From positions 124,001 to 188,000 of the forward strand of contig NZ_LT821227.1 of assembly GCF_900169485.1 (NCBI RefSeq): a stretch of 64,000 nt of DNA, written 5' to 3'. Below the pieces are notes generated by a model. The model saw only the letters and a program-made list of their open reading frames with translations. It had not been told where the DNA came from and made no database searches. The stretch is from Phoenicibacter congonensis (GTDB lineage Bacteria > Actinomycetota > Coriobacteriia > Coriobacteriales > Eggerthellaceae). The translations under genes and the position numbers were made by a program. Shown piece by piece: positions 1-64,000 of the stretch (position 1 is the stretch's first letter; every line of letters starts with the position of its first letter).

Positions 1-1
1 C

Positions 2-475
2 AACTACCCAAGAATTACCGTCTCAACAGAATGTTTAATCGATCAAATGCCAGAAAACATTGCCGACACAATGCTCATTCTTGTCAAAGAATGCTTTCAA
101 AATGTTATCAAGCACAGCAATGCCACTCGCGTTTCAATATCTATCGTCGAAAACCCCGGCTTTTGGCGATTCCGCTTTAAAGATAATGGCGGGTGCAATG
201 ATGTAAAAACAAAAGCCAACTTTTCAAAAAATGGGGGCTGCACAACAATAGGAAGCCAAAACCTTGAACGTCAAAGCGAAGAGTTCAGTCTTTCGAACAA
301 CCCAAGAGAGAGCACTTCATTCGAACCTGGTAAAGATACGGAACGTGAGAACGATGGGCTTGGTTTGCGCAGTATGCGAGAGCGCATTGAATCACAGGGC
401 GGTACATTCAAAACATTTGCAGATGATGGATTTACAGTCTTTGCAACAATTCCAAAAAAGGCAGAACAGATCTAA
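2..475 (+). CDS. Sensor histidine kinase, C-terminal part (cut by window edge)
   Basis: The gene is open at the left edge, because the frame runs upstream of the first ATG at 47 with no stop. What remains is the HATPase domain of a NarL/DegS-type (HisKA_3) two-component kinase. It has an N-box (KECFQNVIKHSNATRV), a D-box (FKDNGG) and a G-box (GLGLRSMRERI). It would phosphorylate the response regulator that follows 112 bp downstream. A Ser/Asn/Glu-rich stretch of about 55 residues separates the D-box from the G-box, where homologues have only a short ATP lid. The sensor domain lies outside the window, so the stimulus is unknown. Confidence 0.85.
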   Translation, partial: NYPRITVSTECLIDQMPENIADTMLILVKECFQNVIKHSNATRVSISIVENPGFWRFRFKDNGGCNDVKTKANFSKNGGCTTIGSQNLERQSEEFSLSNNPRESTSFEPGKDTERENDGLGLRSMRERIESQGGTFKTFADDGFTVFATIPKKAEQI

Positions 476-587
476 AAATCAGTCATTCGAAAAGTAGTGA
501 CACAGAAAGCGTGACTAGAAATAAGACGCTAAAAGCAACAAAAATGAAATTAAAAATAACCAGCAACAGATAAGAATCAAGGAAATT

Positions 588-1310
588 ATGGGTGACAAAA
601 TAAAAACAATCGTTGTAGACGACGATAACTTCATAGTGGAAAGTCTCAAGACAATTCTCAATGCGCAACCAGACATCGAATTTGCAGGCGGTGGCACAAG
701 TGGGTCTGAAATCCTGAATCTATATGAAGAGTTTTCGCCCGATGTTGTGCTGACAGACATTCAAATGCCAGAGACAAATGGGCTTGAGGGAGCCGAACAA
801 TTGCTAAAAAAGCACCCAAGTGCGAAGGTTCTTTTCCTGTCAACTTTTTCCGATGAAGAATACATTGTTCACGCTCTGAAAATAGGATCATATGGCTATT
901 TAATCAAACAAGATGTTGTATCAATAGCCCCCGCAATTCGAAGCGTAGCAGCAGGTCAGCGCGTGCTTGGAGATGAAGTTATGGGCTACATTGAGGGTCT
1001 TTTTTCAAATAAACAAGCCACAGCAAAAACTGAGGTTTCACTGGAGACACTTTCATCATGCGAAACTGTTGCTAAAGCTGATTCGCAAAATAAAGCAAAT
1101 AAGTTCAGTGAAGGAAAACTTGAGGGTTTTGATCTCACTCCTCGAGAAAAAAGCATCGTAATTGAAATCGCAAAAGGTTTTGACAATTCAGAAATTGCTA
1201 AACGTCTTTATTTGAGCGAAGGCACGGTGCGCAACAACATCAGCAACATTCTGTCTAAGCTGGGCCTAAAAAACCGAACACAAATCGCCATTTTCTATTA
1301 TCAGAACTAA
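588..1310 (+). CDS. NarL/FixJ-family response regulator
   Basis: The 240-residue protein has an N-terminal receiver domain with an acidic pocket at Asp11-13 and the phospho-acceptor Asp57 (VVLTDIQMP). A C-terminal LuxR-type helix-turn-helix spans about 176-240 (LTPREKSIVIEIAKG, then SEGTVRNNISNILSKLG). It is the likely partner of the kinase just upstream on the same strand. The linker between domains (about 133-175) is long and rich in Ser, Lys, Thr and Glu. That makes the protein longer than the usual roughly 210-220 residues. Target genes cannot be inferred. Confidence 0.9.
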   Translation: MGDKIKTIVVDDDNFIVESLKTILNAQPDIEFAGGGTSGSEILNLYEEFSPDVVLTDIQMPETNGLEGAEQLLKKHPSAKVLFLSTFSDEEYIVHALKIGSYGYLIKQDVVSIAPAIRSVAAGQRVLGDEVMGYIEGLFSNKQATAKTEVSLETLSSCETVAKADSQNKANKFSEGKLEGFDLTPREKSIVIEIAKGFDNSEIAKRLYLSEGTVRNNISNILSKLGLKNRTQIAIFYYQN

Positions 1311-1367
1311 CCGGGCAGCCAGTTCAAAGCACAACCCACTAAAGCAAAAAAAACATTCGGGATTTGA

Positions 1368-1444
<77 letters not shown>

Positions 1445-1526
1445 GCTTTGCGAGAAACACTTCATTTGAAGTGCGATTAGTTATTATACATGAAGTTTAA
1501 AAAAGTCCAAACAAATTGCCAATTTT

Positions 1527-2132
1527 TTAAAACTGTTTTGTTCTGGTTATTGAAACTAAAGGCGTCTCAATTTGAAAACTCTCGAGAAGTTTATCGATTC
1601 TCAACGCTCCAGCCTGCGAAGAACGCAGCGTACAAGTGAGATTCTGCCCCTCAATGGTTGGCATCTCAACAAGGTAATCATCGACATTTAGAACCTTTAA
1701 TTTCTTTTTTCTAACAACCTCAATCGTTTCAGGAACGTCAAAATCGGGAATTTCCCCGTCATAAACACACTCATAGACACTGTTCTCAAAAGCAATAGAT
1801 GCAGCAGGAGCCTTAATGTCGATGTATTTGCAATCGATCACGCGCAAGCCTTCAGAACTCGCTTTCTGCAAGCTTTTAAGCGCATCGTTGACATTCACAT
1901 AATCCTTCAAAATCACGTCTGCAATTTCGCCTGTTCCTCCAACTCCAACAGGCAAAGCGCTGCCAAACGACAGCTTCATGTGCGGAGAAAAACCTTGGCT
2001 AACCGCAAATGGCAGCTTTGACCTGCGCACAACTCGCTCAAGTGCACTAGTCACCTCAAGATGAGAAAGAAAAGCGAGGCTGCCAAGTTTCTCAAAAGTC
2101 ATTCGCAAACGAAATCTTGCAACCGCCTCCAT
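1527..2132 (-). CDS. Radical SAM-linked protein, TIGR03936/DUF2344 family
   Basis: The 201-residue protein starts with the family pattern FRLRMTFEKLGSLAFLSHLEV followed by ALERVVRRSKLPFAVSQGFSPH. The family's function is not established; members accompany, or are fused to, TIGR03960 radical SAM proteins. Here its ATG overlaps the stop of the radical SAM gene by one base (TAATG), so the two are translationally coupled. It is the last gene of the mre/rod operon. I infer it helps the radical SAM enzyme act on its RNA or protein substrate. Confidence 0.85.
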   Translation of the reverse strand: MEAVARFRLRMTFEKLGSLAFLSHLEVTSALERVVRRSKLPFAVSQGFSPHMKLSFGSALPVGVGGTGEIADVILKDYVNVNDALKSLQKASSEGLRVIDCKYIDIKAPAASIAFENSVYECVYDGEIPDFDVPETIEVVRKKKLKVLNVDDYLVEMPTIEGQNLTCTLRSSQAGALRIDKLLESFQIETPLVSITRTKQF

Positions 2133-4036
2133 TATTTCTCCCCCTCATATGCAAACTCTCGAACACCCTCAATGTGATTTCGACAAGGCAAATTCCAACA
2201 TGCAGCACATCTAGAACATTTCACTCCAACCGATGTGCAGTCAGGCGTGGTTGACTCGTTTTTCGATTTCTCAAGTTCAGAAAGGAGAAACTTTTTGTCG
2301 ATTCCACAACCAATGTGATCCCAAGGTAGTGGCTTTTCCACATCAAAAGTTTTGTGAGCTTCAACTTGCAGGTCAATTCCGCAAGAATCAGCAGCGAGTC
2401 TCCAAGCATCTTCGTTAAAGAACTCACTCCATGCATCAAAACGAGCGCCGTTGAGCCATGCTTTGTAAACCACATCAGCAATTTCGCGACCTCCACGCGA
2501 CATTACAGCTTCAATGAGGGAGGTTTTTGGCTCGTGATAGGAAACATTGATTGCGCGGTGCTTGAGCGATGATTTAATTAAATGAGCGCGGCGATATGCC
2601 TCGTCTGAATCAATTTGCCCGCACCACTGGAAAGGCGTGTTTGCCTTTGGAACAAAAACAGCTGCCGAGAGCGAAAGTGACAAATTGCCTTTCTGCGACT
2701 TGTCAACATTGTCTAGCATCACCTTGTAACATTTTTCCGCAAGTTCGGCAATTCCAATGACATCTTCATCAGTTTCGCCTGGCAGACCAATCATGAAATA
2801 AAGCTTGCATCGACGCCAGCCAAGATCCATCGCATGTTCAATAGAATCTAGCAATTGCTGTTCGGACACATTTTTGTTAATTATGTTTCGCATGCGCTGG
2901 GTTCCAGCTTCAGGCGCAAGCGTTAAACCCCCGCGCTTCGCACCTGCAACAAGTTCCGCCATCTCAACGCCAAAAGAGTCAACGCGCTGAGATGGAATTG
3001 AAACTCGAATTCCGCTTCCAGGCTTGGCTACCTCTTTATTTAAACGAGACAAAATTTCTTTTATTTGAGAGTGGTCTGTCGAAGAGAGAGAAGTCAAGGA
3101 AACTTCCTCATAGCCAGTCTCTTCGATGCCGCGCTTCACTGCGTTCACAATGTTTTCAACGCTGCGCTCGCGAATTGGGCGATACATCATGCCTGCTTGA
3201 CAAAAACGGCATCCACGCGCGCAACCGCGAAGGATTTCAACATTCAAGCGGTCATGAACTATGTCCATGTAGGGCACAATAGCAGGCTCCCAGGCGTCGC
3301 TTTCTGCAAAGCCAGCATATACACGCTTTTCAACAAATGCAGGCGCACACGAACCGTCCTTCGGCACCACATGACCTTCTTTATCTTGCTCATATTCAGA
3401 GGGGACATATGTTCCAGAAATTTCTGCCAAACGACGAACAATTTCAGCACGCGAAACACCCTCATTTCGCAAATCTCGAATGAAACGAAGCGCTTCAGGC
3501 AGCGATTCTTCACCTTCTCCAATCAGACAAGCGTCATAAAAACTGTAAAGTGGCTCAGGGTTGTAGGTGCAAGGTCCGCCACCAATAATAATTGGGTCGT
3601 TTTCTTCGCGCTCACTAGTCAGAACAGAAATCTTGCCAAGGTCGAGAACTTCGAGAATGTTAGTGTAGGCTAACTCGTGTGGCACTGTAATTCCAACCGC
3701 ATCAAAATCCTTGAGAGCTGTGTGAGTTTCCAACGAGAAAAAAGGGATGTCTCTCTCGCGCATTTTTTCAATCATGTCTACTGCTGGCAAAAAGCCACGT
3801 TCGGCAAACATTCCGTCTTCTGCATTGACAGCATTGCACAGAATGCGAAGAGCCTGGTTCGGCTGACCCAATTCATAGGTGTCGGGATAAATCATACAAA
3901 AACGAAAATTAACTTCGTCTTCGGGCTTTATTGTGACACCCCATTCGCCACCAAGATAGCGCGACGGTCGCTCAACCTCGCGAAGAAGTGGCGTAATCAA
4001 TGAATCCATGCTGGATTTATAAACTCTGCTAGGCAT
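2132..4036 (-). CDS. B12-binding-domain radical SAM protein, TIGR03960 family
   Basis: The 634-residue protein has an N-terminal cobalamin-binding-like half (about 1-230) and a radical SAM core. The core's Fe-S motif is CARGCRFC, in LNVEILRGCARGCRFCQAG. The C-terminus ends in Cys-rich segments (CSRCAACWNLPC) that could hold another metal site. Family members are widespread but their reaction is unknown. The start is supported by AAAAGGAAAAA ahead of the ATG. It is coupled to the downstream DUF2344 gene. It sits at the 3' end of the cell-shape operon, an arrangement common in Gram-positives. Confidence 0.85.
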   Translation of the reverse strand: MPSRVYKSSMDSLITPLLREVERPSRYLGGEWGVTIKPEDEVNFRFCMIYPDTYELGQPNQALRILCNAVNAEDGMFAERGFLPAVDMIEKMRERDIPFFSLETHTALKDFDAVGITVPHELAYTNILEVLDLGKISVLTSEREENDPIIIGGGPCTYNPEPLYSFYDACLIGEGEESLPEALRFIRDLRNEGVSRAEIVRRLAEISGTYVPSEYEQDKEGHVVPKDGSCAPAFVEKRVYAGFAESDAWEPAIVPYMDIVHDRLNVEILRGCARGCRFCQAGMMYRPIRERSVENIVNAVKRGIEETGYEEVSLTSLSSTDHSQIKEILSRLNKEVAKPGSGIRVSIPSQRVDSFGVEMAELVAGAKRGGLTLAPEAGTQRMRNIINKNVSEQQLLDSIEHAMDLGWRRCKLYFMIGLPGETDEDVIGIAELAEKCYKVMLDNVDKSQKGNLSLSLSAAVFVPKANTPFQWCGQIDSDEAYRRAHLIKSSLKHRAINVSYHEPKTSLIEAVMSRGGREIADVVYKAWLNGARFDAWSEFFNEDAWRLAADSCGIDLQVEAHKTFDVEKPLPWDHIGCGIDKKFLLSELEKSKNESTTPDCTSVGVKCSRCAACWNLPCRNHIEGVREFAYEGEK

Positions 4037-4204
4037 TTTTTCCTTTTATGTTGAAAGAACAAGAAGTATGTTCCCAAAATCTTAAAATTCCACAACTGAT
4101 TTTAACGGCAAAAGGAATAAAGAACAAAATCGGGTGAGAAAGAAAGAAAAGGGTCCACTCAAGTAAAATCAGCAAACGAGTTTAATTCTAATCTCTACCT
4201 AGCC

Positions 4205-5194
4205 CTATGCCCTGACGGTCGCGGCTATTTTAGATGCAATTGGTTTTACTGCATCGCTAGCAACCTTTGAGCCCTCTAGTGTCTTTTTCAAAAGCTCTAC
4301 GACTCCATCGATGTCCCCGCCGGCCTCAAAATAGGAAACTAGGGCACGACCAATGACTTCAGTGGTTCCAAGCGCAACAACTCCAGAGATAACAAAAGCA
4401 GGAAGAGGAATGATTTTGTTAGTAATTTTGAAGACTTTTTTGCCGAAAACCGCAGCAACCAAAACGCCAGCAGCTTCTTTTAAAAGGTTTAAGTCAATTT
4501 TTTTGCCGTATACTGTGGCAATTTGTCCAAGCATACACAGCTGATTCAAAAGCATGATTGGAAAGTCAGCTTTTGAGAAAAACGGAACAATTCCAACTGC
4601 GGTGTTTTCAATTGCAGTCAAGTGAACAATTTCCATAGCAAGCGGACGTGCAACAAAGGGAAAAGCAGCTGCAAAAGCAAACTTTTTTCCAACACAAACG
4701 TTAGCAATCCATGTGCCAAGTTTCTTCTTCATAATCGCGACCGATTCTTTTTCTTCGGGATTCAAAATGCAGTAATCACCTGCTATTTCTCTTTCCGCAA
4801 GGAAACTAGAAACAGATGACGACGTGAATCCATCAAAGACAATGTAGCAAGGAACAGCCATTTCGCGAACTTTGTATAAAAGATCCACCACAGAAGAAGT
4901 GTCGCATCCAACAATCACAGCCATGTCGGCGGAACGGTCGACGTTCACATCGTTGTTGTCAAAATAGCAAATTTGCAAACGAACATTTGGAACAGATGTC
5001 ATGAAAAGGTTGCGAACTACTGTCGACGCCTCGTTAGAAGCATGATTGTCAACAAACAACAAAACATTTAGAGTCATGTCCTCAAGTTTTGAGATTTTGG
5101 CGATTTCGGCACCAACATTTTTGATGTCTTCGGTCTTTGGGACATATTTTTTCACAATTGAATTGACCTGTTTTAACCTAGATTGTCTTGGCAT
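4205..5194 (-). CDS. DUF697-like membrane-associated protein
   Basis: The 329-residue protein resembles DUF697 (YcjF-like) proteins in its C-terminal half. It has hydrophobic helices near 170-210 and 225-290, around PIMLLNQLCMLGQIATVYG and EAAGVLVAAVFGKK. The N-terminal half (about 40-150) looks like a small alpha/beta domain with VLLFVDNH and MAVIVGCDTSSV strands. It could be a degenerate GTPase-like fold, but no intact P-loop is seen. It overlaps the end of rodA by 17 bp, so co-translation is likely. Its role in the elongation machinery is inferred from position only. About 170 bp without a gene separate it from the radical SAM gene. Confidence 0.6.
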   Translation of the reverse strand: MPRQSRLKQVNSIVKKYVPKTEDIKNVGAEIAKISKLEDMTLNVLLFVDNHASNEASTVVRNLFMTSVPNVRLQICYFDNNDVNVDRSADMAVIVGCDTSSVVDLLYKVREMAVPCYIVFDGFTSSSVSSFLAEREIAGDYCILNPEEKESVAIMKKKLGTWIANVCVGKKFAFAAAFPFVARPLAMEIVHLTAIENTAVGIVPFFSKADFPIMLLNQLCMLGQIATVYGKKIDLNLLKEAAGVLVAAVFGKKVFKITNKIIPLPAFVISGVVALGTTEVIGRALVSYFEAGGDIDGVVELLKKTLEGSKVASDAVKPIASKIAATVRA

Positions 5195-6455
5195 ATTTCA
5201 CACCTTTCGACATAGTTGAACCGCCGCCAGCAATTGACTTGCGCCATACATTTGCGACGAGGCCACAACAAGTGAAATTCACAATCATAAACGATGAGCC
5301 GTAACTCACAAATGGCAACGGAATTCCAGTGATTGGCATGACACCACAACACATTCCGATGTTTTCCAAAATTTGGAAAAACCACATCGCACTAATTCCT
5401 AAACATATTAACATACCGAATAAATCGCCTGAATCGCGACCGATTCTCATAGTTAAATATAAAAGAGCCGCATAGAGAGCAAGAAGCACAAGTGCACCAA
5501 CAAAGCCGAGTTCTTCGCACAAAACACAAAAAATAAAATCGGTTGGGGCTTCAGGCAAAAAACCAAGAGTCGACTGCGTAGCGCCGCCAAGACCCTTGCC
5601 AAAAAACCCTCCAGAACCAATAGCAATCATTGCTTGATGCAAGTTGTAGCCTTCACTAGAAGTGTCGGTGCCGCCCTGGTTTAGAAACACAAACAGACGG
5701 TTTCTCTGATAGTTTTTCAAAAGCTTGTATTCAACTGTGCCATCTGATGCTGTCGTTTTCAAAACTTCGTCAAGGGCAAGCAACGCGAGAAAGGCAACAA
5801 TGATGAGCCCGACTGTCATGAGAACATAGCGAGCTCGAGCGCCACCCATTATCACAACCACTGCTGAAATGACAAGATACACAAGTCCTGTGCCGAGGTC
5901 AGGCTGAGTGAGAATGCATATGAATGGAATCGCAAGCATGCCTGCTACTTTGCAATATTCCTTGAAGTCGTCAAGCTTTCCGCCATATTTTGCCATGAGC
6001 GATGCGCCATAAAGAATGACTGTGACTTTAGCAAGCTCACCTGGCTGAAACTGCATTCCAATTTTCACCCACGAACGCGCACCCATCGCTTCAACGCCAA
6101 TCACTGGCAAATGCGGCGATAAAATCATCGCTACAGTCAAAATTAACAGTGGGATGGTCATCTTCTCAAAGACTTTGTAGTCATAAAAATAGGCAGCTAA
6201 ACAGCAAACAATGCCAATGCCAAGGCCCATCATCTGCCGCATGAACGAATATTCGTCATTTTCAGAAACAGCCGAATAGCAAATGAGCAAGCCATAGCTA
6301 ACTAAAAGAAAAAGGACAATGAGCAAAGGCACGTTAATCGCGCTTAACCAAAACGGAAGCTTGGCACCCGGTGCAGGGATTTTGCGCACATGCTTGTGCT
6401 TTCCCCCGGTCGGGGAAAATCCGCCCACGTTATCTAATGTTGGTAGCTTAGCCAA
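5178..6455 (-). CDS. rodA: RodA, SEDS-family peptidoglycan glycosyltransferase
   Basis: The 425-residue polytopic membrane protein has about ten transmembrane segments. It carries SEDS signatures such as ARSWVKIGMQFQPGELAKV, a QPDLGT loop, and the C-terminal GMCCGVMPITGIPLPFVSYGSS. SEDS proteins polymerise lipid II with their class B PBP partner; that PBP (mrdA) is the next gene upstream. The N-terminal 40 residues are a basic cytoplasmic tail. The 206 bp between mrdA and rodA hold no recognisable gene. Confidence 0.95.
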   Translation of the reverse strand: MAKLPTLDNVGGFSPTGGKHKHVRKIPAPGAKLPFWLSAINVPLLIVLFLLVSYGLLICYSAVSENDEYSFMRQMMGLGIGIVCCLAAYFYDYKVFEKMTIPLLILTVAMILSPHLPVIGVEAMGARSWVKIGMQFQPGELAKVTVILYGASLMAKYGGKLDDFKEYCKVAGMLAIPFICILTQPDLGTGLVYLVISAVVVIMGGARARYVLMTVGLIIVAFLALLALDEVLKTTASDGTVEYKLLKNYQRNRLFVFLNQGGTDTSSEGYNLHQAMIAIGSGGFFGKGLGGATQSTLGFLPEAPTDFIFCVLCEELGFVGALVLLALYAALLYLTMRIGRDSGDLFGMLICLGISAMWFFQILENIGMCCGVMPITGIPLPFVSYGSSFMIVNFTCCGLVANVWRKSIAGGGSTMSKGVKYAKTI

Positions 6456-6661
6456 TTTAATCCTAGCTGTTCAGTCGTTCTATATCTCACTCTAAACTAA
6501 TCTTCACTTGCGTACAAATTCAATGCCTGCAAAATAGGCAATGTAGCACCCACTGTAAACATCTGCATACATTCAACCCCATGCAGATGTGCCACGTGGT
6601 GTCTCTTGCTCTCTGACACACGCATCCACGCTTCAGTCTTAAGTAACTAACCACTTGTGCG

Positions 6662-8785
6662 CTAATTTCCGCGTGCACCCAAACTTGCACCTGGGTTTGC
6701 ACCGCTGATCAATTCCTCACCAGCATAACCTGCGATTGAACCAACCTCTAAAGTCGCATCTCCTTCGCCTTTAATTGCCGCGTTCAAAACGTTGCAAACA
6801 ATTGGAGCAGAATCAAGCGTTGCCGAATTACCGTGCTGCAAGACGCAAGCACAAACATATTTGGGTTCATCATAGGGTGCATATCCCACGAATAAGGTGT
6901 CTGGAATTTCATTGGCGTGTTCTGCAGTGCCAGTTTTGCCTGCAACGTCTATGCCAAGGTCGTCACAAACTCCCTTCACATTCTTGTCACTTTGCACCAT
7001 GTCATGAAGCGCATCTTGCACAAAATGCAAGTTCTCCTCGTTCAAATCGGGCTGAACAAGAGTTTCAAGTTGAGTTTCAACAACAGTGTCGCCCTCTGAA
7101 TTCTTGATTGCTTTCACAAGATGAGGCTTCATGGCCTTACCAGTTGCAATTGTAGAATAGGCGCAAGCCAACTGAATTGGCGTCACCAAGACGTCGCCTT
7201 GACCAATAATCATGTTAGTGTAGTCGCCAGCAACCCAGTTTCCCTGCGAAGGGACATTTCTCCAGCGCTCCTTTTTCCACTCAGGCGTTGGAATTCTGCC
7301 CCCAGCTTCATCTGACAAATCGACGCCAGTTTTTTTGCCCAAATTGAAAAGCTCATAATATTCCTGCAATGCAGTGTCAGAAACGTCATTTGAACCTGCC
7401 GACCCATGCAAAAAGAATTGCTTAGCAATTTCATAAAAAACTACGTCGCATGAAACGACGATACCGCGATGAAGATTAATGTCACCATGGCCTGTTAAAA
7501 GCCAGCATTTCTGAACATCTCCTGAGCCAAATCCGTCCCACTCTCCAGTGCAACTATATTCCGCAGCCTCTGAAGTGAGTCCATATTTCAACCCTGCCAT
7601 TGCCGACATTGATTTCATTGTTGAACCAGGCGCATAGCCAGAAGAAATGGAGCGATTGAGCATTGGGCTTCGCGACTCTTCCTTCGAATAAAGGTTCCAA
7701 ATTTCTTCAGGAATGCCATCGGTGAAGTGATTGGGGTCATATGTTGGGAAAGAAGACATGGCAACAATCCCACCAGTTTCTATTTCGATGCAAACCACAG
7801 CACCCGTGGACGCCTTGCCGTCGTGACATTTGTCAGCAAGCATGCTGTCGGCGATATATTGAGCATGGGCATCAAGAGTGAGCTGCAGATCACTGCCTCG
7901 AACAGCAGCGACCTCATTTTTGACCTCGACTATGTTGCCATCGGCATCAACACGAACCGTGCGCTGCCCCGCATCGCCAGAAAGCAAACTGTTGTATTGT
8001 TTTTCGATGCCGCTTTTCCCATTTGAAACATCGAGTGTCAATGAATGGTCTTCAGAAGATGCAACCTCCTCTTCAGTTGGATAGCCCGTGTAGCCGAGAA
8101 CGTGCGCGGCTAAAGCGCCATATGTATATTTCCTGACAGTCCTGTTTTCCACAAAAACACCAGGTAGACGGTCTTTGTGCTCAAGCACCCATGCAATGTC
8201 GCGATCGCTTGCCTTGTCGGAAACTACGCGACGGCTCTGTGCTCCGGCAGTCGAATCGAGAATTCTTTTTCTCACAATTCCAAACGGAATTCCAAGAACA
8301 GCGCTCAAGCGACGCATAACATCGGAGTCGTCAGAAACATCTTTTTCAGCTACAACAGCTGAAACATTTTCAGAATAGGCAAGCGTTCGGTTGTTTCGGT
8401 CGCTAATTACACCGCGCGATGCTGGTGTGTTCACAACGCGATATTGGTTCTCGTTTGCAGCCCTTTCATAGGAATCTTGATTAAAAAGCTGCATTGATGC
8501 AAGTTTCCCCAAAAGAAGAGCGAAAACTCCACCTGTTACAGCCCCAAATCCAACAATTCTTTTTGAAAGTCGCTCTGTAGCAACCTTGTCTTTGTTTTCG
8601 TTTTTCAGTTCGATGTCATCGACTTTTTTCTCGGTCGAAATGACCTGCTTCGCGCCCACCTCTCTGACGTCCTTTTTGACAGAAGTCGCATTTTTCTGTC
8701 GTGAATCAATTACTTTGAGAACGCAGACTACAACTAGTGCCAGAATTACTGCAGTGATTATTGCTATTAATAAAGCCTGAAGCAT
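6662..8785 (-). CDS. mrdA: Penicillin-binding protein 2 (elongation-specific transpeptidase)
   Basis: The 707-residue class B PBP has a dimerisation domain (about 115-290) and a transpeptidase domain with catalytic Ser388 in STMK (388-391). The KTG box lies in AGKTGTAEH. It crosslinks new glycan during side-wall growth with RodA. Unusually there are two hydrophobic segments ahead of the catalytic part, about 2-24 and 78-100, separated by a charged Lys/Glu-rich linker. Most PBP2 proteins have one. The C-terminus has a short Gly/Ala-rich tail. It lies between mreD and rodA in the operon. Confidence 0.95.
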   Translation of the reverse strand: MLQALLIAIITAVILALVVVCVLKVIDSRQKNATSVKKDVREVGAKQVISTEKKVDDIELKNENKDKVATERLSKRIVGFGAVTGGVFALLLGKLASMQLFNQDSYERAANENQYRVVNTPASRGVISDRNNRTLAYSENVSAVVAEKDVSDDSDVMRRLSAVLGIPFGIVRKRILDSTAGAQSRRVVSDKASDRDIAWVLEHKDRLPGVFVENRTVRKYTYGALAAHVLGYTGYPTEEEVASSEDHSLTLDVSNGKSGIEKQYNSLLSGDAGQRTVRVDADGNIVEVKNEVAAVRGSDLQLTLDAHAQYIADSMLADKCHDGKASTGAVVCIEIETGGIVAMSSFPTYDPNHFTDGIPEEIWNLYSKEESRSPMLNRSISSGYAPGSTMKSMSAMAGLKYGLTSEAAEYSCTGEWDGFGSGDVQKCWLLTGHGDINLHRGIVVSCDVVFYEIAKQFFLHGSAGSNDVSDTALQEYYELFNLGKKTGVDLSDEAGGRIPTPEWKKERWRNVPSQGNWVAGDYTNMIIGQGDVLVTPIQLACAYSTIATGKAMKPHLVKAIKNSEGDTVVETQLETLVQPDLNEENLHFVQDALHDMVQSDKNVKGVCDDLGIDVAGKTGTAEHANEIPDTLFVGYAPYDEPKYVCACVLQHGNSATLDSAPIVCNVLNAAIKGEGDATLEVGSIAGYAGEELISGANPGASLGARGN

Positions 8786-8807
8786 TTAGATTCCTTCGGC
8801 GGCCACT

Positions 8808-9320
8808 CTAAAATGATGACTTCCACGCATCTCGAGAATCGTCAACGAGAATCTTCGACAAAATGAGAAGAAAAAGAACGGAAATCACCCCATCAAAAAT
8901 CAAAGACCAAAGTGCTCCCGATGTAAATGCTGTAATGAGTGAAATTCCAGGAGTGGCCACACCAACAATCAGGCAATGGAGCAAATTAGCAACTGCGCAC
9001 GCAACAAATGCAATAACAGATTTCTCAAGTGTGCCAGAAGAAGTGATGTTCGCCGAAACAGAAACGCAAGTCGCGTTAATGAGTAAAAAGATTAGAGTGA
9101 ACGCACCAACTGGGCCGCCATGCGTTAAGTCCATGATAATTCCCAAAAGAACACAAAGAACAATCTTTGGATTCTCCCTCAAGGCCAAAGAAATTGCTAC
9201 GACATATGCAAGGCAGAAGTTTAGCGTCGTTCCCCCGATGGGGAGAGAAGGCGACACTATTAGCTGAAGCAACAGGACAACCACCACACACACTATGTTT
9301 ATCATGATTTTTTTGTTCAT
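8808..9320 (-). CDS. mreD: Rod shape-determining protein MreD
   Basis: The 170-residue integral membrane protein has about five transmembrane helices and the MreD pattern LRENPKIVLCVLLGIIMDLTHGGPVGAF. It is part of the elongasome membrane complex with MreC. A longer reading would start at a GTG at 9338. The ATG at 9320 is preferred because GGAGGG lies about 12 nt upstream and it follows the mreC stop by one base (TAACATG). Confidence 0.9.
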   Translation of the reverse strand: MNKKIMINIVCVVVVLLLQLIVSPSLPIGGTTLNFCLAYVVAISLALRENPKIVLCVLLGIIMDLTHGGPVGAFTLIFLLINATCVSVSANITSSGTLEKSVIAFVACAVANLLHCLIVGVATPGISLITAFTSGALWSLIFDGVISVLFLLILSKILVDDSRDAWKSSF

Positions 9321-9321
9321 G

Positions 9322-10182
9322 TTAGTTTGACCCTCCACCGCTCGAAGAGTCGCCTCCTGCCGACTTAACGATTATCACTTCCTCATATGTATTTTTGTCG
9401 GCTTGTTTGATTGTCGCTTCAAGACTTCCATCTTGAGAATTGCCTGTCACCTTAGTGACAGTTCCAATAATGATTCCTTTAGTAAAACTTCCGCCAAGGC
9501 CACTTGTGATGATGATGTCGCCAACCGAAACATTTGTTCCAGCAGGAATGTTAGAAGCAACAATCAAGCCATCGAGTGAACCTTTAACCACACAGGTCGC
9601 GCGCGATGACTGAATCATCCCAGCAACGCCCGACTGAGGGTCGGTTAACAAACGAACAACAGAGGTTGTGTCGGTGACAGATGTGACCTGTCCAATCACA
9701 CCAAAAGAAGCACAAACTGTGGCACCAACAAACGAGCCATCATTTGTTCCAACATCAACTGTGATTGTCTGATTCCAATTCTCTGTAGTGCGGCCAATAA
9801 CATGACCACTAACTCCATCAATGCTATATTGATCCTTCAAGTTCAAAAGTTCCTGCAAACGTTGCGCTTCCTGACGATATTCTTCGCCCTTCGCGACTTG
9901 CGCTGTGAGCACAGCATTTTGCTCTTTTAAAGACGAAAGTGTGTCTTGACTTGCACTGCTGTTTTCCGCATCTCTAGAAACATCATTGCCGGTGTTTGAT
10001 GCCGATTGAGAAACTACAGAAAGAGGACTTAACACCTTGGTGACGTTTTGCTGCGCCGCATGCAAAATTCCGCTGTCTCCCTCGCGAGCCCAAACCCCCA
10101 TCGAAACGACGCACAGAAGAGCAATCACCGCAAAAGCGACTACATAAACTATTGGTGTCTTATTGTGAAAATTATCGTTCAT
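9322..10182 (-). CDS. mreC: Rod shape-determining protein MreC
   Basis: The 286-residue protein has one N-terminal transmembrane helix (PIVYVVAFAVIALLCVVSMGVW). A coiled coil follows at about 85-115 (LKEQNAVLTAQVAK). The extracytoplasmic beta domain contains VIGRTTENWNQTITVDVG and GVAGMI, typical of MreC. The tail is Ser/Gly-rich. A TTG three codons upstream (10191) could also serve as start, but the ATG is preferred. It links MreB filaments to the wall-synthesis enzymes. Confidence 0.92.
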   Translation of the reverse strand: MNDNFHNKTPIVYVVAFAVIALLCVVSMGVWAREGDSGILHAAQQNVTKVLSPLSVVSQSASNTGNDVSRDAENSSASQDTLSSLKEQNAVLTAQVAKGEEYRQEAQRLQELLNLKDQYSIDGVSGHVIGRTTENWNQTITVDVGTNDGSFVGATVCASFGVIGQVTSVTDTTSVVRLLTDPQSGVAGMIQSSRATCVVKGSLDGLIVASNIPAGTNVSVGDIIITSGLGGSFTKGIIIGTVTKVTGNSQDGSLEATIKQADKNTYEEVIIVKSAGGDSSSGGGSN

Positions 10183-10213
10183 GTGACACAAAACCCCAGT
10201 AAAGGGCGCACTT

Positions 10214-11269
10214 TTAGCGAGTGCGCATCAACGTCTGACGAAGTGCTGTTGGCGACTCTAACACTTTCAAGCAACCGTTTACAACATTCGTGAGCGCAGT
10301 GTCACTGCAGAAAACTGGAATGTCAAGCTCGGCGGCAAGGTAGTTATCTAGGCCAGTTAATAGGCCACCGCCGCCAGTTAGCAAAATCCCATTTGAAATA
10401 ATGTCAGACGCAAGGTCTGGGTTTGTTGACTTAAAAGTGTCCTTGATGTGAAGCACCATTTCATCAATTTGAGGAAGAAGCGCCGCGCGTACATCTTCAG
10501 ACTGAATCGTAACTTCTTTTGGTTGTTCGGTGTAGACATCCTGACCAGAAATAATCATGTCACGTTCATGACCATCAGGGAATTCCGTGACCGAACCAAT
10601 CTTGATTTTAATAACCTCGGCTGTGCGCTCACCAATCTTGATCCCGAGAAGATCGCGCAAGTGCATAGCAATCGACTCATCAAGACGATTGCCCGCGAGA
10701 CGCAAAGAACTTGAGCTCACGATGCCGCCGAGAGAAATAACTGCAACTTCAGTTGTGCCGCCGCCGATGTCTACAACCATCGAACCAGTCGGCTCGGTTA
10801 CAGGCAAGTCGGCACCCATTGCCGCCGCCATTGGCTCTTCAATCAAGAATGCCTGGCGTGCGCCTGCCTGAATAGCCGCCTCAAAAACGGCACGCTTTTC
10901 TACAGAAGTAGCACCGCAGGGGATGCAAATGACGATTCGTGGCTTCTGCTGAAAAACGCTGCTCTTCTCAAAGGCGCGGTCGATGAATGCAGAAAGCATC
11001 GCCTCGGTGATGTCATAATCAGCTATTACTCCGTCCTTCAAAGGATGCACTGCAGTAAACGCATCAGGCGTGTGATTAATCATGTTTTTAGCCTCATGAC
11101 CAACAGCCAAAACTCGCTGCGTGCTTTTTTCGATTGCGACAACGCTTGGCTCGTTAATAACGATGCCTTGTTCACCAACGGCAACAAGAGTGTTTGCCGT
11201 TCCAAGATCAATCGCCATGTCAACAGGCTGACCAAATGAAAATTTCGGTAATTTATCGATGAAGGACAT
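10214..11269 (-). CDS. mreB: Rod shape-determining protein MreB
   Basis: The 351-residue actin-like ATPase has phosphate-1 (MAIDLGTANTLV), phosphate-2 (MVVDIGGGTTEVAVISLG) and adenosine (NGILLTGGGGLLTGLD) motifs. The N-terminal SFIDKLPKFSF segment may be a membrane-binding amphipathic helix. It is the first gene of the elongation operon. An AT-rich leader of about 230 bp upstream should hold the promoter, with a candidate -10 GCTAAAAT near 11315 on the minus strand. Confidence 0.96.
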   Translation of the reverse strand: MSFIDKLPKFSFGQPVDMAIDLGTANTLVAVGEQGIVINEPSVVAIEKSTQRVLAVGHEAKNMINHTPDAFTAVHPLKDGVIADYDITEAMLSAFIDRAFEKSSVFQQKPRIVICIPCGATSVEKRAVFEAAIQAGARQAFLIEEPMAAAMGADLPVTEPTGSMVVDIGGGTTEVAVISLGGIVSSSSLRLAGNRLDESIAMHLRDLLGIKIGERTAEVIKIKIGSVTEFPDGHERDMIISGQDVYTEQPKEVTIQSEDVRAALLPQIDEMVLHIKDTFKSTNPDLASDIISNGILLTGGGGLLTGLDNYLAAELDIPVFCSDTALTNVVNGCLKVLESPTALRQTLMRTR

Positions 11270-11496
11270 TAAAAAATCCCCTTATAAATCGCTCTAAACG
11301 TGGACTTAAATTTTAGCACACCAAAAAAACACACATTTTTTGCGCGGGTCCACAGGGGGCAAAATACAACTAGTAAATTACTTCTTTCTATAATTTTAAT
11401 CTGCTATCAAAATTAGAAGGAAAGCATTCTCGGTTTAATTGCAATTTAGTGAAGTCAATCTTTAAATAACAAGCAATCAGTTTGTAAATAGTAATA

Positions 11497-12894
11497 CTAG
11501 AAATTTGGTATGAATGACTCCTTGCAAGTTTCGCCTTCCTGCCAAAAATATTCTTCAATCCCAAGGCTGTCTGCAAAATCAAGAACTTCTTCATATTCTT
11601 CATCAGTAGCAGATCTTCCCAACTCAGGATGCTTTCGCAGCACACGCGCCGACCATTCATCTCCTGAATCAGCTGCTGTTTTCAACACAGGAGTGTATTG
11701 GTTCAATATCGAAAGCGTGACTGAATCGCCGAAGTTGTTGAAAACATGCTTAATTACTTTCTTGGAATCTTCGATATGACCTGGCAAAATCAAATGGCGA
11801 ATGATTACCTCGGGCTGCTTGTCGTTTGCGCCGCTAATCTCATCTGTAAAAGAAGAAGATGTGTCTCCACCTTTATCAAGCATGGCTTTAATTGCAACCG
11901 TCGCAACTTTGCAATAGTTACTAACTGCCGAGAGTTCTTTTCCAAGTTCTTCTGAAAAATATTTGAAATCAGTTAAATAGATGTCAACGAATCTGTTTAA
12001 TCTGTGCACGGTTTCAACAGTCTCAAAGCCTGAAGTGTTCCAAACAATCGGAATGTCTAACTTGCCGATAATTTCCACTTCATCAGCAAGTCTGACATGA
12101 TTTCTAAATTTGCTGGCAACGCCTTCACTTTCAAGTCTGACATGATTTTTAAATTCTCCACCAGAGCAAAAATGCCCTGTTCTGTCATCATTTTTACACA
12201 CATTATTTGGAGATGCAGTGTAGCTTCTAGAACTGTTCTCGACCAAGCCAGGTACAGTTTCGCTTGCAAGTCTGACATGATTTTTAAAAGGTAGTCGACC
12301 GACGAGTGTCAGAGCTTGTTCAATTTGAGGAAGGTAGTGAGTTCCCGTTACAAGGTTAATATTGGTAGCTCCACGTGCTTGCAAATCAAGCATCATTTGT
12401 GCGAGTTCAACCGGGGTGACTTCATTTCCCTTGCCTTCACGCGAAATTTGTCGATTTTGACAATAAACACACTTTAGTGGACAGTGCGAAAAGAAAATTG
12501 CTCCGCTTCCATGCTCTCCCGTAATTGGAGGCTCTTCCCACATGTGCAAATCGGCAAGCGCGACTTGCGCAACCTCACCAGCCCCACAAACTCCAACTTT
12601 TCCTTGCTTGCGCTCAACCCCGCATTTTCTTGGACATAATTCACAGCCAGAAGTTGTAGCTCTAAACATTTGTTTCTCGTTACTAGACGGTGACTGCACA
12701 TTAACATCAAGTTGAGCTTCCATGGCGGTTTTCGCGCACTGCAAAAAATCAACGCCCCTAGAACTCAAAGCATTGGAGGAAGACTCTGAATTGTTATTAG
12801 AAGCAAAAGGCGCACCAGAAGTTGTAGCCATAGCGCTAGCTTTTCCAATCTCGCTTGAAAGGTTTAGAGACGGATCAGCAGGTTTGTTCGTCAT
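11497..12894 (-). CDS. PflX-like (COG1313) radical SAM protein with repeat-bearing insertion
   Basis: The core matches PflX/pyruvate-formate-lyase-activase-like Fe-S proteins. An N-terminal Cys cluster (CELCPRKCG) precedes the radical SAM motif CPLKCVYC (Cys138, 142, 145) and IPIVWNTSGFETVETV with DIYLTDFKYFS. The substrate is unknown. Two features are abnormal. The first 80 residues are Ser/Asn/Ala-rich and contain ATTSG twice. Residues about 202-277 interrupt a conserved region and carry three near-identical FKNHVRL-type units, encoded by three copies of a 22-bp DNA motif. The start overlaps the murE end by 20 bp; an internal start such as Met22 is possible. Confidence 0.8.
   Translation of the reverse strand: MTNKPADPSLNLSSEIGKASAMATTSGAPFASNNNSESSSNALSSRGVDFLQCAKTAMEAQLDVNVQSPSSNEKQMFRATTSGCELCPRKCGVERKQGKVGVCGAGEVAQVALADLHMWEEPPITGEHGSGAIFFSHCPLKCVYCQNRQISREGKGNEVTPVELAQMMLDLQARGATNINLVTGTHYLPQIEQALTLVGRLPFKNHVRLASETVPGLVENSSRSYTASPNNVCKNDDRTGHFCSGGEFKNHVRLESEGVASKFRNHVRLADEVEIIGKLDIPIVWNTSGFETVETVHRLNRFVDIYLTDFKYFSEELGKELSAVSNYCKVATVAIKAMLDKGGDTSSSFTDEISGANDKQPEVIIRHLILPGHIEDSKKVIKHVFNNFGDSVTLSILNQYTPVLKTAADSGDEWSARVLRKHPELGRSATDEEYEEVLDFADSLGIEEYFWQEGETCKESFIPNF
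12070..12290 (-). repeat. Insertion with three copies of the 22-bp dispersed motif
   Basis: Copies lie at 12088-12109, 12133-12154 and 12268-12289, all in one orientation (AAGTCTGACATG on the plus strand). They match the family core TCATGTCAGACTT when read as the coding strand. The encoded units are FRNHVRLAD, FKNHVRLES and FKNHVRLAS. The stretch interrupts the PflX-like enzyme between its LVTGTHYLPQ region and IPIVWNTSG, which are nearly contiguous in family members as I know them. Confidence 0.8.
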
Positions 12895-14353
12895 GTTCTT
12901 TAATTTTTTGAGGAACGTGTTTCGTGTCAGGAATTATTGCAATGTCGCCAGTTGAACAAGGGCAAGTGTCTTCGCTGCCTTTTCCCAAAGCACAAACGAC
13001 ACATTTACAATTCATGTCAGACTTCAACACTTCTTCCGCTTTTTTAAATGCAAAATCACAAGCATCATCACGGTTAGGAATAACACCATGCGCTGTGCTA
13101 CTAGGCAAATTAGCTGCTATTTTTTGCGCGAACTCTGTTGGATCTTCAGCAAAAGGCTCATCGGAAGTCACAACCACGAAGTCGCTATTCGCGGCAGCTG
13201 CCTCTGGAAGTTCAGTCTGACGTCGCAGAGCTTTTCCGGAGCTACAACCAAAATAGGTGATAACAAATGCGCCAGGATACATCTCTTTTACAGCTTCGAA
13301 AAACTTCAGATAGGAATCTTTAGTGTGAGCATAATCAACAATTCCCACAAGCCGACCGTCTTTTGACGTGCTCACTTCCATGCGCCCTTCAACCGCCACT
13401 TCACTAATGGCTTCGATTGAAGTTTGTTCGTCAAGGCCTAACAACTTGCAAATTTTCAACGCGCAAGCAGCATTTTCTTTGTTGTAAGAACCACACATCT
13501 TTAGCTTTCCATCAAAGTCATCATCCGAGAAAGTCACAAGATTTATGTCTTCATTGCCTTGAAGCTCGCATATTCCTTCATTAACAAACCGTTCAACCTC
13601 AGGAAGAAGTGAAAGATTTTTGTTAACAATCAAATTCTTGGAAACTTCGGCAATTTTGAACTTGGATGCTACATAATCTTCGACGCTTGGATGCTCAATT
13701 GGCGCTATGTGATCAATCCCAACGTTTATCAATGCAGCGACGTCAACACTCAACCCCCAAACGCGGTCATATTTCAAACCCTGCGATGAAATTTCCATTA
13801 CGCAATGTTTGAGCCCATTTTCAACCATTTCGTGCAGATAACGATAAAGATAAGGCGGCTCTGGCGTTGTGTTAGGTGGCTCAATTGTGTCTTTACCATT
13901 AAAAACATGATGAGTGCCAATGAATCCACATTGCATTCCGCAACACTTTTCAACCTCGCTTTTCACGAAAGAAGCGGTCGTAGTTTTGCCTTTTGTTCCG
14001 GTAATGCCAACGATTGTTAGCTTTTCATCGGGGCTTCCCCATGCAACTTTTGAGGCTAGCGCCTGTGCGCGCCGAATGTCAGAAACAACTACACACGGCA
14101 CTGAAGATGGAATGTCGAGTCCCATTCCCGACGCACAAACAACAGCAACGGCACCCTTTTCGATTGCTGATGCCAAGAACTCAGGTTTGAAGTTCTTACC
14201 TTTACAAATAAAAATGTTTCCAGGCTCAACTGCTCTAGAATCACAACAAGCACCACACACATCCACATCATTTGAGTTCAAGACGTCAAATTCTAGACAA
14301 GCGTTTGCCATTGCATGTGTTATTTGAGAAAATTTGCAGCTCACGATGAGCAC
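12875..14353 (-). CDS. murE: UDP-N-acetylmuramyl-tripeptide synthetase MurE
   Basis: The 492-residue Mur ligase has an N-terminal UDP-binding domain with GNIFICKGKNF. The ATP loop is GITGTKGKTTT and the substrate loop includes NTTPEPPYL. The C-terminal domain adds the third amino acid of the stem peptide. The residue-specificity region reads TSDEPFAEDP rather than the meso-diaminopimelate signature DNPR, so L-Lys or L-Orn is more likely than mDAP (inference). One copy of the dispersed motif lies in its C-terminal part and is read as KSDMNCK. The upstream glycosyltransferase gene ends 6 bp before it. Confidence 0.92.
   Translation of the reverse strand: MLIVSCKFSQITHAMANACLEFDVLNSNDVDVCGACCDSRAVEPGNIFICKGKNFKPEFLASAIEKGAVAVVCASGMGLDIPSSVPCVVVSDIRRAQALASKVAWGSPDEKLTIVGITGTKGKTTTASFVKSEVEKCCGMQCGFIGTHHVFNGKDTIEPPNTTPEPPYLYRYLHEMVENGLKHCVMEISSQGLKYDRVWGLSVDVAALINVGIDHIAPIEHPSVEDYVASKFKIAEVSKNLIVNKNLSLLPEVERFVNEGICELQGNEDINLVTFSDDDFDGKLKMCGSYNKENAACALKICKLLGLDEQTSIEAISEVAVEGRMEVSTSKDGRLVGIVDYAHTKDSYLKFFEAVKEMYPGAFVITYFGCSSGKALRRQTELPEAAAANSDFVVVTSDEPFAEDPTEFAQKIAANLPSSTAHGVIPNRDDACDFAFKKAEEVLKSDMNCKCVVCALGKGSEDTCPCSTGDIAIIPDTKHVPQKIKEHDEQTC
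13003..13024 (+). repeat. Dispersed 22-bp motif copy inside murE
   Basis: The plus strand carries the motif with ACAATTCATGTCAGACTT. Because murE is on the minus strand, the gene reads its reverse complement as KSDMNCK. This is a different reading from the one used in the PflX-like gene. Confidence 0.75.
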
Positions 14354-14359
14354 CTGACT

Positions 14360-15397
14360 TTACAAAGGATGAACTTTAGAAAAAGGCATCCAGGATTTGT
14401 CTTTTCTGATGACCTTTCCATCTCTCATTCCTTCGGTTAGCTTTGGGAAACCAGACTTGACTTCGTGTGACACAAACAAACGAATCGTTTCTTTGCAGAG
14501 CGTCAAAAAAGTTCCAAATGCGAAAACAACAGGATTGTAGTCACCATGCTCCATTAAATAATGAGCCATGTGACCGCGGTTTCTCATGATGTGGTAGCGG
14601 CTCATGTTGCTTGTGCTGTTGAGTTTGCGAACGCTTCCCAGTTTGACATTTTTCAAAGGACGTGTTCTTCGCATAATAACTTCGTTAACTACGAGCATTT
14701 TCGTGGCTTTAGAAGCAAGATAACCATAGACTGTATCATCCCAATAAATGAAAAAACGCGCATCAGGCAGCCCAATCGCCTTTACCACATCGCGGTGAAA
14801 CATGCTCCCCTCAAAACACATCGTGTTCATCTCACGAGAGCGCTCTTCATCACCGAATGCGCTTGGCGCAAAAGGATTCGGAATTCCCAACTTGTTCCAA
14901 AAATGATATTGCCAATAGAACAGCGAACCATCCCAGTTATATTTTCTGCATTGAAAAACAGTTGCAGTCTCACTCAGAGTTTTTCCTGCATGAAGCTGTT
15001 TTTCAGCCTCTCGCGCCCACACTTCGAGTCGCTCAAGCGCATTAGGTTCAACGGAAACATCGTCGTCCATGACCCAAATCCACTCATGTCCAGCATGATA
15101 GGCCTCTTCAACTCCCCTTGAAAAACCACCAGCGCCACCTGTGTTTTCCTCCATGCCAATGTAGTGTTCGACATTAAATTCATCTGCAAGCGCTTTTGTA
15201 GCAGGAGAATTTTCGTTATCAATCATAAAAATCGCACTTGGCTGCACAGTCATGCTACGAATAGACTCAAGCAGAACACGAAGCAAGTCGCGTCGATTGT
15301 ATGTTGTTATTGCTATTGCAACATCGGGAGCTGAATTGCCACTAACTTCAGAGCCGGCTTCCCCTCTATGTGCATTATTTTCAGAAATTTGTTCCAT
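14360..15397 (-). CDS. Glycosyltransferase family 2
   Basis: The 345-residue protein has a GT-A fold: AIAITTYNRRDLLRVLLESI, then IFMIDNENS, ENTGGAGGFSRG and the metal-binding DDDV motif (WIWVMDDDVSV). The ENTGGAGGFSRG sequence is typical of GlfT/rhamnosyl-like transferases that extend cell-wall polysaccharides. No membrane segment is seen, so it is cytoplasmic or peripheral. It lies between ftsZ and murE, consistent with a wall-polymer role. The acceptor is unknown. A copy of the dispersed motif lies in its leader, 10 bp before the start codon. Confidence 0.85.
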   Translation of the reverse strand: MEQISENNAHRGEAGSEVSGNSAPDVAIAITTYNRRDLLRVLLESIRSMTVQPSAIFMIDNENSPATKALADEFNVEHYIGMEENTGGAGGFSRGVEEAYHAGHEWIWVMDDDVSVEPNALERLEVWAREAEKQLHAGKTLSETATVFQCRKYNWDGSLFYWQYHFWNKLGIPNPFAPSAFGDEERSREMNTMCFEGSMFHRDVVKAIGLPDARFFIYWDDTVYGYLASKATKMLVVNEVIMRRTRPLKNVKLGSVRKLNSTSNMSRYHIMRNRGHMAHYLMEHGDYNPVVFAFGTFLTLCKETIRLFVSHEVKSGFPKLTEGMRDGKVIRKDKSWMPFSKVHPL

Positions 15398-15406
15398 TAA
15401 ATACCT

Positions 15407-15428
15407 ATTTACAAAACATGTCAGACTT
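15407..15428 (+). repeat. Dispersed 22-bp motif copy in glycosyltransferase leader
   Basis: This non-coding copy has the core ACAAAACATGTCAGACTT exactly. It lies between the ftsZ terminator and the GT2 start codon. As a non-coding instance it shows that the motif is not a by-product of protein sequence. Confidence 0.8.
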
Positions 15429-15466
15429 AAATTTTAACAATAGTTTTCGCTGGGCAACAAAAAAGA

Positions 15467-15491
15467 AAAGCCCCAGAAAAACTGGAGCTTT
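15467..15491 (-). terminator. Rho-independent terminator after ftsZ
   Basis: AAAGCCCCAG pairs with CTGGAGCTTT around a short A-rich loop, with one mismatch. On the minus strand the hairpin is followed by a T-rich run (complement of AAAAAAGAAAAG). It lies about 110 bp after the ftsZ stop. Confidence 0.75.
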
Positions 15492-15598
15492 AGTTTGAAT
15501 GAACGTTTAGAGTCTAATCAATCAAGTGGCTGCTACAACTAAATTGAGAATCTAATCCTAGTTAGCTTTCTCAGGATAGTGTTGAACGACTTGCGAAT

Positions 15599-16729
15599 CT
15601 AGCCTCTGCGACGAAGGAATTCTGGAATGTAGTCGTCGTCTTGCTGAGGGTTAGAAGCGCTTCCAAAGTTAACACGTGCAGGTGCAGGAGTTGCAGGAGC
15701 AGGTGCTGCAGGTTTAGCCTCGGTTGATTGGAAGAGCCCAGAAGCACCGCCTCCAAAGTCGGCCTTAGTCTGACGAGGTGAGTTCTTGAATCCAGTAGCA
15801 ATGACTGTGACTCGAACTTTGTCGCCAAGAGACTCATCGACAATTTGTCCATAAATGATGTTTGCGTTCTCGTCGGCGCATGACTCAATTGTGCGAGCGG
15901 CGTCAGCAACTTCCGAAAGGGTGAGATCCATGCCACCAGCAATTGAGAACAAAACTCTAGTAGCGCCATCAATTGACGTCTCAAGCAAGTTAGAATTCGT
16001 GGCTTCCTGAGCAGCATCGAGCGCACGCGATTCGCCTTGACCAAAGCCAATGCCCATCATCGCAGTGCCAGCGTCCTTCATGACTGTGCGGATGTCAGCA
16101 AAGTCGAGGTTGATGAGACCAGGAATTGTGATGAGGTCGGTGACACCCTGAATGCCTTGACGAAGAGTGTCGTCAGCCAAGCGGAACGCATCAAGCATCG
16201 ATGTCTTTTTATCTACAATTTCAAGAAGGCGATCGTTAGGAATAACAATCATTGTGTCAACGCGAGAGCCGAGAAGTTCAACGCCTTGTTCTGCTTGATT
16301 TCTGCGAAGACGTCCTTCAAATGAGAAAGGTTTTGTTACAACGCCCACCGTGAGCGCACCAATTTCGTCGCGAGCAATTTCAGCAACTATTGGGGCTGCG
16401 CCAGTGCCAGTTCCGCCACCTTCACCGCAGGTAACGAACACCATGTCGGCTTCAGCGAGAACCTCACGTAGAGCATCTCTGCTTTCCTCGGCTGCCTGGC
16501 AACCAATCTCAGGGTTTGCACCTGCTCCAAGTCCGCGTGTGATTTCCTCGCCGATGTGAACTGTTTTGTCAGCATTGCTCATCATGAGCGCTTGATTATC
16601 GGTGTTAACTGCTATGAATTCAACGCCCTTTATTCCAGCTTCCACCATGCGGTTAATAGCGTTTGTGCCGCCACCGCCAACTCCGACAACTTTAATGTTA
16701 GCTGCTCGGTCCAAATTTGAATTCGCCAT
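15599..16729 (-). CDS. ftsZ: Cell division protein FtsZ
   Basis: The 376-residue tubulin-like GTPase has the nucleotide motif [13 protein letters not shown], the tubulin signature [10 protein letters not shown], and a T7-loop region around [12 protein letters not shown] Pro/Ala-rich linker (about 325-355) leads to the conserved C-terminal peptide [10 protein letters not shown] that binds FtsA/SepF-type partners. It forms the division ring. It stands alone with its own terminator. The 359-bp upstream region should hold its promoter. Confidence 0.97.
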
Positions 16730-17022
16730 CTTTCCTCCATGGGTTCAATCGGTGCATTTTAGCTGCGTTTAAAAGGCAGGGTATTCCCTACACACTGGTT
16801 TATTATAAACTTTTTTAATAAATCCCTGAATAACATAAAGTTCAAGGAAAACTAGCCAAACAATTGACTAATTAAGAAGCTCCGAAAGTTGGCAAAATAA
16901 TTAACCATCAAATTGTTCCCAAACTCATTAAAGAACTTATTCGCAAATCCATCGGAATTAAGAAAATGTTTTAAAGGACTTAAAAAAGAGGTCTCTCTAA
17001 GAAATTTTGCTTCTAGAGCAGA
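16730..17022. other. Intergenic region upstream of ftsZ
   Basis: AT-rich DNA between ftsZ and the nifU-type gene. I see no convincing gene or RNA. An imperfect dyad of AT composition lies near 16800-16830 and probably belongs to the ftsZ promoter region. A GGAGG-like sequence lies just upstream of the ftsZ ATG. Confidence 0.5.
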
Positions 17023-17061
17023 AAAAAGCGCATGCGCAAAATTAATGCATGCACATGCGCA
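17023..17061 (-). terminator. Terminator after iscU/nifU-type gene
   Basis: On the minus strand GCGCATGTGC pairs with GCGCATGCGC (one G-T pair) and is followed by TTTTTT. It sits 28 bp past the scaffold gene and ends the nifS-nifU operon. Confidence 0.85.
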
Positions 17062-17088
17062 AACATAAACTAAAAAACTTCTTTGATG

Positions 17089-17562
17089 CTAGTCTTCGAG
17101 CTCCTCTGGGGAGTCAACGATTTCCACATTGTGTTCTTTTTCAGAAATGTCGCTGACAGGTCGTTCAAGACCTTCAATCTTGATGCCTTTCTTTTCAGCA
17201 TAATCCCAAAGTGCCGCATGAATGCCCTCTTCGGCCAAAAGCGAGCAGTGAACTTTCACTGGTGGCAGACCATCAAGCGCCTCCATAACAGCCTTGTTTG
17301 TGACCTCTAAAGCTTCTTGCACTGTTTTTCCCTTAATGAGAGTTGTTGCCATCGAGCTTGTTGCAATTGCAGCACCGCAGCCAAAAGTCTTAAATTTCGC
17401 ATCTCGAATGACACCATCATCATCGATGTCGAGATAAATTCTCATAATGTCACCGCAAACGGCATTGCCGACTGTGCCACAACCGCTACAGTTTGGGATT
17501 TCACCAACGTTTCTCGGGTGGGTAAAATGGTCCATTACCTTGTCAGAATAATCCATTGCCAT
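17089..17562 (-). CDS. Fe-S cluster scaffold protein, IscU/NifU N-terminal type
   Basis: The 157-residue protein has the three scaffold Cys positions in CGTVGNAVCGD, KTFGCGAAIA and VHCSLLAEE, plus the metal-binding Asp of CGD. It assembles Fe-S clusters with sulfur from the cysteine desulfurase encoded 12 bp upstream. The ATG at 17562 is chosen because AGGAG lies 9 nt before it; a TTG at 17571 is too close to that site. The C-terminal 30 residues form an acidic tail beyond the usual NifU-N domain. Confidence 0.92.
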   Translation of the reverse strand: MAMDYSDKVMDHFTHPRNVGEIPNCSGCGTVGNAVCGDIMRIYLDIDDDGVIRDAKFKTFGCGAAIATSSMATTLIKGKTVQEALEVTNKAVMEALDGLPPVKVHCSLLAEEGIHAALWDYAEKKGIKIEGLERPVSDISEKEHNVEIVDSPEELED

Positions 17563-17574
17563 TATTATCAACTC

Positions 17575-18825
17575 CTAATTACAGTTAGGCACACCAGCGG
17601 CTTTGTAGCCGTCGATAATGCTCTCATATTTACCATTTTTGAAATCTTCATACAAAGGGCTCATCATGCGCAAGTTGCTAATGACCTGAGCGAGTGTGTC
17701 GCACGCAAAGTCAATGTCCTCTTTTGTTGTGTCTCGATCGAGCGTCATGCGCATTGAACCGTGCGCAATTTCATGAGGAAGTCCAATTGCCAACAAAACG
17801 TGAGATGGATCAAGTGAACCAGAGGTGCATGCGCTGCCAGATGAAACGCAAATTCCATTGCCTGCCATTTGCAAAAGCATGCCTTCACCCTCGATAAACT
17901 CAAACGAAATGTTTACGTTGTTTACCATGCGAGGCTCCCATGCGCCATTAAGTTTGCAATGAGGAATTTCGCTCAAAATGCGTTTAATAGCAAAATCGCG
18001 AAGCTCCTTTTCCCGAGCCATGTCTTCATCAAGAGTAGCGCGCATGAGCTCACAAGCCTTACCAAAGCCAACAATTCCCGGCACGTTTTCGGTAGTGGCA
18101 CGTTTGCCACGCTCCTGCGCGCCGCCATCTAAATAGTTTTGAACTTTAGCACCCTTGCGAATGTAGAGTGCGCCAACTCCTTTTGGTCCATGGAATTTGT
18201 GTCCACTGATGTTTAACAAATCGACTCCCAAGTCTTGAACATCGACTGACATGTGGGCAAAAGCTTGAACCGCATCGGTGTGAAACATCGCTCCGCCTTG
18301 AGGAGACGTGCCTGCGCCGTGTTCATGAGCAGCTTTCGCAAGCTCTTTAATTGGCATAATCGTGCCAATCTCGTTGTTTGAAAGCATAATGCTCACAAGA
18401 ATAGTGTCGTCTCGAAGTGCTTTTTTCAAATCCTCGACTGACACAAGACCACCTTCGTCAACGGGAAGGTAGGTGACCTCAAAACCTTCTTTTTCAAGAG
18501 CTTGACAAGAATGCAAGACTGCATGATGTTCAACAGCACTAGTAATAATGTGCTTACCCTTGTTAGCATGTGCATGCGCAGTTCCTTTAATCGCCCAGTT
18601 GTCGCCTTCTGAACCGCCGCAAGTGAAAAAAAGCTCTTTTGGCGAGCAGTTTAGAGCGCAAGCCAACTTGCCCCTGGCGTCGCGAACTGCATCAGATGCT
18701 CTTTGTCCAAGCGAATAAATCGAAGAAGGGTTGCCATATTCTTCCGTGAAGTAGGGAAGCATTTCATCGACTACTTCTTGACGCACGCGAGTAGTGGCCG
18801 CGTTGTCCAAATAAATTGTCTTCAT
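17575..18825 (-). CDS. Cysteine desulfurase, NifS/IscS family
   Basis: The 416-residue class V aminotransferase fold has the PLP lysine in NISGHKFHGPKGVGALY. The active-site Cys lies in the long loop VSSGSACTSGSLDPSHVL, as in NifS/IscS class I enzymes. It takes sulfur from L-cysteine and passes it to the scaffold protein encoded just downstream, and probably to tRNA thiolation. The two genes form a two-gene operon with a terminator at 17023-17061. Confidence 0.95.
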   Translation of the reverse strand: MKTIYLDNAATTRVRQEVVDEMLPYFTEEYGNPSSIYSLGQRASDAVRDARGKLACALNCSPKELFFTCGGSEGDNWAIKGTAHAHANKGKHIITSAVEHHAVLHSCQALEKEGFEVTYLPVDEGGLVSVEDLKKALRDDTILVSIMLSNNEIGTIMPIKELAKAAHEHGAGTSPQGGAMFHTDAVQAFAHMSVDVQDLGVDLLNISGHKFHGPKGVGALYIRKGAKVQNYLDGGAQERGKRATTENVPGIVGFGKACELMRATLDEDMAREKELRDFAIKRILSEIPHCKLNGAWEPRMVNNVNISFEFIEGEGMLLQMAGNGICVSSGSACTSGSLDPSHVLLAIGLPHEIAHGSMRMTLDRDTTKEDIDFACDTLAQVISNLRMMSPLYEDFKNGKYESIIDGYKAAGVPNCN

Positions 18826-19371
18826 TTTTACTCCCAGAACTAAATCTGCGTACTTTTAACACTAAAGAATATACACCCCACCAGCTATTAGTCAAGACAA
18901 TTAAAAATATTTTTAATATTTACGCCGAACGGTGTGTTTTGAATGGTAGATAGGTTGAAATTCTTAAAGATTAAAACCAGTGCAAGCAAACAAAACAGCA
19001 CTTGCGAAAAATCATTCTGAATTACCTAGAGCACCCCCTCCCCACAAATCTCGCTTTTATGTGGCTAGTCTAATCGTGGAAAGAACGATAAACGAAGCAC
19101 CTCTCGCAAAGGTCGCTTTTGAGCTTCTAAATATTGAAGCCTGCGAGATAAATTCTTAGGAACTTAATCAGTGCTTCCACGTTCGCACTTTGTCGAAGTC
19201 GCATAAGATGTGTAGTTTGGGCGCTCAAGCGCAACTATGAACTAAATTGGATGCGACTATGCTTTATTTTCTCGTTAACGTAATAAAAAATGGAAAGTTA
19301 AGTAAATGTTGCGTTGAATGCAAATTTTCGCATCCAAACTAAAACGAAAAGCTTTTACATTTGACAGAGAC
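18826..19371. other. Long intergenic region with structured repeat
   Basis: No supportable gene in about 550 bp. It holds an AT-rich palindromic stretch (AAAAATATTTTT) near 18903-18915, upstream of the cysteine desulfurase gene, which is a probable promoter or operator area. It also holds the GTCGCAT/ATGCGAC inverted repeat at 19196-19259. Confidence 0.5.
19196..19259. repeat. Intergenic inverted repeat, GTCGCAT...ATGCGAC family
   Basis: AAGTCGCAT and ATGCGACTA flank about 46 bp, with a nested GCGC-TCAA-GCGC hairpin in the middle. A second element with the same ends lies at 61744-61814. No T-run follows, so it is not an ordinary terminator. Confidence 0.5.
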
Positions 19372-19402
19372 AAAAAGGCGCAGCGGTTGCAGCGCCTTTT
19401 TT
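19372..19402 (-). terminator. Terminator downstream of the peptide-binding protein gene
   Basis: AAAAAGGCGC pairs with GCGCCTTTTTT around a short loop. It has A and T runs on both sides, so it could work on either strand. It lies 95 bp past the minus-strand stop. Confidence 0.85.
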
Positions 19403-19496
19403 AATTACAAGTTAAAGCTCGTGCCCTCCAAGGCTAACTTGAATTTCTCTAACAATCTATCTTGAATAGATATTTAGAACCCTAAAGCGACGTAGC

Positions 19497-21077
19497 CTAT
19501 TCGACAGCAGTTGCGCCGAGGAACACAAGGCCAGTTGTGCCAATTGGTCCAAAGTTCTCGAGTTTGTTTGAATCGTAGGCTGTGCCTGTCTCGCGATGGA
19601 ACAATGGGTAAATTGGGCAATTCTCAGCAATGAGGTCGAAGCACTCATTCCAAGTTGACTGCTGCTTAGAAGAGTCAGATTCTTGACGTGCAGACTGGAG
19701 CTTGTCTTGGAGTGTCTTCCACTCATCGGTGCCAGCCCAGCATGAGCGGCCTTTTGTCCAAACATTGTCGCCATACCACCAGTTCATGAGGAGGTCTGGA
19801 TCGTTGCCGAAGCATGATGGGTCACCAGGAGTGAGCATTACATCATATGGAAGAGTGTCATCAGATGGAGCAAGTTTTGCCCAGTCAATCTTTGTCTCAT
19901 TGATTGTTACATCGATTCCAACAGCGGCGAGGTTTTCTTTAATTTGAGCAGCGAGGTTCTTTACCCAGTTGTTGTTAACCATGAGCTCGCAAGTGATTGA
20001 CTCTTGTCCTGCTTCTTTAAGAAGTGACTTTGCCTTTTCTGGGTCATATGAGAAGACAGTTGATGCCTTGTGATAGTTTGCATATGTCTCAGGAAGGAAC
20101 GAAGTTGCAGCCTTTGCGTGTCCTGCCATCTGGTTAGAAATCAGCTTGTCAACGTCAATTGCGTAGAAGAATGCCTGGCGAACTTTTTTGTCGTCGAATG
20201 GAGCCTTCTTTGTGTTGAACATGAGGAAAGGCAGTGCAAATCCAGGAACATATTCAACCGTCATGCCAGCACCTGTGATTTGGTCGGCATTTGCGTCAGG
20301 AACGTTCTCGATTGCCATTGCAGAACCGCTCGTTACAGCTGTTGTTCTTGATGTGTTGTCGAGAAGAATGTTCCACTCCATGCGCTCATTGTTAGCTGGT
20401 TTTGAGCCATTGTAATTTGGGTTAGGAACAAAGGCGATTGTGCCACCGTCGTCGCCATTGATTGTTTCGTACATCCATGGACCAGTGCCGATTGGCATTG
20501 TCTTCAAATCATCAACACTCTGTGCTTTAGGGAAAATCTTAACAAGTGCAAGACGTCCTTTGAGAAGTGTTTCGAAAGCAAACTTCAATTTGAAGTCGAC
20601 AGTTTCGTCATCTTTTGCAGTGACAGAGTCGATGAATGACAAGAATGCGCCATAGGTGTCATCTTTAATGTTGAGTTCGAATGCATTTACAACATCTTCT
20701 GCAGTGACTGCGGTGCCATCGCTGAACTTTGCGTCTTTGCGAAGTTTGACTGTGTATTCAGTGTCAGAAACTTTTTGTGGGTCGCCGTCTGCAAGTCCGT
20801 TGTATGTCTTGTAGTTTGTCAAATCGAGGTCATAAAGGCCTTCAAAAACATGCCATGTTGCTGCCAACATCAATGCTGAGCTGTTTCCGATTGGGTTGCA
20901 GTTTGTTGATGTGTAGGCTGGAGCAGCTGTGATTGTTTTAGCTTTTTGCTTGTCAGAAGAACCGGAGCTGCTGCTAGAGCCGCTTGATCCGCATCCTGAA
21001 AGACCGAGTGCAGCAATGCCTGCTGTTGCTGCTGTACCAGCTAAAAAGGTACGACGAGAAAACTGTAGTTGATTCAT
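19497..21077 (-). CDS. ABC transporter substrate-binding protein (SBP_bac_5), Tat lipoprotein
   Basis: The 526-residue protein is of the peptide/nickel-binding type (OppA-like): WHVFEGLYDLDLT, KVSDTEYTVKLRKDAKFSDGTAVTAEDVV and VRQAFFYAIDVDKLI. The N-terminus has a twin-arginine motif (SRRTFLAG), a hydrophobic stretch and the lipobox LSGC. It is probably folded before export and lipid-anchored. No permease or ATPase gene is adjacent, so it is an orphan in this window. The start at 21077 has GGAGAGG about 9 nt upstream; the longer reading from 21107 lacks this. Confidence 0.9.
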   Translation of the reverse strand: MNQLQFSRRTFLAGTAATAGIAALGLSGCGSSGSSSSSGSSDKQKAKTITAAPAYTSTNCNPIGNSSALMLAATWHVFEGLYDLDLTNYKTYNGLADGDPQKVSDTEYTVKLRKDAKFSDGTAVTAEDVVNAFELNIKDDTYGAFLSFIDSVTAKDDETVDFKLKFAFETLLKGRLALVKIFPKAQSVDDLKTMPIGTGPWMYETINGDDGGTIAFVPNPNYNGSKPANNERMEWNILLDNTSRTTAVTSGSAMAIENVPDANADQITGAGMTVEYVPGFALPFLMFNTKKAPFDDKKVRQAFFYAIDVDKLISNQMAGHAKAATSFLPETYANYHKASTVFSYDPEKAKSLLKEAGQESITCELMVNNNWVKNLAAQIKENLAAVGIDVTINETKIDWAKLAPSDDTLPYDVMLTPGDPSCFGNDPDLLMNWWYGDNVWTKGRSCWAGTDEWKTLQDKLQSARQESDSSKQQSTWNECFDLIAENCPIYPLFHRETGTAYDSNKLENFGPIGTTGLVFLGATAVE

Positions 21078-21101
21078 GAGCACTACCTCTCCTTTTCTAA
21101 T

Positions 21102-21117
21102 GTGCACGACCGTGCAC
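21102..21117. promoter_or_regulatory. GTGCAC-GACC-GTGCAC dyad
   Basis: Two GTGCAC hexamers (each itself palindromic) separated by four bases lie 25 bp upstream of the substrate-binding protein start. The position suggests an operator or a leader hairpin. The binding protein is unknown. Confidence 0.4.
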
Positions 21118-21329
21118 TCCCCTTTTATGGCTCGCGTCCATAATGTAAATATTTTACATTGAGTGTATAAAGATAGTGTTAAGAACGCACCTAAAATGAG
21201 TAAAAGTACCTCTTAAAAACATAAACAAAAAACTCTCTCACTAACCGCTCAATGCAATAAACACCAGACAAAATCAGCTGACAACTTGATCCACAAGCGC
21301 CAATAGACGACATTCGCCAATGAAGCAGA

Positions 21330-21367
21330 AGTCAATCTGAGGGTAAAGATTCGCGAAAACGCGAGAT
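21330..21367. repeat. Partial copy of the CTGAGCG hairpin repeat
   Basis: CAATCTGAGGG followed by GATTCGCGAAAACGCGAG resembles the left half of the full element at 21486-21574. A partial left-half copy also precedes the full element at 36481. Confidence 0.4.
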
Positions 21368-21485
21368 AAAACCATTGAGTTTTTGCGAACTGAAAAAAGA
21401 AGTAGAAATTTAACTGAGAATTCAGATTTGCTTTAAACGGAGATGACGCTAAGTAACGTTGCGAATTCCCAATGGAGCGAAAAGC

Positions 21486-21574
21486 AATCTGAGCGGGCAG
21501 ATTTTCACGAAAACGTGAGGAGCTGTGCTAGTGCACTGCCCGAGCGTTTGCAGGGCTAAGATGCCGTTCAGATT
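21486..21574. repeat. CTGAGCG hairpin repeat, full copy 1
   Basis: An outer stem pairs AATCTGAGCGGGCA with TGCCGTTCAGATT. A middle stem pairs AAACGT with GCGTTT. An inner stem pairs GCTGTGC with GCACTGC, flanked by GAGGA and CCGA. The same architecture and the GAGGAGCTGTG...GCCCGA core occur at 36481-36566, with different but still pairing bases in the middle stem. It lies between tRNA-Glu and the substrate-binding protein gene. Confidence 0.6.
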
Positions 21575-21625
21575 GGTTTGCAACGTCAGGATTCCCGTTT
21601 TTCGGTAGAAAAACGAAAAGATAGA

Positions 21626-21700
21626 TGGTGCCCCCAACGGGAATCGAACCCGTGTCTCAGCCTTGAAAGGGCCGCGTCCTAACCTCTAGACTATGGGGAC
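21626..21700 (-). tRNA. tRNA-Glu (TTC)
   Basis: On the minus strand the cloverleaf starts GTCCCCATAGTCTAGAGG. The anticodon loop CTTTCAA gives TTC, the T-arm is CGGGTTCGATTCCCG, and CCA is encoded at the 3' end. Confidence 0.96.
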
Positions 21701-21716
21701 AAGAAACGACTTAATA

Positions 21717-22496
21717 TTATACACGTGTGTTTGGTTTTTTTGTTACGATTTTTTTTCGTCTTTGAAACCCTTCATAATCCCAGGCAGTGCGAGGCGCTCC
21801 GGGGACAAAATTTTTAGAGAGAAGCGCAAAGGAGAGCTCTTCAGCCTTGCGAATTGCACCAACTGTCACCGGCATTACAAGTGAGGTGATTGCTTTAATT
21901 CGTTTTGAAAAACTTCCTCGCGTAAAATGAGCGCCGCGAAGTCGTTGGGCAGTAATCACGGTTTTGACTTCTGAATTTATAACAGGGACGAAACGCAAAG
22001 CGAGTGCCAAGACAAATGAAAGTTCCGACACAGGAACTCCGATTTTTTGAAGAGGCGAAAACAGCTTGCCAAGCCCCTCAGTCAATTGCATTTGAGAAGT
22101 GCAAGCTAAAAGAAAAGCGCCTGCAAGAAGTGTCATGCAAAGCCTAACAGCATAAAGGCAGGAACGATAGACACCAACACTATATATACAAAGACTTCCT
22201 AAAGCAAAAACCACCTCGCCCTCATGGATGACAAATGCGTTAAAAAATGAAATTATGGCAAAACCAATGAGCACAGGCAAAATTGAACGCACTAGAGAAA
22301 AAAAGTTGATTTTAGCCATGGCGCAGCAGGCGACCAGAAACACTGCAATTCCACAAAGAACCCAAATGTTAAAAAACGAAAACACACAAATTACAAAAAC
22401 AACAAATGCCAAGATTTTGGCGCGCGCATCGCACTTGTGCAATATGCTGTTTCGACGGACATATTGCCCAGCTTTTATTTTTTTTCCTGATCCCAT
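21717..22496 (-). CDS. ecfT: ECF transporter transmembrane component EcfT
   Basis: The 259-residue protein has about five transmembrane helices. Conserved EcfT patterns include HKCDARAKILAFVVF near the N-terminus and ALRFVPVINSEVKTVITAQRLRGAHF with the Ala-Arg-Gly-type coupling helices. It joins the two ATPases to the substrate-binding RibU. It is the last gene of the riboflavin uptake operon, with tRNA-Glu 16 bp downstream. The ATG at 22496 is preferred over a TTG four codons upstream; neither has a strong ribosome site. Confidence 0.88.
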   Translation of the reverse strand: MGSGKKIKAGQYVRRNSILHKCDARAKILAFVVFVICVFSFFNIWVLCGIAVFLVACCAMAKINFFSLVRSILPVLIGFAIISFFNAFVIHEGEVVFALGSLCIYSVGVYRSCLYAVRLCMTLLAGAFLLACTSQMQLTEGLGKLFSPLQKIGVPVSELSFVLALALRFVPVINSEVKTVITAQRLRGAHFTRGSFSKRIKAITSLVMPVTVGAIRKAEELSFALLSKNFVPGAPRTAWDYEGFQRRKKIVTKKPNTRV

Positions 22497-22575
22497 AAAT
22501 GCTATCAACTATTTTTTCTTATTTTTGTTTAACCAAAGTTCATTTATTAAGATGCCTTAAAGCAAAAGCAAAAAT

Positions 22576-23226
22576 TTATGCATGAAGACGAACAACTTGA
22601 TCTGCAAGTTTTTCGACTTCGGAACTGTCATGCGAAACTAAAACAACCGCCTTGCCTTCTGCTTTCAAGTCACTAATTAGCTGATGAAGTCTCTCGACCG
22701 ATCCACAGTCAAGAGATGCGCTTGGCTCATCAAAGCAAACATTTGGCGTCTCCATCGCCAAAACTCCAGCAATAGCTGCCATTCTTTGTTGGCCGCCAGA
22801 AATCTTAAAAGGCGATTTCTCTGCAATTCCAGCAATGTCAAAATAGTTCAACCACTTGTTTACCGAGTCTTCAATTTCATCCTTTGTGAAACCGATGTTT
22901 TCAGGTCCAAAAGCGACGTCTTTAGCAACAGTTTCAGCAAATAACTGCATCTCAGGCTTCTGCATGACATAGCCAATGAGCGAAGCGTGATTTTTAATTA
23001 CCTTATGCTTACCAAATAGCTTCTTCTCCCAAAGAGGCTGACCTTGGAGCAACACTTCCCCTGAATCTGGTTTAATTACACCGCACATAATCTTTAGAAG
23101 CGTTGACTTGCCAGCTCCATTTGGTCCAACTATTGCTGTGCACTCGCCATCGTTTGCAACAAGCGAAAAATCGCTGAATAGCTTTCTGTTTTCAAAACCA
23201 AATGAAATGTTTTTTAATTCAATCAA
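22576..23226 (-). CDS. ecfA: ECF transporter ATPase (second)
   Basis: The 216-residue ABC ATPase has Walker A GPNGAGKST, signature ISGGQQRMAAIAG and Walker B VCFDEPSASLD. It overlaps the preceding ATPase gene by four bases. ECF energising modules use two homologous ATPases, and this is the partner of the gene at 23223. It is shorter than the usual EcfA of about 280 residues because the C-terminal extension is missing. Confidence 0.9.
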   Translation of the reverse strand: MIELKNISFGFENRKLFSDFSLVANDGECTAIVGPNGAGKSTLLKIMCGVIKPDSGEVLLQGQPLWEKKLFGKHKVIKNHASLIGYVMQKPEMQLFAETVAKDVAFGPENIGFTKDEIEDSVNKWLNYFDIAGIAEKSPFKISGGQQRMAAIAGVLAMETPNVCFDEPSASLDCGSVERLHQLISDLKAEGKAVVLVSHDSSEVEKLADQVVRLHA

Positions 23227-23870
23227 AGCTCAATCACCCTATTTGCTTTTGCAATTTCACAAGACTTGTGAGTAATGTGCAAAACTGTGCACTCGTTAGA
23301 AATTTTTTCTATTAACCTCATGCATCTTTTCTCATTTTGTTCATCGAGGAAAGCAGTTGGTTCATCTAGAACAACCAACCTTGGCTCTGAAGCAATTGCA
23401 GCTGCGATAGACACCAACTGCTGCTCGCCGCCAGAAAGCGTCATTGGATCTCTCTCAGCGATTTCTCCAAGCCCTGCTTTATCGAGCTCAAGCGCAACAA
23501 GCTCATCAATCCGTTCGACACTCAAGCACAAATTCTGAGGGCCAAACGCAAGCTCTCCTGCAACAGTTTCGGTTACAAGCTGAGTTGCAGGATCTTGTGC
23601 AACATATGCGATGCTTTTCCTGGCTTCTTCATAATTTTGAGAATTAACACCTAAATGATCAAAGCACACAAGTCCCATGAGCTCAACTTCACCAGAATCA
23701 GGAGAAAGAAGACCTGCAACAAGCTTTCCAAGCGTAGATTTGCCTGCTCCATTGCGTCCAACTAAAGCCACATGCTCGCCTTCGTCTAGCGAAAAAGAAA
23801 AATCTCTTATGACGAAAGAATGTACCTCGTCATAAGAGAAAAAAATGTGTTTGAGGTCAGCGATTCGCAA
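23223..23870 (-). CDS. ecfA: ECF transporter ATPase (first)
   Basis: The 215-residue ABC ATPase has Walker A GRNGAGKST, signature LSGGEQQLVSIAAAI and Walker B LVVLDEPTAFLD. It also lacks the long C-terminal extension of typical EcfA proteins. It directly follows ribU (1 bp gap) and overlaps the second ATPase by four bases, indicating tight co-expression. Confidence 0.9.
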   Translation of the reverse strand: MRIADLKHIFFSYDEVHSFVIRDFSFSLDEGEHVALVGRNGAGKSTLGKLVAGLLSPDSGEVELMGLVCFDHLGVNSQNYEEARKSIAYVAQDPATQLVTETVAGELAFGPQNLCLSVERIDELVALELDKAGLGEIAERDPMTLSGGEQQLVSIAAAIASEPRLVVLDEPTAFLDEQNEKRCMRLIEKISNECTVLHITHKSCEIAKANRVIEL

Positions 23871-23871
23871 G

Positions 23872-24444
23872 CTAGCTTAAAGCCTTCTTCAATGGAAGAA
23901 ACACAAGTCCTGCAACAACGCTGTTGATGGTGAACTTCATTAAGTTGAACGGAAGAATGATTGGAACTATCATTCCCGCAACGGTCTCGACTGGAACACC
24001 TGTATAGAGAGGAGTAACAATCAAATTCATGACAGCGGCAGCTGCCGTAGATGCAACGACCGCGAGAATAAGACCAACAACGAGAGCCTTGTTTGTGCCC
24101 TTAGCTCGATAAATCATAGAACCAACAAGGACGCCTGCAAGCCCCATGATCAGGCTCATGATTGCGCCAGCAGGGTTCGTAAACAGACGGAAAACCCAAG
24201 GCAGTGCCACAACAACAGAACCAGTTGCAGGGCCATAAAGCAAAGCAGCGAGCAGACAGAAAATGCCCGAAGGGTCATACTTTAAAAATGGTGCAGCAGG
24301 AAAAATCGGAAATTCGATAAAACTAGTGACAATTGAAAGTGCTACAAAAAGCGCGCTCACAGCGACGCGGCGTGTGTCCCACTTGCCTCTTCCGTCTCCA
24401 GTTGAATGATTGCTGACTGCATAAGAATTTTGAGAAATGCTCAT
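23872..24444 (-). CDS. ribU: Riboflavin ECF transporter substrate-binding component RibU
   Basis: The 190-residue S component has about six transmembrane helices, with FIEFPIFPAAPFLKYDPSGIFCLLAALLYGPATG as the substrate-side signature (FLKYDPSG-type). It captures riboflavin from outside the cell. The start at 24444 is set by AAAGGAGC at 24449-24456; reading frames starting further upstream would begin inside the FMN riboswitch. It leads a four-gene operon ribU-ecfA-ecfA-ecfT, so the module seems dedicated to riboflavin rather than shared. Confidence 0.92.
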   Translation of the reverse strand: MSISQNSYAVSNHSTGDGRGKWDTRRVAVSALFVALSIVTSFIEFPIFPAAPFLKYDPSGIFCLLAALLYGPATGSVVVALPWVFRLFTNPAGAIMSLIMGLAGVLVGSMIYRAKGTNKALVVGLILAVVASTAAAAVMNLIVTPLYTGVPVETVAGMIVPIILPFNLMKFTINSVVAGLVFLPLKKALS

Positions 24445-24456
24445 TTGAGCTCCTTT

Positions 24457-24596
24457 CGCTTTTCCCATCCGGACTTTTACCGTTGGTGCTGGATTCTCAC
24501 CAGCTCGGCTCCCTCTCGAGAGTTCGCGGACTTTGAGACCATTGATTCTTAAAGGTCTAACACCGCCAGTGGGGAATTTCACCCCGCCCTAAAACG
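24457..24596 (-). ncRNA. FMN riboswitch (RFN element)
   Basis: On the minus strand the RNA has AGGGCGGGGTGAAATTCCCC, then CTGGCGGT, GTCCGCGA, GGTGAGAATCCAG and AAGTCCGGATGGGA in the order expected of an RFN aptamer. The closing stem pairs bases at 24591-24596 with 24457-24463 and directly abuts the ribU ribosome site at 24449-24456. No terminator fits between aptamer and start codon. Control is therefore probably by hiding the ribosome site when FMN is bound (inference). Confidence 0.95.
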
Positions 24597-24637
24597 TGAC
24601 TCCCATAATAGCAGAACTAAATAACGATGGCACAAAT

Positions 24638-24666
24638 AAAAACGGGGACCTTACGACCCCCGTTTT
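24638..24666 (-). terminator. Terminator after BCCT transporter gene
   Basis: AAAACGGGG and CCCCGTTTT pair around a short loop. On the minus strand a T-run follows. It separates the BCCT gene from the riboswitch-controlled operon. Confidence 0.88.
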
Positions 24667-24743
24667 ATGTTTTAACAAGTTTACAAGCTAAATTTAATCG
24701 CCATAAAATAGTTGACTAAATTCGCAAAATAAATAACTAGCAG

Positions 24744-26348
24744 CTATGCTTCAACTTTCTCTGTTTGAAGAAGTGACTTAAGCTCCTCAATGCGCTCTTT
24801 TTCAAGCGTCTTGGTTTCCCCTTGCGCAAGTGTCTTCTTAAACGAACCACAAATGGCAAACATAACGAGAATGAAAGGGAACGCTGCAACCAGAGATATG
24901 GTCTGTAACGGTTTCAGAGCGCCACTTCCGCCGCCACCAGCCATCAGCAAGCCAATGCAAACAACTGCGATGATGACACCCCAAAGAATCTTTTTGAAAT
25001 TTGAAGGATTTAGATTTCCTTCAGAGGTGAGCATTGACAAAACATAAACACCACTGTTTGCTGAAGTGATGAAGAAGAAGAGGAGCGACACAAGAGCAAC
25101 AAAGCAGAGGATTTGTCCAACAGGAATTCCAAAAACGCTATATTGTTGCAGAATCACGAACAAGCCAGCAGAAGGGTCAGCTACAGCTTGCTGTGCAGCC
25201 TCAATTGTCATTCTTCCAATTTCAACGAGGTTGATTCCAAGGTTTCCCATGATAGCGCCCCAAACACATGAAGCGATTGCAGGAACAAGGGCAACACCCA
25301 AAACAAACTCTCGAATTGTGCGTCCCTTAGAAATCTTAGCAACAAACACGCCAACAAATGGAGCCCATGCAATAAACCAAGCCCAGTAGAAAACTCTCCA
25401 TGAACCAACCCAAGAATTAGCATCAGCATCATAGCCACTAATGCCGAGTGAAACGCTAAAGAAATCACGAATATAATTGCCAATGCCTTGAGTTAAGCCG
25501 TTGAGATCGGCAACCATAGGTCCAATCAAGAAACATGCAATCATGAGGCCAATAGCGATGTAGAGGTTGGTGTCGGAAATGATTTTCATTCCCTTTTCAA
25601 TGCCCGACACAGCTGATGCTGTGTAAATAACTGTGATGATCGCGATAATCAAGATTTGAACGGTCAAAGTGTTTGGAACACCAAGCATATAGTTCATGCC
25701 AGTGTTAATTTGGATGACTCCGAGTCCTAACGAAGTAACAACAGCAGCAACTGTTGCAAAAACAGCAATAATGTCAATCAACTTTCCAAGCCAGCCGTTC
25801 GCTCTGTCTTCACCAATCAAAGGAACAAGCATCACTGAAATCAGGCCTTTTTTGTTCTTCCTATACATGAAGTAGGCAAGGGCAAGGCCGACAACGGCAT
25901 AGTTAGCCCATGGAAGAATTCCCCAGTGCATAAAAAATGATGACAACGCAAAGTCTGCTGCACCTGGTGTTGCAGCCTCAATGCCTGTGCCAGCTTGAGG
26001 ATAAAGATAATGTGTCAAAGGTTCTGCAACTCCCCAAAACACAAGACCAACGCCCATGCCACATCCAAACAAAAGACCAAACCATGTGAAATTTTTAAAC
26101 TCAGGCCTTGAATCGTCGGCTCCTAATCTAATTTTTCCAAATTTACCGAAAGCGCACCAAGCCATAAAGAAGAAAAACACAAGCATCGCTATGAGATATA
26201 GCCAAGCAAAATCGGATGTCAAAACACCGAAGCAAATGTTTGCAACAGCCGCGAAACTCTCGTTGCCAGCTACTGACCAAATTGCCATTGCGCCAACGAT
26301 AATGAGCGAAATGATAAACACGGGGTTGCTCAGTTCTTTTTTATTCAT
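24744..26348 (-). CDS. BCCT-family betaine/choline/carnitine transporter
   Basis: The 534-residue protein has about twelve transmembrane helices and BCCT signatures: FGCGMGVGLVFWGVAEPLTHY, a Gly-rich helix, and WRVFYWAWFIAWAPFVGVFVAKISKGRTIREF, which contains the Trp-rich substrate box. It imports quaternary ammonium compounds with Na+ or H+. The grd-type reductase genes lie just beyond a small gene, so glycine betaine or a relative is the likely cargo, used as electron acceptor and not only as osmolyte (inference). It has its own terminator. Confidence 0.92.
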   Translation of the reverse strand: MNKKELSNPVFIISLIIVGAMAIWSVAGNESFAAVANICFGVLTSDFAWLYLIAMLVFFFFMAWCAFGKFGKIRLGADDSRPEFKNFTWFGLLFGCGMGVGLVFWGVAEPLTHYLYPQAGTGIEAATPGAADFALSSFFMHWGILPWANYAVVGLALAYFMYRKNKKGLISVMLVPLIGEDRANGWLGKLIDIIAVFATVAAVVTSLGLGVIQINTGMNYMLGVPNTLTVQILIIAIITVIYTASAVSGIEKGMKIISDTNLYIAIGLMIACFLIGPMVADLNGLTQGIGNYIRDFFSVSLGISGYDADANSWVGSWRVFYWAWFIAWAPFVGVFVAKISKGRTIREFVLGVALVPAIASCVWGAIMGNLGINLVEIGRMTIEAAQQAVADPSAGLFVILQQYSVFGIPVGQILCFVALVSLLFFFITSANSGVYVLSMLTSEGNLNPSNFKKILWGVIIAVVCIGLLMAGGGGSGALKPLQTISLVAAFPFILVMFAICGSFKKTLAQGETKTLEKERIEELKSLLQTEKVEA

Positions 26349-26564
26349 AATTCACCTCTCTTAATTCCCTTCCTAAATGTGCGATTGTGGCGGATTTCTA
26401 TTTATCTTTGAAGTTGCATGAGCAGAATAATAAAACGTCAAAGATAAATTTTGTTCGAACTAAATATGCGAATAAATCCGCCTTTTTCTAATGTTTATAA
26501 AGAAATAAATTCCTCCTTTCAAAAAACTAAAAACAAATATTTAAAAGACCATTCACTTGAAAAC

Positions 26565-27122
26565 TCAATAAATTTCTCTCTCGATAATCCACTCATCACG
26601 AATTTCCCAAACACAGCCAACATTATTCTGCATGTCATCAGAAGGTGTGCAACAGCGCGGCCAGCTGCGAATTATTTCGCTTTTAAACTGAGGAAACATG
26701 TTTCCCTTATCACTCATGATTAATGAAGCCTCGTTAACAATTCCTGCATCACGCAGTTTTTTGTCATGAGCACGTTCATCGTTGTCATCAACGGGGACAT
26801 ACATGTAATTCAAAACATATCCCCACTTGTTGTAATCAATGATAAAGAGTTGTTCATCAGGTACATCAACTGTGAGGGAAACCTCACCTTCTGCCTCAGG
26901 AAGTCTGGCTTCTTCTGTGAGAGCTAGCCAAATTGGCAAATATAGGTCATCTGGAACTGTTATTTGTTTTCTAGCCTGATCAGTTAGCCATCGATAGGCC
27001 TGGATGTAATAGTCAGAAATTGTGTCTGACTTAGCACGGAGGAATTGCTCGCGGCAAATGAAGCTGCCGTTCGCTTCAAGTTCTTTTAGCACAAGAACAT
27101 TTTGTCTTGTCCAAACTACCAT
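26565..27122 (-). CDS. DUF3841-like protein
   Basis: The 185-residue soluble protein starts VVWTRQNVLVLKELEANGSFICR, followed by YRWLTDQARKQI and PIWLALTEEA. It resembles DUF3841 proteins, whose function is unknown. The ATG at 27122 has GGGAGGGG upstream, so it is preferred over the start at 27140. It is divergent from the grdE-like gene and may share its control region. The 216 bp between it and the BCCT gene hold only AT-rich DNA. Confidence 0.6.
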   Translation of the reverse strand: MVVWTRQNVLVLKELEANGSFICREQFLRAKSDTISDYYIQAYRWLTDQARKQITVPDDLYLPIWLALTEEARLPEAEGEVSLTVDVPDEQLFIIDYNKWGYVLNYMYVPVDDNDERAHDKKLRDAGIVNEASLIMSDKGNMFPQFKSEIIRSWPRCCTPSDDMQNNVGCVWEIRDEWIIEREIY

Positions 27123-27297
27123 TGCAACCCCTCCCTTCACATCAGCAGTCGAACTTCTGACCGAATTAATTCAACAAAATAGAAAACGCTGAATTAATTT
27201 AGCTAGTCTAAAAATACATTATTTTTGAATATTTATCAAGATATTTTGAACAAAATTTGAAGCCGTTTAGGAAAACTGAACTTATCGCGATAACATT

Positions 27298-27313
27298 TGT
27301 TTCATGAGAAACA
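27298..27313. promoter_or_regulatory. TGTTTC-ATGA-GAAACA inverted repeat
   Basis: A perfect 6-bp dyad lies about 70 bp upstream of the grdE-like promoter, in the divergent region shared with the DUF3841-like gene. It is a candidate operator for the TetR regulator encoded after the operon. The rest of 27123-27380 is AT-rich and includes GAATTAATT repeats near 27163-27200. Confidence 0.4.
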
Positions 27314-27381
27314 TGCCATTACTGTCGGAATATGATTATTTAAACAAAATTTCAGGTATTTAAAAAATAATCAGCCTATTT

Positions 27382-27410
27382 TTGACAAACATGTTTAATT
27401 TAAGTATAAT
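27382..27410 (+). promoter_or_regulatory. Consensus sigma-70-type promoter of the grd-like operon
   Basis: TTGACA at 27382-27387 and TATAAT at 27405-27410 are separated by exactly 17 bp. The spacer contains the perfect palindrome AAACATGTTT (27387-27396), a possible operator that would block RNA polymerase. Transcription would start near 27417, and the leader contains a small TGAGG/CCTCA hairpin at 27421-27435. Confidence 0.8.
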
Positions 27411-27479
27411 AAACGCAATTTGAGGGTATTCCTCACAAGCTGTTTGTTCACGTTTAGAAATGAGAGGAGTGTGAAATCG

Positions 27480-28808
27480 ATGAAACTGGAGATTGGAAAT
27501 ATCCAAGTAAAAGACGTGGTTCTTGGAACAGAAAATTCTTTTAAGAATGGCATTCTTACTATAAACAAGCAAGAAGCTATTGACTACTTAAAAGAAAAAG
27601 ACGACCACTTGACAGATGTTGACATTGTGATTGCTCACCCAGGTGACGACACAAGAATCTGTCCAGTCGTCGAAACTATTGAGCCAAGAATGCGCGTTGA
27701 TGGTCGCACATTATTCCCGGGCGTAACTGATGATGTCGTGCCTGCAGGCGAAGGCGAACTCAAAGCTTTTAAAGGCTGCTGCGTCACAGTTGTGGCAAAA
27801 GAATGGGGTTCATTCGGCGACGGTGTTATTGACATGGGCGGCGAAGGAGCAAAGCACACCTACTGGTCAAAACTCATTAACATTTGCTTAGTTGGTGACA
27901 CTGATGAAGAATTCGAGAGACATGAACAGCAAAAATGCAACCATGCTCTTCGTTGGGCAGGCCACCGCTTTGCCGAGTGGATTGGAAAAATTGCAGAGAA
28001 TGTCGCTGTGGAAGAGACTGAGGTTTATGAGTTTGACCCAATCTTGAAGCGCGATGACTCACGCAAGGAGCTCCCAAATGTTGTTGCTGTTCTGCAGCCT
28101 CAATCGCAAATGGAGGCATTGGGCTACAACGATCTTTGGTATGGATGGGATATGAATAAATATCTGCCTTCTTTCGTGAGTCCAACAGAGGTTTTCGATG
28201 GCGCAATAATTTCTGGCTCATTCATGCCATCGTCATCAAAATGGTCAACCTATGAGATGCAAAACTTCCCAACATTAAAAGAGCTCATGAAGCATGACGG
28301 CAAAGAATTTAACTTTGTAGGTGTCATCATGTCAAACTTAAACGTTGCTCTTGAACAAAAAGAGCGTTCAGCCATTATGGTTCGCAACATGGCCCTCAAT
28401 CTTGGAGCAGATTATGCCCTTGTAACTGAAGAAGGTTATGGAAACCCTGATGCTGACTACGTTCGTTGCCAGGTGATTCTTGAAGACGCAGGCATTCCTG
28501 TTGTTGGTATTTCGAATGAATCGGTTGGACGTGACGGATTTGGACAACCGCTTGTTACGCTCGACGAAAAAATGACCGCTCTTGTTTCCACAGGCAACGT
28601 TGGTGAGCTTTCTGACCTCCCAGCGTGCAAAACAGTTATTGGCAATCTTGAAGCACTGAACCGCGATGGCATGTCAGGATCTTGGGGTTATGACGAAATC
28701 CTCGGCAAATCAGGTCGTGACGATGGGTCAGTCATTATGGAAGACAACAACTGGTTCTGTGGCGACCACATTTCAGGTTTCTGCATTAAGACCATGAGAG
28801 AAGTTTAG
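27480..28808 (+). CDS. Glycine/sarcosine/betaine reductase component B, GrdE-like proprotein
   Basis: The 442-residue protein matches the GrdE/GrdG/GrdI family: VVAHPG-type IVIAHPGDDTRI, FPGV, WGSFGDGVIDMGGEGAKHTYWSKL and YNDLWYGWDMNKYLPSF. Family members are cleaved to two subunits, with a pyruvoyl group formed from an internal Cys. That group binds the amine of the substrate. Here the matching region reads DGAIISGSFMPSSSKWSTYEMQ, with Ser251-253 and no Cys. The ATG at 27480 has GAGAGGAG upstream; the longer reading from 27420 is not supported. It is followed 10 bp later by the selenoprotein gene. Confidence 0.88.
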   Translation: MKLEIGNIQVKDVVLGTENSFKNGILTINKQEAIDYLKEKDDHLTDVDIVIAHPGDDTRICPVVETIEPRMRVDGRTLFPGVTDDVVPAGEGELKAFKGCCVTVVAKEWGSFGDGVIDMGGEGAKHTYWSKLINICLVGDTDEEFERHEQQKCNHALRWAGHRFAEWIGKIAENVAVEETEVYEFDPILKRDDSRKELPNVVAVLQPQSQMEALGYNDLWYGWDMNKYLPSFVSPTEVFDGAIISGSFMPSSSKWSTYEMQNFPTLKELMKHDGKEFNFVGVIMSNLNVALEQKERSAIMVRNMALNLGADYALVTEEGYGNPDADYVRCQVILEDAGIPVVGISNESVGRDGFGQPLVTLDEKMTALVSTGNVGELSDLPACKTVIGNLEALNRDGMSGSWGYDEILGKSGRDDGSVIMEDNNWFCGDHISGFCIKTMREV

Positions 28809-28818
28809 GGGGTGCAAC

Positions 28819-30150
28819 ATGACTAAGAAAGTAATTGTTTACCTAAACCAATTCTTCGGTGGAAAAGGTGGCGAAGACACTGCAGATTATGAGCCAGAGC
28901 TCATAGAAGGTTTAGTTGGCCCTTCAGTGGCAATGAATGCTCAACTTAAAGACGCAGAAGTAACTCACACAATCATTTGTGGAGACAACTTCATGGGCTC
29001 AAACACCGATGAGGCACTTGCAAGAATCGAGAAAATGCTAGATGGCCTCGAATTCGACATGCTCCTTGCAGGTCCTGCTTTCCAAGCAGGCCGCTATGGC
29101 GTAGCTTGCGGTAATGTTTGCAAGCTTGTTGCTGAGAAATATGGAGTTCCTTGCATTACCTCAATGAATGTTGAGAACCCTGGTGTTGACATGTTTAAGA
29201 AAGACTGCTTCATCATGAAGGGTCACAATGCTGCTGCTCAAATGAGAAAAGACGTTCCTGCAATGACAGATTTTGCAAATCGTCTCCTTGCAGGTGAGCC
29301 AACTCGTGGTGCCGATGAAGAAGGCTACTTCGCACGCGGCTGCCGCCATGAAGTTTTCCTCGAAGATGTTTATGAAAACACTGCTGCCTATCGTGGTGTG
29401 CAAATGCTCATCAAGAAAATCAAGGGCGAGGACTACCAAACAGAGCTCATCATTCCCAAAAAAGATCTTGTCCCAATTGCACCTGCAATCAAAGATCTTT
29501 CAGAGGCGACGATTGTTCTCTGCACAACAGGCGGCATTGTTCCAGTAGACAACCCAGACAGAATTCAATCTGCATCTGCCACTCGTTGGGGCCGATACAA
29601 CGTAGCTGGTCTTGACAAACTCCCTAACCGAGCAGAGGGCGGCTACAAAACAATTCACGCAGGATATGACCCTGCAGCTGCCGATGCTTGCCCTGATGTT
29701 TGCACACCAATCGATGCTCTTCGCCAATATGAAAAAGAAGGCAAGATTGGAAAGCTCGACGACTGGTTCTACACAACAGTTGGCACGGGAACAACAGAGT
29801 CTGAAGCTGCGCGCATGGCCAATGAAATGCTTCCTTTCTTTGAGGAAGAAGGAGTCGATGGCGTAATTATGACCTCCACTTGAGGCACCTGCACTCGTTG
29901 CGGTGCAACGATGGTTAAAGAATTCGAGAAGGCAGGCTATCCAGTAGTGCACATGTGCAACCTTGTTCCTGTTGCTCTCACGGTCGGCGCAAACAGAATT
30001 GTTCCAACAATCTCAATTCCATATCCACTTGGAGACCCAAACACTCCAGTCGAGGAGCAATACAAACTTCGTTATTCTCGCGTGGGAACAGCTCTAGATG
30101 CTCTCGCAACTGACTGCGATGAACAAACTGTTTTTAAAGTAAAGATCTAA
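28819..30150 (+). CDS. GrdB-like selenoprotein (component B gamma), in-frame UGA = selenocysteine
   Basis: The frame is open from ATG 28819 to TAA 30150 except for one TGA at 29881-29883. Reading TGA as Sec gives 443 residues with Sec355-G-T-Cys358-T-R-Cys361, the UxxCxxC motif of GrdB/GrdF/GrdH. Both flanks are typical family sequence: GVIMTST before and GATMVKEFEKAGYPVVHM with ANRIVPTISIPYPLG after. The enzyme reduces the amine-bound substrate and passes a carboxymethyl group to selenoprotein A. The substrate (glycine, sarcosine or betaine) cannot be fixed from sequence; the BCCT neighbour favours betaine. grdA, grdC/D and sel genes are not in the window. Confidence 0.93.
29884..29906 (+). 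promoter_or_regulatory. Candidate bacterial SECIS hairpin
   Basis: Directly after the UGA, GCACC (29885-29889) pairs with GGTGC (29902-29906). GCA (29891-29893) pairs with TGC (29899-29901). A bulged T lies between the stems and the loop is CTCGT. Position and size suit SelB-dependent Sec insertion. Confidence 0.65.
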
Positions 30151-30207
30151 CTCCCTTGACTTTGCTTTAAATATTAACCAGCTCTTTCCCAGGAGTCGGT
30201 AACGCTC

Positions 30208-30234
30208 AAAGGCTGCTTTCGGGCAGCCTTTTTT
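30208..30234 (+). terminator. Terminator of the grd-like operon
   Basis: AAAGGCTGC pairs with GCAGCCTTTTTT around a short loop, 58 bp after the selenoprotein stop. The two-gene transcript ends here. Confidence 0.92.
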
Positions 30235-30619
30235 GTGACTAGAGCTTAATGACAATGGAAGCACAACTCACAAATGCCGCATATATTTCGCTTTTTTTAC
30301 TTGGATTAACACAAAATCAAGCACTACGCACATAACACCGCTTGCTGGCATGATTTTATATGTATACATTGATGAAGTGTAAAAAAGAAAAATCAACACT
30401 TCATTTTTATAATTAAATGTTCTTTAAAGAATGGTTCAGAAATTGTAATGAGTTTAATCGCTGATAACCCAGAATGATATTACAATTTTGTCGAATACGA
30501 TTAATGAAACAAAAACTCACTGTATAGCTGATAAAACTATGGTTATATTAATTAAACAGCTCCAATTTGTTGTACAAAAAACTGGTAAAATTTGAAAAAA
30601 AATAGCCTAAGGAGTGGTA
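30235..30619. other. Intergenic region upstream of tetR-type gene
   Basis: AT-rich DNA without a gene. A perfect 9-bp inverted repeat, ATGAAGTGT (30372-30380) and ACACTTCAT (30396-30404), is followed by TTTTTAT. It could be a weak terminator or an operator. The promoter of the regulator gene should lie in 30480-30600, where the sequence is very AT-rich. Confidence 0.5.
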
Positions 30620-31291
30620 ATGGGCAGAACTAAATATAGCGAAGCTGAACGTGACAAAATCATTGTAATGTTCATTTCTGCTGCTAGAGAAATAATCGAA
30701 ACAGAAGGAATTAAAAAAATTACTGTAAGAAAAGTTGCAGATCTAGCAGGGTGCAACTCCTCACTTCTTTATTTCTATTTCCACGACGTTGATGAACTTG
30801 TGACAATGTCATCAATGAGCTATCTAGAAAAATACACTCGCAGTCTTGTAGCGGATCTCAAAAAACTCGAAAATCACTATGATATTTTTCTTCACACCTG
30901 GGAAGTTTTTACCGTTTACGCACTTGACAACCCAGAAGTGTTCAACCAGATTTTCTTCTGTGAACACAAAGTGCCACTTGAAAAGATGATTCGTGAATAT
31001 TATCGTTTGTTCCCTGCACAACTTGAGAATGTTGGAGCTAGCGTTAAAGACATGCTATACCAAGGAACTCTAATCGAAAGAAACCTTGACATATTGCGGC
31101 CTCTTGTGACAGAAGGCATCATAAAGGCTGACAACCTCGACATGATCAACGATTTAATGCTCAGTTATTTCCACGAGATTCTCAGGCAGCGCCTTGCCTC
31201 AGATGGCGGCCTCATCGAATGTGAACAAATGCGCACACGCTTCATGAAAGTTGTCGAATACCTCGTCGAAAAAGAAAAAGTAGCAGCGTAG
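30620..31291 (+). CDS. TetR-family transcriptional regulator
   Basis: The 223-residue protein has an N-terminal TetR helix-turn-helix: AAREIIETEGIKKITVRKVADLAGCNSSLLYFYFHDVDELV. The C-terminal ligand domain is family-specific and not recognised. The ATG at 30620 has AAGGAG upstream; a GTG two codons earlier is less likely. It follows the grd-like operon on the same strand, so it may regulate it or the BCCT gene (inference from position and the palindromes at 27298 and 27387). Confidence 0.88.
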   Translation: MGRTKYSEAERDKIIVMFISAAREIIETEGIKKITVRKVADLAGCNSSLLYFYFHDVDELVTMSSMSYLEKYTRSLVADLKKLENHYDIFLHTWEVFTVYALDNPEVFNQIFFCEHKVPLEKMIREYYRLFPAQLENVGASVKDMLYQGTLIERNLDILRPLVTEGIIKADNLDMINDLMLSYFHEILRQRLASDGGLIECEQMRTRFMKVVEYLVEKEKVAA

Positions 31292-31455
31292 CACACTCTA
31301 CACATGCACTCATAGGCGCAATGCTAGCGCCTAGTGCTCATTTCACATTCGTCTTGGCAAGCAATATTGCAGTCAGACTAAAGTCTATCAATTACTTTTA
31401 ATTAGCTCCAAAAAATGTGTTCACAAGCAAAGCGCTAATTCAGACAGCTTTGTGC

Positions 31456-32463
31456 TTATTCCCACTCGCTAGCCAGAGTGCAAAGCATGATTGCTTTAAT
31501 GGAGTGCATTCTGTTTTCCGCCTGGTCAAAAACAACAGACTGATTCGAACGGAAAACCTCGTCGGTCACCTCCATCTCAGAGATTCCAAACTGCTTGTAA
31601 ACATCTTGAGCAACTGTGGTGTTTAAATCATGAAAAGAGGGTAGGCAGTGCATAAAAATACAGTTGTCGCCAGCACGTTTCATTACACGATTGTTTACTT
31701 GATAGGGGCTCAGCAGATTAATTCGACTCCCCCAAATATCAGAAGGCTCACCCATGGAAACCCAAATGTCTGTATAAATAACGTCGGCATTAACACAAGC
31801 ATCATCAATGCTTTCACTAAGAGAAATTGATCCTCCAGTAGTGGCGCAAGTCTCTTTGCACTCCTGCACAAGAGAATCGCTTGGCCACAATTCACATGGG
31901 GCGCATGCGACAAAATGCATTCCTAATTTAACACAAACAGCAGCAAGTGAATTCGCAACGTTGTTTCTGGAATCGCCAACATACACAAGCTTTCTTCCTT
32001 TTAGATTAAAGCCGAGTTTCTCCTGTATCGTCATCATGTCGGCAATCATTTGTGTTGGATGAGCATCATCGGTGAGTCCATTCCAGACGGGCACACCCGA
32101 CTCTCGTGCCAAGCACTCAACAGTTTCTTGCAGAAAACCGCGATATTCTATTCCATCATAAAAGCGCCCAAGAACTTTAGCAGTGTCTTCGATAGATTCT
32201 TTGTTTCCCATTTGTGAAGAGGCAGGATCGAGATAGGTAACATTCATGCCAAGATCGTGAGCTGCTACTTCAAACGCACAACGCGTTCTTGTGGAAGTCT
32301 TCTCAAACAAAAGACAAATGTTTTTGCCTCCCAAATAGCAATGCGCCTCTCCATCTTTCTTTTTCTTTTTGAGCGAATGTGCCACAGAAAGCATTTCTTC
32401 GATTTCAGCAGGTGTGAAATCGACAATCTTCAAGAAAGACCTGCCTGTGAGAGTTGACTTCAT
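31456..32463 (-). CDS. argF: Ornithine carbamoyltransferase
   Basis: The 335-residue enzyme has the carbamoyl-phosphate site FEKTSTRTRCAFEVAA, the HPTQ box (DDAHPTQMIAD), the ornithine region near DIWVSMGE and the HCLPSFHD motif. It makes citrulline from ornithine and carbamoyl phosphate. It is 19 kb from argCJBD in this window and no carbamate kinase or arginine deiminase gene is adjacent, so either a biosynthetic or a catabolic role is possible. The ATG at 32463 has GGAGAAAAG upstream. A hairpin with a T-run lies immediately before that ribosome site. Confidence 0.94.
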   Translation of the reverse strand: MKSTLTGRSFLKIVDFTPAEIEEMLSVAHSLKKKKKDGEAHCYLGGKNICLLFEKTSTRTRCAFEVAAHDLGMNVTYLDPASSQMGNKESIEDTAKVLGRFYDGIEYRGFLQETVECLARESGVPVWNGLTDDAHPTQMIADMMTIQEKLGFNLKGRKLVYVGDSRNNVANSLAAVCVKLGMHFVACAPCELWPSDSLVQECKETCATTGGSISLSESIDDACVNADVIYTDIWVSMGEPSDIWGSRINLLSPYQVNNRVMKRAGDNCIFMHCLPSFHDLNTTVAQDVYKQFGISEMEVTDEVFRSNQSVVFDQAENRMHSIKAIMLCTLASEWE

Positions 32464-32478
32464 TTTCTTTTCTCCAAT

Positions 32479-32515
32479 GAAAAAACACGCCATATGCCAA
32501 GGCAGTTGGCGTGTT
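32479..32515 (-). terminator. Terminator or attenuator hairpin just before argF
   Basis: On the minus strand AACACGCC pairs with GGCGTGTT, then TTTTTTC. It ends only 16 nt before the argF start codon, directly ahead of its GGAG. There is no room for a promoter between the hairpin and argF, so it may act as an attenuator or be partly read through after pdx kinase. Confidence 0.75.
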
Positions 32516-32550
32516 ATGGTTTGAACATTCTGCTAGCTTTTAGCCGACTC

Positions 32551-33426
32551 CTATTTTAAATCACAAACCTTGTGGAGAAGGGTCTCAAAACTCACTCCGC
32601 GCTCCATAAAATGCGGTTGTTTAGAGCTAACAATCATCGCATCATGCACAAAATCTCCTGCAAATTCTACACTGCGAACAAGCGAAATGCCTTTCATGAT
32701 TCCACCAAGTACGCATGAAGCATAAACATCGCCTGTTCCATGAAGCATATAGTTCACAAACTCGTTGCTAACCTCAACAATGCCGTCGACTTCTTCCCCG
32801 CCAACAAAATTGCGAATAACTGTCTCGTTTTTGCGCTGTATGCCCTTCAAGACAACATTTCTTGCACCAAGATCGAGAAGCGCCTTGACAAGTTCATGCG
32901 CGCGTCCATTTGTGATGTCGGTCCCTTCCCATTCATCTCCAATAGGAAGACCTAGAATAATTGCTGCCTCCGTTAGATTTGGTGTCAATACGTCAGCACG
33001 AGCTGAAAGTTTTGCCATAGCATCACAAAGCTCTGGGGTGTATGTTGGATAAACCTTGCCATGGTCTGCCATTACGGGGTCAACAAACTTGATTGCTTCT
33101 GGATATTTCTCATAAAGAGACTCAATAATCTCAACTTGCTTTGGGTCCCCCAAAAAACCAGAATAAATTGCGTCGATGTTGACATCAATTCCTTCCCAAG
33201 CCTTCAGATAGTCGTCAAGAATGTCAGTCGTGTCATGCATATACCAGCCAGGAAATGCAGTGTGAGAAGAAAAAAGGCCAGTAGGCACAGGACAAACGTC
33301 ACATCCAGCAGCCGAAAGAACAGGGATTGCAACGCCAAGCGAGCATTTACCATAGCCGCAAAGATCATGCACGGCAGCTATGCGTGGAATGTAATCTTTA
33401 TCTCTAACATAAACCAAGTCTGACAT
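32551..33426 (-). CDS. Pyridoxal/pyridoxamine kinase (PdxY-like)
   Basis: The 291-residue ribokinase-like enzyme has AAVHDLCGYGKCSLGVAIPVLSAAG at the N-terminus, the substrate-side PTGLFSSHTAFPGW, DPVMADHGKVY, and LTPNLTEAAIILG. The C-terminal catalytic region reads LHGTGDVYASCVLGG, with the GTGD anion hole Asp. It phosphorylates B6 vitamers to supply PLP, needed by the ArgD and NifS proteins encoded here. The start codon is within MSDLVY, which partly resembles the dispersed motif but only weakly. Confidence 0.88.
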   Translation of the reverse strand: MSDLVYVRDKDYIPRIAAVHDLCGYGKCSLGVAIPVLSAAGCDVCPVPTGLFSSHTAFPGWYMHDTTDILDDYLKAWEGIDVNIDAIYSGFLGDPKQVEIIESLYEKYPEAIKFVDPVMADHGKVYPTYTPELCDAMAKLSARADVLTPNLTEAAIILGLPIGDEWEGTDITNGRAHELVKALLDLGARNVVLKGIQRKNETVIRNFVGGEEVDGIVEVSNEFVNYMLHGTGDVYASCVLGGIMKGISLVRSVEFAGDFVHDAMIVSSKQPHFMERGVSFETLLHKVCDLK

Positions 33427-33443
33427 TAGTAAAACCTTTCTGA

Positions 33444-33668
33444 TTATTCGTCGTCATCGTCCCAATCGTCATCATCGTCATCATCCCAGTCATCGTCTTC
33501 TTCACGCTGGGCTTTTAACGCTTCCTGACGCTCCTTCAAGGCCTTTTTTGCACGCTTTTCCATAATCGCGCAAGCAAGGATGCTAACGAGCAATGCAGCG
33601 CCGAGAAGAATTGCTATGCCACCAAAGGTTTCGAAAAGGAAGTGATAAAGTCCGTCGAATGTTTCCAA
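33444..33668 (-). CDS. Small membrane protein with Asp-rich tail
   Basis: The 74-residue protein has one transmembrane segment (GGIAILLGAALLVSILACAIM), a basic helical stretch (KRAKKALKERQEALKAQRE) and a C-terminal run of Asp and Trp. It begins with TTG, supported by GGAG 10 nt upstream; no ATG is available. The acidic tail is probably cytoplasmic and could bind cations or a protein partner. Function unknown. It sits 13 bp after the motif-bearing unknown gene and 17 bp before the B6 kinase gene. Confidence 0.65.
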   Translation of the reverse strand: METFDGLYHFLFETFGGIAILLGAALLVSILACAIMEKRAKKALKERQEALKAQREEDDDWDDDDDDDWDDDDE

Positions 33669-33681
33669 AATGCGTCGACTC

Positions 33682-34428
33682 CTAATCAGAACAAGTTTCG
33701 ATGATTTTATTTAGCGCGCTAATTGAACAATTAATAGCCCGTAACGCGCGGATATCATCATAATATTTAAGCTCGATTTTTGCAAGGTCGGGAGCCACTT
33801 TCACTGTTTTTCCAACATATATTCGCGCTCCCACATTTCTATCCTGATCCTCTCCATCTTGTCGCTTCGATGCCGTTATTTCCTGAAATTTTTGCAAGTA
33901 ATCTTTAAAGTCTGACATATTTTGTAAATAAGGCGCGGTGTCGCATAAATCGTTTTTATTCTTATTGAAATCCTCTGTTAAAACCTGTTCTTTCTTTTTC
34001 TTGCTCGCGCAAGGCTGATTATTTGTAATGAACTCTGTTTTTAAGTCTGACATGTTTTGTAAATCGGGTTTGACAACTTTCAACAACATCTCATCTCTGG
34101 TTGGATTAGATGAGTAACACACATCTTCCACCTGCTCCTTCACGCACTGTAGAGAATGAGTGTTATGTCCGATGTTTAGGTTTGAAGAGTTTTGTAAATG
34201 CCAAATAATGATGTGCTCTAGTGTGTGCGCAAGCGATGTAGTGTTTATGCAGTCGCCAAACCTTGGACCATGAGAATTCCTGCATGCGTGTTCAAGAATT
34301 CCAGGGAATCGAGAACTCACACTATCTGCAATTTTAAGTCTGACTTCTTTTGTAAATACACAATTAACTTCGACAAGTATCTCTACCCTGTCGCTTTTAA
34401 GAGTTATTTTTCTAGCTTTAACTGGCAC
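33682..34428 (-). CDS. Unknown protein carrying four copies of the dispersed motif
   Basis: The 248-residue protein begins with GTG and overlaps the upstream gene by 11 bp. Residues about 40-75 (FPGILEHACRNSHGPRFGDC, then SLAHTLEHIIIW) recall the N-terminal domain of cyanophycin-synthetase-like proteins, but only faintly. The middle is low in complexity and holds WHLQNSSNL, PDLQNMSDL and PYLQNMSDF. These three units, and VFTKEVRLK near the N-terminus, are each encoded by a copy of the 22-bp motif. No function can be given. It could be a real gene repeatedly invaded by the motif. Confidence 0.55.
   Translation of the reverse strand: MPVKARKITLKSDRVEILVEVNCVFTKEVRLKIADSVSSRFPGILEHACRNSHGPRFGDCINTTSLAHTLEHIIIWHLQNSSNLNIGHNTHSLQCVKEQVEDVCYSSNPTRDEMLLKVVKPDLQNMSDLKTEFITNNQPCASKKKKEQVLTEDFNKNKNDLCDTAPYLQNMSDFKDYLQKFQEITASKRQDGEDQDRNVGARIYVGKTVKVAPDLAKIELKYYDDIRALRAINCSISALNKIIETCSD
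33908..34357 (-). repeat. Cluster of four dispersed-motif copies
   Basis: Copies at 33908-33929, 34043-34064 and 34336-34357 are good. One at 34179-34200 is degenerate, with 17 of 22 positions matching by eye. All share one orientation: AAGTCTGACATG then TTTTGTAAAT on the plus strand. Spacings are 135, 136 and 157 bp. Confidence 0.75.
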
Positions 34429-34879
34429 GCTTCAAGCGAGTAACATTTGAATCATCGACGCTGCTAACATAGGGAGCGCTTGTGGCTTTGTACTTTCCAC
34501 TAAAAACAGTGTTTAACAAGTTGCCTGCATCAAAAAAATAGGAAGAGACGGCATCTAAATTGATGTCAGCAATTACAAGTTCGTTTCGGTCTTGCGAAAA
34601 TACATAGTGTGCGGAACCTTCTTTGTTGTCAAGCCGCTCTTTAATTGTTTTTGAACCAGTATCTAGAGAATAGGTAAAAATCATGTCGCTAGTCATTCTG
34701 ATTTCAGTGTCGGTGACTTGAATTGTCGTGTCGCTGTCATCCACTATCCATGTGCCTTGAATGTCCTGGGCATCATCGGCCACACACCAGCGAGTAAACG
34801 AGAAAATGATTGTAGCTGTTGCAATAAGAAGCGCGATGATAAAAAACACCGCGCACACTATTTTCTTTGTTTTTGACAA
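34418..34879 (-). CDS. Membrane-anchored or exported small protein, lipocalin-like
   Basis: The 153-residue protein has an N-terminal hydrophobic segment (IVCAVFFIIALLIATATIIFSF) after a Lys-rich start. A beta-rich domain follows (IQGTWIVDDSDTTIQVTDTEIRM), similar in style to lipocalin-like GTW domains. It begins with TTG, and no clear ribosome site is seen. It lies 16 bp after serS and overlaps the next unknown gene. Function unknown. Confidence 0.6.
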   Translation of the reverse strand: MSKTKKIVCAVFFIIALLIATATIIFSFTRWCVADDAQDIQGTWIVDDSDTTIQVTDTEIRMTSDMIFTYSLDTGSKTIKERLDNKEGSAHYVFSQDRNELVIADINLDAVSSYFFDAGNLLNTVFSGKYKATSAPYVSSVDDSNVTRLKRAS

Positions 34880-34895
34880 TAATTAAAGAGCAGAG

Positions 34896-36182
34896 CTAGT
34901 TTTTCTCAATCTTTGTGAGACCACCCATGTATGGAACAAGCACTTCAGGGATTGTGACTGTGCCGTCTTCATTTTGGTAGTTCTCTAGCAAAGCAGCCAT
35001 TGTGCGCCCAACAGCAAGACCAGAACCGTTGAGCGTGTAGCAAAGACGGCTGCCTTTAAATTTGTCTGGGTCTTTATAACGAATGCCAGCACGGCGAGCC
35101 TGGAAGTCGGTGCAGCAACTGCAACTTGAAATTTCCTTGTAGCCCTTGTAGCTTGGCATCCAGACCTCAACATCATATGTTTTAGCAGCAGAAAATCCAA
35201 TGTCGCCTGTGCAAAGTGTAATCACGCGATATGGCAGGCCAAGAAGTTGCAAAATGTTCTCTGCATCTGCAGTCATTTTTTCTAACTCATCAAACCCAGT
35301 TTCAGGTGTAGTTACTTTTACCATCTCAACTTTGCTGAACTGATGAACGCGAATGATGCCTCGAGTGTCACGACCAGCACTTCCTGCTTCTTCGCGGAAG
35401 CATGGAGTAAATGCGCAATATTTCTTTGGCAACTCTTCTGCCTTCAAAGTTTCCTGCGCGTGAATGTTTGTCAATTGAACTTCGGCAGTTGGAATGAGGT
35501 AAAGCCCTTCAGTTGTTGTTTTGTAAAGATCATCCTCGAATTTAGGAAGCTGAGCTGTTCCAGTTAGCGTTGTCTTATTTGCAAGAGCTGGAACCCACCA
35601 CTCTTTGTAGCCACGAGAAACATGTGTGTCAATCATGAAATTGATGAGCGCACGTTCAAGTCTGGCACCTGCGCCACCTAAAACATAGAACCTAGAACCC
35701 GTTAGTTTTACGCCACAATCGAAATCGATGATGTCAAGGTCGGTGCCAAGATCCCAGTGCGGTTTGTCTTCAAAATCAAATTCGCGAGGAGTTCCCCAGC
35801 GTCTAACCTCAACGTTGTCGTTTTCATCTTTACCAACAGGAACGCCTTCCGCAGGGAAGTTTGGAACATGCATGAGAAGATCGGTGAGGTCAGCATCTAT
35901 TTTCTCGCGCTCAGCGGTGAGCTTGTCGAGTTTGTCATTAATCTCGCGAACGCTTTCTTTCATTGCAGCGGCCTCGTCAGCCTTGCCGTCCTTCATGAGA
36001 CCACCGATAGCTTTTGAATCAGCGTTGCGCTTTGCCTGCAGAGCTTCCTCTTCGCCAATGAGTTCGCGACGAGACTTGTCAAGCTGGGAAAAACGCTTAG
36101 CATCAAATTGTGCATTTCTATTTTTCATTGCTTCTGAGACGGCATCTAGATTGTCGCGAACGAACTTAAGGTCTAGCATCAA
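34896..36182 (-). CDS. serS: Seryl-tRNA synthetase
   Basis: The 428-residue class II synthetase has an N-terminal coiled-coil arm (about 25-110) that contacts tRNA-Ser. Motif 2 reads CFREEAGSAGRDTRGIIRVHQFSKVEM and motif 3 reads GSGLAVGRTMAALLENYQ. TGTAQLPKFEDDLYK is typical of SerRS. A terminator lies 47 bp before its start. No T-box sequence was found in the leader, so control of expression is unclear. Confidence 0.96.
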   Translation of the reverse strand: MMLDLKFVRDNLDAVSEAMKNRNAQFDAKRFSQLDKSRRELIGEEEALQAKRNADSKAIGGLMKDGKADEAAAMKESVREINDKLDKLTAEREKIDADLTDLLMHVPNFPAEGVPVGKDENDNVEVRRWGTPREFDFEDKPHWDLGTDLDIIDFDCGVKLTGSRFYVLGGAGARLERALINFMIDTHVSRGYKEWWVPALANKTTLTGTAQLPKFEDDLYKTTTEGLYLIPTAEVQLTNIHAQETLKAEELPKKYCAFTPCFREEAGSAGRDTRGIIRVHQFSKVEMVKVTTPETGFDELEKMTADAENILQLLGLPYRVITLCTGDIGFSAAKTYDVEVWMPSYKGYKEISSCSCCTDFQARRAGIRYKDPDKFKGSRLCYTLNGSGLAVGRTMAALLENYQNEDGTVTIPEVLVPYMGGLTKIEKN

Positions 36183-36228
36183 AACTCCTTATACGCTGGG
36201 TATTTTTACGAAATATATGTTAGCACAT

Positions 36229-36258
36229 GAAAAAGTGCCCTCAAGACTTCGGGGCACT
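36229..36258 (-). terminator. Terminator upstream of serS
   Basis: On the minus strand AGTGCCC pairs with GGGCACT and is followed by TTTTT. It probably ends transcripts coming from metNIQ or from the repeat region. Confidence 0.8.
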
Positions 36259-36260
36259 CA

Positions 36261-36274
36261 TGCGTCGCGACGCA
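36261..36274. promoter_or_regulatory. Perfect 14-bp palindrome TGCGTCGCGACGCA
   Basis: The palindrome directly abuts the terminator hairpin upstream of serS. It could extend the hairpin or be a protein-binding site. The remaining DNA from 36275 to 36373 shows no gene. Confidence 0.4.
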
Positions 36275-36373
36275 ATCTTTAAACCAATCCTCAACAAGCA
36301 TTCGTGTCGGCGTTCAGCTCATCACTGCTGTTGCCAAATAAAAAACACATTTCCTTGAGATAGTAGACAGTTC

Positions 36374-36491
36374 GCGATTTTCGCCGAGACACTTGGGATC
36401 AAACTAACAGGTGTTTGCAACATCTGAGCGAGCAGATTCGCCCGAAACTCCGAGGAACAAACTAACAGGTGTTTGCAACATCTGAGCGAGC
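36374..36491. repeat. Tandem partial units of the CTGAGCG repeat
   Basis: A 34-bp stretch at 36400-36433 is repeated exactly at 36458-36491, a 58-bp period. It contains AACAGGTGTTTGCAACAT and CTGAGCGAGC. The 20-bp stretch GCGATTTTCGCCGAGACACT at 36374 recurs inside the full element near 36490. Together this is about two and a half tandem units leading into the full hairpin. Confidence 0.7.
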
Positions 36492-36566
36492 GATTTTCGC
36501 CGAGACACTGAGGAGCTGTGCTTAGGTCACAGCCCGAAGTGTCGCAGACGAAAAGCGCCGCTCAGA
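36481..36566. repeat. CTGAGCG hairpin repeat, full copy 2
   Basis: Nested stems: TCTGAGCG with CGCTCAGA, GCGATTTTCG with CGAAAAGCGC (one mismatch), GACACT with AGTGTC, and GCTGTG with CACAGC. The inner stem is flanked by GAGGA and CCGA as in copy 1 at 21486. TTGTTTTT follows on the plus strand, so termination on that strand is possible. It lies between metQ and serS. Confidence 0.65.
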
Positions 36567-36577
36567 ATTGTTTTTGG

Positions 36578-37429
36578 CTAGAAGAGAGGGACTACAGCTC
36601 CGCTATACTTACTCTCAATAAACTGCTTCACATCGTCGCTCTGGACTGCCTTTACGAGAGCTTGGATTTTCTCGCTGTTCTTGTTGCCTTCTTTGCAAGC
36701 AATTACGTTAACGTATGCTTTTGCAGCTTCGCCTTGGTCTGATTCAACTGCGAGAGCTGAAGAAGTTTCAAGTCCTGCTGAGAGTGCATAATTGCAGTTA
36801 ACTACGAGGATGTCGACATCAGAAACTGTGCGTGGAACTTGTGCTGCTTCGACTTCTTGAATGTCGAGGTTCTTTGGGTTTTCGACGATGTCAAGTTTAG
36901 TAGCGTTGGTGCCAGCGCCATCCTTCAATTTGATGAGACCTTCTTGCTGGAGAAGAAGAAGTGCACGTGCTTCGTTAGTTGTGTCATTTGGAACTGAAAC
37001 AGTTGCACCGTCTTTTAAGTCTGACAAGCTCTTTGTTTTGCCAGCATAAATTCTCATCGGTTCAAAGTGAATGTCAGCTGCAGACTCGATGTGAGTTCCG
37101 TTTTCTTTATTGAAGTTGTTGAGATAGGTAATGTGCTGGAAGTAGTTAGCATCTAAATCACCAGACTCAAGAGCAGTGTTTGGCTGAACATAGTCGTTAT
37201 ATTCAACAACTTGAAGATCCCAGCCTTCTTGCTTCAGAGTGTCTTTCACATGATTCAAAATTTCTGCATGAGGAGTTGGCGATGCACCAACTTTGATTGT
37301 TTTGTCGGAGCTAGATGAGCCTGAATCTGAAGAGGACGATGAGGAGCATCCAGCAAGTGCAAAAATTGATAGGAACACGGCAACTGCAACTGCAATCACT
37401 TTTGTTAGTCTTTGTTTTGTGAGAGTCAT
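36578..37429 (-). CDS. metQ: Methionine ABC transporter substrate-binding lipoprotein MetQ
   Basis: The 283-residue NlpA-family protein has a signal peptide with lipobox (FALAGC) and a Ser-rich spacer. Its conserved segments are KVGASPTPHAEILNHVKDTLKQEGWDLQVVEYNDYVQPNTAL, DANYFQHITYL, and GATVSVPNDTTNEARALLLLQQEGLI. It binds D/L-methionine outside the membrane and delivers it to MetI. It is the last gene of the metN-metI-metQ operon, with an 82-bp gap after metI. Confidence 0.94.
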   Translation of the reverse strand: MTLTKQRLTKVIAVAVAVFLSIFALAGCSSSSSSDSGSSSSDKTIKVGASPTPHAEILNHVKDTLKQEGWDLQVVEYNDYVQPNTALESGDLDANYFQHITYLNNFNKENGTHIESAADIHFEPMRIYAGKTKSLSDLKDGATVSVPNDTTNEARALLLLQQEGLIKLKDGAGTNATKLDIVENPKNLDIQEVEAAQVPRTVSDVDILVVNCNYALSAGLETSSALAVESDQGEAAKAYVNVIACKEGNKNSEKIQALVKAVQSDDVKQFIESKYSGAVVPLF

Positions 37430-37511
37430 TTTGTCTCCTTTAATCTTTTAAATCTTTCTATTTCTTATAAAAACTGGTTCTAATCAAATGCGAACTTAAA
37501 AATTCAGCACT

Positions 37512-38171
37512 TTATTTGAGTCGTTTGTCGGTGCGCCTTGCGAGGAGAAGGCCACCTTCCTGGAAAATTTGGACAATTACAACAAGCAATAAAACTGTGA
37601 TTAGCATAATGTCAGTTTGATAGCGATAATAGCCATAGTTAATGGCGACAGCGCCTAGGCCACCGCCCCCGACAAAACCAGCCATTGCAGAATATCCAAG
37701 AATAGTTGCCAGAGAAATTGCTGCGCCAACTAACAGAGAAGGGCGAGCTTCAGGCAAATAAACCTTTGTGATAATCTGCCAACTTGATGTGCCCATTGAC
37801 TGAGCAGCTTCCACGACACCTGGGTCAACTTCTTTCAAAGAAGACTCGACCATTCTGGCGACATAGGGAGCAGCTGCAACAATCAAAGGAACAACTGTGG
37901 CGTTAGTTCCCAGTGTTGTGCCTGCAACAAGTCGTGTAAAAGGCAAAATTGCAACAAGCAAAATGAGGAAAGGAACTGAACGCAATACGTTAACGATTAG
38001 TCCAACGATAAAGTTAACGACAGCGTTCGGGCGAGTTCCCTCTTTTGAGGTAATGTAAAGAAGAACTCCAAGAGGTGTGCCAATCAAATAGGCGACAAAT
38101 GTTGACAGAACTGTCATGTAAATTGTTTCCCCAGTGGAAGCAACAAGAAGAGAGATTAGTTGTTGATCCAT
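37512..38171 (-). CDS. metI: Methionine ABC transporter permease MetI
   Basis: The 219-residue permease has five to six transmembrane helices. The EAA coupling loop is EAAQSMGTSSWQIITKVYLPEARPSLLVG. The typical MetI sequences TPLGVLLY and NVLRSVPFLILLVAILPFTR are present. It starts one base after the metN stop, so the two are tightly coupled. Confidence 0.94.
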   Translation of the reverse strand: MDQQLISLLVASTGETIYMTVLSTFVAYLIGTPLGVLLYITSKEGTRPNAVVNFIVGLIVNVLRSVPFLILLVAILPFTRLVAGTTLGTNATVVPLIVAAAPYVARMVESSLKEVDPGVVEAAQSMGTSSWQIITKVYLPEARPSLLVGAAISLATILGYSAMAGFVGGGGLGAVAINYGYYRYQTDIMLITVLLLVVIVQIFQEGGLLLARRTDKRLK

Positions 38172-38924
38172 TTAAATCACCTCCACAAACTTCTCAGGGA
38201 AAAGCAATTTGTTTGTTGCTTCTGACTGTGGGTTTGTAAATACTTCTGACACGGTTCCAACCTCACAAATTTTCCCGCTGTCAATTACTGCAACACGGTC
38301 ACAAACTTGCTCAACAACAGCCATTTCATGCGTGATGATGACGATTGTGACCTCCAGTTCTTCGTTGAGTTTTTTTAGCAAAGCCAGCACCGACTTCGTG
38401 GTAATTGGGTCGAGTGCACTTGTGGCTTCATCGCAAAGAATAATGTCAGGGTCGGTGGCCAAGGCGCGAGCAATTGCAACACGTTGTTTTTGACCACCCG
38501 AAAGCTGAGAAGGATACACACTGGCCTTTTCTGTGAGTCCAACAAGTCCCAAAAGCTTGTTCACTTTTGCATCAGCCTCTGGTCCAGAGTATCCTGCTAC
38601 TTCGAGTGGAAAACGAACGTTTTTAAAAACTGTGCGCTGTTCTAACAAATTGAACTGTTGAAAAATCATTCCGATTTTTCTGCGCTTCTCATTAAGCTCT
38701 TTTCTGCCAAGCTCGCAAATGTTTAGCCCATCGATTAAAACTTCACCGCTATCAGGTTTTTCAAGAAGGTTAATGCAACGCACAAGCGTAGATTTTCCTG
38801 CACCACTAAAGCCAATAATTCCAAACACTTCATGATTGTTAATCGTGAGACTAACATCTTTTAGTGCAGAAGTTTTATTCTTCTTGTTTTGATAGGTCTT
38901 GTTAATGTTTTTAAGTTCAATCAT
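38172..38924 (-). CDS. metN: Methionine ABC transporter ATPase MetN
   Basis: The 250-residue ATPase has Walker A GFSGAGKST, Q-loop IFQQFNLL, signature LSGGQKQRVAIARAL and Walker B IILCDEATSALDP. It lacks the C-terminal NIL/ACT regulatory domain that gives E. coli MetN methionine trans-inhibition, ending near VVEQVCDRVAVIDSG plus about 40 residues. It powers the MetI/MetQ system. Confidence 0.92.
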   Translation of the reverse strand: MIELKNINKTYQNKKNKTSALKDVSLTINNHEVFGIIGFSGAGKSTLVRCINLLEKPDSGEVLIDGLNICELGRKELNEKRRKIGMIFQQFNLLEQRTVFKNVRFPLEVAGYSGPEADAKVNKLLGLVGLTEKASVYPSQLSGGQKQRVAIARALATDPDIILCDEATSALDPITTKSVLALLKKLNEELEVTIVIITHEMAVVEQVCDRVAVIDSGKICEVGTVSEVFTNPQSEATNKLLFPEKFVEVI

Positions 38925-39353
38925 GGACAGCCTTTAAACCGCTAGTTGTTTTTTGAAATTTGCACCATTTATCTTAAACACAAATTTGACAAATGGATAT
39001 TAAGTTTTAAGAGTGGGGTATTAGATATATGTAGGCCAAGGCCTACATCATTGTAGACATCATGAAGAAAGCTTTTATGTCGCATGTGTTCGTCATTGCT
39101 TTAGTCATTCTACAACAAAAGGTTTACCCTAGATAAAAAAACTTGTGAAATTGTTTCGAGAGTGTTAACACCACTTCGTTTCCCAAGTGAAAACACTCAG
39201 CTCAAATGTAACTTATAACCGCACTATCCTTTGGTTTGTCTCCCACGCAAAAACAGAATAAAGGATAAACTTCACAAACAGAAGCACTTCAATCGAAGCT
39301 AACAACTCAAATAATTCTTATATTGAAACTACCAGCTCAAATAATGCGAGCGC
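38925..39353. other. Region upstream of metNIQ
   Basis: No gene seen in 429 bp, and no SAM riboswitch motif was recognised. The DNA is AT-rich. A near-palindrome lies at 39030-39047, an imperfect GAGTGTT...AACACTC dyad near 39160-39200, and a short direct repeat (CTCAAATAAT) at about 39307 and 39335. The metN promoter should lie in 38930-39060. Confidence 0.5.
39030..39047. promoter_or_regulatory. TGTAGGCC-AA-GGCCTACA dyad upstream of metN
   Basis: Two perfect 8-bp arms are separated by two bases, with an extra TTGTAGACA half nearby. It lies 105 bp upstream of metN and is a candidate repressor site. The protein that binds it is unknown. Confidence 0.5.
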
Positions 39354-40571
39354 TTAATTATTACGCACTGCGGCGCCCGGGTTAATTGTCATCGATTCAA
39401 AACGGTTTTCCATGTAGTCATCATCAAAATTAGTTGCGTAGAACTGTGTTATGTTTGACTTCGAAGCAGATTCCTCTCCTTCAGAAATTCTCATATACCA
39501 GCAATCAAGCGATTGTAATGTCATGACCACATCAACAACCATGAGGATTGTCGCTACAGCAGTTACGACACATCTCCAGTTCCAGGGAATCTTATTTACG
39601 ACTTTAACAACAGTTGGCATAAAAATCTTTAGCCATATTGCACCCATAAAGCCCCACATAATCATAAATTTCGCACAAGTTCGCCCGCCAAACAAAGGCA
39701 GAACTTCCGAAGAGTAATTCCATGCAACAGCGCCAAACGTGTATTCCATGAAGTAGCTAACAACTACCTCAAAAAGACCTCCAATAATGGCACTGGCAAG
39801 GAAAATAACGAGAATGGGATATTTGTGAAGGCGGTTTAGGGCAACTGTCATAATCACAGCCCCACAACCATATATTGGCGAGAAGGGTCCAAACAAAAGT
39901 CCTGCGCGATCTTGCAATTCACCAGGAACCACAAAGAAATAGTGATAGAGCTCCTCAGCAACAAGCCCAATTATCGAGCAAACGAGGAAAATCCAAAAGA
40001 GATTAAAGAAATTGATCTCAATAGCGCCTTTTCCCGACGAATCAAATCCAATCGTTCCCGCGTCCTGCTCCTCATGCCATTCTTCCTCAATTTTATGCAT
40101 CTTCATCGAACGCTCTTCGCCAAGCATAGGATCAAGATAAATTTGAAGAGCAACCAAAATAATGAAACCCACTACGTAGAATATGATTTCTAGCCCAATG
40201 CCATTAAGCATTACATATGTGATTAAATCGGCGCCGTAAAACAGATATAAAACATAAATAAAGCGGGCTGATTCCTTTTTCTTTGATGCAAGCAACATGA
40301 TGCTCAAAAAGATGTTGCAAATCGAAATCCCGGCACCCGCCACAAGATTTATTACTTCACAAACTGCGGTTGAAAGTCCTGCACCATTAGCAGTCGTTGA
40401 AATAATGTGAAAAAGATATTTCCAAAAAGATGCACTCGTTCTGGCTATTGAAAGAACGGTGAATACAATAATTAATACGCAAAAAACTTTAATCGCAATT
40501 GGGATTTTTGCTTGAATGTCGCTCTCGATTTTTTTCCCGAGTTCGCGAATGTTGTTGTCTTTTAGCTCCAA
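39354..40571 (-). CDS. PF06541-type membrane protein (ABC_trans_CmpB family)
   Basis: The 405-residue protein has an N-terminal block of four to five transmembrane helices. A C-terminal domain with GLLFGPFSPIYGCGAVIM, IIGGLFEVVVSYFMEYTFGAVAWNYS and MWGFMGAIWLKIFMP matches the PF06541 pattern. The family is named as putative ABC transporter type IV but a role is not established. It lies 6 bp after the LytTR regulator gene and is probably co-transcribed, so it may be its sensor or its target (inference). The C-terminal 40 residues are hydrophilic. Confidence 0.75.
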   Translation of the reverse strand: MELKDNNIRELGKKIESDIQAKIPIAIKVFCVLIIVFTVLSIARTSASFWKYLFHIISTTANGAGLSTAVCEVINLVAGAGISICNIFLSIMLLASKKKESARFIYVLYLFYGADLITYVMLNGIGLEIIFYVVGFIILVALQIYLDPMLGEERSMKMHKIEEEWHEEQDAGTIGFDSSGKGAIEINFFNLFWIFLVCSIIGLVAEELYHYFFVVPGELQDRAGLLFGPFSPIYGCGAVIMTVALNRLHKYPILVIFLASAIIGGLFEVVVSYFMEYTFGAVAWNYSSEVLPLFGGRTCAKFMIMWGFMGAIWLKIFMPTVVKVVNKIPWNWRCVVTAVATILMVVDVVMTLQSLDCWYMRISEGEESASKSNITQFYATNFDDDYMENRFESMTINPGAAVRNN

Positions 40572-40577
40572 TGCCGT

Positions 40578-41303
40578 CTAGACCTGCATTGCTTTTTTAA
40601 GCATAGGTATCTTTCGCCTTGAAACAGGGATAACTGAGTCGGTGCCTTCGATTTTTAGCGTCATCGCACCATTTTCTGCAGTAACTGCTTCTTTAACGCA
40701 ATTCAAATTCACAAGATAGCTGCGATGAACGCGCATAAAACCAAGACCGTCAAGTTGCTTTTCAATGCTTGAAAGCGAAGAAGGAGCGAAAAATTTGCCT
40801 TCTTTTGCTTCTACATAGGCATAGTCATCACGCGCTGTGCAAAACAAGATGTCAGACGCATTAATCATTACTTTTTTGCCAGACTTCTCACAAGCAATTT
40901 GTTTACCTTTTTGAGATTTATGCTGCATAACGACGCTTTTTTCAACAGTCTCAATAGCTTTCTTGAGACGTTTTTCGTCAACAGGCTTCAAGAGATAATC
41001 GACTGCTTTAACCTCGAAAGCGTCAACTGCATATTCACTGTAGGCCGAAACAAAAACAACAGCCGGAGGAAAACGAAGTGTGCGAAGCGCACCTGCAAGT
41101 CTCAGTCCATTCGCATCAGGCATGTTAATGTCGAGAAACAAAACATCGCAGGGGTGTTCTTGTAAAGCCGCAATCGCTTGAGCTGCGCAATCCGCCTCAG
41201 CGACGACTTCAACACCGCCGACTTCACTGAGTAGATAGATTAGTTCATCACGAGCTGGTTTCTCATCATCAACAACGATTGCGTTCAGCAACACGACCTC
41301 CAT
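40578..41303 (-). CDS. LytTR-family response regulator
   Basis: The 241-residue protein has a receiver domain with DDE at the N-terminus and the phospho-Asp in VLFLDINMPDANG. The LytTR DNA-binding domain has LPFM-like GLGFMRVHRSYLVNL. No histidine kinase gene is adjacent. The start is uncertain. ATG at 41303 overlaps a GGAGG sequence that could instead serve a TTG at 41291, which would give the usual MLNAIVVDDE start. Confidence 0.88.
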   Translation of the reverse strand: MEVVLLNAIVVDDEKPARDELIYLLSEVGGVEVVAEADCAAQAIAALQEHPCDVLFLDINMPDANGLRLAGALRTLRFPPAVVFVSAYSEYAVDAFEVKAVDYLLKPVDEKRLKKAIETVEKSVVMQHKSQKGKQIACEKSGKKVMINASDILFCTARDDYAYVEAKEGKFFAPSSLSSIEKQLDGLGFMRVHRSYLVNLNCVKEAVTAENGAMTLKIEGTDSVIPVSRRKIPMLKKAMQV

Positions 41304-41325
41304 TATTCACAGTTCGAAACTAAAA

Positions 41326-41411
41326 TGGTGCCCGGAGTGGGATTCGAACCCACACACCCGTGAAGATATCGGTTTTTGAGACCGACGCGTCTGCCATTCC
41401 GCCACCCGGGC
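41326..41411 (-). tRNA. tRNA-Leu (CAA)
   Basis: On the minus strand the cloverleaf starts GCCCGGGTGGCGGAATGG. The anticodon loop CTCAAAA gives CAA, there is a long variable arm as in class II tRNAs, the T-arm is TGGGTTCGAATCCCA, and CCA is encoded. Confidence 0.95.
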
Positions 41412-41441
41412 AATTCTGCAATGGAGTTATGAATTATACGA

Positions 41442-42770
41442 CTATTTCGGCAAACGGTCAATTGTGAGCAAAATTGTATCTATCCTCAAATTGTCCATTT
41501 TAAGAACTTCGAATTCTGCTTCAATTGCTTCCTCTGCCATTTCTTTTGTTATTGAAACAGAGTCACCCTCATTTGGAATTCTGTCCATGAGTTTTAAAAC
41601 TAAGCCAGCGACTGTTTCAACCTCGCTTGAACCCTTTGGTTCAAATCCCAGCAACTCAACAAGATCGGCGATTGACATCCTTCCATCAAGTTTAAATGAG
41701 CCATCTGCCTGCGGTTTTACTGCATCGTCAACCTCATGACGATATTCGTCATCAATGCGACCAACAATCTGCTCAAGAATGTCGGCAAGCGTTGCAATGC
41801 CAGCAGTTCCGCCATGCTCATCCACAACAACACAAATTTCAGTGCGATTTGATGAGAGTTCCTGAATCATTTTTGAAATGGAACAAGTCTCTGGCACTGC
41901 AATCAAATTTCTGATTGGCCACTGTCTCATTGGAGTTTCTTTATCAATTCCAAACAAATCCTTCATGTGGACAAAGCCAACAAGATGGTCGGCATCACCA
42001 TCACAAACGGGATATCTCGAATAGGAATATCTGTTTATCGTCTCAAGGTTTTCTTCAGCTGAATCATTAATGTCAATGAATGTAACATCGGTCCTTGGGG
42101 TCATAATCGCTTCAGCGTCTTTGTCGCCCAAATCCAAAACGTTGTCAACATATTCATTTTGTTCAGGATCAATCAACCCACTGGCTGTAGATTCGTCAAC
42201 GAGAAGCTTGATTTCATCGCCAGAATAAACGTCGTGTTCATCAGATGGATCGTGACCCAGCAATTTAACGACGCCATTGGTGATTGTGTTGAAAAGCCAC
42301 ATTACCGGATAGGTCACGCGATAGAAAATCATCAAAGGACGCGAAGTGTGAAGAGCATAACTTTCTGTAGAAAAAATCGCGATTGATTTTGGAATGAGTT
42401 CACCAACAACAACATGAAAAGTAGTCATCAAAAAATAACCAACTGCAATTGCAACAGCGGGAACTATTGCTTCAGGAAGGCGAAGTAGCACAAAAATTGG
42501 GCGCACAAGAGCAGCGAAAACCGGCTCACCAAGCCAACCTAATGCAAGAGAAGCCAGCGTGATGCCAAGCTGACAGGCCGACAGATAGGCATTAACGTTT
42601 GTGACTATTTCTTGTGCTTGCTTTGCCCCTTTTTTGCCTTCCTCCACTGCTAGTTCAATTTGAGACTTTCTAACTCGAACTATTGAGAATTCAGCTACAA
42701 CAAAAAAGGCATTCATCAATAGGAAAAGGACAACTAAAACTAAATAAATTCCAATACGCCAAGCTTCCAA
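41442..42770 (-). CDS. CNNM/HlyC/CorC-family protein with CBS pair
   Basis: The 442-residue protein has an N-terminal CNNM (DUF21) membrane domain of three to four helices (about 1-190). It is followed by two CBS domains (IMTPRTDVTFIDIN..., MIQELSSNRTEICVVVDEHGGTAGI) and a C-terminal CorC_HlyC domain (KLDGRMSIADLVELLG). Members are linked to Mg2+ or Co2+ efflux and homeostasis. Its start codon directly follows the stop of the MFS-CBS gene, so the two are one transcript. Confidence 0.9.
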   Translation of the reverse strand: MEAWRIGIYLVLVVLFLLMNAFFVVAEFSIVRVRKSQIELAVEEGKKGAKQAQEIVTNVNAYLSACQLGITLASLALGWLGEPVFAALVRPIFVLLRLPEAIVPAVAIAVGYFLMTTFHVVVGELIPKSIAIFSTESYALHTSRPLMIFYRVTYPVMWLFNTITNGVVKLLGHDPSDEHDVYSGDEIKLLVDESTASGLIDPEQNEYVDNVLDLGDKDAEAIMTPRTDVTFIDINDSAEENLETINRYSYSRYPVCDGDADHLVGFVHMKDLFGIDKETPMRQWPIRNLIAVPETCSISKMIQELSSNRTEICVVVDEHGGTAGIATLADILEQIVGRIDDEYRHEVDDAVKPQADGSFKLDGRMSIADLVELLGFEPKGSSEVETVAGLVLKLMDRIPNEGDSVSITKEMAEEAIEAEFEVLKMDNLRIDTILLTIDRLPK

Positions 42771-44690
42771 TTATTTATTCACACCTTCTAAATAACTAAG
42801 AACTGAATCTTTGATTACGTCGCTTCTGTTAATCACACCAACAATTTTACCCGACTCGCAAATTGGCAGTTTTTTGAGGTGATATTCACTAAGAATCCTG
42901 CAAATCTCACCAATATTAGTGGTTGTAGTAGCACAAATGCAGTTGTTGACACACAAATCTTTTACCTTTAACTTCATCAGATAATCAAGCTTGTCTTCAA
43001 TGTGTGCATGTTCAAACCCAGCAAGACACATGAGCGCAAGTGGATCGTCAATGTTAGAAGTTGTTCTAGACAAACGTTTGAGGAAGTCTCCATCACTAAA
43101 AAATCCAATTGGTTTTAGGTCCTTATCAACAACAGGGGCGCCGCTAATTCGATGTTCTACCAGCATTGCTAAGGCTGATTCAACGGTTTTGTCTTTGTCA
43201 AGACAATAAACATCGCGCTTCATAATTCGCTCAATGATAGCTTTGTTTTCGGCAGCTGAGATCTCATCAATGACTTCAGACTCTTCACGGGCCTGAGAAG
43301 GCTTTTCTTTCTTAACCCACATAAAGCTGAATATAAACACAACAAGAATTGCTGCCGACAGAGCGAAATATCCAACGTTAACCCCAAGAAGAGTTGCCTC
43401 AATTGGAGTGTGTGTTGCAGCTGCATGCGATTCAACCACCGATGTAATTGAGACAACCACGGCTGTTCCAAGCGAGGCTGCGACAGTACGAAGAGTGCTT
43501 TGTACACTTGTCGCATGCGGAGCGAGTTTGTCGTCAAGACGTGCCATACCCCAAGTGGTTGCTGTCATATTGTGAAGGGCAATACCAAATTGGCGAACAA
43601 CAAAAATGCCAGCCACAATCCAAGGGCTTCCATCGATTCTCATGAGACCAAAACAAATGTTCGCGACGAGAAAAAGTCCAATGCCAGAAAGAATAATCAG
43701 GCGTGGACCATGCTTGTCATAAAATCTACCAGCCCAAACATTAACAGCGGCCGACAATACTGCACCAGGTAAAATCGTTAAACCAGAAACAAACGAATCA
43801 TAGCCAAGAATTGTTTGAATGTAGATCGGCATCAAAATGCCTGAAATAGTGACACCAGCTTGCGCAACCATGCCAATGAACGTTGCAAGTGTAAAATCGC
43901 GCGACTTTAAAACCCTAATTTGAAGCATAGGGTGCTCTAGATGGAGCTGACGAATGCAGAAAAGCGCTATAAGAGTGATTCCTACAAGCATCATTATCCC
44001 GACAACTAGAGTTAGCCCCTGCGAACCAATCACACTAAAACTGTAAAGAAGAGCTCCGAGACCAAACGTAGAAAGCAGGACACTCAACACGTCAAGATGC
44101 ACTTCCTTGGCATGATCTGGTTTTTTGCTTTCAACATAAAAGAACCCTAGCAGTGCAAGCACAGCGCATAGAGCTGCCATTCCCCAGAACATGTAATGCC
44201 ATCCGACTGAGACCACAAGAAATCCTGACAAACTTGGTCCAATCGCAGGCGCGCATGCAAAAACAGTGCCAACAATTCCCATAGCAGCACCGCGGTGTTC
44301 GAGAGGAAAAGTGACAAGCATTGTTGCCATCGCCATAGGCATCATTATGCCTGCCCCAATCGCTTGAATTAAACGACCAATCAGCAAAAGCTCAAAGGTT
44401 GGCCCCCAAGCGCAAAAAGCAGAACCGAAGCCAAAAGCAACCATTGCAAAAGAAAAAATCGATCTCGTCGGAAACTTCTCCATGATGTAGGCAGTAATTG
44501 GAATCATTACCGCATTCACGAGGAGGAAGCCAGTTGTTAGCCATTGAACAGTCGCTGCGTCAACCGAAAAATCTTTCATGATTGTTGGAAGTGCAGGCGA
44601 AATGAACGTTTGATTCAAAATTGTCGTGAAAGAACCCACGACTATGATGACGACCATCATCGTCGTTCTTTTATTTAATCCATATAACAA
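42771..44690 (-). CDS. DHA2-type MFS transporter fused to a CBS-domain pair
   Basis: The 639-residue protein starts with a 14-helix MFS exporter of the EmrB/QacA group (about 1-470): SFTTILNQTFISPALPTIMKDF, WLTTGFLLVNAVMIPITAYIMEKF and GRLIQAIGAGIMMP. The C-terminal part (about 495-635) carries two CBS motifs: IMKRDVYCLDKDKTVESALAMLVEHRISGAPVVD, and VKDLCVNNCICATTTTNIGEICRILSEYHLKKLPIC. CBS pairs usually sense adenine nucleotides. This exporter may therefore be gated by energy state. Substrate unknown; drug or metabolite efflux is possible. Confidence 0.88.
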   Translation of the reverse strand: MLYGLNKRTTMMVVIIVVGSFTTILNQTFISPALPTIMKDFSVDAATVQWLTTGFLLVNAVMIPITAYIMEKFPTRSIFSFAMVAFGFGSAFCAWGPTFELLLIGRLIQAIGAGIMMPMAMATMLVTFPLEHRGAAMGIVGTVFACAPAIGPSLSGFLVVSVGWHYMFWGMAALCAVLALLGFFYVESKKPDHAKEVHLDVLSVLLSTFGLGALLYSFSVIGSQGLTLVVGIMMLVGITLIALFCIRQLHLEHPMLQIRVLKSRDFTLATFIGMVAQAGVTISGILMPIYIQTILGYDSFVSGLTILPGAVLSAAVNVWAGRFYDKHGPRLIILSGIGLFLVANICFGLMRIDGSPWIVAGIFVVRQFGIALHNMTATTWGMARLDDKLAPHATSVQSTLRTVAASLGTAVVVSITSVVESHAAATHTPIEATLLGVNVGYFALSAAILVVFIFSFMWVKKEKPSQAREESEVIDEISAAENKAIIERIMKRDVYCLDKDKTVESALAMLVEHRISGAPVVDKDLKPIGFFSDGDFLKRLSRTTSNIDDPLALMCLAGFEHAHIEDKLDYLMKLKVKDLCVNNCICATTTTNIGEICRILSEYHLKKLPICESGKIVGVINRSDVIKDSVLSYLEGVNK

Positions 44691-44767
44691 TCGAGAATTC
44701 CTTATGAATCATTAAGATAAATGCGCAATCAAGAAAGATATTATAGAACTAGAAAAAAGGAGAGTCG

Positions 44768-45328
44768 ATGGACACAAAAAAAATCGAAGAAGGCGTAAAA
44801 CTTATCCTTGAAGGGGTGGGAGAAGACCCAAATCGAGAAGGAATTAAAAAAACACCTGAGCGAGTCGCAAAGATGTATGAAGAGATTTTTGCAGGATGCG
44901 ATGCGAATCCAGGAGACCTTTTTGAAACTACATTTGATGAGCATCACACAGAAATGGTGATAGTAAAAGACATTCCTTTTTACTCAATGTGCGAACATCA
45001 TTTGATGCCATTTTTTGGAACTGCACACGTTGCCTATATCCCTTCAAAAGACGGAAGAATTTGCGGAATATCAAAACTGGCAAGACTTGTGGAACTTTAC
45101 GCAAAACGTCCTCAAGTTCAAGAGCGACTAACAACTCAAGTTGCCGACACACTCATGAAAGAGTTGCATCCAATGGGTGTAATGGTTGTCATGGAAGCCG
45201 AGCATCTTTGCATGAGCATGCGTGGTGTAAAAAAGCCAGGCAGCAAAACTTCAACAAGTGCAGTGCGTGGTGTGTTTGAAAAAAGCGACAAAACCCGAGC
45301 TGAAGCACTCCGGCTGATTTTAGGTTAA
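44768..45328 (+). CDS. folE: GTP cyclohydrolase I
   Basis: The 186-residue enzyme has the zinc and catalytic motifs [19 protein letters not shown] and [18 protein letters not shown], and the substrate motif [23 protein letters not shown]. It converts GTP to dihydroneopterin triphosphate, the first step of folate synthesis. It lies divergent from the MFS-CBS gene, with a 77-bp shared promoter region, and close to the folP-folK fusion. The ATG at 44768 has AAAGGAGA upstream. Confidence 0.96.
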
Positions 45329-45605
45329 GGCCTGTTAACTCACGCGTTTCCAAACGAATTATCATTTCAAAAAATCGATATTTACTTTTTGCCTGGGGGC
45401 GCAAGTTTTCACATTTATTAAAGCGCACGCTAGCAAGTATTGCTTGAAATCTAAGTTTTAAAGGACCAAGGGGAAGCGCGTCCACACAATGGCAACAAAA
45501 AAACAGAACGTGCGAATGCCCTAGCGCTGGCACTCTAGTCGCGAATACAAAATGAGCCGAAGAGTGGGATTGAGCCACAAAAAAACTTGGCAGTTGAGCT
45601 AACTT

Positions 45606-47981
45606 TTAGCCACGAATTAAAAGGTTTGCCATGTGTTTATTTGCCTCAATTTCTTCAGTGTCATCAAGAGGCTCAAGACCGAATGAAATTAGACAACCTA
45701 AACTTGAATCGCCATTAGCTAAATGAGTTGTTTTCTCAGAAGCAATCGTTTGCCCGCAATGGGCGGAATTTAGAGACAGTCGATTTTCAATCGCTTTGAG
45801 AATTAACCAGTCGGCTACCTCTGGATTCTTAGAAAGAAGAGGCCCATGTAAATAGGTGCCAATAGTGCTTTTATAAAGCACGCCATCGGCATGATCTTCT
45901 TCATTATTTCCGCAGCCCATGCTTGACACAACTTTTCCAAACGAGCTAAGGTCTGAAGAAATGTGCGTTCTCCCTGCATGATTTTCAAAGCCGATTACAG
46001 GTCGTGAAGCAAGATTTGACTTCAATGCTATGTTTTGCACCAAACGGTTTGCAGATGTTCCAGGGCGGTTAGTTGTAATGTCTAAAAGACCTAAGCCTGG
46101 CACTCTCTCACCATTTAAGAGCCACTCGTTACCAAGCATTTGATAGCTTCCGCAAATTGCAAGCATCGGTTTTCCAAATTGTACATGCTCATTTAGAGCA
46201 TCTCTCCAACGAAGGGCCTCTTTGCTTGCCAATTCCTGTTCACGATCGGGCGACCCTCCCATAACAATAATGTCGAAATCGGAAAAATTAACATCACTTC
46301 CTGCGCAAACTGGAACAACTTCTGCTGCTATTCCACGCCAGTGTAAACGATTAAGCAAAATTCTCACATTTCCGCCATCACCATAAAGATTCAAAAGTTC
46401 TGGCAAAACATGGGCTATTTTTATCGGACGTCCATCAAAGGAATCGAGAATCGTTGCTATATTGCCATTCGGCGATACATTCTCAGAAACAGCAAAAGCG
46501 GGTTCGCTAATTTCACTCGTTGCATTATTCTCTCCACATTTGAGAGACTGGGAGTTTTTGCGCACAAACGGGTCACACGCTGGCTGTTTTTCAAGGCAAA
46601 CGTTACTAACCCGATTAATCCTGCCTTGTGACTCAAAATCATCAAGCGTCTTCTTTTCAACCGGAAGAGCAGTGTAGTTAGCAACGATAAACGCCTGCTC
46701 AACACCGCAATTTATTACTTCATCAACTCCGTCGCATAAATTTGCTTTGATTCCAGCGTGCTTGAGGCGAACACGCAAGTCATGCTTTCTGCTTCCTCCG
46801 CAAAAAAAAATTACTCCATCAAAACAAGCCAGTTCTTCAAAATCAATATCCCAAATCCACGATATGTCGTGTCCATCGGCTGTTTGGTCGTTGATGAAAA
46901 AAGCTACAGACGTTTCTTTATTTCTATCAATAGCAGATGTTATTATTCGCAAATTTTGATTAAAACCCGTTGGATTCTTAGCGAGATTGAGAAGAATCTG
47001 AACACCGTCAATTTCATAGCGTTGTAACCGCCCATTCTTTGGAGCAAACTCACCAATTGCTTTCTGTATAGCCTCGGCAGAAGCCCCCATCATGGTCGCA
47101 GCACAAACACAAGCAAGAATGTTGTAGGCATTGTAGGACCCAAGCAATTTGCTTGAAAATTTGCGGCAAGTCACGATAGAGTTATCGTTAACATCGATGC
47201 ATAACCCAGAAGCACTCATCTTTACTTGAGTTGCTGAGAACGCAAGAGCTGGGCGAGAAAATCCGCATTTTGGGCAGCGATATTTCCCAAGTTTGTCATA
47301 TTGTCGAAAATCATAATCAAGCATCGACTCACATTTTTGGCACATTGTTGTGTCCGACACTGAATTCTGTTCCCAATTTAGAGGCTCATCGATTCCAAAA
47401 GGAATGTTGCCTTTGGAATGGTTGCGCTCGGTGGCAGCAGCCGCATTTTCTGCCACAACTTCACAAAGAGGATCATCGGCGTTATAAATCAGCTGGGTCT
47501 TTGGCGAACGACGAAGTGCTTCGGTGATAGCTAACTGGATTCGCTCAATTTCACCGCAACGATCAAGCTGGTCACGAAATAAATTCAAAAGCAGGAAATA
47601 ATCGGCCTGCAATGCCGGCAGTGTGTCTTTTGACCAAAGCTCGTCAGACTCAAACACGCCAACGTCGCTCAACTTGCCAGCCAAAAGAGCCGAGCACACT
47701 CCCGCTTTCATGTTTGCACCACTTCTGTTGCAGAGAACCTTTAACCCTTGAGCTTCAAGGCAGTCGGCAATCATGTTAGTGACAGAAGTTTTTCCATTTG
47801 TTCCAACAACAACAATCGATTTGCCTTTGATTTTATTAACAACCTCAGCTTGGACAGATTTATCGTCAATTTTTAAAGCAAGTTGTCCAGGGAAATTTGA
47901 TGCGTTCATGCTGGTGAAATGCTTGATTCCAAACGCGGCAGCTGAAGCGGCAACTTTCGCTATGTTGTGCTTTAAACTCAT
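45606..47981 (-). CDS. MurT-GatD fusion, lipid II isoglutaminyl synthase
   Basis: One 791-residue chain combines both subunits, normally separate proteins. MurT part (1-440): ATP loop VVVGTNGKTSVTNM (57-70), Cys4 zinc ribbon at Cys214, 217, 236 and 239, and the C-terminal NPTGFNQNLRII region. A polar linker covers about 441-515. GatD part (518-791): class I glutamine amidotransferase with LNLYGDGGNV, nucleophile Cys610 in AICGSYQMLG, and catalytic His712 in GTYLHGPLLS. It amidates D-Glu of lipid II to D-isoglutamine. It overlaps birA by four bases in the operon folPK-birA-murT/gatD. Confidence 0.93.
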   Translation of the reverse strand: MSLKHNIAKVAASAAAFGIKHFTSMNASNFPGQLALKIDDKSVQAEVVNKIKGKSIVVVGTNGKTSVTNMIADCLEAQGLKVLCNRSGANMKAGVCSALLAGKLSDVGVFESDELWSKDTLPALQADYFLLLNLFRDQLDRCGEIERIQLAITEALRRSPKTQLIYNADDPLCEVVAENAAAATERNHSKGNIPFGIDEPLNWEQNSVSDTTMCQKCESMLDYDFRQYDKLGKYRCPKCGFSRPALAFSATQVKMSASGLCIDVNDNSIVTCRKFSSKLLGSYNAYNILACVCAATMMGASAEAIQKAIGEFAPKNGRLQRYEIDGVQILLNLAKNPTGFNQNLRIITSAIDRNKETSVAFFINDQTADGHDISWIWDIDFEELACFDGVIFFCGGSRKHDLRVRLKHAGIKANLCDGVDEVINCGVEQAFIVANYTALPVEKKTLDDFESQGRINRVSNVCLEKQPACDPFVRKNSQSLKCGENNATSEISEPAFAVSENVSPNGNIATILDSFDGRPIKIAHVLPELLNLYGDGGNVRILLNRLHWRGIAAEVVPVCAGSDVNFSDFDIIVMGGSPDREQELASKEALRWRDALNEHVQFGKPMLAICGSYQMLGNEWLLNGERVPGLGLLDITTNRPGTSANRLVQNIALKSNLASRPVIGFENHAGRTHISSDLSSFGKVVSSMGCGNNEEDHADGVLYKSTIGTYLHGPLLSKNPEVADWLILKAIENRLSLNSAHCGQTIASEKTTHLANGDSSLGCLISFGLEPLDDTEEIEANKHMANLLIRG

Positions 47982-48535
47982 ACGACTAGTTTATCATTGA
48001 GCGATGTGAGCACACTTTCCAAAACAAGTTCCAACGACGGCTTTACAGCGCAAAAACCTTCTAGATAAACTGGAATATTTTCTCCAAGAATTTTATTTTC
48101 ACGCTCGGGATGAAAAATGTTTATCCCAATTCCAACGCACAGTTTTCCATTGTATATTTCAGTGGAAATGCCGACAAGTTTTTCCCTCTTGTTTGAATCG
48201 GGAAAATAGGAACGAGCAAGTACGATGTCATTCTGCGGTTTTATCGTGAGTGGCTCAGTCGACAGAGGCTCAAGCCCGCACAGAACTGCATTAGCGACTC
48301 TCATTGGAATTTCGCTAAGATTTTCAGGCGGAAGTGTCGGTTGGAGCAACAAGGAAAAATATAAACCACCAACTGGACTCACCCACTTGTGTCCTCGCAT
48401 GCCATAGCCGCTAACTTGTTTTTTTGCAGCGGCCACATAGCCGACTTCCACGCCTTCATTTATCTTGTTTTTGACCTCGACATTTGTCGAAGGAGTTTCG
48501 TCAAACCAGTGTATGTCCCAATTGTTAACCAGCAC
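47978..48535 (-). CDS. birA: Biotin-[acetyl-CoA carboxylase] ligase, no HTH domain
   Basis: The 185-residue class I-type ligase has the pattern DIHWFDETPSTNVEVK, the biotin loop GYGMRGHKWVSPVGGLYFSL, KPQNDIVL in place of KWPND(L/I), and KLVGISTEI then CVGIGIN. It attaches biotin to carrier proteins. It is short for the family because it lacks both the N-terminal DNA-binding domain and most of the C-terminal SH3-like domain. The biotin loop departs from the usual GRGRRG in two of the Arg positions. Confidence 0.85.
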   Translation of the reverse strand: MLVNNWDIHWFDETPSTNVEVKNKINEGVEVGYVAAAKKQVSGYGMRGHKWVSPVGGLYFSLLLQPTLPPENLSEIPMRVANAVLCGLEPLSTEPLTIKPQNDIVLARSYFPDSNKREKLVGISTEIYNGKLCVGIGINIFHPERENKILGENIPVYLEGFCAVKPSLELVLESVLTSLNDKLVV

Positions 48536-48546
48536 TAACTTGTGTT

Positions 48547-49851
48547 CTAAATTCTGTGAGACATTCCCACCCTTGCAATTTCATCAATACGGTCAACCGC
48601 AGTTCCATCTGCAAGCACGTGATTAGGCAAAACGTCCTCAAAGGGTTTAACGACAAAGTCGCGCTCACACAAATTCAAATGTGGCAACGTGAGTTCTTCA
48701 GATTCGCAAACATACATTTGATAGTCCTCGATGTCAATGTCAATTGTGCGAGGGCCATTTTCCACTTCGCGCTTACGCCCTAGTGAGTTTTCTATGAGAT
48801 GCAAATATTCCAGCAATTCCAGTGGAGGAATGCCGCATCTCAAAACTACAACGCAATTGACAAATGTCGCCTGATCTTCTTTGTATGCAGGCTCCGATTC
48901 ATAAAAAGGAGATATGTCAATGAGTTCCGTATCAGGCAAATTCAGCATCTCTGTAATTGCCATGTTAATTTGCGAAGTGAGACACTCAATGCGCTCAGAT
49001 TCATTCTGTGCATAAATTGCAACATTTGCACCAAGTCCCAAAACAACTAGTGGGCGCAATTTTGCAAGAGCCTGCGCAATTTTTTCAACGTTGTGCACGC
49101 GAACAACACCAGCGCCACGCTCACAAGCACGCAAACACTCAAGCGCAGTTATGTCATCTTTGTCTCCGTCTCCAAAAAGGGAGAGATACCGTTTTCTGCT
49201 AGGAGCTGCCATAACGGGATATCCAAGATGCCTGATTTCATGTATGTTTTGCATCAACTCTTTCGTTTGTTCAGGAGTTTTTGCAAACCCTGGTCCTGGA
49301 TCAACACAAATGCGTTGTGCCTCAATACCATGGGATTCAAGCATTGATGTTTGGTTTTTAAGCCAATCACGCACCTCGTCTACGACATTTTTATAGTCGG
49401 TTAGTTCTGTCATAGTTTGAGGGGTGCCGCGCATGTGCATGACAACAAGCCCGCAATCGCAGTTTTTGGCAATCTCAACCATTTGAGGGTCGGTAAAACC
49501 AGAAACATCATTAATGATTGAAGCGCCCGCTTCAATCGCTTTCTTTGCAGTTTCTGGATGTCGCGTGTCAACAGAAACGCAAATGCCTTCCGCGCTCAAA
49601 CGCGAAACAATCTCAGAAATCCTTTGCCATTCTTCCGCAGGGGTTACTTCTGTTGAACCAGGTCTTGTAGACTCCCCTCCAACATCAATAATCTGCGCGC
49701 CTTGAGAAACTAAAAGTTTTGCATTTTCTATCGCAACACTAGCTTCCTCGTTTTTCCCACCATCAGAAAAACTGTCAGGTGTTGCATTGATAATCCCCAT
49801 AATTACAGGGATTCTGGTGTCAAATTTAAAATTTCCGCATTTCCAAAACAT
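48547..49851 (-). CDS. FolP-FolK fusion (dihydropteroate synthase + HPPK)
   Basis: The 434-residue protein has a dihydropteroate synthase half (about 1-265): MGIINATPDSFSDGG, GGESTRPGSTEV, CVSVDTRHPE and DPGPGFAKT. Pyrophosphokinase half (about 268-434): VVLGLGANV, LIDISPFYESEPAYKEDQATFVN and NGPRTIDIDI. It carries out two consecutive folate steps in one chain. Fusions in the reverse order (HPPK-DHPS) are well known in eukaryotes; no FolB domain or folB gene is visible here. It is first in an operon with birA and murT-gatD. Confidence 0.93.
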   Translation of the reverse strand: MFWKCGNFKFDTRIPVIMGIINATPDSFSDGGKNEEASVAIENAKLLVSQGAQIIDVGGESTRPGSTEVTPAEEWQRISEIVSRLSAEGICVSVDTRHPETAKKAIEAGASIINDVSGFTDPQMVEIAKNCDCGLVVMHMRGTPQTMTELTDYKNVVDEVRDWLKNQTSMLESHGIEAQRICVDPGPGFAKTPEQTKELMQNIHEIRHLGYPVMAAPSRKRYLSLFGDGDKDDITALECLRACERGAGVVRVHNVEKIAQALAKLRPLVVLGLGANVAIYAQNESERIECLTSQINMAITEMLNLPDTELIDISPFYESEPAYKEDQATFVNCVVVLRCGIPPLELLEYLHLIENSLGRKREVENGPRTIDIDIEDYQMYVCESEELTLPHLNLCERDFVVKPFEDVLPNHVLADGTAVDRIDEIARVGMSHRI

Positions 49852-49979
49852 AGTTTTTCAATTATACATTCACGAAAGTTTTGAACATTGCATTTAGCAT
49901 CAACTACTCTAGTTGTGGGAGTTTAGATGCTTCAAGTGCTTGCATGCTCCTTAATAATTGTCGTTGATATAATTAGAGC

Positions 49980-51308
49980 ATGGTAAACAGCAAACACGCA
50001 AAACCAACACCAAGAACGAGAAAAACCAAAAAACGCGCCTCTAACGAGCGCCCTTTTGACATCACACGCCGTCAATTTTTAATTGGCGCCGGCGTTGTTG
50101 GTGCGGTTTTAGCAGTTGGCGGAGGCACCTATTATGTCACCGAAAACAACAAAGACACGAGCGGTCAAACAAAGCTTAAGGTAACACAAGACCAGGTCAT
50201 AAAAATTGACGACCTGGAACTCGTTGATGACATTTCGGAATTTTTAAAAGTCGAGCGCGAAGTAACGCTTGACTACAACACACTAATTCATTCGAACGAC
50301 AGTGAGATGCTTTCGTTGCTTGAATCGACGGGAGAGGGATCACCGCTGTTTCATGCATGCGCGTTTTCTCTTGCAAGCGGGAACAAATCGGTTCTGTTGA
50401 GCGGACCTGTGACCGACAAGCCGCGTTTTGACATATTCGATTTCAAAACAAATTCCTCGGGCAGCGTTTGGGTTGAATCAAACGTTTTCACAGGAGAAAA
50501 CATAGTTTACACTTGCGAGGCTAACTCTGACCATTCCACAAATGCTATAGTTGCAATGACTCTTGGAGCAGATAAAAAAATGCCTCAAATTGTCGCATGC
50601 GACGACTACGCATGGATTCAAACTTCACCGTCAGAGGGAAACAGCGGAAAAGAAGAACTGTGGCGGATTAAATTTGGCGAAAGCGGGTCTTCCGCAGAAA
50701 AAATTATGGAAACAAAGGCATTTGCGACAGCACCCTCTTGGACGAAATCAGGTGTTGTCATTACACCGAGAAATGAAAATACACTAGCTTCATATGACAT
50801 TCGTTTGCTCGATGCAACGTCAGCTCAAATAAAAGACATTTGCAGTTTGCAACAATCAATGAAACCTCAAGACGTTTCTTGGGGAAACAGCGGCTTTTCT
50901 TTTTCGTTCCAGGGTTCATATGAAGTGGGAGAAGGAATCTCGCAAGTTGGAACATATGCTCAAACAAACATTGGGAACAAGCTAGCTAGTGAAGATAATG
51001 CAAGCCGAGACGCACGTAACGAAAACTTGAGCGAGCAAACTTGGTTGTCTTTCAACCGTGAACCAACCTGCGCACCTGCATGGATTGGAGACTACATTGC
51101 CTTCAAATCCACAAGCTCAGTAGCAATTGTGGATCCCAAAACAAAAAAATACGCCGCCATTAAAGCTGATGACGGCGCTGACGATTATGGAGTTTGGTTG
51201 ATAAGTCACGGGGATTGTGATCGCCTTGTGACTATTCAAAACATCAACTACACACCACTTTCTGGCGACCCAATTAAAGAGTGCCAACTAAAAGTTTGGG
51301 TCGCATAA
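49980..51308 (+). CDS. Tat-exported protein of unknown function
   Basis: The 442-residue protein starts with a Lys/Arg-rich n-region, a twin-arginine motif (ITRRQFLIG) and a hydrophobic stretch (AGVVGAVLAVGGGTYYV). It is probably exported folded, and likely remains membrane-anchored because no clear cleavage site is seen. The remainder is rich in Ser/Asn/Asp beta strands, with repeated DYAWI, WTKSGVVITP and WGNSGFSFSF units, suggesting a beta-propeller-like fold (inference). It is convergent with argD (6 bp gap) and divergent from folP-folK. Confidence 0.75.
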   Translation: MVNSKHAKPTPRTRKTKKRASNERPFDITRRQFLIGAGVVGAVLAVGGGTYYVTENNKDTSGQTKLKVTQDQVIKIDDLELVDDISEFLKVEREVTLDYNTLIHSNDSEMLSLLESTGEGSPLFHACAFSLASGNKSVLLSGPVTDKPRFDIFDFKTNSSGSVWVESNVFTGENIVYTCEANSDHSTNAIVAMTLGADKKMPQIVACDDYAWIQTSPSEGNSGKEELWRIKFGESGSSAEKIMETKAFATAPSWTKSGVVITPRNENTLASYDIRLLDATSAQIKDICSLQQSMKPQDVSWGNSGFSFSFQGSYEVGEGISQVGTYAQTNIGNKLASEDNASRDARNENLSEQTWLSFNREPTCAPAWIGDYIAFKSTSSVAIVDPKTKKYAAIKADDGADDYGVWLISHGDCDRLVTIQNINYTPLSGDPIKECQLKVWVA

Positions 51309-51314
51309 CACTAC

Positions 51315-52565
51315 CTAAACGCTGGCCTTTATTGCGCGCTCCAGCCTAACTATAAACTCATCAACATCACCTTTGGTAATGACTAGAGGTGGCAAGAAAC
51401 GAAGCGTGTCATCTCCAGTTGCATTGATTACTAGCTTTTCTCTCAGCAGTGCGTTTTCAACAACATCATGTGCATCAATGCCAGGCTTTAGCTGTGCACC
51501 AAGCATCAAACCTTTGCCGCGCACTTCAACTATTTCCTCGATGCATTCAAGTTTGTTCCTCATGTATGCGCCAACAAGCGCAACATTGCTCAATGTATCA
51601 AGACGCTCTAATTCATCAAGGGTCGCATTAATTGCAGCCATCGCAAGAGGCCCGCCGCCAAACGTTGTTCCGTGGTCGCCTGGTTGCAAAACTTCAGCCG
51701 CCTCGCCTGTGGCTGCACAGACGCCACAAGGGAAACCATCCCCGATTCCTTTTGCCATAGTCACAACGTCAGGCACTACATCGCAAAGCTGAAAAGCATA
51801 GGGGCATCCACTTCTATAAAGACCAGTTTGCACCTCATCAAGAATCATGAGAGCATCGTTGTCTTTAGTCAACTGACGAATGAGTTGCATGTAAGAAGTA
51901 GTGAGAGGGTGCACTCCCGACTCACCCTGGATTGGTTCAGCTATCATCGCACTAATATTGTCGCCCCAATCACAAAAAGTGTCTTTAAGCTGTTCTTCAT
52001 CATTTGCGTCTACCTCAATGAACACAGGCGACATTGGATTTAGCCCCACATGGAACCTGTCTTGAGCGGTCGCAGCAAGCGTTTCGAAAGTTCTTCCGTG
52101 AAACGACTTTTTCAACACAACAACCTTAGTGTGTGCTCCATCGTTGCCATGTTTTCTGTTTGCGAGGTATCTTGCAATTTTTAACGCGCATTCGTTAGAT
52201 TCAGCGCCGCTGTTTGTAAAAAACACCTTCCAGGTTTTAGGGTTATCAGAACCAAAATTTAGCAAGTTGTTGAATTTTCCAGCAGCTTCGCCTCTGCCTT
52301 CAATGTAGTAATAGTTTGAAACATGCATCAATTTTCCAACCTGCTCTTGAAGAGCGTGAACTACTTTTTCGTTGCAATGCCCAAGTGAGCAAACTGCAAT
52401 GCCTGAAAGAAAGTCGAGATACTCATTGCCTTCGATGTCATAGAGATGAGCACCTTTGCCTTTTACAAATTCAACACCATATCTTCCAAAAGTGTGAATC
52501 AAATGCTTTTCTTCAAGTTGTTTTTCTTTTTCATTAACTAAAGAGCTAGCCATTGTTGTCTCCAA
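51315..52565 (-). CDS. argD: Acetylornithine aminotransferase
   Basis: The 416-residue class III aminotransferase has LDFLSGIAVCSLGHCNEKV at the N-terminus, NSGAESNECALKIAR, FHGRTFETLAATAQ, MILDEVQTGLYRSG, and the PLP lysine in TMAKGIGDGFPCGV. It forms N-acetylornithine in arginine synthesis. It is the last gene of argC-argJ-argB-argD, 21 bp after argB. Confidence 0.93.
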   Translation of the reverse strand: METTMASSLVNEKEKQLEEKHLIHTFGRYGVEFVKGKGAHLYDIEGNEYLDFLSGIAVCSLGHCNEKVVHALQEQVGKLMHVSNYYYIEGRGEAAGKFNNLLNFGSDNPKTWKVFFTNSGAESNECALKIARYLANRKHGNDGAHTKVVVLKKSFHGRTFETLAATAQDRFHVGLNPMSPVFIEVDANDEEQLKDTFCDWGDNISAMIAEPIQGESGVHPLTTSYMQLIRQLTKDNDALMILDEVQTGLYRSGCPYAFQLCDVVPDVVTMAKGIGDGFPCGVCAATGEAAEVLQPGDHGTTFGGGPLAMAAINATLDELERLDTLSNVALVGAYMRNKLECIEEIVEVRGKGLMLGAQLKPGIDAHDVVENALLREKLVINATGDDTLRFLPPLVITKGDVDEFIVRLERAIKASV

Positions 52566-52586
52566 TAGGTTGTTCCAATTTATAAC

Positions 52587-53540
52587 TTATAGATATCTGT
52601 TCTCAAGCAATCGCGATGCAAAATGATCGACTTCCGCTTGATGTTCGGCATGCGTTTTGCCAGTGTTTGAAACAAGAGTTCCAATTCCTTCGTCAGTCAA
52701 AACTTCGATGAGAAGAGCATGGGGAGTTGTGCCGTTCACAAATTGAACAGAAGGAACTCCTTCATCAAGAGCGTGGATGCAACTTGTCAACTTTGGAATC
52801 ATTCCCTTCGAAATGTTCGGGTCACTCAAAAGCTCCTTCGCCTCATCAACACTCATGTTAGCAATGAGAGTGTCTTCATCAGGGAAGTCTTTGTAGATGC
52901 CATCAACATCGGAAATAAAAATAACCTTGTGAGCACCAATCGCACCAGCAATGTGACCTGCGGCAATGTCAGCGTTAATGTTGAATATGCCTCCGTCATC
53001 GCCGAGCGCAATAGTTGAAATTAGAGGAATGTAGTCATCCTCTAGCAGGTCATTAACAATGCCAGGATTAACACGAATAATTTCACCGATTCGTCCTAAC
53101 TCAGGATCTTTTTGCTTTGCAATCAAAAGACCGCCATCGGCACCGCTCAATCCTACCGCAATGTTTCCGTGCTGATTCATTTCCCAAACCAGCTGCTGAT
53201 TGACTTCGCCTGTGAGGACTCTTCTAACAATTTGCATTGCGGCATCGGTTGTCACCCTCTGTCCGTTGACAAACTCAACCTCAATACCCTCTTCTTTCAT
53301 TTCTTTTGAAATTGCATTGCCGCCACCGTGCACAATAACAGGTTTAACACCGAGCATCTTTAGCATCAAAATGTCACCCATTACTGCCTTGCGCAAATCC
53401 TCACTAACCATGGCAGCACCGCCATATTTAACCACGATTGTTTTGCCTGTGATTTCCTTAATCCAAGGCATCGCCTCGCTCAGAACTTCACCTGCAAGAA
53501 TTGAGTTCCCACCGCGCTTCGCAGAACTTGCAAATTTCAT
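52587..53540 (-). CDS. argB: Acetylglutamate kinase
   Basis: The 317-residue kinase has KTIVVKYGGAAM, IVHGGGNAISKEM, VNGQRVTTDAAMQ and NINADIAAGHIAGAI. It phosphorylates N-acetylglutamate. An N-terminal extension of about 30 residues (MPWIKEITGK) resembles that of arginine-sensitive, hexameric forms, so feedback inhibition by arginine is plausible. It is 14 bp after argJ. Confidence 0.94.
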   Translation of the reverse strand: MKFASSAKRGGNSILAGEVLSEAMPWIKEITGKTIVVKYGGAAMVSEDLRKAVMGDILMLKMLGVKPVIVHGGGNAISKEMKEEGIEVEFVNGQRVTTDAAMQIVRRVLTGEVNQQLVWEMNQHGNIAVGLSGADGGLLIAKQKDPELGRIGEIIRVNPGIVNDLLEDDYIPLISTIALGDDGGIFNINADIAAGHIAGAIGAHKVIFISDVDGIYKDFPDEDTLIANMSVDEAKELLSDPNISKGMIPKLTSCIHALDEGVPSVQFVNGTTPHALLIEVLTDEGIGTLVSNTGKTHAEHQAEVDHFASRLLENRYL

Positions 53541-53554
53541 TTTTTCTTCTTTCC

Positions 53555-54799
53555 TTATGAACGATAATCAGCGTTGATGGAAATGTAGTCGTGAGTCAAA
53601 TCGCATGACCAAACAACTGCATGACCATCCCCTTCACCGAGGTTGCAGTCGATGTCGATTTGAGTTTCTTCAAATCGCTTCAAGGCTTCGTCTTCGTCGA
53701 AAGGTATTGGCAAACCGCCACGTAAAACAGGCATTTTCAAAAAATCAATGCTTGTGTTTTCCTGTTTAAAATCGATGTCGCATTTCCCAAGAGCTGCCGC
53801 AACCCTGCCCCAGTTGGCATCATGACCAGCAATTGCAGTCTTCACAAGAGGAGAATTGGCAACTGACCTAGCCGCAATCAAAGCTTCATCGTTATTTTTG
53901 GCGCCTTCAACAGTGATTTGAACAATTTTTGTTGCGCCCTCGCCGTCCACAGCAATTTTCTTAGCTAACTCAATACAAACATAATTGAGCGCTTCTTTAA
54001 AAACACCGCACTCCGGTGTTCCAGGTTTGATTTCGTTTTCTTTACCACTAGACATAAAAATTGCAGTGTCATTTGTAGACGTGTCGGAATCAACTGTCAC
54101 ACAATTAAAACTGCGGTCAACCGCCGCCCTAAACACTGTAGTCATGACATCGTCAGAAAGAGGCACGTCCGTCGTGATAACAGAAATCATCGTCGCCATG
54201 TTTGGCTGAATCATGCCGCTTCCTTTAACCATGCCACCAATGTGGAATGTGCCGGAGAGCCCTAATGCTTCGCCTTCAATTTCAACAGCAACTTGCTTGT
54301 AGTGAGTGTCGGTCGTCATTATTGCGCGTGCCGCATCAAGACCACCTTCAACACTCAGTTTTATTGCAGCCTCAGGAACTCCTGTTTTAAAAGGCTCCAG
54401 GGGCAAAGGCACACCAATGACGCCAGTCGATGAAACTAACACCTCATCGACAGAAATGCCAAGTTCGTCTGCCACAATTCCCGCAGATTCACGAGCAATG
54501 TTAATTCCATCAATTCCAGTTGCGGCATTTGCATTCCCAGAATTGATAGCTACAGCCGAGATCTTTGAAACACCGCAATGGTTTCCGTCATAACCAAGCT
54601 GCTCACGGTCAAAAATTACGGGAGCCGCACAGAACTTATTGCGAGTGAAAGTTCCGGTCGTTTTTGCTGGCTCCTCAGCAGCAATCAGTGCAAAATCAAG
54701 TCGCCCCGGATTTTTCCTAAACCCGGCATGCACTCCTGTTGCTTTAAATCCACGGGAAGTAGTCACGCCACCGTTCTTAACTACAACAAAATGTTCCAT
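53555..54799 (-). CDS. argJ: Glutamate N-acetyltransferase / ornithine acetyltransferase
   Basis: The 414-residue Ntn-hydrolase is self-cleaved at the Thr in MVKGSGMIQPNMATMISV. Other family segments are TTGTFTRNKFCAAPV, INSGNANAATG and GHDANWGRVAAALG. It recycles acetyl groups between ornithine and glutamate, so no argE or argA is needed. The N-terminal GGVTTSRGFKATGVHAG is standard. It lies 45 bp after argC. Confidence 0.94.
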   Translation of the reverse strand: MEHFVVVKNGGVTTSRGFKATGVHAGFRKNPGRLDFALIAAEEPAKTTGTFTRNKFCAAPVIFDREQLGYDGNHCGVSKISAVAINSGNANAATGIDGINIARESAGIVADELGISVDEVLVSSTGVIGVPLPLEPFKTGVPEAAIKLSVEGGLDAARAIMTTDTHYKQVAVEIEGEALGLSGTFHIGGMVKGSGMIQPNMATMISVITTDVPLSDDVMTTVFRAAVDRSFNCVTVDSDTSTNDTAIFMSSGKENEIKPGTPECGVFKEALNYVCIELAKKIAVDGEGATKIVQITVEGAKNNDEALIAARSVANSPLVKTAIAGHDANWGRVAAALGKCDIDFKQENTSIDFLKMPVLRGGLPIPFDEDEALKRFEETQIDIDCNLGEGDGHAVVWSCDLTHDYISINADYRS

Positions 54800-54844
54800 T
54801 AAAACCCCCTTTCTTATGCAAAAAGCTAAACTAAATTTATACTA

Positions 54845-55906
54845 CTACACGGGCAATGCAACATTTGCCAAGCCCGCCATCTCATCAAATCCAAACACGA
54901 TGTTTGCACACTGAACACCCTGCCCCGCCGCACCTTTAACTAGGTTATCAATTGCCGCAATTGCTATAACAATTCCAAGCTCTTCGTTGAATGCAATTCC
55001 AATGTGAGCAAAGTTAGTGCCTGTTACACTCGAGGTTTGAGGAAACTGTCCCAAAGGCAAGACCTTAACAAAATTGGAATCTTTGTAAAAATCGTCATAG
55101 AGAGAATGAATTTCTTCAGCTGAAGTTGCAACGTCTTTCTTTGTCTTCATGGTCACTGTCGACAAAATGCCTCGATTTGCAGGAGCAAGATGAGGAGTGA
55201 AAACGACACTCGTGCCAAGAATTTGTTCCATCTCAGGCGTGTGACGATGTTTCGTAACGCCATAAACAGAATAGTTTTCGTTGACGTTAACATACATCGA
55301 TTTTTCAGTAGCCTTTTTGCCAGCTCCAGTCAAACCAGAAATCGCATCAATGACTGGCGGCATTTCATTGTCAAACAGCTCGCTTTCAACAAAAGGTTTT
55401 GCAGCTAAAGTTGATGCGGTCACATAGCAGCCTGCGCACGCAACAAGAACATCTTCATGTTTTAAATAATTCTCGTGAGCATTGTTTATCTCTTCTGAAA
55501 ACAACTCAGGTAAACCAAATGAACGCTTTTTTAAAAGCTCCAACTGGTCATGTTTAACTCCATACCATTTTTCATAAACTGCAGGGTCTTCAATGCGAAA
55601 GTCAGCAGAAAGATCTATTACAGCAACACCTTTATCTATAAATCTTGGAGTGATAGATAGGGAGGCTTTGTGAGGAACAGCCAAAAACACAACGTCTAAA
55701 TCTTTTTCTACAATCTCATCGGTATCAAGAAAAACAAGGCTTCCCGCTCTTGTTCCTGTAAACGATGGATAAAGTTCCTCGAGCTTCATTCCCTCGTTTG
55801 ACACAGATGAAATTGCAATTAACTCAAATTCGGGATGTGAATTCAAAATTGAAACAGCTTGAATCCCTGCAAATCCCCCAGCACCGACTACGCCAGCTTT
55901 TTTCAT
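54845..55906 (-). CDS. argC: N-acetyl-gamma-glutamyl-phosphate reductase
   Basis: The 353-residue NADP enzyme has the Rossmann motif GVVGAGGFAG, FLAVPHKASL, the catalytic Cys in ACAGCYVTAST and the conserved HLAPANRGIL. It is the first gene of the arginine operon. It is separated by 48 bp from the upstream kinase gene. No ARG box was confidently seen. Confidence 0.94.
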   Translation of the reverse strand: MKKAGVVGAGGFAGIQAVSILNSHPEFELIAISSVSNEGMKLEELYPSFTGTRAGSLVFLDTDEIVEKDLDVVFLAVPHKASLSITPRFIDKGVAVIDLSADFRIEDPAVYEKWYGVKHDQLELLKKRSFGLPELFSEEINNAHENYLKHEDVLVACAGCYVTASTLAAKPFVESELFDNEMPPVIDAISGLTGAGKKATEKSMYVNVNENYSVYGVTKHRHTPEMEQILGTSVVFTPHLAPANRGILSTVTMKTKKDVATSAEEIHSLYDDFYKDSNFVKVLPLGQFPQTSSVTGTNFAHIGIAFNEELGIVIAIAAIDNLVKGAAGQGVQCANIVFGFDEMAGLANVALPV

Positions 55907-55954
55907 GATGGCCTGCTTTCTTTCTCAAATTTTCTATAAATTAATTTTAGATGT

Positions 55955-57967
55955 TTACCAAAGGCCAGGCTCAAGACGCACGCGGTCAGTCAGATTAACA
56001 ACACAACATAAAAGACCAACGACGCCTCCTGCGCAAGCTGAAACTACATTTGCAGGAACAATCGAACCTAATCCAGCAATCCAGGGCAACAAAGAACTTA
56101 AAACAAGAATTGCAAAACATGTCAGACTTCCAAAAATGTCAAATGTTTTAGTGCCGTGAGCGCAGAAAAGAGAGAAAATGGCCGAAGCGGCGATCCAGCA
56201 GACAGCAATCATGTAGCTGGCAGGATTTGTGACTACCGACATAAACATTTCCCACACTTTTTGATTTGCAATCACGGTTGAAGACGGCAATAGCATATTG
56301 TCGAAAAAATACCATCCAAACATTGATTGACTTCCAAACACAGCCATAAAAAAACTCAACGATGAAATAAAAGATGCAGTGATTGTTCCTTTTTTTGGAC
56401 CAAGCAAAGCTCCAGATAGAGCTATCGCAACTGGCGCAAGGCCAAACGCTCCCAACAACAGAGAAGATAATGCGCAAAATGTCGAGATAAAACTTTTTTC
56501 ACCGAGTTTTACCCACCACAGGCCAGTTATAACGGCGAGCAAGATCGCCGCAGGACAGCATTGATAAAAGCAAAGCAAAATTACGATGGAAGCAAATGCT
56601 GCCAATGAAGCATATTTAGGAAAAATAAACGTGAGCAAGGCAACAACTAGCAAAATTGTCACAAACGCTGCTGGTTGAAAAGACAGAACTCCAAAAGCAT
56701 CAGAGACGCTAAATCGGATGTTAAGCATAATAAACCCGAGCACTAGAGCAGAACTAAGCGCAGATGCTGCTTTTGCGATTAGTTTGGCGCCCTTTTCACC
56801 AAGCCTGTCAACAAAAGCCTCTTGAGCGCAAGCGTCTTTTAGTGCTGCATCGATGTCAATGGTAGAAGTGTCAAGGTAGTTATCTTCGTTCCCATTGACA
56901 ATTACCGACAATTCTTTTTTTCCGAGTTTTGGTTCCCCAAGATAAAGCTTTAAAGCGCTGTTGAATTGTCGGATGGAAGCAAAGCGGTTTTCTCTGTCCA
57001 CCGAAAGCGCCTTAAAAAGTGCGTCATCTGCCCCTTCCTCAAGATTTTCCCAGCAAGCGCTCGGAATGATGAGTTCAGAGTTCATCATGGATTCTTCAGC
57101 CTCTGAAAGCGTTTTCGCTGTTGTAAAAGGATTGCTCCCAGTCAACATTTCATAGGTGATAATCGCTAACGACCATTCATCGCTTCGAACGTCAAGCGGC
57201 ATTTTTTGCATTTGCTCAAGAGGCATGTAACCAATCGTGCCTGCTGCCGCTGAGCCTTTTCCATTTAAATCCATGAGCGTTGCTAGCCCAAAGTCTGCAA
57301 CCTTTACATCACCGCCTCGACCAATCAAAATGTTGTCTGGCTTTATGTCTAAATGCAAAATGTTTGCTTTGTGCGCTGCCATGATGGCAGCAGAAACACT
57401 TTTGAAAACGTGAGCGATAATGTCGAGATTTATGTCGTCCTGCAAATAACGCATGAGTTGCGTGAGTGTTATTCCCTCAACATATTCCTCGATGACATAA
57501 ACGGTGTCATCAGCAACTTCGCAGTCATAAATCATCACAATGTTAGGATGTGTTAACCGCGCAGCAGCTTGCGCTTCCGAAAGCCCAGGCACTTTCGTTT
57601 GCTTTTGAAGCGAAAGCTCAGGCGAGTCGCCATCTGTCAAACGGGCATTTTTAGAACCTAAAGCATCATCTTTAAAGCTTCGTCTTTCATTTGAATCAAG
57701 TTCTGCAAGTGCATTATTGTCAGAATCTAAACCAGCAGAATCTTCTGGAAAAGCGTTTCTTGAATCGCCTAAAGTTGATTTTTTTTCTTGTGGAATTTCC
57801 GAATTCAAAGCTTTCTCATCTAAAGAAGAAAGTAACACTGTTTTGATTGCGACTTCTCGTTTGAGGCGCGTGTCATATGCATGGATGACAGTGCCGTAAC
57901 CGCCAACGCCGGCAGTTTCAATCGGCCTATATCGTCCAAGAATCATATTTTCTTTATCATCATTCAT
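55955..57967 (-). CDS. Ser/Thr protein kinase with N-lobe insertion and multi-pass C-terminus
   Basis: The 670-residue protein has a PknB-type kinase domain (about 10-340): Gly loop GVGGYGTV, Lys42, Glu131, catalytic loop HLDIKPDN (205-212), DFG 225-227 and an activation-loop TIGYMPLEQ. A hydrophilic insertion of about 80 residues (about 46-127) separates Lys42 from the alpha-C Glu. The HRD Arg is Leu. Residues about 395-660 form around eight transmembrane helices with no PASTA or other sensor. One dispersed-motif copy lies in the last membrane segments. It follows tlyA by 30 bp. Confidence 0.88.
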   Translation of the reverse strand: MNDDKENMILGRYRPIETAGVGGYGTVIHAYDTRLKREVAIKTVLLSSLDEKALNSEIPQEKKSTLGDSRNAFPEDSAGLDSDNNALAELDSNERRSFKDDALGSKNARLTDGDSPELSLQKQTKVPGLSEAQAAARLTHPNIVMIYDCEVADDTVYVIEEYVEGITLTQLMRYLQDDINLDIIAHVFKSVSAAIMAAHKANILHLDIKPDNILIGRGGDVKVADFGLATLMDLNGKGSAAAGTIGYMPLEQMQKMPLDVRSDEWSLAIITYEMLTGSNPFTTAKTLSEAEESMMNSELIIPSACWENLEEGADDALFKALSVDRENRFASIRQFNSALKLYLGEPKLGKKELSVIVNGNEDNYLDTSTIDIDAALKDACAQEAFVDRLGEKGAKLIAKAASALSSALVLGFIMLNIRFSVSDAFGVLSFQPAAFVTILLVVALLTFIFPKYASLAAFASIVILLCFYQCCPAAILLAVITGLWWVKLGEKSFISTFCALSSLLLGAFGLAPVAIALSGALLGPKKGTITASFISSLSFFMAVFGSQSMFGWYFFDNMLLPSSTVIANQKVWEMFMSVVTNPASYMIAVCWIAASAIFSLFCAHGTKTFDIFGSLTCFAILVLSSLLPWIAGLGSIVPANVVSACAGGVVGLLCCVVNLTDRVRLEPGLW
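56109..56130 (+). repeat. Dispersed 22-bp motif copy inside the kinase gene
   Basis: The plus strand has GCAAAACATGTCAGACTT. The minus-strand gene reads the reverse complement as GSLTCFAI within a transmembrane helix, yet another reading frame for the motif. Confidence 0.7.
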
Positions 57968-57997
57968 TCACTTAAACAAACGCCTTTAATTCAGTTT

Positions 57998-58738
57998 TTA
58001 ATGTTTTGCATATAAAAGGAACTCTTTGTTGCCCTTTTTCTTTCCGCGAATTGGAGACTCGGCAACATCAATCACGTCAAATTCTTGCCGCGTTAAAGCC
58101 TCACAAACTTCACTTATCGTTCGCTTGTGCACAGCTTCATCAGCCACTAGCCCACCTTCGTTTTCGGAAACGTTGGCCTCAAACTCAGGTTTAATGAGCG
58201 CAATCAATTCGGTTTTCCCAGTTGCTGGAGAAAAAGCAAAATTTTTGATTACTGGCGCTAGTGAGGCAAGTCCAATAAAACTAACATCAATCGCTATTAA
58301 ATCGAAAGGAGCTCCCAGCAGCGAAGGGTCGGCGTTCTTGATGTTAGTGCGTTCAAAAACAGCACTTCTCTCGTCACTTCGCACTTTCCAAGCAAGTTGT
58401 CCATAGTTAACATCTACACAAGCAACTCGACGGGCGCCTTCCTGCAAAAGACAGTCCGAAAAACCACCTGTTGATGAGCCGATGTCAAGGCAGTTTTTCT
58501 CACAAATGCTCAAATTGAAATAATCGATGGCTCCTTTTAGCTTGATTCCACCACGCGAAACATATGGACATGTTTCCTTTAATGTGATTTCACAGGTTGA
58601 ATTAAACTTTGCTCCAGGAGATGTCACGAACTCATCGCCAACTTTAACGTCTTTTGAGATTATCAATCGCATTGCTTCTTCTTCAGAAGACGCCAAACCG
58701 CGATTCACCAAAAGATGTTTTAGCTGCTCTTTTGCCAC
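57998..58738 (-). CDS. TlyA-family rRNA 2'-O-methyltransferase
   Basis: The 246-residue protein has an N-terminal S4 RNA-binding domain (LKHLLVNRGLASSEEEAMRLI) and an FtsJ-like methyltransferase domain (YVSRGGIKLKGAI, LDIGSSTGGFSDCLLQEGA, IAIDVSFIGL). In Mycobacterium and relatives TlyA methylates 16S and 23S rRNA, and its loss gives capreomycin resistance. It was formerly called haemolysin. It probably forms an operon with the kinase gene. Confidence 0.92.
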   Translation of the reverse strand: MAKEQLKHLLVNRGLASSEEEAMRLIISKDVKVGDEFVTSPGAKFNSTCEITLKETCPYVSRGGIKLKGAIDYFNLSICEKNCLDIGSSTGGFSDCLLQEGARRVACVDVNYGQLAWKVRSDERSAVFERTNIKNADPSLLGAPFDLIAIDVSFIGLASLAPVIKNFAFSPATGKTELIALIKPEFEANVSENEGGLVADEAVHKRTISEVCEALTRQEFDVIDVAESPIRGKKKGNKEFLLYAKH

Positions 58739-58827
58739 GTATTAATTCCCTTTTCAAGAGCCCAAATCATTAACTTGATTCTATCAAACTTGAACTTTGC
58801 TAAGATATTGCAAAGAAAGGAGCCACA

Positions 58828-59904
58828 ATGCCAGCAATCATCACCCATGACACTTTCGCACAAGAGATTTATGCAAAACTCAATGCTCTGATTGGGCAAT
58901 CCGAAGAAGAAAAAAATGCTTTTCTGCTTGGAAGTCAAGGGCCCGACGTTTTCTTTTATGGCTCGATAAATCCGCGCATACCACAAGCAAACAGCTTTGG
59001 AAAGAAGCTGCATCGCAATCATTGCAGTGAGTTCATTTCGGCGCTGGCGCTTGGCGTGCCAAACATTAAAGAGTCAGAACATCAACAAGATGAAGATTAT
59101 CTCGCCTCGGCTCAAGACATCGCACGTGCCTATGCACTTGGTTATCTAATGCATTTTGAACTCGATTCAAAAGTGCACCCATTTGTGTTTTCACAGCAAT
59201 ATGCCTACTGTGATGCAGGAGAACCAGGTCTTGACCGTTCAAGTCAAAGCGAAGTGCATGTCGAAATTGAATGTGAACTCGATGAACTGGTGTTAACGAT
59301 AAAGCGCGGAGAGACAATTGCAACTTTTGATCCATCTTCGCAAATTTTAAAAGCATCAAACAGAACACTCGACATAATAAGCGCGTTATATGAGTTCGCA
59401 CTCCCGATTTCTCACAAAGAAGAATCAGCAAAAAGCATGTATCGTTTGAGTGTAAAAGCCTATCGCCAAACACAAAGGTGGCTCTACAGCACAACTGGCG
59501 TAAAGCGCGATCTGATTGGACGATTTGAGAGAATCTTTAGACAACACTCCTACCTTCGAGCGATGATTCACAAGAATGTGCGCATCTATCAAAGCATTTT
59601 TGACAACCACGAGCACTATGCATGGGATGACCCATGGGTTAAAGGAAAAACTCACAATGAATCATTCTGGGATTTATATAACCTCGCAAAAGTAGACGGA
59701 ATGAAACATTTGCATAGATATGCAGAGAGCATCGACTCGCTTGTTGCAAAAAAAGAGTCGTTGACTAGACCAGAGACGATTGAAGAAGCGAAGGCTGATG
59801 TCAGAAACATCTTTCGCACCACATTTGAAATCACAGGCAATCTAAACTTCTATGGCTGCAACGAAAGCATAATTGACCCAGAAACTGGCAAGCCGAAAGA
59901 GTAA
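58828..59904 (+). CDS. Zinc-dependent phospholipase C-like protein
   Basis: The 358-residue protein starts with ITHDTFAQEIYAKL. It contains FLLGSQGPDVFFYGSI and ALGYLMHFELDSKVHPFVF, the His/Asp-rich pattern of the Zn_dep_PLPC family (PF00882). No signal peptide is present, so unlike secreted clostridial phospholipase C it is probably cytoplasmic, with an unknown substrate. It has AAAGGAG 6 nt before the ATG and stands alone. Confidence 0.8.
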   Translation: MPAIITHDTFAQEIYAKLNALIGQSEEEKNAFLLGSQGPDVFFYGSINPRIPQANSFGKKLHRNHCSEFISALALGVPNIKESEHQQDEDYLASAQDIARAYALGYLMHFELDSKVHPFVFSQQYAYCDAGEPGLDRSSQSEVHVEIECELDELVLTIKRGETIATFDPSSQILKASNRTLDIISALYEFALPISHKEESAKSMYRLSVKAYRQTQRWLYSTTGVKRDLIGRFERIFRQHSYLRAMIHKNVRIYQSIFDNHEHYAWDDPWVKGKTHNESFWDLYNLAKVDGMKHLHRYAESIDSLVAKKESLTRPETIEEAKADVRNIFRTTFEITGNLNFYGCNESIIDPETGKPKE

Positions 59905-60191
59905 TTTCAAACTTCAACCCCAAATTAGCTCACTTTCTCAATGTTACAACTGTTAATAGACGGCTAGAACAAAAGGCCAGCAAGTGAATTGTTGCTAAAG
60001 ACAATTGCAACCAATGATTTAAGAACCTAGCTGAAAGGTGTCATTCTGCTTTTGAGAACAATCCAAAACAACCAAACAGATGTGCAGATTCATAAAAAGG
60101 CTAGCTACATTATCAATCGCTAGATGATTGAAACTACAAAGCGGTTAAATCAGTTCTTCAAATCATTTCTTACATTGTTTCTTTTGAAAAC
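59905..60191. other. Intergenic region between phospholipase-like gene and mscL
   Basis: AT-rich DNA with no gene, RNA or clear repeat that I can support. It precedes the mscL terminator at 60192-60225. Confidence 0.5.
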
Positions 60192-60225
60192 TAAAAAACT
60201 CGGTGGGGATTCTAAACCCACCGAG
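60192..60225 (-). terminator. Terminator after mscL
   Basis: CTCGGTGGG pairs with CCCACCGAG. On the minus strand TTTTTT follows. It lies 30 bp past the mscL stop. Confidence 0.92.
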
Positions 60226-60254
60226 CGAATTGAGATATTTTATGTAGGTGCTTT

Positions 60255-60686
60255 TTATTCTGCAGGCTTGTCAAAAGCAGCCGCACAATGAGGGCAGCGA
60301 GTTGCACCAACTTTGACCTCTTCTAAGCAATAGGGGCAAGTTGGAGCAGGATTATCAGCCTCGTCCTCTTTGCCTCTTAATTTGTGGCCCAAATCTTGTG
60401 CTTTGTTAACTGCTTTAACGAGCAGAAATACAACAAATGCAACGATGAGAAAGTTAATACAAGCGCTAATAAATGCTCCGAAGTCGATGTCTGTACCAGG
60501 AATCACCAACCCAGAAACGGCCTCTGCACCGCCACCAGCAATTACAGAAATGAGCGGATTTATGATGTTTGTAGTGAGCGCAGTAACGATAGAAGTGAAT
60601 GCACCTCCAATGATAACAGCAACAGCCAAATCCATAACATTACCGCGATTTATGAATTCTTTAAATTCGTGCAAAAACTTCTTCAC
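60255..60686 (-). CDS. mscL: Large-conductance mechanosensitive channel with zinc-ribbon tail
   Basis: The 143-residue MscL has the amphipathic start FLHEFKEFINRGNVMDLAVAVIIGGAFTSIV, two transmembrane helices and the cytoplasmic helix. After this it has a C-terminal zinc ribbon with CPYC (Cys117, 120) and CPHC (Cys131, 134). MscL releases solutes on hypo-osmotic shock. The ribbon is an addition beyond the usual C-terminal bundle and might tune assembly or gating. It is monocistronic with a strong terminator. Confidence 0.94.
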   Translation of the reverse strand: MKKFLHEFKEFINRGNVMDLAVAVIIGGAFTSIVTALTTNIINPLISVIAGGGAEAVSGLVIPGTDIDFGAFISACINFLIVAFVVFLLVKAVNKAQDLGHKLRGKEDEADNPAPTCPYCLEEVKVGATRCPHCAAAFDKPAE

Positions 60687-60914
60687 GATTCTTCCTTTCC
60701 ATCACAAATAAATAAAAACAGACAGGATCGAATTTATAAATATTGGGCTCTTAAAACACCCCTCCAACAAATCTTAATTCTACCAAAATTACCACTCTGT
60801 TTTAAAAGTTGAAATCCTGGCTTAAATGATTTAACTACACAAGAAATAGTGGTTCATCCTGTAGCATTATCTATATATAGAATACAAAATCGAGAAATGA
60901 GAGAGGACGGCCAC

Positions 60915-61721
60915 ATGGCACGATTAAAGAAAATACATCCCAGATCTTGCGCTCTTGTCACCGGGGCTACAGGAGGAATTGGAAAAGAACTTTGTGAAAA
61001 TCTTGCAAGACAAAAAGAACACGAAACGATTGCTCTGGTGGGAAGGAACAGCACAGAACTCGAAGCACTTGCAAACTCACTCCAAAAGAAATATGGAGTA
61101 AAAACATGCGTGCTCATCGCCGACTTCTCAATTTCAGATGCCGTTGAGAAGCTTGTTTCTAAAGTGCGTGGCTCAAATTTAGTGGTCGAAACACTTGTGA
61201 ACAATGCAGGATTTGGGTATGACGCAAACTTTGTAGACAGCGACGCGAAGAGACAACAAGCTCTAGTCCAAACTAACGTGATGGCACTAATGGACCTGTG
61301 TCTCGCATTCGTCCCCGACATGGCAAAACGCAAACACGGAAATGTTTTGAACGTGGCAAGCGTTGCAGGTTTTTTGCCCGGCCCACGCATGGCCACCTAT
61401 TATGCATCTAAAGCATTTGTGCAATCATTTTCAAATGCGCTACACATGGAACTGCGATTTCACGGCGTCCATGTCACGGCTCTTTGCCCAGGACCAGTTC
61501 GCACACCTTTTTGGGATAGAGCCGACGCAGAAAAAACTGCGATAGCTCACATGACAATGAGTCCCTCAGTTGTTGCAAGCAGCGCTTTGTTGGCATTAAA
61601 GTTAAACCGCATGTTGTGCTGCCCTGGTTTATTTGCAAAAACTATAGTGTTCAGCAGTCGGTTGCTCCCCAGAAGTTGGGCAGGTGCAATTGCAGCAGCT
61701 CTGCAAACTCCTAAAGAATAG
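60915..61721 (+). CDS. Short-chain dehydrogenase/reductase
   Basis: The 268-residue SDR has the cofactor motif VTGATGGIGKEL, NNAG, the catalytic Ser in LNVASVAGF and YYASKAF (YxxxK). The Ala-Arg after the Gly motif (LVGRNS) suggests NADP preference. The ATG at 60915 has GAGAGGA upstream, so the GTG at 60849 is not used. The substrate is unknown, and the closest general type is the DltE/YqjQ-like reductase group. It has no operon partner. Confidence 0.85.
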   Translation: MARLKKIHPRSCALVTGATGGIGKELCENLARQKEHETIALVGRNSTELEALANSLQKKYGVKTCVLIADFSISDAVEKLVSKVRGSNLVVETLVNNAGFGYDANFVDSDAKRQQALVQTNVMALMDLCLAFVPDMAKRKHGNVLNVASVAGFLPGPRMATYYASKAFVQSFSNALHMELRFHGVHVTALCPGPVRTPFWDRADAEKTAIAHMTMSPSVVASSALLALKLNRMLCCPGLFAKTIVFSSRLLPRSWAGAIAAALQTPKE

Positions 61722-62023
61722 GCAGACAACCACGTCTTTTCAAAGTCGCATTTCAAGTTTTAAAGACCATAAATGCCGCTTCAAAGTCATGCTCAATCAA
61801 AGCAAAATGCGACTAGCCTAACTTGGGAGCTAATCAAAGAAAACGAAACGGGTGCTCGCTGAAAGCGCAAATTCACAGAAACTGCCCCGCTAAATGCGCA
61901 TTTGACTGAATGATCCCCAGCCTGTTGACCACAAATTCAACAAAGGTTGGCTCTGTTTGCGGCGTGTTTATGTGCGTTGACCTGACCAAAGAGGGCAAAC
62001 TAATTCAGCAAGAAATGAACTTC
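61722..62023. other. Intergenic region with inverted repeat
   Basis: No gene seen in 302 bp. It contains the inverted repeat at 61744-61814. Further imperfect GC-containing pairs lie near 61855-61915 (AAAGCGCAAAT with AAATGCGCATTT-like segments). The two flanking genes are convergent, so this could be a termination zone. Confidence 0.5.
61744..61814. repeat. Intergenic inverted repeat, GTCGCAT...ATGCGAC family, copy 2
   Basis: AGTCGCATTT and AAATGCGACT form a perfect 10-bp stem around about 51 bases. The ends match those of the element at 19196-19259 (AAGTCGCAT...ATGCGACTA) while the interiors differ. Confidence 0.5.
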
Positions 62024-62596
62024 CTATTTTTTTACACCTGAAAATGCATAGATTCCAGGTGTGTCAACGAGTGCTTCAAGTTTGAATTTTGATTTCCAGA
62101 TTCTACTTTCTTCTTCAACGGGAGCAAGTCCGCTGCTGACTCCTGCCGCAACTGCCTGATGATGGCTATTGATTAAATCTTTTCCACTCCCATGAGCAAC
62201 AACAAAACGTCCATTTGGTTTCAGAAGGTTCCAGATTTTGTCAACTAAAGCATGTTTGTCCATGAAATGAGGATAGGCGTTATAAATCACGACGGCATCA
62301 AACAGATTAGCCTCGTCTAACTCCAGTGCATCGCAAGCGATAAATTCTATGCAATCAACACTCGCAAACTTTTGCTTTGCAAACTCAATCATCTTAGGAG
62401 AAATGTCCACGGCCGTTACATGAGAAACCTTTGCATCCAAGTAAAAAGGCACCATGATGCCCTGTCCACACCCAAGATCCAACACACTGTCACCCTCTTT
62501 TATGTCAACAAAAGAAAGAACAGCTCCTTGCGCTCGATTCTCTGTTGAATCCCAATTTTCCGCACGTTCATCAAAATATTTAGCTACTTCATTCAT
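62024..62596 (-). CDS. Class I SAM-dependent methyltransferase
   Basis: The 190-residue protein has the SAM motif VLDLGCGQGIMVP, the acidic VTAVDISPKMIEFAKQKF, and a Methyltransf_11-type fold. The start YFDERAENWD is typical of small-molecule methyltransferases. The substrate is unknown. It lies 177 bp from the iron-chelate ABC genes and is on the same strand, so a link to siderophore or corrinoid handling is possible but unsupported. Confidence 0.82.
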   Translation of the reverse strand: MNEVAKYFDERAENWDSTENRAQGAVLSFVDIKEGDSVLDLGCGQGIMVPFYLDAKVSHVTAVDISPKMIEFAKQKFASVDCIEFIACDALELDEANLFDAVVIYNAYPHFMDKHALVDKIWNLLKPNGRFVVAHGSGKDLINSHHQAVAAGVSSGLAPVEEESRIWKSKFKLEALVDTPGIYAFSGVKK

Positions 62597-62773
62597 TTAA
62601 AACTCCATTAAAAACTCGGTACCAAGTGCAAATTTTGAACATCAAATAATTACTGCTATTCTTCCACAAGCTTTCATAACTATTAACAAAACTGCTGATG
62701 GGTTTAAGATTAAAACTCCACTTGCACTGTGCGTAAATTATCAAACCTCACACACAAGCTGAAAAAGAAACTA

Positions 62774-63523
62774 TTATGCAACCACAAACCGCCGTCCATT
62801 GTGCTCGATGACCTCGCACTCTAGTCCATAAATAGAAGCCATTCTTTCGTGAGTTACGATGTCGGCATCTCCAAAAGACTCAACATTACCGTTTTTGAGA
62901 AACAAAAACTTGTCACAATATTTGAGTGCAAGATTAACATCATGCATAACAGCCGCCGCTGCAATGCCTCGTTCATTCACTTCATTTGCAATCTCTTTCA
63001 TGACATCCTGCTGATTTGCAGGGTCAAGGTTATTCGTTGGCTCGTCAAATAAAAGCGTGTTAGCCTGCTGCACAAACGCGCGTGCGAGAACCATCTTTTG
63101 GTATTCTCCACCAGAAAGTTCGCTAGCATAACGAAGCGCATAGTCTGCAAGTCCAAGTCGGCAAATCACGCCTTCAACTACTTCATAATCATCATTTGTT
63201 GGTGCGCCTTCCATGTGCGGACGCCTCCCTAGCAAAATAGAATCGTAAACTGTGAGCCTGTTAGCGTGGCTATGCTGTGAAACGAAGGCAATTTGCTTCG
63301 CACGATCAAGGCGGCTGACATTTGACAATTCCACTCCATCAAGGAAAACCTGCCCCGAATTCGGTTTCCTAATTCCTGTTAAACATGACAGTAAAGTTGA
63401 CTTTCCGCACCCGTTAACTCCAAGAATTGCTAAAAATGATCCTGGTGTAATTTCAACAGAAACACCTTGCAAAACAGGCATGTTTGTTCGATATGAGAAG
63501 TGGATGTTGCGAGCTTCTAACAT
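62774..63523 (-). CDS. Iron-chelate/cobalamin ABC transporter ATPase (FecE/BtuD-like)
   Basis: The 249-residue ATPase has Walker A GVNGCGKST, Q-loop FVSQHSHANRLTVYDSILLGRRPHM, signature LSGGEYQKMVLARAF and Walker B LLFDEPTNNLDP. The Q-loop sequence is typical of the FecCD/BtuCD partners. It overlaps the permease stop by one base (TAATG). It supplies energy for uptake of ferric siderophore, haem or corrinoid. Confidence 0.92.
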   Translation of the reverse strand: MLEARNIHFSYRTNMPVLQGVSVEITPGSFLAILGVNGCGKSTLLSCLTGIRKPNSGQVFLDGVELSNVSRLDRAKQIAFVSQHSHANRLTVYDSILLGRRPHMEGAPTNDDYEVVEGVICRLGLADYALRYASELSGGEYQKMVLARAFVQQANTLLFDEPTNNLDPANQQDVMKEIANEVNERGIAAAAVMHDVNLALKYCDKFLFLKNGNVESFGDADIVTHERMASIYGLECEVIEHNGRRFVVA

Positions 63524-63999
63524 TATCGGCTAACTCCATTGAACAGGAGATATATGAAAACTGGTGCGCCAACGAGCGACGTAATTGCTGAAATTGGCAG
63601 AATTAAAGGGGAGACAATTGCATGGCACAAAATGTCGGACAGCAACAATAGCCCTGCTCCTGCAATTGCTGAGGCAGGAAGCAAAAAACGATAGTCGGCA
63701 CCAAGAAGCCGCCTCATAATGTGCGGCGCAACCAGGCCAACAAAATTAATAATTCCGCAAAATGCAATTACAGTAGATGCCGCAGCGCTTGCGACGAGCA
63801 TGTTTGACAAGCGAACTTTGTTAACAGAAACCCCAAGGCTGTGCGCCAGGCCTTCCCCGGTTTCAATTGCGTTTAGTGACCAGCGGTTTATGTAGAAGAA
63901 CACTGCTGACAATAGGGTTACAAAGCTCGTAATTGCGAGTTGCTCTTTACTAACTCGGCTAAGGTCGCCAAAAGTCCAAAAAACAACCGCGGCAACTTG
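63523..63999 (-). CDS. FecCD-family ABC permease, C-terminal part (cut by window edge)
   Basis: The frame runs to the right edge without a start. The visible part begins VFWTFGDLSRVSKEQL, then EGLAHSLGVSVNKVR, CGIINFVGLVAPHIMRRLLGADYRFLLPASAIAGA and VGAPVFIYLLF. These are the FecCD signatures, including the coupling region GLVAPHIMR. A substrate-binding protein gene probably lies beyond the edge. Confidence 0.92.
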   Translation of the reverse strand, partial: QVAAVVFWTFGDLSRVSKEQLAITSFVTLLSAVFFYINRWSLNAIETGEGLAHSLGVSVNKVRLSNMLVASAAASTVIAFCGIINFVGLVAPHIMRRLLGADYRFLLPASAIAGAGLLLLSDILCHAIVSPLILPISAITSLVGAPVFIYLLFNGVSR

Positions 64000-64000
64000 C

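Follow-up and report, generated by a model that had tools for sequence, protein, structure and literature searches.

A probable betaine-type GrdH selenoprotein in a small coriobacterial genome, and an apparent UAG selenocysteine codon in a genome of the same family

The closest described systems are the GrdH/GrdI proteins of amino-acid-fermenting clostridia such as Eubacterium acidaminophilum and Clostridium sticklandii, in which selenocysteine (Sec) sits in a UxxCxxC motif with a SECIS element, the alpha subunit is unprocessed, a BCCT transporter gene is a neighbour and GrdA, GrdC and GrdD are shared. Sec is reported as residue 352 of 440 in C. sticklandii GrdH (PMC3091704). GrdE, the alpha subunit of glycine reductase, is a proprotein and is cleaved at a cysteine, which turns into a pyruvoyl group (PMC9908766); GrdI of betaine reductase is without those cysteines and is not a proprotein (PMC10838667). 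Betaine reductase genes have been reported mainly from Firmicutes, and from Spirochaetes, Proteobacteria and Fusobacteria in some habitats. The window, by which we mean the whole 64,000-nucleotide stretch of Phoenicibacter congonensis DNA analysed here, carries a grdIH locus with the same features, with Sec at 355 of 443 residues in GrdH (Table 1). This GrdH is 61-68% identical to most clostridial copies and 78% identical to that of Olsenella profusa. Unlike the clostridial loci, the window locus has a coriobacterial host and no adjacent grdA, grdC or grdD; its BCCT gene is divergent rather than downstream, and its TetR gene comes after grdH rather than before grdI. The gene is a further member of a known enzyme type that is rare in its bacterial group.

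Table 1. Features of the grdIH region, and of the selenocysteine loci in genome G014
Feature	Position	Strand	Evidence
BCCT-family transporter, probable betaine importer	24744..26348	-	PF02028 562 bits; NF047988 569 bits
DUF3841 protein, between the BCCT gene and grdI	26565..27140	-	PF12952 167 bits
Perfect sigma-70 consensus promoter, TTGACA-17-TATAAT, ahead of grdI	27382..27410	+	Pattern scan, 12/12 matches; such scans are no evidence of function
grdI, component B alpha subunit without pyruvoyl-forming cysteine (SGSFMPSSSK)	27480..28808	+	PF09338 541 bits; site comparison
grdH, betaine-type component B beta subunit, 443 aa selenoprotein	28819..30150	+	NF040795 758.8 bits, TIGR01918 659 bits, PF07355 501 bits; tree
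In-frame TGA, selenocysteine 355, UxxCxxC motif	29881..29883	+	TGA in 88/88 GrdH-type loci; conserved coding 3' of TGA
SECIS_4 element	29884..29921	+	Rfam RF01990 64.5 bits, E=2.7e-14
Conserved SECIS core hairpin, CGTTGC / GGT loop / GCAACG	29896..29910	+	86-sequence comparison
Likely intrinsic terminator, AGGCTGC / TTTCGG / GCAGCCT then T run	30210..30234	+	By eye; absent from the pattern-scan list
TetR-family regulator, BetI-like, candidate grdIH regulator	30614..31291	+	PF00440 29.3 bits
G014 grdB, on L161 (G014:C6:1-20000)	4895-6208
G014 grdA, on L161	10289-10795
G014 selA, on L161	12293-13690
G014 selB, on L161	13681-15612
G014 tRNA-Sec, anticodon CUA	L147:1501-1593		RF01852 64.2 bits

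The grdH frame runs from its ATG through 354 open codons to the TGA, and then through 88 further codons to a TAA at 30148-30150. It starts ten bases past the grdI stop, with an AGGGGG ribosome-binding site in the gap. As the initial annotation anticipated, a standard gene caller ends the gene at TGA 29881, which is how a true stop, leaving a pseudogene or a 354-residue protein, would look. With the TGA read as Sec, the product carries the proposed UxxCxxC family motif as U355-GTC-TRC. The halves on either side of the TGA fall within single family models: NF040795 spans residues 4-443 and TIGR01918 spans residues 4-440, the latter against a cut-off of only 65 bits, which places the protein end to end in the GrdB family; the PF07355 model stops before Sec. 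The Sec codon is TGA, in the same column, in every one of the homologous GrdH-type loci that we fetched from public and sampled genomes, a few of which are duplicates of one record. Amino acid identity to relatives is 80-85% after the TGA versus 65-76% before it (85% versus 76% for Olsenella profusa, 80% versus 65% for Clostridium ljungdahlii), and the segment after the TGA has a pN of 0.13-0.16 versus a pS of 0.70-0.83, with synonymous sites near saturation. Judged by these comparisons, the conserved TGA and the conserved coding beyond it are not chance.

An AlphaFold2 model of GrdH, built with 30 homologues, has a mean pLDDT of 84.8 and a pTM of 0.54. In this model Sec355 comes after a strand (348-353) and ahead of a helix (358-371), and most of the post-Sec segment is above a pLDDT of 80; a confidently folded post-Sec segment is what one continuous polypeptide would give. 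Because the pTM is moderate, the packing of the domains is uncertain. A PDB sequence search found no solved relative at E≤0.01, and Foldseek on the model gave partial matches only, with TM-scores of about 0.2, from which we drew no fold assignment. Against a true stop, then, stand 88 conserved codons under purifying selection, a TGA kept across the GrdH-type loci together with a conserved SECIS, a full Sec machinery in the genome and a predicted fold that continues past Sec. We regard a true stop as scarcely credible, and we rejected the pseudogene in particular on the strength of the TGA in all 88 loci and the conserved coding after it. The end-to-end family models, the invariant TGA and the purifying selection all bear out the original proposal of one selenoprotein of 443 residues across the TGA. 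An annotation that ends at TGA 29881 would lack the final 88 residues along with the catalytic Sec.

SECIS_4 is the sole Rfam match at E≤1 within 27000-31000, and its score compares with a cut-off of 38 bits. The initial annotation had drawn a hairpin with stems 29885-29893/29899-29906 just after the UGA. A SECIS is present there and the drawn stems are complementary, forming the minimum free energy structure of the single window sequence (-11.0 versus -7.1 kcal/mol for the Rfam register), but the register is not the one that relatives conserve. The drawn hairpin is fully paired in 48 of 86 distinct sequences, and its changes track free third-codon positions; we rejected it as the conserved signal, since relatives do not keep it, even though it is the minimum free energy fold of the window sequence. 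The core stem 29896-29901/29905-29910, with its GGN loop, is fully paired in 69 of the 86, with 96.7% of cells paired. Codons 360 (CGT), 361 (TGC) and 363 (GCA) of the core CGT TGC GGN GCA are almost frozen despite available synonyms (85, 84 and 83 of 86), and the 29901/29905 pair shows a double change, from C-G to T-A, in two sequences. Invariant cells carry no signal alone, and it is the near-absence of synonymous change, the two double changes and the Rfam model that favour 29896-29901/29905-29910 as the conserved SECIS stem.

The genome is a single coriobacterial contig (G000; 1,447,956 bases, 99.7% complete) and holds three GrdB paralogues, in the window and at 398.1-399.4 kb and 1259.1-1260.4 kb, each with an upstream alpha subunit. 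Since all three belong to the same family, the window protein could be component B of glycine or sarcosine reductase (GrdB or GrdF), and it does score 488 bits with the glycine model and 543 bits with the sarcosine model. Both values, however, lie more than 215 bits below its score with the betaine_GrdH model NF040795, and below the cut-offs of their own models: TIGR01917 for glycine GrdB requires 602.2 bits, and the sarcosine models NF040794/NF040793, with which the window pair scores 543 and 303 bits, require 800 and 780. The genome, moreover, already holds a pair of each kind that passes its own cut-offs. The glycine-type beta subunit at 398 kb scores 706.8 bits, and the pair to which it belongs (396.8-399.4 kb, with trxB, trxA, grdA, grdC and grdD) has a GrdB that is 47% identical to the window GrdH. 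The sarcosine-type pair (1257.7-1260.4 kb, accompanied by genes for a GrdX-like protein and a TetR regulator) scores 833.8 bits for beta and 844.2 for alpha, and its GrdF is 51% identical to the window GrdH.

The alpha subunits separate the three pairs in the same way. The processing site reads DGAIISGSFMPSSSK in the window, versus DGAIVSGNCVSACDK and DGAIVSGNCVAPCDK in the glycine and sarcosine pairs; that is, SGSFMPSSSK in the window and SGNCVSACDK and SGNCVAPCDK in the other pairs, both of which keep the SGNC site. The NC is absent from all 88 GrdH-type loci. The glycine pair also differs from the window pair in having a glycine riboswitch in front, and a BCCT transporter adjoins the window pair. 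The model scores and the alpha-subunit site led us to reject a glycine or sarcosine enzyme, and we consider that assignment very unlikely.

The betaine score itself falls 16 bits short of the curated GrdH cut-off of 775 bits. Three coriobacterial relatives score 762, 765 and 790.7 bits with the same model, two below the cut-off and one above, so this threshold cuts through the coriobacterial clade. In a quick maximum likelihood tree of 101 proteins, the window GrdH falls on the GrdH side with a support of 100, inside a clade with a support of 96 whose 14 rows are nearly all coriobacterial. A substrate of similar shape, either a halogenated acetate (as for FarB/FarE) or another quaternary amine, would fit the alpha-subunit site, as FarE likewise lacks the processing cysteines (PMC10838667). 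FarB, however, has no CxxC after Sec, whereas the window GrdH does; the score with the FarE model is 156 bits, where 675 would be required; and the BCCT neighbour and the GrdH clade point to betaine. We hold such a substrate to be highly improbable. Because the best model is betaine_GrdH, GrdI is without the pyruvoyl cysteine, a BCCT gene is the neighbour and the protein lies in the GrdH clade, we are confident that, as far as the sequence can tell, the gene encodes betaine-type GrdH, component B of a selenium-dependent betaine reductase with GrdI. The earlier label of GrdB-like is right for the family but not for the glycine type, as this is the betaine-type paralogue and the glycine GrdB is encoded elsewhere in the genome. 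Three paralogous pairs in one 1.45-Mb genome offer a compact natural comparison of substrate type with loss of the pyruvoyl site.

If grdH is translated through its UGA and works in a betaine reductase, then the genome should supply both Sec decoding and the shared reductase parts, and the initial annotation had argued that selA, selB, selC, selD and a GrdA must be present. They are: selA (543.9 bits), selB (391.6), a tRNA-Sec with a UCA anticodon (70.5) and selD (358.6) lie consecutively at 1090.2-1094.9 kb, a complete bacterial Sec decoding set in which selD has an in-frame TGA of its own (KGG-U-AAKWGPG). As both tRNA-Sec and SelB are there, a pseudogene is not indicated. The genome search also found grdC and grdD, in a cluster at 396-404 kb that reads grdX, grdE, grdB(U), trxB, trxA, grdA(U), grdC, grdD and is headed by a glycine riboswitch aptamer (L024:5161-5257); all its genes pass curated models except grdE, which was identified by PF09338. 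The GrdA, GrdC, GrdD and thioredoxin system that a betaine reductase requires are thus all encoded. GrdA is single-copy; if the three B components are all active, they must therefore share it.

We propose that SelA, SelB, tRNA-Sec and SelD would insert Sec at UGA 29881, with the SECIS hairpin immediately downstream as the guide, and that the neighbouring BCCT transporter would take up betaine (glycine betaine). By analogy with the known family, Sec355, which the CxxC motif after it would protect, would attack the alpha carbon of betaine; trimethylamine would leave and the carboxymethyl group would move to the selenocysteine of GrdA; GrdC/GrdD would release this group as acetyl phosphate, a possible source of ATP; and TrxB/TrxA would re-reduce the system, with thioredoxin as the reductant. 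The net reaction is most likely betaine + reductant -> trimethylamine + acetyl phosphate. Here the choice of substrate draws on homology and context, and the genes, motif, SECIS, machinery and subunit type are read from the DNA.

The BCCT gene adjoins grdIH in most relatives' loci. Its product falls below the cut-off of 650 bits for the betaine-specific model NF047988, and a BCCT-type transporter, OpuD, has been named a betaine importer, with opuD clustered with grdHI (PMC8547467). The sigma-70 consensus ahead of grdI and the GC-rich hairpin with a T run after grdH suggest that grdIH is probably one transcript. Two imperfect palindromes at 27273-27315, about 70-110 bases ahead of the grdI promoter, could be operator sites. 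A related TetR gene is divergent and upstream of grdI in most clostridial loci, whereas that of the window comes after grdH. The sarcosine-type locus (L025:5577-6293) and the betaine-type locus each have a BetI-like TetR-family gene, which suggests paired, substrate-specific regulators. The DUF3841 gene recurs near grdIH in nine coriobacterial, lachnospiral and enterococcal loci.

Among 398 sampled Coriobacteriia genomes, 25 have any match and nine, counting that of the window, carry a copy with at least 71% identity. The closest relatives of the window's seryl-tRNA synthetase are two Eggerthellaceae MAGs (72 and 71%), RUG11413 (68%) and Olsenella profusa (62%), an order unlike that of GrdH, for which Olsenella profusa comes first. 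Together with the patchy presence of GrdH, this discrepancy suggests transfer within the class, one reference protein being thin evidence. The coriobacterial GrdH clade is a further candidate group of trimethylamine producers. One GrdH of the coriobacterial clade is encoded on a contig with the label Flavonifractor (Bacillota), beside a full trxB-trxA-grdA-grdC-grdD set; this points either to transfer or to mis-binning of the contig. In many Coriobacteriia genomes (14 loci), the N-terminal part of GrdB has weak matches (22-28% identity), mostly in short open frames, which are perhaps a GrdB-related protein without selenium.

G014, a genome from the same family, encodes a single GrdB and a single GrdA, and the Sec codon of both is TAG instead of TGA. 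The SECIS sequence past the TAG of grdB is intact, and SelD has cysteine in place of Sec and needs no recoding. The anticodon of the G014 tRNA-Sec is CUA, and it is UCA in five relatives (G000, G220, G236, G279 and G292). From these sequences, the selenocysteine codon of G014 appears to be UAG rather than UGA. UAG still works as a stop in G014, because two genes of the same operon, grdE and grdD, terminate with TAG. Other bacteria are known to encode Sec with UAG and further codons (PMC10778597), and none of the papers searched mentions UAG together with both selenocysteine and Coriobacteriia. Taking the two genomes together, we think it likely that a small-genome coriobacterium with glycine, sarcosine and betaine Sec reductases is an unlisted trimethylamine producer outside the clostridia, and that in its family member G014 the Sec codon used by this enzyme system has switched from UGA to UAG, two genes being recoded and one tRNA anticodon changed. 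G014 is a possible natural test case for a change of Sec codon. In 391 sampled genomes from the class of Clostridium ljungdahlii, near-full-length GrdA has TGA at the Sec position in 48 of 48 cases.
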